Assembly (NCBI GenBank): GCA_030649775.1
Contig: JAUSFR010000013.1
Coordinates: forward strand, 1 to 35,161
DNA: 35,161 nucleotides
Reading direction: 5' to 3'
Origin: a bacterium
GTDB taxonomy: Bacteria > Patescibacteriota > Minisyncoccia > Phycocordibacterales > UBA10002
The notes beneath the pieces were generated by a model. That model was not told the DNA's origin, did no database searches, and saw nothing but the letters and a program-made list of their open reading frames with translations. Of this stretch, positions 1 to 35,161 are shown piece by piece. Both the position numbers and the translations under genes were made by a program. Within the stretch, counting starts at the first letter, position 1. Each line of letters starts with the position of its first letter.

Positions 1-150
1 AAGAGAAGTGGCGCTTTCTGGTTCTTGGGTACCACTCTGCTTATCATATTGTCCCTCGTTGGGTATGTTGCTATGCTTCGTCCAAAAGGGGAGATGAGCA
101 AGGCGGATGAATTACGAATTGAAGCGGAGAAGTTTGATATAATTGAATAA
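1..150 (+). CDS. C-terminal end of an unknown membrane-anchored protein (5' truncated by window)
   Basis: Open frame from base 1 (KRSGAFWFLGTTLLIILSLVGYVAMLRPKGEMSKADELRIEAEKFDIIE*), stop TAA at 148-150; one hydrophobic helix. Confidence 0.6.
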   Translation, partial: KRSGAFWFLGTTLLIILSLVGYVAMLRPKGEMSKADELRIEAEKFDIIE

Positions 151-263
151 AACCAATCTGCGAATGTATACCAACCTGCTCATACCTGCGAATAAGATAC
201 AGCGTAGGTAAATTAGTAGGTATTCGTAGATTGGAATGAATTAGTATTATTGGTATCTGTACT

Positions 264-1436
264 ATGAAGATTTTGATTTTTAGCACTGCCTATCTTCCGT
301 TCGTGGGAGGCGCGGAACTTGCGATTAAAGAAATTACCGACCGTTTGCCTGATATTTCTTTTACGCTCATCACCGCGCGCTTTTCGCGTGGCGTACCCGC
401 TCGTGAACGGATAGGGAATGTGGAGGTCTACCGCGTCGGGTTTGGAACTCGGTTTGATAAATGGTTCTTGCCGTGGCTCGGGCTCCGCAAAGCAAAACAG
501 CTTGAAAGCACTGCACACTTTGATGTGCTCTGGTCTATGATGGCGAGTCAAGCGAGCCTTTCGGCTACGTGGTTTAAGGAATTACACCAGGGCAAGAAAC
601 TCGTACTTACGCTCCAAGAAGGAGATGAAGAAGCGCACCTCAAACGGTATGTGCTGGGCAATGAATTTTTGTATGAGCTTTTCATCCGTTCGTGGCACGT
701 CGCGGTCTTCAAGCAGGCAAATGTGATTACCGCTATCAGTAACTACTTGGCCGACCGCGCGCGCAGAAACAGTTCGGCGGAAGTGGAAGTGATACCCAAC
801 GGAGTTACCGTTGGGAAATTCCAAATTCCAAATTCCAAATCCCAAACAAATTCAAAATCACAAAATACCGAAGTAAGGCAAAGGCTCGGGATAAAACCCG
901 AGGACAAGGTTGTTATTACCACATCGAGATTGGTGGAGAAGAATGGGGTAGGGGATTTAATTGAGGCAATGCAGTATCTACCGGAGTATGTAAAACTGCT
1001 CATTTGTGGCACGGGACATCTGGACCGGGACTATAAGCTAAAAGCTAAAAGCTATCAGCTAGAAGGTCGTATTCGGTTTCTTGGACACGTTCCGAACGAA
1101 CAGCTTCCCGACTATCTTCAGAGTGCCGACATATTCTGCCGACCGTCACTCTCCGAGGGCTTGGGGATTTCATTTCTTGAAGCGATGGCTGCGGGAGTGC
1201 CGGTAGTCGCTACTCCGGTGGGCGGTATTCCCGACTTTTTAAGCGACGGGGGAACAGGACTCTTTTGCGAAGTGAACAATCCCAAAAGCATTGCCGAAAA
1301 GGTACAAACGCTTTTGTCGGATAGTGACCTACGCACCCGTATTGCGACAAATGCGCTTGCAATGGTTCAGGAGAAATATGGATGGGAGGGAATCGCGGAG
1401 AAGATGAAGTCGGTGTTTGTTGACAAAGTAGACTAG
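264..1436 (+). CDS. Glycosyltransferase family 4 (GT4/GT-B)
   Basis: N-term FSTAYLPFVGGAELAIKEI, VIPNGV, SRLVEKNGVGDLIEAM, PSLSEGLGISFLEAMAAGVPVVATPVGGIPD motifs. Confidence 0.93.
   Translation: MKILIFSTAYLPFVGGAELAIKEITDRLPDISFTLITARFSRGVPARERIGNVEVYRVGFGTRFDKWFLPWLGLRKAKQLESTAHFDVLWSMMASQASLSATWFKELHQGKKLVLTLQEGDEEAHLKRYVLGNEFLYELFIRSWHVAVFKQANVITAISNYLADRARRNSSAEVEVIPNGVTVGKFQIPNSKSQTNSKSQNTEVRQRLGIKPEDKVVITTSRLVEKNGVGDLIEAMQYLPEYVKLLICGTGHLDRDYKLKAKSYQLEGRIRFLGHVPNEQLPDYLQSADIFCRPSLSEGLGISFLEAMAAGVPVVATPVGGIPDFLSDGGTGLFCEVNNPKSIAEKVQTLLSDSDLRTRIATNALAMVQEKYGWEGIAEKMKSVFVDKVD
816..866 (+). repeat. In-CDS heptamer repeat: ATTCCAA x3 + ATCCCAA
   Basis: 818-845 = ATTCCAA ATTCCAA ATTCCAA ATCCCAA, read as FQIPNSKSQ; degenerate A/C-rich tail to 866. 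Confidence 0.85.
1037..1064 (+). repeat. In-CDS heptamer repeat GCTAAAA-type x4
   Basis: GCTAAAA GCTAAAA GCTATCA GCTAGAA, within KLKAKSYQLEG. Confidence 0.8.
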
Positions 1437-1538
1437 TGGTATAGCATAGACGTATGCAGAAGTTTCAGACCGTAAACGTTGTCCCGCCGCAAACCGCCCT
1501 CTAATCGGGTTGGTCCTTTCTTCGTACTTTATACTTAG

Positions 1539-1572
1539 AAAACCGCCCCGATTATGGGGGCGGTTTTATTTT
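1539..1572 (+). terminator. Rho-independent-type hairpin
   Basis: AAAACCGCCCC-GATTAT-GGGGGCGGTTTT followed by ATTTTG. Confidence 0.7.
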
Positions 1573-1708
1573 GCGCAACAAATAAAAAATGAAAGAGATG
1601 CCTGTTGTTTTGATGTCGGCGTATCACGAAAGAGTGTGGTAACCCGACTTCAGGACGAGTGTCTTGTAGAAATTGTTCTTTCTTCGGCTCTTTTACAACT
1701 AGCTACCT

Positions 1709-2473
1709 ATGACTACAGAGCAAATTATTGTTATCAAAGTCGGCACCGATGTTCTTAAAAACATCCTTGCATTCAGCATCATTGCACGGCAAATTGCCGA
1801 GCTTAAGAAAATGGGCTACGGTGTCATTCTTGTTTCTTCGGGGGGCGTGACCTCGGGGAGCGACTGTCTCGCCTTTCTTGGAGGAAACCCGGAAGATTAC
1901 CACAAGTGCATTCTTGCAAGTATCGGCGCTTCGTCGCTTCTTGAACACTGGGGGAAAGCACTGATGCTTGACCGTCTCGTTCCGGCGCAGTGCTACTTCA
2001 CCTACGGGAACCTGCGTTTCAAAGGTGAAAAAGAAAGCATTCGTTCTCGTCTGCGTCTGCTCGCCTTTGACCCGTATGCCGTGCCTCTGGTGAATGAAAA
2101 TGACATTGTGTCCGGTGTGGAAATTGAGAAGATGAAAAAAGGACTCGGCGACAATGACCGCCTCGCGCGCATCATCGCCTGTCTTGTGCAGGCACATCAC
2201 GTTCTTTTCGTGACAGAGAAGGGCGCCGTCTATACCGACAATCCCGACAAAAACAAAGAAGCTAAGCGTATCTCACGAATTGACGCAAAGAAGGGATTTC
2301 GCTTGCCTGGGCAGACATCGGGTCCATCAAAAAATGGGAGTGGGGGAATGCAGTCAAAAATCAATCAAGCCGCGATATGCGCCCGAAAAGGGATGCATGC
2401 CGGCATTATCGGCCTGCACAACCCGCTTTCTTTTATGAAGGGGGAAGATGTCGGTACACTGGTGAGTGTATAG
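1709..2473 (+). CDS. proB: Amino acid kinase family protein, glutamate 5-kinase-like
   Basis: IVIKVGTDVL N-term, VILVSSGGVTSG, LVNENDIVS, DNDRLARIIA, GSGGMQSKINQAAICARKG motifs of ProB-type kinases. Confidence 0.8.
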   Translation: MTTEQIIVIKVGTDVLKNILAFSIIARQIAELKKMGYGVILVSSGGVTSGSDCLAFLGGNPEDYHKCILASIGASSLLEHWGKALMLDRLVPAQCYFTYGNLRFKGEKESIRSRLRLLAFDPYAVPLVNENDIVSGVEIEKMKKGLGDNDRLARIIACLVQAHHVLFVTEKGAVYTDNPDKNKEAKRISRIDAKKGFRLPGQTSGPSKNGSGGMQSKINQAAICARKGMHAGIIGLHNPLSFMKGEDVGTLVSV

Positions 2474-2487
2474 GGTCGTATGTGTGC

Positions 2488-2522
2488 AAAAGGGCTGTCC
2501 TAACGGATAGCCCTTATTTTTT
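2488..2522 (+). terminator. Rho-independent terminator after proB-like gene
   Basis: AAGGGCTGTCC-TAAC-GGATAGCCCTT followed by ATTTTTTG. Confidence 0.8.
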
Positions 2523-2538
2523 GTTGTATGATTACCGT

Positions 2539-3588
2539 ATGAAAATCCTTATAGCGACAGGCATCTACCCTCCCGATATTGGAGGCCCGGCGCAATACGC
2601 CCGTGGGGTAGAGGAGGCATGGAAAAAAGAGGGGCACCAGGTAAAGGTGCTCGCGTTTTCCGCCGTTTGTCGGACAGGAGTTTTGAACTGGAAACTCCCG
2701 ACGGGTATTCGTCACCTCTACTACTTTTTGCGAGTACTCTGCTCGCTCCCCGGCACTGACTTTGTGTTTTCTCCCGACACCTTCAGTGCGGCGTTTCCCG
2801 CGCTTCTTGCCTGCAAACTGTTCAGAAAGAAACTTATCATCCGAACCGGAGGCGACTTCCTGTGGGAGCAGTATGTGGAGCGGACAGGAGACTTGGTATT
2901 GCTCAAAGATTTTTATGTTACGCACGTCAAACGGTTCAATCGGAAAGAGAAAATTATTTTCTCGCTTCTTCGGTTTCTGTTTCGGCACGTGGCCGCCACT
3001 ATTTTTAGCACCGCGTGGCAACGGGACATTTTTGAAAAGCCCTACGGCCTGAATCTCAAGAAGTGCTTTATTGTGGAGAACCAATATGGTCAGCAAACAC
3101 CACATCTAGAACATACTGACAAACTTAAGAATGTTGGTATGTCCAAGGTGTTTGTGGGGGGAACGAGAGAACTCCGATGGAAGAATCTCGCGCGTGTGCA
3201 GGAAGCGTTTGCAAAGGTGCAGAAAAAGGGACTGCCGGTTTCGCTAGTGCTCCAGACAGGAAGTCACGGGAAGTTTTTGATGGATATTGAGGAAAGTTAT
3301 GCGGTCATTCTTGCTTCGCTTGGCGATATTTCCCCCAACACCATTCTTGACGCTATTGCCCTCGGCAAGCCGTTCATTCTCACCCGCGAGACGGGCCTCT
3401 ATGACAAGCTGAAAGATATTGGCGTCTGGGTCAATCCCGAAGATGTAAGTGACATCGCGGAGAAAATTGAGTGGCTGTCGGACGCCCGTAATTACGAGGC
3501 ACAGTACGCAAAAATCCAGGCATATAGCTTTACTCACAGCTACGAGCAAATTAGTAACGAAATCATGAATATATATGCGCGTACTTAA
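2539..3588 (+). CDS. GT4-type glycosyltransferase
   Basis: MKILIATGIYPPDIGGPAQYARGVEEAWKKEGHQVKVLAF; start trimmed from ORF-track M at 2377 because the extra 54 aa overlap proB and its terminator. Confidence 0.85.
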   Translation: MKILIATGIYPPDIGGPAQYARGVEEAWKKEGHQVKVLAFSAVCRTGVLNWKLPTGIRHLYYFLRVLCSLPGTDFVFSPDTFSAAFPALLACKLFRKKLIIRTGGDFLWEQYVERTGDLVLLKDFYVTHVKRFNRKEKIIFSLLRFLFRHVAATIFSTAWQRDIFEKPYGLNLKKCFIVENQYGQQTPHLEHTDKLKNVGMSKVFVGGTRELRWKNLARVQEAFAKVQKKGLPVSLVLQTGSHGKFLMDIEESYAVILASLGDISPNTILDAIALGKPFILTRETGLYDKLKDIGVWVNPEDVSDIAEKIEWLSDARNYEAQYAKIQAYSFTHSYEQISNEIMNIYART

Positions 3589-4654
3589 TCTAAGTTTGGA
3601 TAGAAGTGCTTTAGAGGCTGGCTCTGCCGTGCAGACACGGCTTTTGGCGCTCTCGGAGAAAGTCGGGGAGATGACCGTACTTGTACCAGCAGGGAAGGGT
3701 GAGGTACAAAAGCCTTCGGAACACCTTACCGTGTATGCGGTTGAGGGAAATAAACTTCTCCAATTTTTCAAACTCTGGAGTAGGGGAATGCGAATGCTGT
3801 CGCAGAGAAAGTATGACCTCATTACGGTACAGGATGCCTATTTTGTCGGCTTCCTTGCCGTACAACTTGGGAAAAAATTTTCCGTGCCGGTTGAGGTGCA
3901 AGTGCATGGATTAGAGAAGTTTTCTTCTCTGCGAGAGCGAATTGCCGGATTCGTACTAAATCGCGCAACAAGAATTCGTGTAGTTAGTCGACGGTTAGGA
4001 AAACTTCTTGATTCAAGATTCAAGATTCAAGATTCAAGAATCTATCTCTTGCCGGTGTATACGCAGGTGGATATTCCTGAAAAACTTGGAAAGCGAAAGA
4101 CCGTTCCGTATCCATTTACTTTTTTGACCGTCGGACGATTGGTACCGGTGAAGAATATCGGATTGCAAATTCGGGCGTTTGCAAAGCTTGCCAAAAAGAT
4201 ACCGCATATAAAGTTACGGATTGTGGGAGATGGAGAGGAAATGGAAAGACTAAAGTCCGAAGCTCGAAGCTCTAAGTTCGAAGATAAGATAGTTTTTGAA
4301 GGGGAGCAGAAAGAGGTGGGAAAATATTATGAAGAGGCGGACGCATTTTTGCTCACCTCCGATTATGAAGGGTGGGGGAGGGTGGTGCTTGAGGCCTCGG
4401 CGTACAAATTGCCGATTATCATGACCAACGTGGGACTTGCTCTGGAGGTCATAAAAAACGAGGAGAGTGGACTTATCATTCCCGTTGGTGATGAACAGGA
4501 GCTTGTTCGCGCTATGCAGGATTTACTGGATAAACCGGAGCTTCGCGCGAAGCTCGGCGAGGGTGCTTATAGGGCTTTCTGTAAGCTCCCCAGTAAGGAG
4601 GATCAGATAGAGAAACAAGTTACCGAGTGGCAGGTACTCATAGACAGAAAATAG
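3575..4654 (+). CDS. GT4-type glycosyltransferase
   Basis: FLTVGRLVPVKNIGLQIRAFAKL, LRIVGDGEEMERLK, FLLTSDYEGWGRVVLEASAYKLPIIMTNVG motifs; overlaps the previous gene by 14 nt. Confidence 0.9.
   Translation: MRVLNLSLDRSALEAGSAVQTRLLALSEKVGEMTVLVPAGKGEVQKPSEHLTVYAVEGNKLLQFFKLWSRGMRMLSQRKYDLITVQDAYFVGFLAVQLGKKFSVPVEVQVHGLEKFSSLRERIAGFVLNRATRIRVVSRRLGKLLDSRFKIQDSRIYLLPVYTQVDIPEKLGKRKTVPYPFTFLTVGRLVPVKNIGLQIRAFAKLAKKIPHIKLRIVGDGEEMERLKSEARSSKFEDKIVFEGEQKEVGKYYEEADAFLLTSDYEGWGRVVLEASAYKLPIIMTNVGLALEVIKNEESGLIIPVGDEQELVRAMQDLLDKPELRAKLGEGAYRAFCKLPSKEDQIEKQVTEWQVLIDRK
4010..4037 (+). repeat. In-CDS heptamer repeat GATTCAA x4, perfect
   Basis: GATTCAA four times, within LLDSRFKIQDSRI. Confidence 0.9.
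4255..4282 (+). repeat. In-CDS degenerate heptamer repeat x4
   Basis: GTCCGAA GCTCGAA GCTCTAA GTTCGAA, within LKSEARSSKFED. Confidence 0.75.
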
Positions 4655-4677
4655 ATACGATCGTATCTATTTTCTGT
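4644..4677. repeat. Perfect 34-nt palindrome (2 x 17 bp, no spacer)
   Basis: ACAGAAAATAGATACGA|TCGTATCTATTTTCTGT, overlapping the stop of the 3575..4654 gene. Confidence 0.9.
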
Positions 4678-4689
4678 AAGTGTCATTTA

Positions 4690-4719
4690 AGCAATAGTAC
4701 ACACGTGTCCACTATTGCT
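4690..4719. repeat. Second inverted repeat, 9-bp arms around an ACACGTGT palindrome
   Basis: AGCAATAGT-ACACACGTGTCC-ACTATTGCT. Confidence 0.8.
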
Positions 4720-4795
4720 AGGTGAGAGAGGGTGGGGGCAGGACAACAAATGACGCGGTGGAGTAGTTTAAGGTAGAATGGTCCCACATACCCAC

Positions 4796-5758
4796 ATGAC
4801 AAAAATTTCCCAAAAAATAAAATCCTCCGCCACCACTCCCACCACCCCGACTCGCGGACTCGGCACCCCTCCTCAGGCAGGAGGGGAGAAGAGAAAACCT
4901 CTTATTGGGTTCATTGGACAGGGATTTATCGGCAAGAACTATGCCGATGATTTTGAGCACCGCGGATTTGAGGTCGTGCGGTACGCGATGGAGGAGCCGT
5001 ACCGACAGAACAAAGAAAAAATAAAAGAGTGTGATATCGTCTTCATTGCCGTGCCGACACCGACGACACCAAAAGGTTTTAACTTTGGCATCGTACAAAG
5101 CGTGCTTTCGCTTGTGGGGAAGGGGAAAACGGCGGTGGTTAAATCAACGCTCCTTCCCGGGACAACGGAGAAGCTTCAGGAGAAGCACCGCGATATGTTC
5201 GTGTTTCATTCGCCGGAATTTTTGCGGGAGCGAAGCGCCGCGCACGACGCGGCGCATCCGAGTCGCAACATTATCGGCATTCCCGCGGACAATCAAAAGA
5301 CGCGCGAGGCGGCAAAGCGAGTACTTGAGGTGTTACCGAGCGCTCCGTTTTCTCGAGTGATGAGTTCGCGAGAAGCGGAGATGGTGAAGTACGGGGGCAA
5401 TAATTTCTTCTATGTTAAGGTGGTCTACATCAATATGCTCTACGACCTTGCGGAAAAGCTCGGGTGCAACTTCGAGGCAATCAAAGACGCGCTTGTCGCC
5501 GACCCGCGCATCGGAGATTCACATATGGACCCCGTGCATAAGAGCGGACACTCCGAGAAATCGGGGAGAGGGGCGGGCGGACACTGCTTCATCAAGGATT
5601 TTGCCGCATTCGCGTCTTTTTACGAAAGCCTTTTGAGCGACCCTGCCAGCAAGAAGGTGCTCCACGCGCTTCAGGATAAAAACAATGAGCTTCTAAGGAA
5701 CAGCGGAAAAGATATAGATTTGCTTAGCGAAGTGTACGGACAGGAAGTCAAGAAGTAG
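4796..5758 (+). CDS. UDP-glucose/GDP-mannose dehydrogenase family protein, short form
   Basis: Rossmann LIGFIGQGFIG, DIVFIAVPTP, VVKSTLLPGTT, HSPEFLRE, EMVKYGGNNFFYVKVVYINMLYD, GAGGHCFIKDF. Start could also be ATG at 4778. Confidence 0.87.
   Translation: MTKISQKIKSSATTPTTPTRGLGTPPQAGGEKRKPLIGFIGQGFIGKNYADDFEHRGFEVVRYAMEEPYRQNKEKIKECDIVFIAVPTPTTPKGFNFGIVQSVLSLVGKGKTAVVKSTLLPGTTEKLQEKHRDMFVFHSPEFLRERSAAHDAAHPSRNIIGIPADNQKTREAAKRVLEVLPSAPFSRVMSSREAEMVKYGGNNFFYVKVVYINMLYDLAEKLGCNFEAIKDALVADPRIGDSHMDPVHKSGHSEKSGRGAGGHCFIKDFAAFASFYESLLSDPASKKVLHALQDKNNELLRNSGKDIDLLSEVYGQEVKK
4866..4886. repeat. 8-bp stem/5-nt loop inverted repeat inside CDS N-terminus
   Basis: CCCCTCCT-CAGGC-AGGAGGGG, read in frame as TPPQAGGE. 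Confidence 0.8.
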
Positions 5759-5763
5759 CTACG

Positions 5764-6261
5764 ATGATTCATTTATTCCGCAAAGGTGAGGAGGTATGCA
5801 TGGGTATCGCACAGCGGTTCTTTCCGTGGTGCGCTCCGCATATGCGCCGATACCAACGACTGCTTCGCTACCTTGTGTCGGGTGGTATCGCAGCAGCCGT
5901 GGACCTCGGACTTCTGTATGTGTTCACCGATTTTTTCCTGATTCACTATCTCACTTCCGCCATTTTCGCCTTTCTCATTACGTTCTTTATAAGCTTTACG
6001 CTCCAAAAGTTCTGGACCTTTCAGGACAGCACCACGGACAGAGTGCACGTGCAGGCCACGATATATTTTCTGGTGGCGCTCATAAATCTCGTCATCAATA
6101 CCGCGCTTATGTATCTCTTTGTGGACATTATCGGGATATGGTATATGGCGGCGCAATTTCTTGCTTCAGGACTTCTTGCGTTTGAGAGTTTTTTTATTTC
6201 TCGTTATGTCATCTTTAAAGGGGGAGGTGGCCACTCCCCATCCGCCGAAAACAACCTATGA
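5764..6261 (+). CDS. GtrA-like polyprenyl-linked sugar flippase family membrane protein
   Basis: RYLVSGGIAAAVDLGLLYVF...FISFTLQKFWTFQD...RYVIFK and four hydrophobic helices. Alternative start at 5800 preceded by GAGGAGGT. Confidence 0.85.
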   Translation: MIHLFRKGEEVCMGIAQRFFPWCAPHMRRYQRLLRYLVSGGIAAAVDLGLLYVFTDFFLIHYLTSAIFAFLITFFISFTLQKFWTFQDSTTDRVHVQATIYFLVALINLVINTALMYLFVDIIGIWYMAAQFLASGLLAFESFFISRYVIFKGGGGHSPSAENNL

Positions 6262-7256
6262 AGCTTTTGATTGTCACGCAAAAAGTGGACGCGACCGACC
6301 GCAACCTCGGTTTCTTTATCGGGTGGATGAGAAAATTCTCCGAGCACGCGGAGATTGTGGTTATCGCGAATGAAGTCGGAGTGCATGACTCATTTCCCCG
6401 CGTTGAGGTGCTCTCGCTCGGAAAAGAGCATGGTGCTTCGCGCCTCGCGCGTTTCTTTCGGTATCAAAGATTGCTCTTCCGCATACTCCCTACGGTAGAC
6501 GGGGTATTCTTTCATATGTGTCCCGAGTATGTGCTTGGCGCGCATCTTCTGCCCGCGCTCTACGGAAAGAAAAGCCTTTTGTGGTACGTGCACAAGGAGG
6601 TGTCCGTGCGTCTCCGGTTTGCGTCCTTTTTCGTGAGCAAGATTTTTACCGCCTCCAAAGAAAGCTGTCGTCTGGGGGGCGACAAGATTGAGGTTGTTGG
6701 ACACGGCATTGATACGGACTTGTTCACGCCCGAGACGATACCGAGGGACAAACCACGGCTCGTCACCGTGGGGCGGATTGCGCCGGTAAAGGACCTCACG
6801 ACCATTATTCTGGGGTTTGTGGAGCTACTGAAGAAGTTCCCCGAAGCGGAGCTGTCCGTCATCGGAGAACCCATTACCGATGTCGACCGAGCGTATCAGA
6901 GCACGCTTGCCGGTCTATCTCCCAAGGTACGTTTTGGCAGTCTCCCGTATGGAGATGTTTTTACTTCTCATGCACATAACATTTTTGTACACGCAAGCCG
7001 TACGGGTAGTCTGGATAAGGCGGTGCTGGAGACACTTTCCGCGGGTCTCCCTGTGTTCACCTCGAGCGAGGCGTTCGGTGCTGGTCTTCCCGGAATAACG
7101 AAGTTCGCGGAAGGCGACCCGATAGACCTCGCTCAAAAAATCGCCGGTGCTTTTTTGCGGGGAGAAATCGTCTCTTCCGAAAAAGCGCGAGAATTTGTTC
7201 ACACGAACCATAGCTTAACGAAACTTATTCAGCGTATTATTTCTTTCTACGGGTAA
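6258..7256 (+). CDS. GT4-type glycosyltransferase
   Basis: KIEVVGHGIDTDLFTP, LVTVGRIAPVKDLTTIILGFVELLKKFPEAELSVIGEP, VLETLSAGLPVFTS; ATGA overlap with the GtrA-like gene. Confidence 0.88.
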   Translation: MKLLIVTQKVDATDRNLGFFIGWMRKFSEHAEIVVIANEVGVHDSFPRVEVLSLGKEHGASRLARFFRYQRLLFRILPTVDGVFFHMCPEYVLGAHLLPALYGKKSLLWYVHKEVSVRLRFASFFVSKIFTASKESCRLGGDKIEVVGHGIDTDLFTPETIPRDKPRLVTVGRIAPVKDLTTIILGFVELLKKFPEAELSVIGEPITDVDRAYQSTLAGLSPKVRFGSLPYGDVFTSHAHNIFVHASRTGSLDKAVLETLSAGLPVFTSSEAFGAGLPGITKFAEGDPIDLAQKIAGAFLRGEIVSSEKAREFVHTNHSLTKLIQRIISFYG

Positions 7257-7268
7257 AGTACCGTCACT

Positions 7269-8351
7269 ATGACCAACGTCTATATAGAACAACAAGGACT
7301 TCCCGAACTTACTCCCTCACTCGTTTTCTGGCCAAACTATCGGTTTCCGATAAAGGAGAGCAGGCTGTTTCTGCGTGACATTATGGCACAGTACTCGGAG
7401 CCGTTTTTCAATCTGGTTGACCGAAAGGAGGAGGCCGACTTTTTTGCCGTTCCGTTTGAGTATTTTGACGTCGTAGACGGATTTGGTTCATATCTTGCGC
7501 GTGTGTATGCTTCCGCGAAAGAGGCAGGGAAAAAAGTGTTGCTTTTTGACTATACCGACTATGTGGACCGCGTTCCCACTCTTCCCAAGCATGCCGTACT
7601 CTTTCGCGTTTCCGCCTACCGGCACCACAAAAAAGAGAACGAGTTCGTGATGCCGTATTTTGTGCAGGACTTTGGTTCGCTTCCGTTTTCCACGAAGTCG
7701 CCGGAGCCGGTCATCGGTTTTTGCGGACTTTCGGGGTACGGGCGCTTCCCTCAGTCGATCAAAGCGGAAGTTAAATGGTACATGACCGCCGTCACACTGT
7801 TTCTTCAGGGCGACCGTTTGCGAGCGGTGCACCGCAAGGGAATCTACTGGAGAAAGCAGAGCCTTTCCGTGTTACGGCAAACGGCGGGCATTAAACCCGC
7901 GTTTGTGGAACGTCATGCCTACTCGCTCCACCGCGACAGTGTGGAGGGAACTCCCGAGAGGATACGCGCCGAGTACACGGAGAACCTGCGTGCCTCGCAT
8001 CTCGCGCTTGTGGTTCGCGGGGACGCCAATGCCTCGCAACGTTTCTATGAGGCTCTGTCTGCGGGGCGTATCCCACTCTTCCTTGATACCAATTGTGTCC
8101 TCCCGCTTGAAGAGCTCGTTCCCTACGATAGCGGTATGCTACGCGTGCCGTGGACGGGGCTACGTACCCTCGGAGAGGTTGCGTCAAAGCGGTATACTAT
8201 GCTTACCGATACGGCCTTTATGGAAATGGAGCGGTCGGCGCGAAGGATTTTTCAGGGTTATCTCAAACTGGACCGTTACTTCGCTATCGTGTTTGATAAG
8301 GTGCATTCGCCGTATAGGAACGTGCTCTACGGCGCGACACATCATGAGTAA
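7269..8351 (+). CDS. Exostosin/GT47-like putative glycosyltransferase
   Basis: ADFFAVPFEYFD N-term and SHLALVVRGDANASQRFYEALSAGRIPLFLDTNCVLPLEEL resembling the exostosin C-terminal signature. Confidence 0.65.
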   Translation: MTNVYIEQQGLPELTPSLVFWPNYRFPIKESRLFLRDIMAQYSEPFFNLVDRKEEADFFAVPFEYFDVVDGFGSYLARVYASAKEAGKKVLLFDYTDYVDRVPTLPKHAVLFRVSAYRHHKKENEFVMPYFVQDFGSLPFSTKSPEPVIGFCGLSGYGRFPQSIKAEVKWYMTAVTLFLQGDRLRAVHRKGIYWRKQSLSVLRQTAGIKPAFVERHAYSLHRDSVEGTPERIRAEYTENLRASHLALVVRGDANASQRFYEALSAGRIPLFLDTNCVLPLEELVPYDSGMLRVPWTGLRTLGEVASKRYTMLTDTAFMEMERSARRIFQGYLKLDRYFAIVFDKVHSPYRNVLYGATHHE

Positions 8352-9210
8352 TGCTTCACCAAAGAAAAAAGTGCTCATCACGGGAGCAATGGGTTTTACA
8401 GGGAGACACCTTGCCTCGCTTCTTTCCCGTGACCAAACACTCGTGCTTACGCTTTCGGGTCTTTCGCCAGAGGCCAACCTCTTAAACTTTTCTGAATGCG
8501 ACTTCTTAAATCCATCTTCGGTCAAAGGTCTTATCACGGAAAGTCAGCCGGACCAGATTTACCACCTTATCGGGAGCTATACGAACGAGTATGAAAGAGA
8601 TTACGCGTCAAATGTGCTCTCCACCAAACATTTGCTTGACGCGGTGCGCGAGGCAGGCACAAACAGCCGTGTGCTTCTTGTGGGAAGTTCCGCGGAGTAC
8701 GGGTTTCCCGATGACCCCACTCTTCCCGTGAGGGAGATACACCCCCTTCGCCCTGTGTCCGTCTATGGCCTCGTGAAGGTGTATCAGCATACTCTCGCGG
8801 GTACCTATAGTCGGCTCTACAATATGGATATCGTGGAAGTTCGGCCCTTCAATCTCAAAGGAAAGGGTATCTCCTCGCTTCTCTTTGTCGGAAAGATGGA
8901 GGAGGAGATACGGAGATACAAAAACGGAGAGATACAAAGCATCGTTACGGGCGATTTGTCGGTAGAGCGCGACTATATTGATATTGACGAGGCAATCAAG
9001 TACTATCGGAGGGTTCAAGAGGCAGGGAAAACGGGGGAGGTCTATAACGTGGGGAGCGGTAAGGCTTCCTCACTACGGGACGTCCTTTCGGAGATGCTCA
9101 AAGTGGAGGGTCTTACGATGGATATCGTGAAAGAAGGGAAGCACGCGGTACCCGGCAAAATGGTCGTCCCCAAGCTTTTTGCGGATATCACGAGCCTAAA
9201 AAAATTGTAA
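8344..9210 (+). CDS. NAD(P)-dependent sugar epimerase/dehydratase (extended SDR; GDP-mannose 4,6-dehydratase/RMD-like)
   Basis: KVLITGAMGFTGRHLASLL, SSAEYG, YGLVK, VRPFNLKGKG; start trimmed from ORF-track M at 7903. Confidence 0.85.
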   Translation: MSNASPKKKVLITGAMGFTGRHLASLLSRDQTLVLTLSGLSPEANLLNFSECDFLNPSSVKGLITESQPDQIYHLIGSYTNEYERDYASNVLSTKHLLDAVREAGTNSRVLLVGSSAEYGFPDDPTLPVREIHPLRPVSVYGLVKVYQHTLAGTYSRLYNMDIVEVRPFNLKGKGISSLLFVGKMEEEIRRYKNGEIQSIVTGDLSVERDYIDIDEAIKYYRRVQEAGKTGEVYNVGSGKASSLRDVLSEMLKVEGLTMDIVKEGKHAVPGKMVVPKLFADITSLKKL

Positions 9211-9224
9211 ATCAGGTAATTGGT

Positions 9225-10157
9225 ATGCGAACACTCACCATCATCGCTCCGGTCTATAACGAGGAGGAGGTCATCGCGGATTTTTACCGCGAGCTCAAAG
9301 TGGAACTCGGCAAGCTTTCGGGCTACAGTGCGAGTATGCTTTTTGTGGTTGGACGGGGGAGCGACCGCACGCTTCCGATTTTAAAAGAGCTCGCCTCAAA
9401 AGACAAGAGTCTTCGGGTACTCTGGCTCTCGTCACGGTTCGGACATCAGATGCAACTTCTCGCGGGTATTGACCATGCGGAGAGTGATGTTCTCATTATG
9501 ATGGACTCCGATTTACAGCATCCGCCGAGCGTTATTCCGAAGCTCCTCGCCGAGTTTGAGAAAGGGAGTGATGTGGTTTACACCATTCGCGAAAAAACCG
9601 CCGACCAGAGTTTTTACCGCAAGTGGAGTTCGGATATTTTCTACTGGTTTTTGAACCGCATATCGGATGTGCGCATTAGTGGTAATGCCGCCGATTTCAG
9701 ACTTATCTCCCGCAAGGTCGCGAAGGTACTTCAACAGGAGATTCGCGAGCGCAACTTATTTTTGAGGGGTATTATTCCCTGGCTGGGCTTTAATCAGGTG
9801 GGCGTCCACTTTGTCGCAAACCCCCGAAAGGCGGGGAAGAGCAAATATTCGCTCTCACACCTTATTACGTTCGGACTCGCTGGTGTGGTGTCCTTCAGCC
9901 GAAAACCTCTTCGGGTGGCGATTGTCGTGGGGCTTGTGGTCGCTACGTTAGGTTTCCTGTATGCACTCTTTGTCACCGTGCAGTCGTTTATGAGTAAGAG
10001 CCTCCCTGAAGGATGGGCGACCGTTATCGTGCTCCTCTCCGTCTTCGGAGGGTTACAACTCGTGTTTCTCGGCGTGCTCGGTGAATACATTGGTGCGATT
10101 TTTGACGAGGTAAAAAAACGACCGCATTATATCGTGGATGAGAAGATTAATTTCTAA
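9225..10157 (+). CDS. GT2 glycosyltransferase, DPM1/GtrB-like with two C-terminal TM helices
   Basis: TIIAPVYNEEEVIADFYREL, MMDSDLQHPPSVIPKL, NAADFRLISRKV, R-KAGKSKYSLSHL, C-terminal TM pair. Canonical DDGS motif is altered (see findings). Confidence 0.88.
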   Translation: MRTLTIIAPVYNEEEVIADFYRELKVELGKLSGYSASMLFVVGRGSDRTLPILKELASKDKSLRVLWLSSRFGHQMQLLAGIDHAESDVLIMMDSDLQHPPSVIPKLLAEFEKGSDVVYTIREKTADQSFYRKWSSDIFYWFLNRISDVRISGNAADFRLISRKVAKVLQQEIRERNLFLRGIIPWLGFNQVGVHFVANPRKAGKSKYSLSHLITFGLAGVVSFSRKPLRVAIVVGLVVATLGFLYALFVTVQSFMSKSLPEGWATVIVLLSVFGGLQLVFLGVLGEYIGAIFDEVKKRPHYIVDEKINF

Positions 10158-10210
10158 TTTCCCCGCCTGCGCTGAAGCAATTTCCGAGGCCAGGTACTAT
10201 AGCTACTTTC

Positions 10211-10340
10211 AGAAAGAACCAAAGCACAATGTCCAAAAAACCAAACAAAGCACAATGTTTCAAAAAATCAAACGAGCACGGTTTGTGTTTTTGAGATTTG
10301 TGTAGTTTGTTTGGTCTTTGTGTACTGTGTTTTGTAAAGT
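10211..10340. repeat. Imperfect fold-back low-complexity repeat (A/C arm then G/T arm) with heptad phasing
   Basis: Left arm AAAGCACAATG twice; right arm TTTGTGT TTTTGAG ATTTGTG TAGTTTG TTTGGTC TTTGTGT ACTGTGT TTTGTAA. Confidence 0.65.
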
Positions 10341-10360
10341 TTAAAATAGGTAATTGCATT

Positions 10361-11887
10361 ATGTCAGCAAATCTCACAAAAATCATACGCACGCACTCCT
10401 CTTTCTGGTTTTTGTTTGCCGTGCTTTTATTCGTGAATATCTATTCGCTTTCCACGCTCACGACCAAACCCGCCTACTGGTATGACGAGGCGATTAACGT
10501 GGAGCTCGCGCGTAATTTCAGCGACTTCGGAAAGCTTGACCTCGTTGTCGCACCCAATACGTTTTCGGAGCAGGGTGCAACCGTGGGTTCCACTGGGTTT
10601 CCGGTGACCGTGCCTCTCGCCGGATTTTTTAAACTCTTTGGATTCGGCCTTACCGAAGCGCGTGCCTATATGCTCATCTGGATGAGTGCGCTTATCATCG
10701 TCTTCTTTTTTATCGCGCGAGAACTGTGGGGTCCGTTTGCCTCGTATGGTGGTACGCTCCTCCTCGCCACGTTCGCGCCGTTCTACGGCAACGGGCGGAG
10801 CGTGATGGGGGAGATACCCGGGTTTCTCTTTTTTCTGTGCGCCTATTATCTCTTTGAACGGAAAAAGTGGCTCTGGGCGGGATTTCTCCTCGGCCTCGCG
10901 GTTGTGTCCAAACCTTCCGTCTATCTTTTTCTCATTCCCGCCTTCGCGCTGGTCGTACTGCTTCAAAGTGACCTCTGGAAAAGGAAACTAGTGAATCTCA
11001 TTGCCGTGGGCTTTGGCGCGGTGCTTGCACTTGTGCCTTGGTTCGCGATTTACGCGAGTGAAGTGTCGCGGGGAGGGCTTGCCCAAAATATCCTCAATCA
11101 TTTCAAAAATCCGTACGCAGAGGCGGGAGTGAGCGCGCTTACCAATATCCACACCAATCTGCCTACACTCCTTACCTCCACAACCCTCCTCTATATGTGG
11201 GTACTGCTTTTCGGTGTCATCATTGCACTGTGTATAGAGCGAGGATTACTACGAGAGCATAAAAATATCCTTATTCTTTCGCTGGTGTATATTCCTCTTT
11301 CACTTGTCCAATATTTGAAGAGCTTCGGGTACCTGCGGTATCTCATCGCCACCGAGTTTTTGATATTCCTGTTGTTTCTTCTTGCGCTTCCGGCACTCGC
11401 GCGGTTTGCCGCGAATCTTTTCGGTCTTCCCCGCCTGCCTGCGCAGGCAGGCGAAAGCGGGGACCCAGCAGGGGATGTAAAAAGAAAGAACTGGATTCCC
11501 GTTTTCACGGGAATGACTGTGGCCATTTTGGTGCTGATGCAGACCGTACACCTATTCGCGTTCTCCGACCTCTACGCTTCCGAAAAAACGCAAAAAACAA
11601 TTCTCTATCTGTATACGAACTATCCGACGGGCACTATCGGAGTCGTTAATGTACCCCAAATCGCAAGCTTCATTCCCTCATTCCAAAAATATCAATCTCT
11701 TTCCACCTATGGACTGTGGAACTTCGGCCCACGTATTCTGTATTTGTCCGGAGATAAATTGCCGAGCACGCTTGTGACCGAGTCGGGAGAGACGGGTTTT
11801 TCCGCGGAAGAAAAAGAGATTCTGAACGCGCGGTATACGCGCGACAGCGCATTCACCGAAGGCTTCTCCATCTATACGAGAAAATAG
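10361..11887 (+). CDS. GT39/PMT (ArnT-like) polytopic membrane glycosyltransferase
   Basis: KPAYWYDEAINVELARNF (DE motif in first loop), many TM segments; start trimmed from ORF-track M at 10298. Confidence 0.82.
   Translation: MSANLTKIIRTHSSFWFLFAVLLFVNIYSLSTLTTKPAYWYDEAINVELARNFSDFGKLDLVVAPNTFSEQGATVGSTGFPVTVPLAGFFKLFGFGLTEARAYMLIWMSALIIVFFFIARELWGPFASYGGTLLLATFAPFYGNGRSVMGEIPGFLFFLCAYYLFERKKWLWAGFLLGLAVVSKPSVYLFLIPAFALVVLLQSDLWKRKLVNLIAVGFGAVLALVPWFAIYASEVSRGGLAQNILNHFKNPYAEAGVSALTNIHTNLPTLLTSTTLLYMWVLLFGVIIALCIERGLLREHKNILILSLVYIPLSLVQYLKSFGYLRYLIATEFLIFLLFLLALPALARFAANLFGLPRLPAQAGESGDPAGDVKRKNWIPVFTGMTVAILVLMQTVHLFAFSDLYASEKTQKTILYLYTNYPTGTIGVVNVPQIASFIPSFQKYQSLSTYGLWNFGPRILYLSGDKLPSTLVTESGETGFSAEEKEILNARYTRDSAFTEGFSIYTRK
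11428..11518. repeat. Dispersed inverted-repeat (MITE-like) element inserted in frame in the GT39-like CDS
   Basis: CGCCTGCCTGCGCAGGCAGGCG (11432-11453, perfect palindrome) ... GGGGACCCAGCAGGGGATG ... CTGGATTCCCGTTTTCACGGGAATGACT; the WIPVFTGMT peptide is the translation of this repeat type. Confidence 0.8.
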
Positions 11888-11914
11888 GTGAATAAGAAAA
11901 AAGCGAACACCCGT

Positions 11915-13339
11915 TTAAGGTTGCGGGATTTCCTCCACATTTGTTACCGGCGCAAGCTCGCTTTCTTTTGACGCGGTGGAAAAATTAGCGTTTCGCCGAG
12001 TGCCATATTTTTCCGTGAGGCCGTGTATTCCATACACGGCGAAGACAAGAATGAATGCATTTACGGGAAACCGGAACCGCGCGTTCACCGAAAGGCCGAC
12101 CGCGACCGTGGTGAGGACGAAGTAGGCGATGATAAGCAGTACAAAAATTCCCTTCGCTCGCTCTTGTGGTGCCTTGAGATAGCGCAGAGTACCTATGATG
12201 AAGCACAGGGCGATACCAATCCAGAGGAGTCTACCGAGGATAACAAAAAGCAGGGGACTCAAGAGAAGCGGACGTAGGCGGGCGAGTGTTTCTAGTGGAG
12301 ACGAGAAAAACAGAGAGAACGCAGGGCGTTCAAGTCGGAGTGTTGGCTCGGCTCCCACTCGGTAGAGAATATCAAGGTATCCGTCGTGCGTGAAAAAAGT
12401 GAGTAGAGTGACCCCCGATGATTTCAGAGCCCCTACGGGGTGGAGCTTCAAAAGTTCTACCGCGCGCTGTTTATAGTAGGGGGCGTTCGTAAGGTTAATA
12501 TCTTCAAAGTTCGCGAGCTGTCCTTCTCCTGCGTAGAACTCCCGTTTCGCTTCCTCAAAACCTTGGTGCTTTTCAAACGCGATAGCCGAGGGAAGGAGGT
12601 ATCCAAACGGAACGCTCGCGTACTGCGCCGAGAGCGCGGGGTTGTGGAACAGGATGAAATTGCGGAGCATCCACGGTGAGAGGACGGCAAAAAAGATAAC
12701 GAGGAAGAGAGCGCTGTGGCGCAGTGCTCGCGCACGCTCCCTCCAGAGGAGATAGCAGATGGTTACAATAATCAGGAGCGGAAGGTACTGTGTCGTGGGT
12801 CGTGCGAGGGTCGCGAGCGCGAGAAGGAGCGACGAGCCGGCAAGGACGGAAGCACGTTTATTTTTCCAGTAGTCCAAAAAGAATGCCATGCTTCCGAGAA
12901 ACAAAACCGTAAAGAGCGTTTCGTTGCGTATCGTCGTCGTGAGCTCCACGGAAAACGGTTCAATCGCAAGAACAACCGCGACGGCAAGCGCGACCCATCT
13001 TTGCGGGATAAGTTCGCGCGCGATTTTGTAACCCAAAAGCGGAATAAGGCTACCGAGAATAATCTGCGCTATAAGCACCGCACCGTAACTTTTGAACACA
13101 TAGACCAGTCCCGCCATAAGGAGCGGGTAGAGGATGGTCCGTATGGAATCAGGGACAAACGGGGGAGCAAGGTCGCGCGAAAACCCGTTACCGTGAAGCA
13201 GATTTTCCGTGAGCTGGTAGTATCCGTCAAACGCGGGAAAGGCCGTCGTAAACGAGCCGGACTCCGTGAGCGCGACGAAGAAAAAGAGCGTTCGCGTGAA
13301 AAGAGCGAGGAAAAAAATCAGCCACAGCGTTCGAAACAT
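11915..13339 (-). CDS. GT39-like polytopic membrane glycosyltransferase
   Basis: MFRTLWLIFFLALFTRTLFFFVAL...FPAFDGYYQLTENLLHGNGF and multiple TM helices. Confidence 0.78.
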   Translation of the reverse strand: MFRTLWLIFFLALFTRTLFFFVALTESGSFTTAFPAFDGYYQLTENLLHGNGFSRDLAPPFVPDSIRTILYPLLMAGLVYVFKSYGAVLIAQIILGSLIPLLGYKIARELIPQRWVALAVAVVLAIEPFSVELTTTIRNETLFTVLFLGSMAFFLDYWKNKRASVLAGSSLLLALATLARPTTQYLPLLIIVTICYLLWRERARALRHSALFLVIFFAVLSPWMLRNFILFHNPALSAQYASVPFGYLLPSAIAFEKHQGFEEAKREFYAGEGQLANFEDINLTNAPYYKQRAVELLKLHPVGALKSSGVTLLTFFTHDGYLDILYRVGAEPTLRLERPAFSLFFSSPLETLARLRPLLLSPLLFVILGRLLWIGIALCFIIGTLRYLKAPQERAKGIFVLLIIAYFVLTTVAVGLSVNARFRFPVNAFILVFAVYGIHGLTEKYGTRRNANFSTASKESELAPVTNVEEIPQP

Positions 13340-13345
13340 AGTTGT

Positions 13346-13374
13346 TTTACTTTAACTCCGAGACCATTTATAAT
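13346..13374 (+). promoter_or_regulatory. Candidate promoter, leaderless architecture
   Basis: TTTACT (13346-13351)-N17-TATAAT (13369-13374), then CACCCCC and ATG at 13382. Confidence 0.55.
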
Positions 13375-13381
13375 CACCCCC

Positions 13382-14140
13382 ATGTCACTCCTAAGCGAGA
13401 AGCCGAACATCATAGGAATGATTCCGGCGTATAACTGTGCCCATCTTCTTTTGCGCGCCTTTGAGCAAGTCCCCAAACAATATTTTGATGATATCATCAT
13501 CGTTGACGACGGGTCAACCGACGACACACTCGCAGTCGCGAAAACCTTGGGTGCTAAAGTCTTTACGCATCCGCATTCAGGATATGGCGGGAACATTAAG
13601 TATGCCATCAAAAAAGCGATTGAACTCGGCGCGGACTATATGATTGAAATTCATGGGGACGGACAGTATGACCCCGAAAATATCCCCACGGCCATAGAGA
13701 AAATAAAAAACGAGCAACCCGATTTTCTGCTCGGTTCGCGCTTCACGAGTATCCTCGGGCCACTTCGGGACAAGATGCCACTTCCGCGGTATCTTGCGAA
13801 TCTCGGCATGAGCCTCATTGACCGCGCGGTGCTCCGTCTCCCGCTCACGGAGTTTCATCAGGGATTTCGCGTGTACAGCAGGCGTCTCATTGAACGCGTC
13901 GGACTTCAAGATACGAGTGACGACCATTTGTTCAGTTTTCAGATTATCGCCAAGGCCGCGTTTTTTAAAATGAAAGTAATGGAAATTCCGGTGCGGTGCG
14001 ACTATTCGGGAGAGCACACTTCCATCAGTCTCACGCGCTCATTCGTGTACGCTACGCATACGTTTGGTGTGCTCGGGCTTTACCTCTTTGCAAAACTCGG
14101 CTTCAAAACGCGTTTGTTCAAAGATGAAGGTGTCCACTAA
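13382..14140 (+). CDS. GT2 glycosyltransferase
   Basis: IIGMIPAYNCAHLLLRAFEQVP, IIIVDDGSTDDT, IEIHGDGQYDPENIP; start trimmed from ORF-track M at 12716. Confidence 0.92.
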   Translation: MSLLSEKPNIIGMIPAYNCAHLLLRAFEQVPKQYFDDIIIVDDGSTDDTLAVAKTLGAKVFTHPHSGYGGNIKYAIKKAIELGADYMIEIHGDGQYDPENIPTAIEKIKNEQPDFLLGSRFTSILGPLRDKMPLPRYLANLGMSLIDRAVLRLPLTEFHQGFRVYSRRLIERVGLQDTSDDHLFSFQIIAKAAFFKMKVMEIPVRCDYSGEHTSISLTRSFVYATHTFGVLGLYLFAKLGFKTRLFKDEGVH

Positions 14141-14146
14141 TTCTCT

Positions 14147-15394
14147 ATGTCAAAACTTTTAACACAAAAAAAGGCGTGTCGGATTTGTCGCGGTAAGGAG
14201 GTGGGGAAGGTTCTTTCCTTCGGCCCGACTCCGCTCGCGAACGCGTTCCTTACCGAGGGCGAACTGCGTGACGCCGAATCCTATTTTCCGCTTGACGTCT
14301 ATCTCTGCAAAAATTGCGGGCTCCTGCAACTTATGGATGTCGTCGCCCCCGAGGTGCTCTTCAAGGACTATGTGTATGTTTCGTCCACGTCTCCGGTATT
14401 CGTGGAGCACTTCAACCGATTTGCGGAGACGATGTGCGACCGCTTTTCTCTCGGGAAACATTCACTCGCGATTGACATCGGTTCAAATGACGGGATATTG
14501 CTTTTGCCGTTCGTGCGAAAAGGCGTGCGGGTTTTGGGGATTGAACCGGACAAAGCCATTGGCGCTGTCGCCAAGAAGGCCGGAGTAGAAACGGTAAGCG
14601 CATTCTTTAGCTCCGCACTCGCGAAAAAGATAGTAAAAGAATACGGGAAGGCCGACCTCATCACCGCTACCAATGTCTTCGCCCACATAGACGATATCCA
14701 CGAGGTAGCCAAAGGAGTCAAACTGCTTCTCAAAGTGGATGGTGTATTCATCATTGAAGTGCCGTACCTCGTTGATTTTCTGGAGCAGAATCTTTTTGAC
14801 ACGGTGTACCACGAGCACCTGTCGTATTTCAGCGTGACGGCACTTAACGCATTCTTTGAACGGGCGGGGATGCGCCTTACTCACGTAGAGCGGGTGGAAA
14901 CGCACGGAGGGTCACTCCGCGTTTTCGCGACGAGGAAGGATTCCTCACGCCGTAGCTCACCCGCCGTGAAATCGTTTATGCAGGCGGAGAAGAAAATGGA
15001 GCTTGGCGTAGAGAGCACCTACGCTACCTATGGGCTTCGCATTCAGGAAAACCGTGCGAAACTTATCTCACTTCTTTCGGGTTTAAAGCAGGAAGGGAAG
15101 ACGATTGCGGGGTATGGTGCTCCGGCAAAAGGGAACACACTGCTCAACTTCTTCTCTATCGGCAGTGACCTTCTAAGCTATATCGTTGATGACAGTCCCC
15201 ACAAGCAAGGGCGGTATACGCCGGGGAAACGAATACCCGTCGTGTCTCGCGACAAACTTATCACGCACCCTCCGGATTACCTCCTCATTATCGCGTGGAA
15301 TTTTGCCCCATCCATTATGGCGAAGAACGAAGAGTTTAGACGGCGGGGAGGGAAGTTTATCATTCCGGTTCCAACCCCTCGTATTATAAAATAA
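14147..15394 (+). CDS. Three-domain C-methyltransferase (NDP-sugar C-methyltransferase family)
   Basis: Zn motif CRICRGKEVGKVLSFGPTPLANAFL...CKNCGLLQL, SAM motif AIDIGSNDGILL, YHEHLSYFS, GYGAPAKGNTLLNF...IVDDSPHKQGRYTPG. Confidence 0.92.
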   Translation: MSKLLTQKKACRICRGKEVGKVLSFGPTPLANAFLTEGELRDAESYFPLDVYLCKNCGLLQLMDVVAPEVLFKDYVYVSSTSPVFVEHFNRFAETMCDRFSLGKHSLAIDIGSNDGILLLPFVRKGVRVLGIEPDKAIGAVAKKAGVETVSAFFSSALAKKIVKEYGKADLITATNVFAHIDDIHEVAKGVKLLLKVDGVFIIEVPYLVDFLEQNLFDTVYHEHLSYFSVTALNAFFERAGMRLTHVERVETHGGSLRVFATRKDSSRRSSPAVKSFMQAEKKMELGVESTYATYGLRIQENRAKLISLLSGLKQEGKTIAGYGAPAKGNTLLNFFSIGSDLLSYIVDDSPHKQGRYTPGKRIPVVSRDKLITHPPDYLLIIAWNFAPSIMAKNEEFRRRGGKFIIPVPTPRIIK

Positions 15395-15430
15395 GCACGC
15401 ACTACCGCGTATAAGAAAGTAAAGTAGATT

Positions 15431-15458
15431 TGGTTATTGTTTCTTGGTTATTGATTAT
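15431..15458. repeat. Four 7-nt units directly upstream of a start codon
   Basis: TGGTTAT TGTTTCT TGGTTAT TGATTAT, 8 nt before ATG at 15467. Confidence 0.7.
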
Positions 15459-15466
15459 TTACCTCT

Positions 15467-16567
15467 ATGTCCACCATTGTCACCGAAGATGTTGAAACAA
15501 TTGTCGCGACGCTCCGAAAGGAAATCGGCGTCCTTGAAGGAAAGACCCTCCTCATTTCCGGCGGGTCGGGTTTTTTGGGAAGCCATTTTCTGGCCGTACT
15601 CGCGCGCCTCAACAAAACGGTATTCACGAAGCCCTGCAAGGTGATAACGCTTGATAACTACGTGACGGGCACGCGCAAAAATCCTTTGGGCGATATTACG
15701 GACGAGAACTTTACGTTTCTTAAGGGTGACATCTGCGCCCCATTACAGGTAGAAGGGCCAGTGGACTACATTATCCATATGGCCGGTATCGCCTCACCGG
15801 TGTACTACATCAAGTATCCGCTCGAAACCATTCACACCGCGACCATTGGTACGGAAAATCTCTTAAAACTCGCTCGCGAAAAAAAATCAAAGAAGTTTTT
15901 GTTCTTTAGCTCCAGTGAAATATACGGAGACCCCGCGCCCGAATCCGTGCCCACACCCGAAACCTACAAGGGCAACGTCTCCTCCATCGGCCCACGCGCG
16001 TGTTACGACGAAAGCAAACGTTTGGGCGAAACACTCTGTATGGTGTACCACTCTCTCTACAAAGTGCCTGTCGTCATCGTACGGCCCTTCAATGTGTATG
16101 GTCCTGGTATGAAGCAGGAAGATAGGCGGGTTATCCCGCAATTTCTCTCGTGCGCCTTCGCGGGCAGGCCTCTCCCGATTCACGGAAGCGGTCTTCAGAC
16201 GAGGAGCTACTGCTACATCACGGATGCGCTTGTGGGATTTTTCAAGACGCTTGTTGGAAAAACAGGCGGTGAGGTCTACAACATTGGAAGCCACGAAGGC
16301 GAAACAAGTCTCGTAAACCTCGCGAATACGATAGCGGACGTGCTTGACCGGAAACTTAAAATCGCCAAGATTCCGTATCCTGCCGAATACCCATCCGACG
16401 AGCCAAACCGAAGATGCCCCGATATCACCAAGGCGAGAAAAGAACTTCGTTATGAACCCGAAGTTGACCTTGAGACCGGTCTTCGGCGTATGATTGCGTG
16501 GTTCAAAGATACCTATAGCCCCGGCGCGGTCAAATCGGTTTCTAAAGCTTCGGCAAAGACGAAATAG
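15467..16567 (+). CDS. NAD-dependent epimerase/dehydratase, UDP-glucuronate decarboxylase-like
   Basis: LLISGGSGFLGSHFL, DNYVTGTRKN, FFSSSEIYGDP, CYDESKRLGETL, RPFNVYGPGM, RRCPDITKARKELRYEP. Confidence 0.88.
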   Translation: MSTIVTEDVETIVATLRKEIGVLEGKTLLISGGSGFLGSHFLAVLARLNKTVFTKPCKVITLDNYVTGTRKNPLGDITDENFTFLKGDICAPLQVEGPVDYIIHMAGIASPVYYIKYPLETIHTATIGTENLLKLAREKKSKKFLFFSSSEIYGDPAPESVPTPETYKGNVSSIGPRACYDESKRLGETLCMVYHSLYKVPVVIVRPFNVYGPGMKQEDRRVIPQFLSCAFAGRPLPIHGSGLQTRSYCYITDALVGFFKTLVGKTGGEVYNIGSHEGETSLVNLANTIADVLDRKLKIAKIPYPAEYPSDEPNRRCPDITKARKELRYEPEVDLETGLRRMIAWFKDTYSPGAVKSVSKASAKTK

Positions 16568-16589
16568 CCGGTAGTCGCGCGGTTCCGCT

Positions 16590-18119
16590 ATGTTTCCCTA
16601 TTTCAACAAACAAAACACTCTGCGTTTGTTGCAAAACCCACTCTGCATCATCCTGCTTGGGGTTGTCCTTCTCGGAGTAACCTCGTTTTTGAATGTACCC
16701 ATCGGGAACGATGAAGGCGGATGGGGATATATCGGACGGGCCTTCGCGAACGGGGAACTCCTTCCGTATTCAGGTATTGCGGACAACAAAACTCCGGGCA
16801 TTTTTTATCTGAACGCTTTGTCATACACGCTTTTTGGGGCGAATGTCTGGTTTCCCCGTTTGCTCGCGCTCATCGCCACCGTGCTTACGGCGCTCTTCAT
16901 ATACCGTGCTCTCAAGCACGCCGTCAACAAGCGAACCGCTCTTTTTTCGATGACAGCCTTTCTGCTTTTGATGCCTCTTCCTGCCGTGGACGGGTCATAC
17001 GCGCAAACCGAGACATTTATGAATTTGTTTGTCATTGTCTCTTTTTATTTTTTGGTTGTCGGAAGAACCTGGAAAAAATACACGCTCGCCGTCTTACTTT
17101 CCGGACTTTTTCTCGGTTTCGCTGTCGCGTTTAGACAAAGTGCGATAGTGAGCGTCTTTCCGCTCCTCGTCTTCCTGGCATTTTTTGTGGGTTATGACCA
17201 GAAGCGCTCCCTTACTGGCGCGGGCGTCTTCTTGCTTGGGGCGGGTGTCGCTACCGTACTTTCTCTACTTCCGTACGCGCTCCGTGGCGGACAGTTCATG
17301 GGTTACCTCAATGGCGCGTGGCTGTTTTTCCTCAAGGGTAATGTTGGGGTTATCACGGGTGGGCTTCTTCATAGGGTTTCGGGATTTCTTACCCACTTTT
17401 TTGTTCCCGAAATGTTTTTTCTCGCGAGTTCGGTGTTACTCTTGTGTGTCTTCTTCAAAAAGATAAAGCAGTCGGGACTACTCTTTGCGACCCCGCTTCT
17501 CGTTTGGGTCATTTCGGATTTTCTCTCATATAACCTTGAGGGAACGTATTTTCCGCATCATCTGAAGCTCCTCGTACTCTCGTGGTCCATTGCCTTTGGT
17601 GTTGTTGTGGACTTTTTCTTGAGGCGCGCTTCTTCGGAAGCAAGCGTCCCCGCGCTTACCTCCAAAGTGGATTCTGTGAAAAAAGAGGAGAGGGAAGGAT
17701 TGCACGGCGCTTTCGTGGTGGTGGCTCTTATTGTGTTCTTTGTATGCTTTCAAAATACCTATTACGGAACGGCACGAGCGTTTCTCAAAGGGAGCGTGAG
17801 ACACGATTTTCGGGACACGGGACTACTGGTAGAGCGTATGACACAGCAGGGCGACACCATCTATGTCTACGGCCTCCATACCGGCCCCATCTATTACTAT
17901 GCCCTTCGTAACAGTCCTAGCCGATACTTTGAGACGCAACAGCTCGGGATGGAGGGTGCGCTTCAAGAGCTCCAACGCAAACTTACAGAGAAACGACCGA
18001 AGATTATTGTTGTCCCTCTGGAGGAGGAGGTTCCTCCCTGGCTGTCGGCGTTTCTGGAACAAGGCTACCGTGAGGAGCCCCCGCAGTTTGGATATATGTT
18101 CTTCAAAGACACGCGCTAG
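16590..18119 (+). CDS. GT39/PMT-like polytopic membrane protein
   Basis: IGNDEGGWGYIGRAFANGELLPYSGIADNKTPGIFYLNALSYTLFG and many TM helices. Confidence 0.8.
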   Translation: MFPYFNKQNTLRLLQNPLCIILLGVVLLGVTSFLNVPIGNDEGGWGYIGRAFANGELLPYSGIADNKTPGIFYLNALSYTLFGANVWFPRLLALIATVLTALFIYRALKHAVNKRTALFSMTAFLLLMPLPAVDGSYAQTETFMNLFVIVSFYFLVVGRTWKKYTLAVLLSGLFLGFAVAFRQSAIVSVFPLLVFLAFFVGYDQKRSLTGAGVFLLGAGVATVLSLLPYALRGGQFMGYLNGAWLFFLKGNVGVITGGLLHRVSGFLTHFFVPEMFFLASSVLLLCVFFKKIKQSGLLFATPLLVWVISDFLSYNLEGTYFPHHLKLLVLSWSIAFGVVVDFFLRRASSEASVPALTSKVDSVKKEEREGLHGAFVVVALIVFFVCFQNTYYGTARAFLKGSVRHDFRDTGLLVERMTQQGDTIYVYGLHTGPIYYYALRNSPSRYFETQQLGMEGALQELQRKLTEKRPKIIVVPLEEEVPPWLSAFLEQGYREEPPQFGYMFFKDTR

Positions 18120-18847
18120 TTCGGGATTTTCTTCGGCAACGTTTTTTTGATGAGCCAAAAGTTCTTGAGAATGTGTACGATAATCTTCGGCAATTTTTTA
18201 ACGGGGAGTCCCCGTGAGATACCAAACCTCCGAGGGAAGTGACTCACCGGCACTTCGATTACCTTAAACCCGCCATATACCGCCTTTACCGAAAGTTCTG
18301 CGTTGTTGCAGTACTGCAAGCGCCACTCCTCGGTGAGTAGGAAGGTAACGAGCTTTCGTTTCATCAGTCTGAAGCCACAGTTGCTGTCGTGAAGACGTAC
18401 CCCAAAGTACCACGCGATAAACGTGTTAAAGACGTAGGTCAGCACCAAGCGATACAGCGCGTCCTTGCGCTCTTTTTTCCACCCCACCACCATATCGGCA
18501 TCCTGAAGCTTTTCATACATCTTCCAGAAGTCGTCGGGGTCGTGCTGTCCGTCGCTGTCGCTAAAAAAGATAACCTGATTTTTTGCCGCCCGAAGACCGT
18601 CACGCATGGCGTTTGTGTAGCCACGCTTGCCCTCACGCATATCAAGCGTGAGGTGGTAGGTATCCTTGATAGCGTGCAGGATGTCCTTGGTGCCGTCGGT
18701 ACTGCCGTCTTCACAGACGATACACTCGGACCCGGGGATTTTTGAGATGACCTTCTCGTAGAATTCCTTGATAACCTCTTTGATGCTTCCCGCCTCTTGG
18801 TGGACGACAAGTACGAGCGAGATGGGTTGTAGCGGGTTTGGGGTCAT
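18116..18847 (-). CDS. GT2 glycosyltransferase
   Basis: SLVLVVHQEAGSIKEVIKEFYEKV, ECIVCEDGSTDGTKDIL, FSDSDGQHDPDDFWKM. Confidence 0.9.
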   Translation of the reverse strand: MTPNPLQPISLVLVVHQEAGSIKEVIKEFYEKVISKIPGSECIVCEDGSTDGTKDILHAIKDTYHLTLDMREGKRGYTNAMRDGLRAAKNQVIFFSDSDGQHDPDDFWKMYEKLQDADMVVGWKKERKDALYRLVLTYVFNTFIAWYFGVRLHDSNCGFRLMKRKLVTFLLTEEWRLQYCNNAELSVKAVYGGFKVIEVPVSHFPRRFGISRGLPVKKLPKIIVHILKNFWLIKKTLPKKIPN

Positions 18848-20157
18848 AACCGATTTAATTTTTCGGCAAGCGCCATAGCATGTTCAATAACTTTGTCGGA
18901 GTTCATATACTCAAACTCGGCAAAACGTCCGCACGATTCAATTCCGTTACTGCGTAAATATGACAGGACCGAATCGGTGTCCTTGCGGTGATTGAGGGTA
19001 TACATGACGTACGCGTATTTTTCTTTTCTGATGTCGGTAAAATTGACCTCTTTCTTGGAATCAATAAAGCCAACCCGCGCCATATCGGACACACACCGTT
19101 CTATAATCTGTTTCGGGGTCATTGTGTCGTAGCGGTCGTGCTCCCTAAAGGTTACCTCAAGCATAAAAGTGGACGACCCGGGTTTGTGGTAATGTCTACC
19201 CATAAAATCGAGCTTGCTCATCCGGTGAAAGATAACATCTTTTTGGGGCACGTTAAAGGCAAAATGCTTTCCCACGTTTTCTTTTTTGACGTTTACGATG
19301 ACAATATAAATAGAATTGTAGAGTAAGCGGTTTACGGCACTCATGATGTCTTCCGGCACGGAGGGGAGTATCCGCATCAGTTCGTGGATGGGCATACAGC
19401 TTATGATACGGTCAAACAAAAACTCCCCGGTGGGCGTTTTGACGCTCCACTGACCACCTTTTTTTACCACGGCTGAAGCTCCACTCTCCGCGTAAATCTC
19501 CACTCCTTTTTTCTCTATCTTTTTCTTTACCGCGTCAATCATAGATTGATATCCGCCCTTTTTGGGGTAGTGGAAAAAGAGCTGGTGGAGATACCCCTCG
19601 GAATATTTGCCTTTGGCGGAATTGATAATGTCTTCATCGGGCGGTCTCGGGATACGGCCGACCATCTGGGTGTCCAGCATCGAGGGGTCAAATTTCCAGA
19701 TTTTTTCGTTGTAGGGCTGGAGATAGGTGCGCGTGATACCTTCACCGAATGTTTTCAGAAAAAAGGCGAGCATATTTTCCGCGGGCATGTCTTTATACGG
19801 ATTGTGCAAAAAGGAACTTAGACAGTAGGCAATTGCCTCTTTATCCTTCAGTTGACCCAAAAAGTTCTCAAACGGATACGTGATGTATTTTCCGTTAAGA
19901 AAGATGAGGTTTGAGCGCTTCATCCGATTGGTCGGGGTGATGGTGGTCATGTAGTCCAGCACTTTTTGGTTTTTGGAGAACATAATATGCGGGCCGATAT
20001 CGTAGGTTACCCCGCCCGCGCTGTAGGAACGGCAGAGTCCTCCGACTTTCTTTTCCTTTTCCAGAATGGCGATATCGGGTTCATGCAAAAAATCCGCGAG
20101 ACTAAGTCCCGCAATACCTCCGCCCAAAATCCCTATTTTCTTTCGCACGATAGCCAT
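18844..20157 (-). CDS. FAD-dependent oxidoreductase, UDP-galactopyranose mutase-like/amine oxidase family
   Basis: KIGILGGGIAGLSLADFL...EKEKKVGGLCRSYSAGGVTYDIGPHIMF...MPIHELMRILP. Confidence 0.82.
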   Translation of the reverse strand: MAIVRKKIGILGGGIAGLSLADFLHEPDIAILEKEKKVGGLCRSYSAGGVTYDIGPHIMFSKNQKVLDYMTTITPTNRMKRSNLIFLNGKYITYPFENFLGQLKDKEAIAYCLSSFLHNPYKDMPAENMLAFFLKTFGEGITRTYLQPYNEKIWKFDPSMLDTQMVGRIPRPPDEDIINSAKGKYSEGYLHQLFFHYPKKGGYQSMIDAVKKKIEKKGVEIYAESGASAVVKKGGQWSVKTPTGEFLFDRIISCMPIHELMRILPSVPEDIMSAVNRLLYNSIYIVIVNVKKENVGKHFAFNVPQKDVIFHRMSKLDFMGRHYHKPGSSTFMLEVTFREHDRYDTMTPKQIIERCVSDMARVGFIDSKKEVNFTDIRKEKYAYVMYTLNHRKDTDSVLSYLRSNGIESCGRFAEFEYMNSDKVIEHAMALAEKLNRL

Positions 20158-20164
20158 AGAGTAA

Positions 20165-20728
20165 TCAAGACGTCTTTTTAAAATGGTCGGTGATAAGATG
20201 GAACACCATCATATGGATATCTTCCACCACTCCGTAGTCGTTACTTTCGACGACGAGGCAGTCATCCACGAGTTTCTTTGCTTTTCCTCCCTCAAACCCG
20301 AACATTCCGAATGTGTCCACCCCCATCGATTGGGCAACCCGTATAGCTTCCAAGATGTTTGGCGAATTTCCGCTCGCGGAAATCGGGATAAATATATCAC
20401 CCTTTTGTGCAAAGTTCTTGAGTCCCTCGGAGAATACATAGTCGTACCCCGCGTCGTTCCCCCATGCCGTGAGGAGTGGTACATTGTCGCTTAAGCATAC
20501 GGCTCGTATTCCTTTTTTGGCTTTCCCTACAAGAATGGTTTTGCCCAAATCACACGCGATATGCGAAGCGGTGGCCGCACTCCCGCCGTTTCCGGCAAAG
20601 AAAACGCGTGTACCCCCTTTGAGCGCCTTTCCAAGTTTTTGCTCCAAGCGCGCAATCTTTTGCGCGTCAATCGTGTCCAGCGTCTTTCGTAGTCGGCTCA
20701 AGTAGTGTTGTGGATTGAATGCGCTCAT
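20165..20728 (-). CDS. gmhA: SIS-domain sedoheptulose 7-phosphate isomerase-like
   Basis: GTRVFFAGNGGSAATASHIACDLGKT, SASGNSPNILEAI, DIHMMVFHLITDHF. Confidence 0.88.
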   Translation of the reverse strand: MSAFNPQHYLSRLRKTLDTIDAQKIARLEQKLGKALKGGTRVFFAGNGGSAATASHIACDLGKTILVGKAKKGIRAVCLSDNVPLLTAWGNDAGYDYVFSEGLKNFAQKGDIFIPISASGNSPNILEAIRVAQSMGVDTFGMFGFEGGKAKKLVDDCLVVESNDYGVVEDIHMMVFHLITDHFKKTS

Positions 20729-21708
20729 TCGTGAATGAAGATTATTTTACTACCTTCCGGCTCAAAGCAGACCGGTACAGGTCGAAGTTTTGGAAGCGCC
20801 TTTACAATGGCCTCGTGTCTTTCGAGAGGAGCGTAGAACATTAAAAAACCTCCGCCTCCCGCGCCGAGCACCTTACCGCCGAGTGCGCCATTTTGTCGGC
20901 CTACGGTATACCACCTGTCTATGTCGGGGGAGGTGATACCCGTCGCCATCTCTTTCTTGTACATCCAACCGGTATGCAAAATGTCTCCGATACCGCCAAG
21001 CGCATTTTTTTGGAGTTCGGTATGAAAGTCGTGAGCGAGCGCGACCATTTTTTTCATCAGCGTGAAGAGCTTTTTGTTTTTGTCTAAATTCGCACTTTGC
21101 TCCGAGAGCACACCCGACGCCTTTCGGCTAATTCCCGTATAGAGGAGCAAAATGTTCTTCTCAAGGTCGCGTTTGGTATTGGGAAGGCACACCACCGGAT
21201 GGACGCTCACGCGATGGTCTTCGTGGAACAACATCTTGTTAAACCCGCCGTACGCTACGCTGTGCTGGTCCTGTCGCCCGATAGGCTCTTTCAGTATATC
21301 CATCTCAATTTCGCAGGCTTGCTTCGCGAGTGACCTCGGCGAGCTAAACTGCCGATTGTACGCCTGGAGGGCGTTTAAGAGTCCCACCGTAAAGGCGCTT
21401 GAGGAGCCAAGGCCGGTGCCCTTTGAGGGGATATCGGCAATGGAGGTGATTTCCACTCCGCCCGGGATATTTAGTTTTCGGAGCACTTCGCGGACAATCG
21501 GGTGCTTGATACGCTCGGGCCTTCTCACATTTTCTGTTTTGGAGTAGCTTAACCGAATGTCGCCATCAAATTTCTTGTTGACGGTCACGTAAATATATTT
21601 ATCAATCGTGCTCGTGATGACCGCGCCTTCGGACCGCTCATAAAAAGACGGCAAATCGCTTCCGCCACCGACAAAACTCATTCGCAGGGGTGTTTTGGAA
21701 ATAATCAT
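20725..21708 (-). CDS. hddA: GHMP kinase, D-glycero-D-manno-heptose 7-phosphate kinase-like
   Basis: MIISKTPLRMSFVGGGSDLPSFYER, GTGLGSSSAFTVGLLNAL, GRQDQHSVAYGGFNKMLF, GALGGKVLGAGGGGFLMFY. Confidence 0.88.
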   Translation of the reverse strand: MIISKTPLRMSFVGGGSDLPSFYERSEGAVITSTIDKYIYVTVNKKFDGDIRLSYSKTENVRRPERIKHPIVREVLRKLNIPGGVEITSIADIPSKGTGLGSSSAFTVGLLNALQAYNRQFSSPRSLAKQACEIEMDILKEPIGRQDQHSVAYGGFNKMLFHEDHRVSVHPVVCLPNTKRDLEKNILLLYTGISRKASGVLSEQSANLDKNKKLFTLMKKMVALAHDFHTELQKNALGGIGDILHTGWMYKKEMATGITSPDIDRWYTVGRQNGALGGKVLGAGGGGFLMFYAPLERHEAIVKALPKLRPVPVCFEPEGSKIIFIHE

Positions 21709-21758
21709 AGTCGTAAAAACTCGTGTGTACCTAGTAATCTAGCACCTCGTGGCGGGAA

Positions 21759-21786
21759 TTGACAAATCACATTAAATCAGTATAAT
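21759..21786 (+). promoter_or_regulatory. Consensus sigma70-type promoter
   Basis: TTGACA (21759-21764)-N16-TATAAT (21781-21786). Confidence 0.8.
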
Positions 21787-21844
21787 CACCCGAAATGTCC
21801 TTTTGAGAGAGAGGCAGTCAAAAACCACAAAACGAAGGAGAACT

Positions 21845-22702
21845 ATGCACAATATCAGTCTGACCCTCACCGGTCAGAAGGTTACTGCGGGCGGAACACG
21901 TCAGCCGGTCACCAAACGGATGATAACGAGGCCGTGGCAGGCGCTACAGCCGGCGGGGGGAACCGTTTGTCCTTTTTGCCCACCGGAGCGCAGTGGCAAA
22001 CTGGACAAGCTGGAGGCACAGGGCGAAGTCATTGAGTGGTATCCGAGTAAGGAAAACTACAAGTTGGTTTCGCTCAAAAACATCTTCACCCCGTTCCTCT
22101 ACCACGAACTGCTGGTTCCGAAAGATGAGCACCTGTGGCCGAGTAGCGTAACCGAACTTGCGGAGGTGCTGAAAATCATTTTCCGCATTCTGCGAGAACG
22201 GGTGTTTCCAGTCAGGGGCGTAGAGAGCGCGCAATTCGGCTTCCACCATGGTCAGCATGCGGGACAAAACATGTCGCACCCGCATTGGCACATCATAGGG
22301 AGCGACTGGCCAACACACAGTGAGTGCGAGTGGTGCGAATGGCGACAAAAAGAAAGCTCCATTCTTTTTAAAAGTGAATCGTTCGTCGCTCTGCTTGATG
22401 GTGTCCGTGCGGGCGAAACCGTTATCGTCAGTCGCGTCCATCATCAGAAATGGGAGGGAAAGGAAGACGAGATAGCGGACAGGCTGGGGCAAGTGGTACG
22501 GCTGTTCCAAGAACGCTTCAACAACCCCGACTTCATCATAAGTTCCGCTCTGGAGTCAGGTGGTCACTTCTGGCTGTCCTATACCCCCATTTTGAACCAG
22601 TGGGGATGCACCGAGGTTCTCGCCACAAGAGGGCTCGGTCCGTACGCTCACCCATGTTCGCCTGAAGCGATGCTTCAGTACCTTCGCACAGGGAAGCTTT
22701 AG
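21845..22702 (+). CDS. HIT-superfamily, galactose-1-phosphate uridylyltransferase-like protein
   Basis: CPFCPPER Zn-type pair, QNMSHPHWHIIG active-site-like motif, SECEWC; SD-like AAGGAG just upstream; start trimmed from ORF-track M at 21803. Confidence 0.7.
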   Translation: MHNISLTLTGQKVTAGGTRQPVTKRMITRPWQALQPAGGTVCPFCPPERSGKLDKLEAQGEVIEWYPSKENYKLVSLKNIFTPFLYHELLVPKDEHLWPSSVTELAEVLKIIFRILRERVFPVRGVESAQFGFHHGQHAGQNMSHPHWHIIGSDWPTHSECEWCEWRQKESSILFKSESFVALLDGVRAGETVIVSRVHHQKWEGKEDEIADRLGQVVRLFQERFNNPDFIISSALESGGHFWLSYTPILNQWGCTEVLATRGLGPYAHPCSPEAMLQYLRTGKL

Positions 22703-22723
22703 GCTTCACCACGCAAAACTTCT

Positions 22724-22757
22724 AGCCAATCTTTCCACGCGAAGATTGGCTATTTTC
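22724..22757. terminator. Terminator hairpin shared by converging genes
   Basis: AGCCAATCTT-TCCACGCG-AAGATTGGCT followed by ATTTTCTT; overlaps stop of the minus-strand gene at 22750-22752. Confidence 0.75.
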
Positions 22758-24078
22758 TTAGAATGAAATTGACTGCTCGTAGCAAATCTTTTTTCAGCGT
22801 GATAGGAATACGGTTTTTGGTGCTTGCGACATCAATGTCTTTACATCCGTAACCCGTTTTCACTCCCACAAACGGAACTCGGGCGTTTCCGGCCGTTTCG
22901 GCATCACGAAGACTGTCTCCCACAAAGTAGCTTTTCTTCACATCTATATTGAGTTCCTTTACCGCCCGCTCTAGCATCCCCGTTTTTGGCTTTCGACAAT
23001 CGCACGCGATTTTATATTTTTTGTTTTCTCCTTTGAACCCCTTGTCCGGATGGTGCGGGCAAAAATAAATGCCGTCCAGTTTTGCCCCCTCACGGCCGAG
23101 AAGCGTTTCCATTTTTTTATGGATGTGGAGCACGTCGTCAAATGAACACAAGCCCTTGGCCACCACCGGCTGGTTGGAAATCACCACCGCGAAGTAATCA
23201 CTCGCGTTGATGCTTTGTATAGCTTTCGCGACATCAGGCAAGAGTTCAAAGTCTTGTGGGTGGTGCAGGTTTCCCACTTCCTTATTGATGACCCCGTCAC
23301 GGTCCAAAAAGATTGCCGGTCGTTTGTGTTGAAGGCTCATTTTGCCAAATCTACCGCTACGGACATCACGGTTAACCTCGCGAAGCCTCTCTGGGGTACC
23401 GATATCTTTTATGTATTCGGGAGTGAAGTAGGCGACAAAGGAGTTTTTCTGTGTGCGTAGGGTGTTTGGAAACACATCACGTCCAAAGTCCGCGTGCGTG
23501 CCTTCCGGTATATACTCAAAAATCTTTGGGGTGAGCACGTAGAGTGGAGTGCTCACCAAATTGCGAAACCAGAGTTCGGGAGAATGAGGCTTGGTCAAGA
23601 ATGACAAGATAAGATTGTCGGAGCTCATTTCCACGAGGTTGCTGTCCATCGGGTGGTCGTTTGGATGTACCGCGAGAGTACCAACAAGCGTCTTGTGTTT
23701 CACTTTTTGACGCGCGTGAAAAGCGAGCAGACGCTTGAGGTCCACCTGCATAAGCTCATCTCCATAGAGCACCAAGAAGTCCGTGGTCAAATGCTTTTCC
23801 GCCGACTTTACGGCTCCCGCGGTACCGAGCGGTAAATCCTCCGAAAGACAACGGATGGAGAGGCCAAAACGAGACCCGTTCCCGCAGAATTTCTCTATGT
23901 GTTCTCCGAGGTGGTTCGTTAGTATAAAAACGTTCTTAAACCCGTGCGACTTGAGGAGGTTTAATTGGTATTCGAGCAGGGGTTTGCCGGCAATGGGGAG
24001 GAGGGCTTTGGGTACGCGCCTACCGCGCTCGCCCATTCGTGTTCCTTTTCCTCCCGCGATGATAACCGCCGTGTTCAT
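22750..24078 (-). CDS. Fusion: nucleotidyltransferase (HddC-like) + HAD D,D-heptose 1,7-bisphosphate phosphatase (GmhB-like)
   Basis: N-term AVIIAGGKGTRMGERGRRVPKALLPIAGKPLLEYQ; C-term AIFLDRDGVINKEVGNL...SNQPVVAKGL...YFCPHHPDKGF...CDCRKPKTGML...YFVGDSLRDAETAGNA. Confidence 0.92.
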   Translation of the reverse strand: MNTAVIIAGGKGTRMGERGRRVPKALLPIAGKPLLEYQLNLLKSHGFKNVFILTNHLGEHIEKFCGNGSRFGLSIRCLSEDLPLGTAGAVKSAEKHLTTDFLVLYGDELMQVDLKRLLAFHARQKVKHKTLVGTLAVHPNDHPMDSNLVEMSSDNLILSFLTKPHSPELWFRNLVSTPLYVLTPKIFEYIPEGTHADFGRDVFPNTLRTQKNSFVAYFTPEYIKDIGTPERLREVNRDVRSGRFGKMSLQHKRPAIFLDRDGVINKEVGNLHHPQDFELLPDVAKAIQSINASDYFAVVISNQPVVAKGLCSFDDVLHIHKKMETLLGREGAKLDGIYFCPHHPDKGFKGENKKYKIACDCRKPKTGMLERAVKELNIDVKKSYFVGDSLRDAETAGNARVPFVGVKTGYGCKDIDVASTKNRIPITLKKDLLRAVNFILRK

Positions 24079-24145
24079 AAGATAAACATACCAATCTACG
24101 AATAATACTAATGATACGAATACCTACGAATAACGGGGATACCTT

Positions 24146-24214
24146 GCGCTCCCGCACAGGATTCGGGGCGACAACACAGGGTGAAGCGCCCCGTGGTGTC
24201 GCACCCTACACTTA
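24146..24214. repeat. GC-rich imperfect inverted repeat, probably a dispersed element
   Basis: GGGGCGACAACACAGGGTGAAGCGCCCCGTGGTGTCGCACCCT: nested pairings GGGGCG/CGCCCC, GCGACAACAC/GTGGTGTCGC, AGGGTG/CACCCT. Confidence 0.6.
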
Positions 24215-25183
24215 CGAATGCTTCATTTTTAAATCCGCTAGTATATCCTTCGCACCCGCACTGAAGGCTTCAAGAGAGGTGGGGTACTTCGGTTTCCAAC
24301 CCAAGGATTTGAGTTTGGATACATCAAGGCGTACCGTGTGCACGTCTCCCGGCCACCCGCGCACTCCGCCGGCAAACCGTACTTCCACATTTTTGAGTCC
24401 CATTTCCGCGATGACGATATCCGCGATGTCGCGCACAAACACCCCGCCCGTCGTGCCCAAGTTAAACAAATTGAGAGGCTCATGCGCATGCACGAGCCCG
24501 AACAGCATTCCATCTACGCAATCGTGCACCTCAATGTACGGCTTGGATTGTTTTCCGTCTCCGAGCACGGGAAGTACGGACGGGTCTTTCTTCAATTTTT
24601 CGTAGAAATCCAAGACAACGCCGTGTGTGGGTCGCTTTCCCACGATATTACCGAAGCGATACATCCACGCCTGTATGCCGAAATTGTGAACGTACGCGGA
24701 GATGACGGCCTCGCAGGCGAGTTTACTCGCTCCATAAAAAGAAATGGGGAGAAGCGGTCCATAATTTTCGGCGGTGGGGGAGACGGTCGCCTCGCCGTAG
24801 ACGACGTTACTTGAAGTGAACACGAGTTTCCCCACACCGGTCTCGCGCATAGCCTGAAGCACGTTGTAAGTCGCTGCCGTTCCTTGCTCCAAGTCAATAT
24901 CGGGATTTTTAGAGCTCTTGATAATATTGGAGTTGGCGGCAAGGTGAAAGACAACGTCCCTGCCCTTCATCGCCTTCGTGAGTTTCCCGACTTCCAAAAG
25001 GTCGGCTTCCACAAACGCAAATTTTGGGTTTCCGAAGTGTGGGGCAATGAATTCCTTTTTCCCAAGCGAAAGATTGTCGTACACAACGACATCATTCCCT
25101 TCGGCCATCAGCCTGTCCACAAGATGGCTCCCGATAAATCCGGCTCCGCCGGTCACCAATACTTTTTTAATGTGTTTTACCAT
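24212..25183 (-). CDS. NAD-dependent epimerase/dehydratase (UDP-glucose 4-epimerase-like SDR)
   Basis: KKVLVTGGAGFIGSHLVDRLMAEGNDVVVYDNLSLG, TSSNVVYGEA, FYGASKLACE, YRFGNIVGKR; start trimmed from ORF-track M at 25255. Confidence 0.9.
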   Translation of the reverse strand: MVKHIKKVLVTGGAGFIGSHLVDRLMAEGNDVVVYDNLSLGKKEFIAPHFGNPKFAFVEADLLEVGKLTKAMKGRDVVFHLAANSNIIKSSKNPDIDLEQGTAATYNVLQAMRETGVGKLVFTSSNVVYGEATVSPTAENYGPLLPISFYGASKLACEAVISAYVHNFGIQAWMYRFGNIVGKRPTHGVVLDFYEKLKKDPSVLPVLGDGKQSKPYIEVHDCVDGMLFGLVHAHEPLNLFNLGTTGGVFVRDIADIVIAEMGLKNVEVRFAGGVRGWPGDVHTVRLDVSKLKSLGWKPKYPTSLEAFSAGAKDILADLKMKHS

Positions 25184-25212
25184 AAAAAAGAAACTTACCA
25201 AAAAACTAAACA

Positions 25213-25345
25213 ATTTCCAAAGCACAAGAACCCAAAAATTCAAACAAAGCCCCAAACCGTCCCAAACTGTTCAAACCATCTGTCCTGTTTGTGTTTTGCA
25301 TCATTGTGTTTTGTGTGGGTTTTTGGGTATTGTGCTTTGTGCTTT
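25213..25345. repeat. Imperfect fold-back low-complexity repeat overlapping the 3' end of an aminotransferase gene
   Basis: Left AAAGCACAAGAACCCAAAAA (25219-25238) against right TTTTTGGGTATTGTGCTTT (25320-25338). Confidence 0.7.
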
Positions 25346-26479
25346 TCCCGTTACCTGTACTTTGTTCTGCGTTAGTGCTTCTGTTAACGTCTTTGCGACA
25401 TAGCGAGCCTGCGCGTCCGTCATACCGTAAAAGATGGGGAGGCACATATGGTGCGCACAGAGAAATTCGGTTTTGGGGAGCGACAGTTTGTTTGCAAAAG
25501 GGAAGACCGGTTGCTTGTGCAGGGGAAGCTCGTACACATATCCGCTTGGCTGAATACCTTTTTCCTGAAGCGCTTTGTGCACCAAGGAGCGGTCGTGGTT
25601 CGGCAGGACCACTATATATTTATAGTAATTGTTTATGGAGCCCGCTTCGGGACGTACGATTCTGATGTCGGGACTTTCCGCGAGCAGTGCGTCATATATC
25701 TTGGCTATTTCGTTTCTCCGTTTGATGAACTTCGGCAGGGACGCGAGTTGCCGAATTCCCAAAATGGCGGAGATTTCGGGCATCCTCCAGTTGTATCCGA
25801 TGGAGGTGTGGTAATTGATGTAGATGCCGGTTTTTACCTTACCGAACTCCCGCATTGATTTCATTTTTTCCACGAACGACTGGTCGCTTGTCGTTACCAT
25901 TCCGCCTTCTCCCGTGGTCATCACCTTTGTGGAAAAGAAACTGAAACCCGACGCGACACCGAAGGCTCCGGCCTTGGTGCCGTTTAAAGACGAGCCATGC
26001 GCTTGAGCCGAGTCTTCCACCAGATGAAGTTTTCTTTCTTTACAGATTTTTTGAAGTGAGAGAATATCCTTGGAAATGAGACCTCCGATATGTACGTGAA
26101 TCACCGCCACGGTTTTCTCCGTTATTTTCTTTTTCACGTCGCTCGCGTCCATACAGAGGTTGTCGGTACAATCGGCGAACACGGGAATGCCTCCGGCGTT
26201 TAGAATCGCGTTTGCGGTCGCGATAAACGTATTTGAGGGCAGGATAACCTCTTTGCCCGCGACCCCGATGCTTCGGCAGATAAGTTCCAGCGCGGACGTT
26301 CCGCTGTTGCATCCGACGGCAAAACGAGTGCCCGAGAACTTCGCGAACTTTTTCTCAAACTCTTCGGTGTGAATGTAGCTTGAAAGAAAAGACTTTCCCT
26401 CAAGAATTTTCTTGAATTCTTTGGTGATAACGCGGATGTCCTCTTTGGAGAAATACGGTTTTGTCGCGGGTACTCTCAT
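25301..26479 (-). CDS. DegT/DnrJ/EryC1/StrS aminotransferase
   Basis: CNSGTSALELICRSIGVAGKEVILPSNTFIATANAI, EDSAQAHGSSLNGTKAGAFG, SFFSTKVMTTGEGGMVTT, YNWRMPEISAILG. Confidence 0.94.
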   Translation of the reverse strand: MRVPATKPYFSKEDIRVITKEFKKILEGKSFLSSYIHTEEFEKKFAKFSGTRFAVGCNSGTSALELICRSIGVAGKEVILPSNTFIATANAILNAGGIPVFADCTDNLCMDASDVKKKITEKTVAVIHVHIGGLISKDILSLQKICKERKLHLVEDSAQAHGSSLNGTKAGAFGVASGFSFFSTKVMTTGEGGMVTTSDQSFVEKMKSMREFGKVKTGIYINYHTSIGYNWRMPEISAILGIRQLASLPKFIKRRNEIAKIYDALLAESPDIRIVRPEAGSINNYYKYIVVLPNHDRSLVHKALQEKGIQPSGYVYELPLHKQPVFPFANKLSLPKTEFLCAHHMCLPIFYGMTDAQARYVAKTLTEALTQNKVQVTGKAQSTIPKNPHKTQ

Positions 26480-27630
26480 CGTGTTTGATAATAGTTTGTA
26501 ATCTCGCTACACACATACTCAATTTCTTCTTGTTTCAGGTTTGGCGCCGAAGGAAGGCACACTCCCGTTTTGAATAGCTTCTCGGTGATGGGGAAGTGCC
26601 CCTTCTCCCCGTACGCGGGCTGGGAGTGCATCGGCATAAAGAGGGTTCGTGCTCCGATACCGCAGGTCTCAAGATGTCGGATAAGCTTTTTCGCGTTGGG
26701 AACAAACAGGATGGCTCGGTGCGGAACGGCATCCGCGAGCGAGTTGAAGGCAAATACCCGCACGCCCGAAACCCCCGATAGCTTTTTCCGATATATACCG
26801 AGAATTTCTTTTTTTCGCTTTACAAAATAGTCCGCTTTCTTGAGTTGGGCGACTCCTACCGCGCTCTGAAGCTCCGTAATTCTAAAATTATAGCCTCTCC
26901 GCTCTATTGTATCCACACCTCGCTCCCGTCTTCCGTCATGCTTGTATATGTTCGCTTCGCTCACGAGTTTTGTGTTATCGGAGAGGAGCATACCCCCTTC
27001 TCCCGTGGTGATGGTTTTGTCCGCGAAAAAAGAAAGCACGGAGAAATCGCCGTACGAGGGAATGGGTTTTCCTTTGTAGGTGCCGAACAGCGCGGGAGCG
27101 GAGTCGTTTATCAAAAACAGCTTATGCTTCTTTGCGTAGCGCGTGATGGTGTCAAGCGCTCCCGTGTTGCCGTACGCGCACACGTACAGAATCGCTTTTG
27201 TCCGCGCTGTCCGAACCACCTCAATGGTTTTTACCGAGAGGCACAAGGTTTCTTCGTCAACATCCGCGAATACGGGGGTCGCGCCTGTGGCGGAAATGGA
27301 GTTCGGGTCGGCCGAATGTGAAAGACTCGGCACGATAATTTCGTCTCCTGTCTTTAGCCCAAGACCTTTCATCCCCGAGATAAGAGCGGCGGTCGCGTTT
27401 CCGAAACAGACCGCGTATTTTCTCTCGCAGATTTCAGCGAGCTTGCTTTCAAACTCGCGCGTGTATTTGTTTTCCGAAAGCCAATTCCGTTCTATGACGT
27501 CGGTGACAAGCGCCAGCTCTTCTTTGCCGATGGACGGTGTGTAGCAGGGTATCGTTTCCTTGCCGACCCGAGCGGTGTAGGATTCGTAGGCGATAATAGC
27601 TTCACTTTTTTTCTCCTTTGGATTCTTCAT
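26476..27630 (-). CDS. DegT/DnrJ/EryC1/StrS aminotransferase
   Basis: FGNATAALISGMKGLGLKTGDEIIVPSLSHSADPNSI, NDSAPALFGTYKGKPIPSYGDFSVLSFFADKTITTGEGGMLL, YNFRITELQSAVG; 4-nt overlap with downstream paralog. Confidence 0.94.
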   Translation of the reverse strand: MKNPKEKKSEAIIAYESYTARVGKETIPCYTPSIGKEELALVTDVIERNWLSENKYTREFESKLAEICERKYAVCFGNATAALISGMKGLGLKTGDEIIVPSLSHSADPNSISATGATPVFADVDEETLCLSVKTIEVVRTARTKAILYVCAYGNTGALDTITRYAKKHKLFLINDSAPALFGTYKGKPIPSYGDFSVLSFFADKTITTGEGGMLLSDNTKLVSEANIYKHDGRRERGVDTIERRGYNFRITELQSAVGVAQLKKADYFVKRKKEILGIYRKKLSGVSGVRVFAFNSLADAVPHRAILFVPNAKKLIRHLETCGIGARTLFMPMHSQPAYGEKGHFPITEKLFKTGVCLPSAPNLKQEEIEYVCSEITNYYQTR

Positions 27631-27641
27631 ACTGGTTGGTT

Positions 27642-28520
27642 TTATGCTTTTGGGCGAAGGGTGTTCAGGTATTCCGTTACCGCCATAGAAAATGGGGTAA
27701 ACACATTTTTTGCTGAAGCCTTCTTTAGTTTAGCATTGCCGAGAAATGGCAATGTCTCGCCCTCGGGTTTGTCCGTTTTAAAGACAACGGAAGCTTTATA
27801 GAAATCGGCTATCATCTGCGCGGCGTCTTTGACCGAAGAGTACTCGTCTCCTCCCAGATTATAGATTCCCGGTGGGAGGGTAAAACCCTCCCGCACGCAC
27901 CGCACCACATCGGGCAGATACACATACTGAATCTTCCGCGCTCCTGTTCCCCAGAGGGTCAGTTCTCCCTTTTCTTCGCACTCCTTTGCGAAATTAAGGA
28001 TGGTGTTCGGGTGCTTCGCCTCTCCCTCGCCGAAGACGGAGGAGAGCCTGAAAATAACGCTGTTTTTGTGGTTTCTTAAAATGAACTGCTCAAAAAAAGA
28101 TTTTGCGACTCCGAAATTATGGCTCGGCAGGAGCGGGCGGTCCTCGAACATCTTTTCGTCTTTGGGAAGCCCGCTGTACACATAGGAAGAGCTAAAATAA
28201 ATAAGCCGACACGAAGGATATGAAGCGAGCGCTTTTACGATGTTAAGAAGCGCCTGAAAATCTTCGGTGAACGAACTTACGAAATCGTCTTTGTAGGCAA
28301 GCGCGGAGTGCGTTCCCGCGTGTACAAACACATTCGGCTTAAAATCGCTTACGGCCTTCCCGGTTTTTTCGTGGTCAGCCAGATTGAGGGAGAGACCTTC
28401 CTCGCCGGACCGGTAGTCCTTATCTATCGGAAGCACGGAGAGGTTTTGTGCCTTCGCATCCTTCTGAAGCTCTGACCCGATGTACCCCAAACTACCTGTT
28501 ATAATAAGCCTCGTACTCAT
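27642..28520 (-). CDS. SDR-family NAD(P)-dependent sugar epimerase/reductase-like protein
   Basis: RLIITGSLGYIGSELQ, YFSSSYVYSG, VIFRLSSVFGEGE; FGVAK where YxxxK is expected. Confidence 0.82.
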   Translation of the reverse strand: MSTRLIITGSLGYIGSELQKDAKAQNLSVLPIDKDYRSGEEGLSLNLADHEKTGKAVSDFKPNVFVHAGTHSALAYKDDFVSSFTEDFQALLNIVKALASYPSCRLIYFSSSYVYSGLPKDEKMFEDRPLLPSHNFGVAKSFFEQFILRNHKNSVIFRLSSVFGEGEAKHPNTILNFAKECEEKGELTLWGTGARKIQYVYLPDVVRCVREGFTLPPGIYNLGGDEYSSVKDAAQMIADFYKASVVFKTDKPEGETLPFLGNAKLKKASAKNVFTPFSMAVTEYLNTLRPKA

Positions 28521-28675
28521 GGCGCAATTCTAAACGCTCGGTGCACTCCTTGCAAGACGAGGTAGTCATGGTGAAAACCTTTCGGCTGATAGGAGGGTTG
28601 TAGTAGTGCGAGAAGCAATAAATCGGTATCTAAAGGCTCAAGCATGGATGCGTAACTGTTTTCACTGTTTGTGCC

Positions 28676-28731
28676 TTTGGATAGTTTGCATTTTTGTTTG
28701 GTTTTTGTGATTTGTGTTTTGGATAATTTCT
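28676..28731. repeat. Heptad-phased low-complexity repeat upstream of asnB
   Basis: TTTGGAT AGTTTGC ATTTTTG TTTGGTT TTTGTGA TTTGTGT TTTGGAT AATTTCT; the two TTTGGATA copies are exactly 42 nt (6x7) apart. Confidence 0.65.
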
Positions 28732-28738
28732 TCTTCGT

Positions 28739-30592
28739 ATGTGTTCAATAAATGGCTTTACCATTGGGGCTCCCGAGCTCATTCTTAACATGAATGGGAC
28801 GACAAAACACCGTGGACCCGACGGCACGGGTGTTTGGCATGGAAAGGGGGTAACCTTGGGCCACAATCGACTTTCCATTATTGACCTTTCGGAAAGGGGT
28901 GCCCAGCCGATGACCGACAGTTCCAAGAGACTTACTATTGTATTTAACGGGGAGATTTACAATTACCAAGAGCTTCGTGCAGAGCTTCAGGGAAAATACA
29001 CGTTCAAGTCGGACAGCGATACCGAAGTCATCCTTAACGCGTATCTTGAATACGGAAAAGAGTGCGTGAAAAAATTCAACGGCATTTTCGCTTTCGCGCT
29101 GTGGGATGAACGTGAACAGGAATTATTTCTCGCGCGTGACCAAAACGGGGTGAAGCCTCTCTACTATTTTTGGGATACAAAACGGTTCATTTTTTCTTCG
29201 GAGATAAAGGCTATTCTGGAACACTCGGTACCGCGTGAGGTGGATAGGGAAGCCTTCAACTTGTATATGCGCGTGGGGTATGTGCCGGAGCCGTACACAA
29301 TGTTCCGAGGCATCAAGAAACTTCCACCCGCGCACTATGCCGTACTAAAGGGAAATGAGTTTTCGCTCAAAAAATATTGGGAAATAGCGGACGTTTCAAA
29401 TCTCTCGTCACGAGAAGAGACCGTCGCGGACATACGGAAACTTTTCAAAGACTCGGTAAAGCGACAGCTCATTTCCGACAGGCCGGTCGGTATCTTTCTT
29501 AGTGGAGGTATTGATTCAACCGCGGTGCTTGGCGCGACCAAGGAAGTGAGCTCCGGAAAAGTAAAAACGTATTCCGTCGGTTTCGCGGTTGATGTCCAGC
29601 AGGAAAAGTTCAACGCCGATTTTCTGCTCGCTCGCGAAACCGCGAAAGCGTACGGCACCGACCATCACGAACTGATGATTTCGGGTAAAGATATCGGCGC
29701 GGAGCTCAAAAACATCGCCTGGCATCTTGACGAGCCGAACGCAAATCCCACCGCGGGGGCTATCTATCTCCTCTCACGACTTGCCAAAAAAGAGGTGGCG
29801 GTGGTGCTTGGTGGCGACGGGGCGGACGAACTCTTTGGCGGATACCAAAGGTACGCGCTCTCCCGCACGCTTCGCGCCGTTTCAAGATTACCTTTGAGTG
29901 TGCGAAAAGCGCTTTCTCTTTCCTTGGCGGGAATGGGGAAAAAAGAGGCCTCGGAAAAAATGCTCATCGCTGGCGGGACCTCGCTCTTCCTGTCTTTCTT
30001 GTCGCAGAAAGAAGGTGATGTGGCTTCCATTCTTAATCCGCAAGTGGCAAAGGGAGGCGTTACGCGTTCGCATTTTGAACGCTACTTTAAGAACACTAGC
30101 CTTTCGGGTGATTTTGAAAAACAATTTATGAACACCGACCGCCAAAGCTGGCTCACCGACGATTCACTCCTGCGGAGCGACAAAATGTCTATGGCGTTCG
30201 GACTGGAACAGCGCGTCCCGATTTTGGACTATCGTTTGCTGGAGCTCGCGTATCGTATTCCCACAAACTGGAAGCTCAAAGGTGGCGGACTTTCACAAAA
30301 CTCATTTCAGGGAAAACAAATCTGGAAAGAAGCGGTGCTTCCGTATCTTCCCGAGCATATTCGGCACCAGCAGAAGCGGGGATTTTTTACCCCAATGGCG
30401 AAATGGCTCCGTACCGACCTACGAGAGGAGGTTATGGAGATTCTTTCACCGGCGCATCTCAACTCCGAGTTCTTCAATGTGGAGGCAGTACAACAAATGT
30501 GGCAGGACCACCTCCAAAGCAAAAAGTACAACCTCACTCTCATTTGGTCGGTAGTGATGTGGCAGTTGTGGTACGATACATTTATAAAATAA
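28739..30592 (+). CDS. asnB: Asparagine synthetase (glutamine-hydrolysing)/AsnB-like amidotransferase
   Basis: MCSINGFT with Cys2, HRGPDGTGVW, NGEIYNYQELR, FLSGGIDSTAVLGA, LGGDGADELFGGYQRY. Confidence 0.95.
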   Translation: MCSINGFTIGAPELILNMNGTTKHRGPDGTGVWHGKGVTLGHNRLSIIDLSERGAQPMTDSSKRLTIVFNGEIYNYQELRAELQGKYTFKSDSDTEVILNAYLEYGKECVKKFNGIFAFALWDEREQELFLARDQNGVKPLYYFWDTKRFIFSSEIKAILEHSVPREVDREAFNLYMRVGYVPEPYTMFRGIKKLPPAHYAVLKGNEFSLKKYWEIADVSNLSSREETVADIRKLFKDSVKRQLISDRPVGIFLSGGIDSTAVLGATKEVSSGKVKTYSVGFAVDVQQEKFNADFLLARETAKAYGTDHHELMISGKDIGAELKNIAWHLDEPNANPTAGAIYLLSRLAKKEVAVVLGGDGADELFGGYQRYALSRTLRAVSRLPLSVRKALSLSLAGMGKKEASEKMLIAGGTSLFLSFLSQKEGDVASILNPQVAKGGVTRSHFERYFKNTSLSGDFEKQFMNTDRQSWLTDDSLLRSDKMSMAFGLEQRVPILDYRLLELAYRIPTNWKLKGGGLSQNSFQGKQIWKEAVLPYLPEHIRHQQKRGFFTPMAKWLRTDLREEVMEILSPAHLNSEFFNVEAVQQMWQDHLQSKKYNLTLIWSVVMWQLWYDTFIK

Positions 30593-30605
30593 AGAGTCCC
30601 GAGCT

Positions 30606-31253
30606 ATGACTACGTTCACGTTTATAAAGGAAATACTGAAAGGGAAAGACCTGTATCGCATTCTGATGAATGAGGCGTGCGAGCGATGTGAGCTTAAAGG
30701 ACAGGTGCTTGATATCGGCGGAGGCGCGGGGACTCCAAGCTATCTTCGGTTTTTCAAAATGGAAAGCGGGGCGAACGTTACCTCGGTTGACGCTCTGCTC
30801 GCAGGGAAGGCGCAGGTTAACTTTGAAACGGACGCGCTTCCAAGCGCAAATGGGAGTACCGATACCGCGCTCCTGCTCAACGTACTGGAGCACATTTACC
30901 ACTACGGGCATCTTCTTTCGGAGACCAATCGCGTTTTGCGTCCCGGAGCGCGTCTTATCGGTGTCGTGCCGTTTCTTATCAACTATCATCCCGACCCGCA
31001 CGATTATTTTCGATATACGAATGAGAGTTTGCGCGAGATACTTACTTCTGCGGGTTTCAAAGATATACACATTCAGGCGCTCGGCACCGGCCCTTTTTCC
31101 GCTTCATTCTCGCAGATTGAGTTTATGATTCCGCGAGTGCTGAAACTTTTCGTTGTTCCCCTCGCGCTTCTTTTGGACCGATGCGCGGGTGTATTCAGGA
31201 AAAATCTTCCCGACCAATTTCCGCTCGGGTACTTTTTTACCGCTACAAAATGA
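30606..31253 (+). CDS. Class I SAM-dependent methyltransferase
   Basis: VLDIGGGAGTPSYLRFF, LLLNVLEHIYHYGHLLSETNRVLRPGARLIGVVPF, YHPDPHDYFRYT. Confidence 0.87.
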   Translation: MTTFTFIKEILKGKDLYRILMNEACERCELKGQVLDIGGGAGTPSYLRFFKMESGANVTSVDALLAGKAQVNFETDALPSANGSTDTALLLNVLEHIYHYGHLLSETNRVLRPGARLIGVVPFLINYHPDPHDYFRYTNESLREILTSAGFKDIHIQALGTGPFSASFSQIEFMIPRVLKLFVVPLALLLDRCAGVFRKNLPDQFPLGYFFTATK

Positions 31254-32413
31254 AGCAAAAAATTATCTACATCGCAAACGTCAGGTTACCTACGGAAAAG
31301 GCGCACGGACTTCAAATTATGAAGATGTGTGAAGCGTTTGGCAAGTTCGAAGTTCGAAGTTCGAAGTTCGAAGAAAAAGATTCCAGAATTGAGGTGGAGC
31401 TCGTCGTGCCGAGGCGAAGAAACCCCATCACGGAAGACCCGTTTGACTATTACGGGGTGGAGCGGAACTTTACCGTTACGCGAATTCCGACACTTGATAT
31501 CGTTTCTTTCGGACGAGTGGGTTTTTGGGTGGAGCAAACGCTCTTTTTGCTTTTCGCGCGACTCTATCTCTTCGGGAAAAAGTGTTTTGTTTATACACGC
31601 GAAGAAGCTACGGGTTTCTTTTTCCGTAACAATTTTCTGGAACTGCACACGCTTCCCGCGCACGAAGGTGCGGTGCATAGGTTACTGTGGCGACGAGCCC
31701 GACATATCTTTGTACTCACTACGCTTATGAAGGAACAGTTGATGGAATGGGGAATTTCCGAGCAGAAACTCACCGTCCTTCCCGACGCGGTTGATTTCAA
31801 TGCGTTTGATATTTCCATATCAAAAGAAGACGCGCGAAAGAAACTCTTCCTCCCGCTTGATAAAAAGATAGTGCTCTACACGGGAAGTTTTTTCCGGTAT
31901 CCGTGGAAGGGGGTGGATACGCTGCTTGAGGTAGCACAAAATTATCAAAAAGAAGAAGTACTGTTTGTGCTCGTTGGGGGAAGTGAAAGGGAACTCAAAC
32001 AAGCGAAAGAAAAATATCCGGGGAAAAATATTGTGCTTCTCGGCCATGAGTCGCCACGTGCTATTCCTCTCTTTCTCAAGGCATCTGACGTCCTCGTACT
32101 TCCGAACAAAAGCGGATACGAAATGTCGGAAAAACACACGTCACCGCTTAAACTGTTTGAATATATGGCGTCGGGACGTCCCATCGTAAGCTCCGATATT
32201 CCGTCACTCCGTGAAGTGCTCACGGAAAAGGAGGCCATATTTTTCAAGCCGAATGACCCAAAGGACTTGGCGCGGGTTCTCGCGGAGCTCTTGAATAATT
32301 CGGTGCTTGCGGATAGTCTTTCCGAAAGCGCGCGAGAGAAGGCCAAAAGCTACACGTGGGACAAACGGGCGGAGCGCGCGCTCGGTGTTCTCGTGCCTAA
32401 CGTTTCCCCTTAA
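31250..32413 (+). CDS. GT4-type glycosyltransferase
   Basis: IYIANVRLPTEKAHGLQIMKMCEAF, VLYTGSFFRYPWKGVDTLLEVAQ, SPLKLFEYMASGRPIVSSDIPSLREVL; start trimmed to give ATGA overlap with methyltransferase. Confidence 0.92.
   Translation: MKQKIIYIANVRLPTEKAHGLQIMKMCEAFGKFEVRSSKFEEKDSRIEVELVVPRRRNPITEDPFDYYGVERNFTVTRIPTLDIVSFGRVGFWVEQTLFLLFARLYLFGKKCFVYTREEATGFFFRNNFLELHTLPAHEGAVHRLLWRRARHIFVLTTLMKEQLMEWGISEQKLTVLPDAVDFNAFDISISKEDARKKLFLPLDKKIVLYTGSFFRYPWKGVDTLLEVAQNYQKEEVLFVLVGGSERELKQAKEKYPGKNIVLLGHESPRAIPLFLKASDVLVLPNKSGYEMSEKHTSPLKLFEYMASGRPIVSSDIPSLREVLTEKEAIFFKPNDPKDLARVLAELLNNSVLADSLSESAREKAKSYTWDKRAERALGVLVPNVSP
31345..31372 (+). repeat. In-CDS heptamer repeat GTTCGAA x4, perfect
   Basis: GTTCGAA four times, within GKFEVRSSKFEEK. 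Confidence 0.9.
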
Positions 32414-32456
32414 AATAAGGTTTTAAGACCGCACCATAAAGCCTTTTTTGCACCCT

Positions 32457-33443
32457 ATGTCATCCCCCATCATCATCAGCCGGACACCGTTTCGCCTTTC
32501 ACTCGGAGGCGGTTCTACCGACCTGCCTTCCTACTATGAAAAGCACGGTGGATTTGTCTTTGGCGTTGCCGTCAATCTGTATATGGATGTGTTTGTGAAA
32601 GAGCCTCGCTCCGACGACCTCGTGCACGTGCACTACAAACATTTTGAATCGGTCTCACACGCGAAGGAGGTAACGCACGACATCGCGAGGCAGGCGCTGT
32701 TGATGCGAGGCCTTACCACCAAAGTCGCCATTTCGTTTAAAGCCGACACTCCGGCGGGCACGGGGCTCGGTTCATCGGGTGCGTGCGCGGTCGCGGTGCT
32801 GAAGGGTCTCGCACTCTACCAGAACAAAAAGCTCTCCAATCGCGAGGCGGCGGAGCAATCATTCCTGCTCACCAAGGCGCTCGGACTTCCCGATGGCGTG
32901 CAGGACCCGTACATCTGCGCCGAAGGAGGGTTTGTGGCACTCACGATTGAGAAAAACGGAAAAGTGAAGGTAGAGAAGCCCCGCATCGCGAAGAGTACCG
33001 TAGAGGAATTTTTCGCGAACAGCATCTTCTATTACACCGGTGTCGTGCGGGAGAGTAAACAACTTCTTGCCGAACAAGACGCGACCAAAGTACAGGAGCT
33101 GAAGCACCGCACCAAAGATATCGGTAGGGAAGTCTACAAGGCGTTTCGTTCGGGAAAGCTCCACCACTTTGGCAAGCTCATGGATGAGCATTGGCATATC
33201 AAAAAGCAGATGTCTTCCAAAATGAGCACAGACCGCTTTGACGAGATATACGCGGAGGCCATACGCGCAGGAGCACTCGGTGGGAAAATTATGGGCGCGG
33301 GAGGCGGTGGCTATTTTATGTTTTACTGTCCCACGCGGAAGGCGAAACGCGCCGTACAAAAAGCGCTCGGGAGGTTCAAGATGCGCGAGATGCACTTTGA
33401 GATTGATACCAAAGGTGCGCGTACCCACATCATCACGCCGTAA
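32457..33443 (+). CDS. GHMP kinase, HddA-like (second paralog)
   Basis: IIISRTPFRLSLGGGSTDLPSYYEKHGG, AGTGLGSSGACAVAVLKGL, PDGVQDPYICAEGGF, GALGGKIMGAGGGGYFMFY; ORF-track M at 32448 is 3 codons upstream. Confidence 0.9.
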   Translation: MSSPIIISRTPFRLSLGGGSTDLPSYYEKHGGFVFGVAVNLYMDVFVKEPRSDDLVHVHYKHFESVSHAKEVTHDIARQALLMRGLTTKVAISFKADTPAGTGLGSSGACAVAVLKGLALYQNKKLSNREAAEQSFLLTKALGLPDGVQDPYICAEGGFVALTIEKNGKVKVEKPRIAKSTVEEFFANSIFYYTGVVRESKQLLAEQDATKVQELKHRTKDIGREVYKAFRSGKLHHFGKLMDEHWHIKKQMSSKMSTDRFDEIYAEAIRAGALGGKIMGAGGGGYFMFYCPTRKAKRAVQKALGRFKMREMHFEIDTKGARTHIITP

Positions 33444-33450
33444 GTTTTAA

Positions 33451-33993
33451 ATGTTAATGAAAACAGAAGCAAAAAAACGAGCGGTCTTTTTTGACCGCGA
33501 TGGGGTTATCTTTAAACCCATCGTGATGGATGGGCGTCCTCGGGCGCCACACAGCATTGTGGAGTACAAGACACTGTCCGGAATTATGCCTGGAGCAAAA
33601 GAAGCTGTGGAAAAAGTTAAGGCACTCGGCTTTCTCGCGATTCTGGTGACGAATCAACCGGACATCGCGTACGGTGTTATTTCAAAAAAAGAGTGGGAGT
33701 GGGTACAGAGTCAGTTAAGCAGTATCCCGTTTGACGATATTTTTATTTGCTTTCACCGTCGGGACGATAATTGTGAATGTATGAAGCCCAAACCCGGTAT
33801 GCTTCTTGAGGCGGAAAAGAAATGGAATATAAACCTTGCGAAGTCGTTTATGGTGGGGGATACGGAGAGTGATGTCCTCGTTGCAAAAGAAGCCGGATGC
33901 AAAAGTATTCTGGTGGACGCGCCCTATAATTCCAGCGTTTCTAGCGATATGCGTACTCATTCTCTTTCCGAACTTTCAAACCTCTTGTCTTAG
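33451..33993 (+). CDS. HAD-family GmhB-like phosphatase (second copy, stand-alone)
   Basis: AVFFDRDGVIFKP, LVTNQPDIAYG, ICFHRRDDNCECMKPKPGML, FMVGDTESDVLVAKEAG. Confidence 0.88.
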   Translation: MLMKTEAKKRAVFFDRDGVIFKPIVMDGRPRAPHSIVEYKTLSGIMPGAKEAVEKVKALGFLAILVTNQPDIAYGVISKKEWEWVQSQLSSIPFDDIFICFHRRDDNCECMKPKPGMLLEAEKKWNINLAKSFMVGDTESDVLVAKEAGCKSILVDAPYNSSVSSDMRTHSLSELSNLLS

Positions 33994-34177
33994 AGCCTGT
34001 TCATAATCTAACCGCATTATAGACCTAGGACATAGCTTGCCTGCCGAAATGTTCAAAATTCTGCTACAAATCGCGTCTTTTTCGTCAGCGTACTTGGGTA
34101 CGCTTCCTCAAAATCCGCAATTTTCGCAACGAATTTTTAACATTTCATTCAGGCATTAGATTATGAACAGGCTCTTA
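33990..34177. mobile_element. 188-bp MITE-like fold-back element
   Basis: Terminal IRs GAGCCTGTTCATAATCTAA / TTAGATTATGAACAGGCTC (19 bp perfect), TTA on both flanks, interior also imperfectly palindromic around GCGTAC-TTGG-GTACGC. Confidence 0.8.
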
Positions 34178-34187
34178 GAATATTAAA

Positions 34188-34889
34188 ATGAAAGCCATTA
34201 TTCTTGCCGCGGGTGAGGGGAAACGGATGTTACCGCTCACTCTAAAAACTCCCAAACCCCTCCTCATAGTCGGAGGGAAGACGGTGCTTGACCATATCTT
34301 TGAAGCCTTTCCCGAAGAAATTACGGAGGCGATTATTGTCGTGAAGTATTTGGAGGGAAAAATCAAAGACTATTGTGGTGATGTCTTTCATGGAAAGAAA
34401 GTCCAGTACGCAGAGGGGAGCGAAAAAGGAAACGCATTTACTTTTCTTTCTGCGAAACCCTTTGTACAAGAAAACGAACGGGTGATGGTACTCTATGCCG
34501 ATGAAATCTCGAGTCCAGCGAATATGAAAAAATGTCTTGCCCACCAGTACAGCTGGCTCTGCAAAGAAACCGCACGGCCGAAATCGGCAGGCGTGGTGAA
34601 ATTAAGAGATGACGGGACGATAGAGGAAATAGTGGAGAAATCCGAAAACCCTCCGTCAAATCTCGCGGCGATTGGTCTCATGGTGCTTTCGGGGGAAGTA
34701 TTCGGATACGAACCGGTGCAAAATGCGAACGGCGAGTATTACCTTTCATCTATGATGGGCGAGTTTTTGAAGAAAGAAAAAGTGTACGCGGTGGTAACCG
34801 AGGGAGGATGTTCGCTAACGGTCCCCAGCGATATACCGAAGGTTGAAGCGTTTCTCAAAGCAAGAAACAGTAATGAAACGGCACACTAA
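34188..34889 (+). CDS. Sugar nucleotidyltransferase, HddC-like (second copy, stand-alone)
   Basis: MKAIILAAGEGKRMLPLTLKTPKPLLIVGGKTVLDHIFEAFP, VMVLYADEI. Confidence 0.9.
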   Translation: MKAIILAAGEGKRMLPLTLKTPKPLLIVGGKTVLDHIFEAFPEEITEAIIVVKYLEGKIKDYCGDVFHGKKVQYAEGSEKGNAFTFLSAKPFVQENERVMVLYADEISSPANMKKCLAHQYSWLCKETARPKSAGVVKLRDDGTIEEIVEKSENPPSNLAAIGLMVLSGEVFGYEPVQNANGEYYLSSMMGEFLKKEKVYAVVTEGGCSLTVPSDIPKVEAFLKARNSNETAH

Positions 34890-34957
34890 CGAGTTATAGT
34901 AGATACGCTTAACGAATAGCGCACACGAATGGGAACTTTATACTTGTATATAACGAT

Positions 34958-35161
34958 ATGAAGAATATAAAAGCTTTCAAAACAAGGATTTTCGCGGACG
35001 GGGCCGAGAAGGGCGCAATGCTCGCGCTCGCGAAGAACCCCCTCGTCAAAGGTTTTACGACAAACCCGACGCTTATGCGAAAGGGCGGGGTGAGTGACTA
35101 TGTCGGCTTTGCCAAAGAGATTATTTCCGTCATTGCGGACAAGCCAATTTCGTTTGAGGTA
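34958..35161 (+). CDS. Transaldolase-family protein (3' truncated by window)
   Basis: MKNIKAFKTRIFADGAEKGAMLALAKNPLVKGFTTNPTLMRKGGVSDYVGFAKEIISVIADKPISFEV, typical transaldolase N-terminus; open to window end. Confidence 0.8.
   Translation, partial: MKNIKAFKTRIFADGAEKGAMLALAKNPLVKGFTTNPTLMRKGGVSDYVGFAKEIISVIADKPISFEV

What the first reader, a model, noticed from the sequence alone, without database searches (positions are those of the whole stretch)
32457..35161. Second, divergent heptose-type module with a transaldolase as a possible source of sedoheptulose 7-phosphate
A second HddA-like kinase, stand-alone GmhB-like phosphatase (shortened Zn loop CFHRRDDNCEC), stand-alone nucleotidyltransferase and transaldolase lie in tandem. 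No second GmhA is visible before the window ends. The two kinases and phosphatases are clearly diverged, so the locus may make two different activated heptoses or related sugars. Transaldolase can form sedoheptulose 7-phosphate without a full pentose phosphate pathway.
Basis: partly seen in the sequence, partly recalled or inferred. Interest (0 to 1): 0.65.

Follow-up and report, generated by a model that had tools for sequence, protein, structure and literature searches.

The report
Transaldolase-fed activated higher-sugar cassette
The end of this window holds one copy of a widespread but apparently unnamed gene set that seems to build an activated seven- or eight-carbon sugar for surface coats, with its own transaldolase as first step, and related sets occur in bacteria, archaea and phage-like viral contigs.

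Summary
Kinase (32457-33443), GmhB-type phosphatase, nucleotidyltransferase and a contig-truncated transaldolase are there. The window is a whole contig of a ~0.92 Mb Taylorbacteria-like Patescibacteria genome; its end overlaps contig C83 by 8 bases in frame, completing a 238-aa transaldolase (TIGR02134, 322 bits, cut-off 282). C83 also carries the 'missing' GmhA-like isomerase 2 kb on.

The transaldolase is not a housekeeping gene: 6 of 13 congeneric genomes have it, always in the sugar locus; in other members a different transaldolase sits with PGI and 6PGDH. Related loci across bacteria and archaea show a cassette kinase-NT-SIS-GmhB-transaldolase (SIS within 10 kb in 70 of 80); 55 of 58 viral contigs carry cassette partners.

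Both window kinases fall in a clade split from characterised HddA, and cassette isomerases carry HDEH where all 30 canonical GmhA sampled have HEQH. Four archaeal genomes with the transaldolase lack detectable transketolase, so erythrose-4-P should be absent there. Gene content matches the lincomycin octose pathway (LmbR/N/P/K/O). Best reading: a dedicated C7/C8 sugar cassette, octose slightly favoured, carbon number unproven. Lmb sequences could not be obtained for comparison.

The parts
32457..33443 (+). kin2: GHMP sugar kinase, relative of HddA; predicted anomeric (C1) kinase of a terminal sugar phosphate
   Evidence: Pfam GHMP_kinases_N/C; NF049969 137.6 bits vs FKP 93.3; PDB best 3k85 HddA 1.7e-35; in the transaldolase-linked kinase clade, with genus relatives 100/99
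33451..33993 (+). gmhB2: HAD-IIIA (GmhB-type) phosphatase, predicted to remove the terminal phosphate
   Evidence: TIGR01656 98.1 bits over cut-off 84; GmhB models below cut-off; DxD and Zn ligands conserved; E. coli GmhB 3l8e 1.3e-14
33993..34174 (.). MITE-like insert, 17-bp terminal inverted repeats GAGCCTGTTCATAATCT, target duplication TTA at 33990-33992 and 34175-34177; its first base completes the gmhB2 stop codon
   Evidence: sequence; repeat ends and second copy on C83
34188..34889 (+). nt2: sugar-1-phosphate nucleotidyltransferase (RmlA/GlmU-type), predicted to make the NDP-sugar; nucleotide not predictable
   Evidence: NTP_transferase 1.6e-22; best NCBIfam TIGR03992 135 bits, HddC only 44.6
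34958..35161 (+). TAL2: transaldolase, N-terminal 68 aa; remainder on contig C83 (L003 3-521)
   Evidence: 8-base overlap in frame; joined 238 aa, TIGR02134 322 bits; nine catalytic or substrate-binding residues conserved
20725..21708 (-). kin1: module 1 kinase of the same transaldolase-linked clade
   Evidence: 42% identical to the Methyloglobulus cassette kinase; tree
20165..20728 (-). gmhA1: module 1 SIS isomerase with the HDEH site
   Evidence: TIGR00441 112.6 bits, cut-off 209; site HDEH
22750..24078 (-). module 1 nucleotidyltransferase-GmhB fusion
   Evidence: an ortholog (458 bits) next to a TIGR02134 transaldolase in a Nealsonbacteria contig, L111
24212..25255 (-). GalE-like epimerase/dehydratase, 48% identical to the epimerase that opens the widespread operon

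Best explanation
The four genes are part of a self-contained cassette that makes an NDP-activated higher-carbon sugar for a surface glycan. The transaldolase moves a three-carbon unit from fructose 6-phosphate onto an aldose phosphate (ribose 5-phosphate giving octulose 8-phosphate, or erythrose 4-phosphate giving sedoheptulose 7-phosphate); a SIS isomerase (SIS2 on C83) makes the aldose phosphate; kin2 phosphorylates C1; gmhB2 removes the terminal phosphate; nt2 makes the NDP-sugar, used by the nearby glycosyltransferases. Module 1 is a diverged second copy of the same cassette that lacks a transaldolase and can share this one. Shown: gene content, linkage across phyla, family placement, conserved active sites. 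Inferred: each reaction, the carbon number and the nucleotide. I favour the octose route slightly over the heptose route.
For: Linkage: SIS within 10 kb in 70 of 80 TIGR02134 loci, GmhB in 57, kinase in 45, NT in 43, across many bacterial phyla and archaea; 6 of 10 hits in evenly drawn genomes lie in the cassette and a 7th beside classical heptose genes; 55 of 58 viral contigs carry cassette partners. Dedication: genus members with a pentose-pathway transaldolase have another gene next to PGI and 6PGDH; Methyloglobulus and an Akkermansia-labelled MAG carry a second, larger transaldolase besides the cassette one. Chemistry: catalytic residues D14 N36 E67 K93 N119 T121 R150 S181 R183 kept in the 101 aligned (roles from knowledge of TalC-type enzymes). 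Octose leaning: the same enzyme set makes GDP-octose in lincomycin synthesis (PMC4351081 Table 2; LmbR uses ribose 5-phosphate, PMC5854111); four archaeal genomes with the cassette transaldolase lack transketolase; isomerase site HDEH, not HEQH; kinase clade apart from HddA, 99/98.
Against: No Lmb sequence could be compared. This genome has a split transketolase, so erythrose 4-phosphate and sedoheptulose 7-phosphate are possible here. In one genome of the same order the same transaldolase family sits next to a RfaE-domain-II adenylyltransferase and an HEQH GmhA, i.e. a classical heptose setting (L165). nt2 is not closely related to the NT of the widespread operon (25% over a short stretch), and the window's SIS2 and gmhA1 sit on long branches.
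Confidence: 0.72

Rival explanations
1. Classical activated heptose: transaldolase makes sedoheptulose 7-phosphate, the isomerase is a GmhA, and the product is an NDP-glycero-manno-heptose; two modules make two heptoses.
For: HddA, GmhB and GmhA are the nearest characterised relatives; transketolase present in this genome; TIGR02134 transaldolase next to RfaE domain II and HEQH GmhA in L165.
Against: No enzyme reaches a heptose equivalog cut-off; kinase clade separate from HddA; HDEH site; transketolase absent from four archaeal genomes carrying this transaldolase.
Confidence: 0.38
2. The transaldolase is the cell's pentose-phosphate enzyme that merely happens to lie in the sugar locus.
For: It is the only transaldolase in this genome; the genome has a transketolase; TIGR02134 relatives in lactobacilli, Treponema and Streptomyces lie outside such cassettes.
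Against: Absent from most of the order (4 of 148) and phylum (3 of 380); found in the genus only within the locus; present as an extra copy in genomes with another, larger transaldolase; linked to the cassette in archaea, bacteria and viral contigs.
Confidence: 0.1
3. The kinase/NT pair activates a hexose or 6-deoxyhexose (fucose/mannose type) and the transaldolase is unrelated.
For: nt2 resembles RmlA/GlmU-type enzymes; FKP is a secondary match of the kinase.
Against: HddA model scores higher than FKP (137.6 vs 93.3 bits); FKP lies far outside the kinase clade; terminal phosphatase, SIS isomerase and transaldolase would have no role.
Confidence: 0.05

Closest known systems
Lincosamide octose pathway (LmbR, LmbN, LmbP, LmbK, LmbO; then LmbM, LmbL, LmbZ, LmbS) of Streptomyces lincolnensis
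   Same: Transaldolase, isomerase, kinase, phosphatase and nucleotidyltransferase in one cluster (PMC4351081); the widespread operon also carries epimerase, nucleotide-sugar dehydrogenase and oxidoreductase genes
   Different: Glycan loci, not antibiotic clusters, in nearly all cases seen; no lincosamide synthetase genes noted; sequence relationship to Lmb proteins untested; window lacks a close match to the operon's Gfo/Idh and NT
GDP-D-glycero-D-manno-heptose pathway (GmhA, HddA, GmhB, HddC)
   Same: Same enzyme superfamilies for isomerase, kinase, phosphatase, nucleotidyltransferase
   Different: Dedicated transaldolase; HDEH instead of HEQH isomerase; kinase in a separate clade; NT not HddC-like
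TIGR02134 transaldolase family (S. aureus/Coxiella type)
   Same: Member by curated cut-off (322 vs 282 bits)
   Different: Genomic role: cassette gene rather than pentose pathway; no solved structure found closer than TalC/FSA-type enzymes

Membership tests
TIGR02134 transaldolase | curated whole-protein score of 281.95 bits | tested here: met
   joined protein 322.1 bits; relies on the C76-C83 join
TIGR02134 transaldolase | Schiff-base lysine and phosphate-binding residues | tested here: met
   K93, R150, S181, R183 and others kept in the 101 aligned rows
GmhA sedoheptulose-7-phosphate isomerase (TIGR00441) | score over 209.45 bits | tested here: not met
   gmhA1 112.6, SIS2 85.9, Methyloglobulus cassette SIS no NCBIfam match at 1e-15
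GmhA sedoheptulose-7-phosphate isomerase (TIGR00441) | metal/catalytic site H-E-Q-H | tested here: not met
   30 of 30 canonical GmhA HEQH; gmhA1, SIS2 and 82 of 85 rows without the two PDB references HDEH
HddA heptose-7-phosphate kinase (NF049969) | score over 600 bits | tested here: not met
   kin2 137.6, kin1 158.2; the cut-off is very strict
HddA heptose-7-phosphate kinase (NF049969) | groups with characterised HddA in a tree | tested here: not met
   three PDB kinases on one side, 52 linked kinases on the other, 99/98; unrooted
HddC guanylyltransferase (NF049965) | score over 300 bits | tested here: not met
   nt2 44.6 bits
GmhB-type HAD-IIIA phosphatase | HAD-IIIA/histidinol-phosphatase-domain score, DxD, Zn ligands | tested here: met
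   TIGR01656 98.1 over 84.15; TIGR01662 71 over 44.6; ligands. GmhB-specific cut-offs not met
Lincosamide-type octose pathway | co-located transaldolase, isomerase, kinase, phosphatase, NT | tested here: met
Lincosamide-type octose pathway | closest sequence relatives are LmbR/N/P/K/O | not testable with these tools
   no S. lincolnensis sequence reachable; 395 genomes drawn from the class of an actinobacterial carrier gave one further cassette, L163
Lincosamide-type octose pathway | ribose 5-phosphate as acceptor | not testable with these tools
   indirect only: transketolase-less archaea
Pentose-phosphate housekeeping transaldolase | conserved in the lineage independent of the cluster | tested here: not met

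The most novel reading that the evidence does not exclude
A lincosamide-like octose route (transaldolase on ribose 5-phosphate, HDEH isomerase, dedicated kinase clade) is a general, hitherto unnamed source of C8 sugars in surface glycans of bacteria and archaea, and related sets with a glycosyltransferase are carried by phages known only from metagenomes.
Probability: 0.42. Interest if true: 0.8.

Novelty: new variant of a known kind. Interest (0 to 1): 0.62.

Why it matters
Octoses are known mainly from lincosamide antibiotics; a widespread cassette would mean that C8 (or transaldolase-fed C7) sugars are a common, overlooked building block of microbial surfaces, including those of Patescibacteria whose coats are almost unstudied. 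The HDEH/HEQH signature gives a simple way to separate these loci from true heptose loci, which annotation currently blurs (generic names such as 'galactokinase' and 'SIS domain protein' in Lawsonia), and every step can be tested with five small soluble enzymes.

Tried and rejected
Literature: no paper found that links transaldolase with a heptose/glycan cassette of this kind (open-access library only, all 10 searches used). The original LmbR/LmbN and LmbK/LmbO papers are not held. A Streptomyces-centred genome search was not possible; the class-wide draw found no recognised lincosamide cluster. Considered and rejected: shortened Zn loop as a sign of a new phosphatase (common); HisB-type histidinol phosphatase (score lower than GmhB models); transaldolase as a pentose-pathway gene. 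No structure prediction was run, since sequence already settled the folds and coordinates cannot be inspected.

Full report
What is there. The window is a complete contig (C76) of a 916,745-base, 88-contig genome. The window ends inside the transaldolase; its last eight bases TTGAGGTA are the first eight of contig C83, the reading frame continues, and the joined 238-residue protein scores 322 bits against TIGR02134 (cut-off 282) with matching profile halves. C83 then carries a HAD hydrolase, a Gfo/Idh oxidoreductase, a GmhA-like SIS isomerase (2490-3149), a GT2, an epimerase and a methyltransferase.

Is the transaldolase part of it? In 13 genomes of the genus, a full-type TIGR02134 gene occurs in this genome and in five others, each time within a variable sugar locus with relatives of gmhB2, nt2, kin2 or a SIS isomerase. 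In the transaldolase-bearing genus members without it, a different transaldolase is found: in the G002 locus examined it lies beside PGI and 6-phosphogluconate dehydrogenase, and in the G004 locus examined beside methyltransferases. It occurs in 4 of 148 genomes drawn from the order and 3 of 380 from the phylum, this genome included. Methyloglobulus and an Akkermansia-labelled MAG carry a second, larger transaldolase in addition to the cassette one. The housekeeping rival is therefore unlikely, although in this genome it is the only transaldolase and could serve both ends.

A cassette across phyla. Within up to 10 kb, 70 have a SIS isomerase, 57 a stand-alone GmhB, 45 the kinase and 43 the NT. 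A frequent order is GalE-like, nucleotide-sugar dehydrogenase, SDR, Gfo/Idh, kinase, NT, SIS, GmhB, transaldolase, seen in Methyloglobulus, on a Rhizobium jaguaris plasmid and, rearranged, on a Lawsonia plasmid, where the kinase is annotated as galactokinase. These 80 were picked for similarity to the window's protein, so the fairer number is from evenly drawn genomes: of ten hits outside the centre genomes (L115-L117, L123-L125, L127-L129, L162), six lie in the cassette, one beside classical heptose genes, three in neither. TIGR02134 relatives of about 48-52% identity in lactobacilli, Treponema and Streptomyces lie outside cassettes.

Why not simply heptose. The GmhA-like proteins of both window modules and 82 of the 85 non-reference rows carry H-D-E-H at the four positions that are H-E-Q-H in all 30 canonical GmhA sampled and in the two PDB enzymes. 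The cassette isomerases form a deep group apart from canonical GmhA; gmhA1 and SIS2 sit on long branches and their exact place is unsure. Kin1 and kin2 both belong to a clade of 52 transaldolase-linked kinases split from three PDB HddA-type kinases at 99/98, and FKP is remote. The NT is not HddC-like. In contrast, a genome of the same order has the same transaldolase family beside a RfaE-domain-II adenylyltransferase, an HEQH GmhA and a KdsD-like isomerase (L165), which shows that the family can also be found in a true heptose setting.

Octose lead. Lincomycin's sugar is made by LmbR (transaldolase), LmbN (isomerase), LmbP (kinase), LmbK (phosphatase), LmbO (guanylyltransferase), followed by LmbM, LmbL, LmbZ and LmbS (PMC4351081; PMC12945683). 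LmbR joins ribose 5-phosphate with a three-carbon unit from fructose 6-phosphate or sedoheptulose 7-phosphate (PMC5854111). The cassette has the same enzyme set and similar accessory families. An independent hint: Methanospirillum stamsii and three other archaeal genomes that carry the transaldolase have no Transketolase_N match, although the control archaea do; without transketolase there is no known source of erythrose 4-phosphate, while ribose 5-phosphate is present in every cell. This is absence evidence from draft genomes and holds for those archaea, not for this genome, which has a split transketolase. No Lmb protein sequence could be reached, so membership in the octose pathway is not claimed.

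Viral contigs. Of 58 IMG/VR contigs with a related transaldolase, 55 have one or more cassette partners; 54 of 55 rows of the isomerase alignment, which includes one cellular cassette reference and one canonical GmhA, are HDEH, and the nine transaldolase residues are kept throughout. Several contigs share the order CTP-transferase-like, SIS, GmhB, transaldolase, glycosyltransferase, kinase, followed by PhoH-like and exonuclease genes of phage type. Only two hits (Staphylococcus phages) came from the 50,697 phage records at 1e-30. IMG/VR can include host DNA, so the phage origin is shown for the examined contigs only.

How it most likely works. Transaldolase makes a C8 (or C7) ketose phosphate; the SIS isomerase makes the aldose phosphate; the kinase adds a C1 phosphate; the HAD enzyme removes the terminal one; the NT makes the NDP-sugar; glycosyltransferases use it. 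Shown: content, linkage, family placement, conserved residues. Inferred: all reactions, carbon number, nucleotide, and the sharing of one transaldolase between two modules.

Noticed in passing
window 33993-34174; L033 4646 onward (C83 about 24646): MITE-like element with 17-bp inverted repeats and TNA target duplications in two copies in this genome; in the window it lies between gmhB2 and nt2 and its first base completes the gmhB2 stop codon, possibly trimming the protein's end.
   Followed up: partly
L167-L224 (IMG/VR), e.g. L212 4490-8719, L214 4460-8722, L202 4455-8695: Phage-like viral contigs carry a compact set CTP-transferase-like, SIS (HDEH), GmhB, transaldolase, glycosyltransferase, kinase next to PhoH and exonuclease genes; almost absent from cultured-phage records.
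   Followed up: partly
L163 85-14739: An actinomycete locus combines the cassette (epimerase, dehydrogenase, Gfo/Idh, SIS, GmhB, transaldolase, kinase, NT) with a class IV aminotransferase, two FkbM methyltransferases and LuxC: a candidate natural-product cluster with a higher sugar.
   Followed up: partly
L165 3-3731: Same transaldolase family beside RfaE domain II, HEQH GmhA and KdsD-like isomerase in a Patescibacterium of the same order: a classical heptose setting.
   Followed up: partly
L082 16034-18081; L054, L060, L063, L087, L094, L097, L099, L110: A cassette variant without a nearby kinase, with epimerases and in L082 a TPP-dependent E1 alpha/beta-like pair (by eye, not family-searched).
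   Followed up: no
L024 11109-12656, L025 1939-3471, L027 2318-3976: Cobalamin-binding radical-SAM-like proteins (by eye) recur near the cassette in genus relatives and are not seen in the window module.
   Followed up: no
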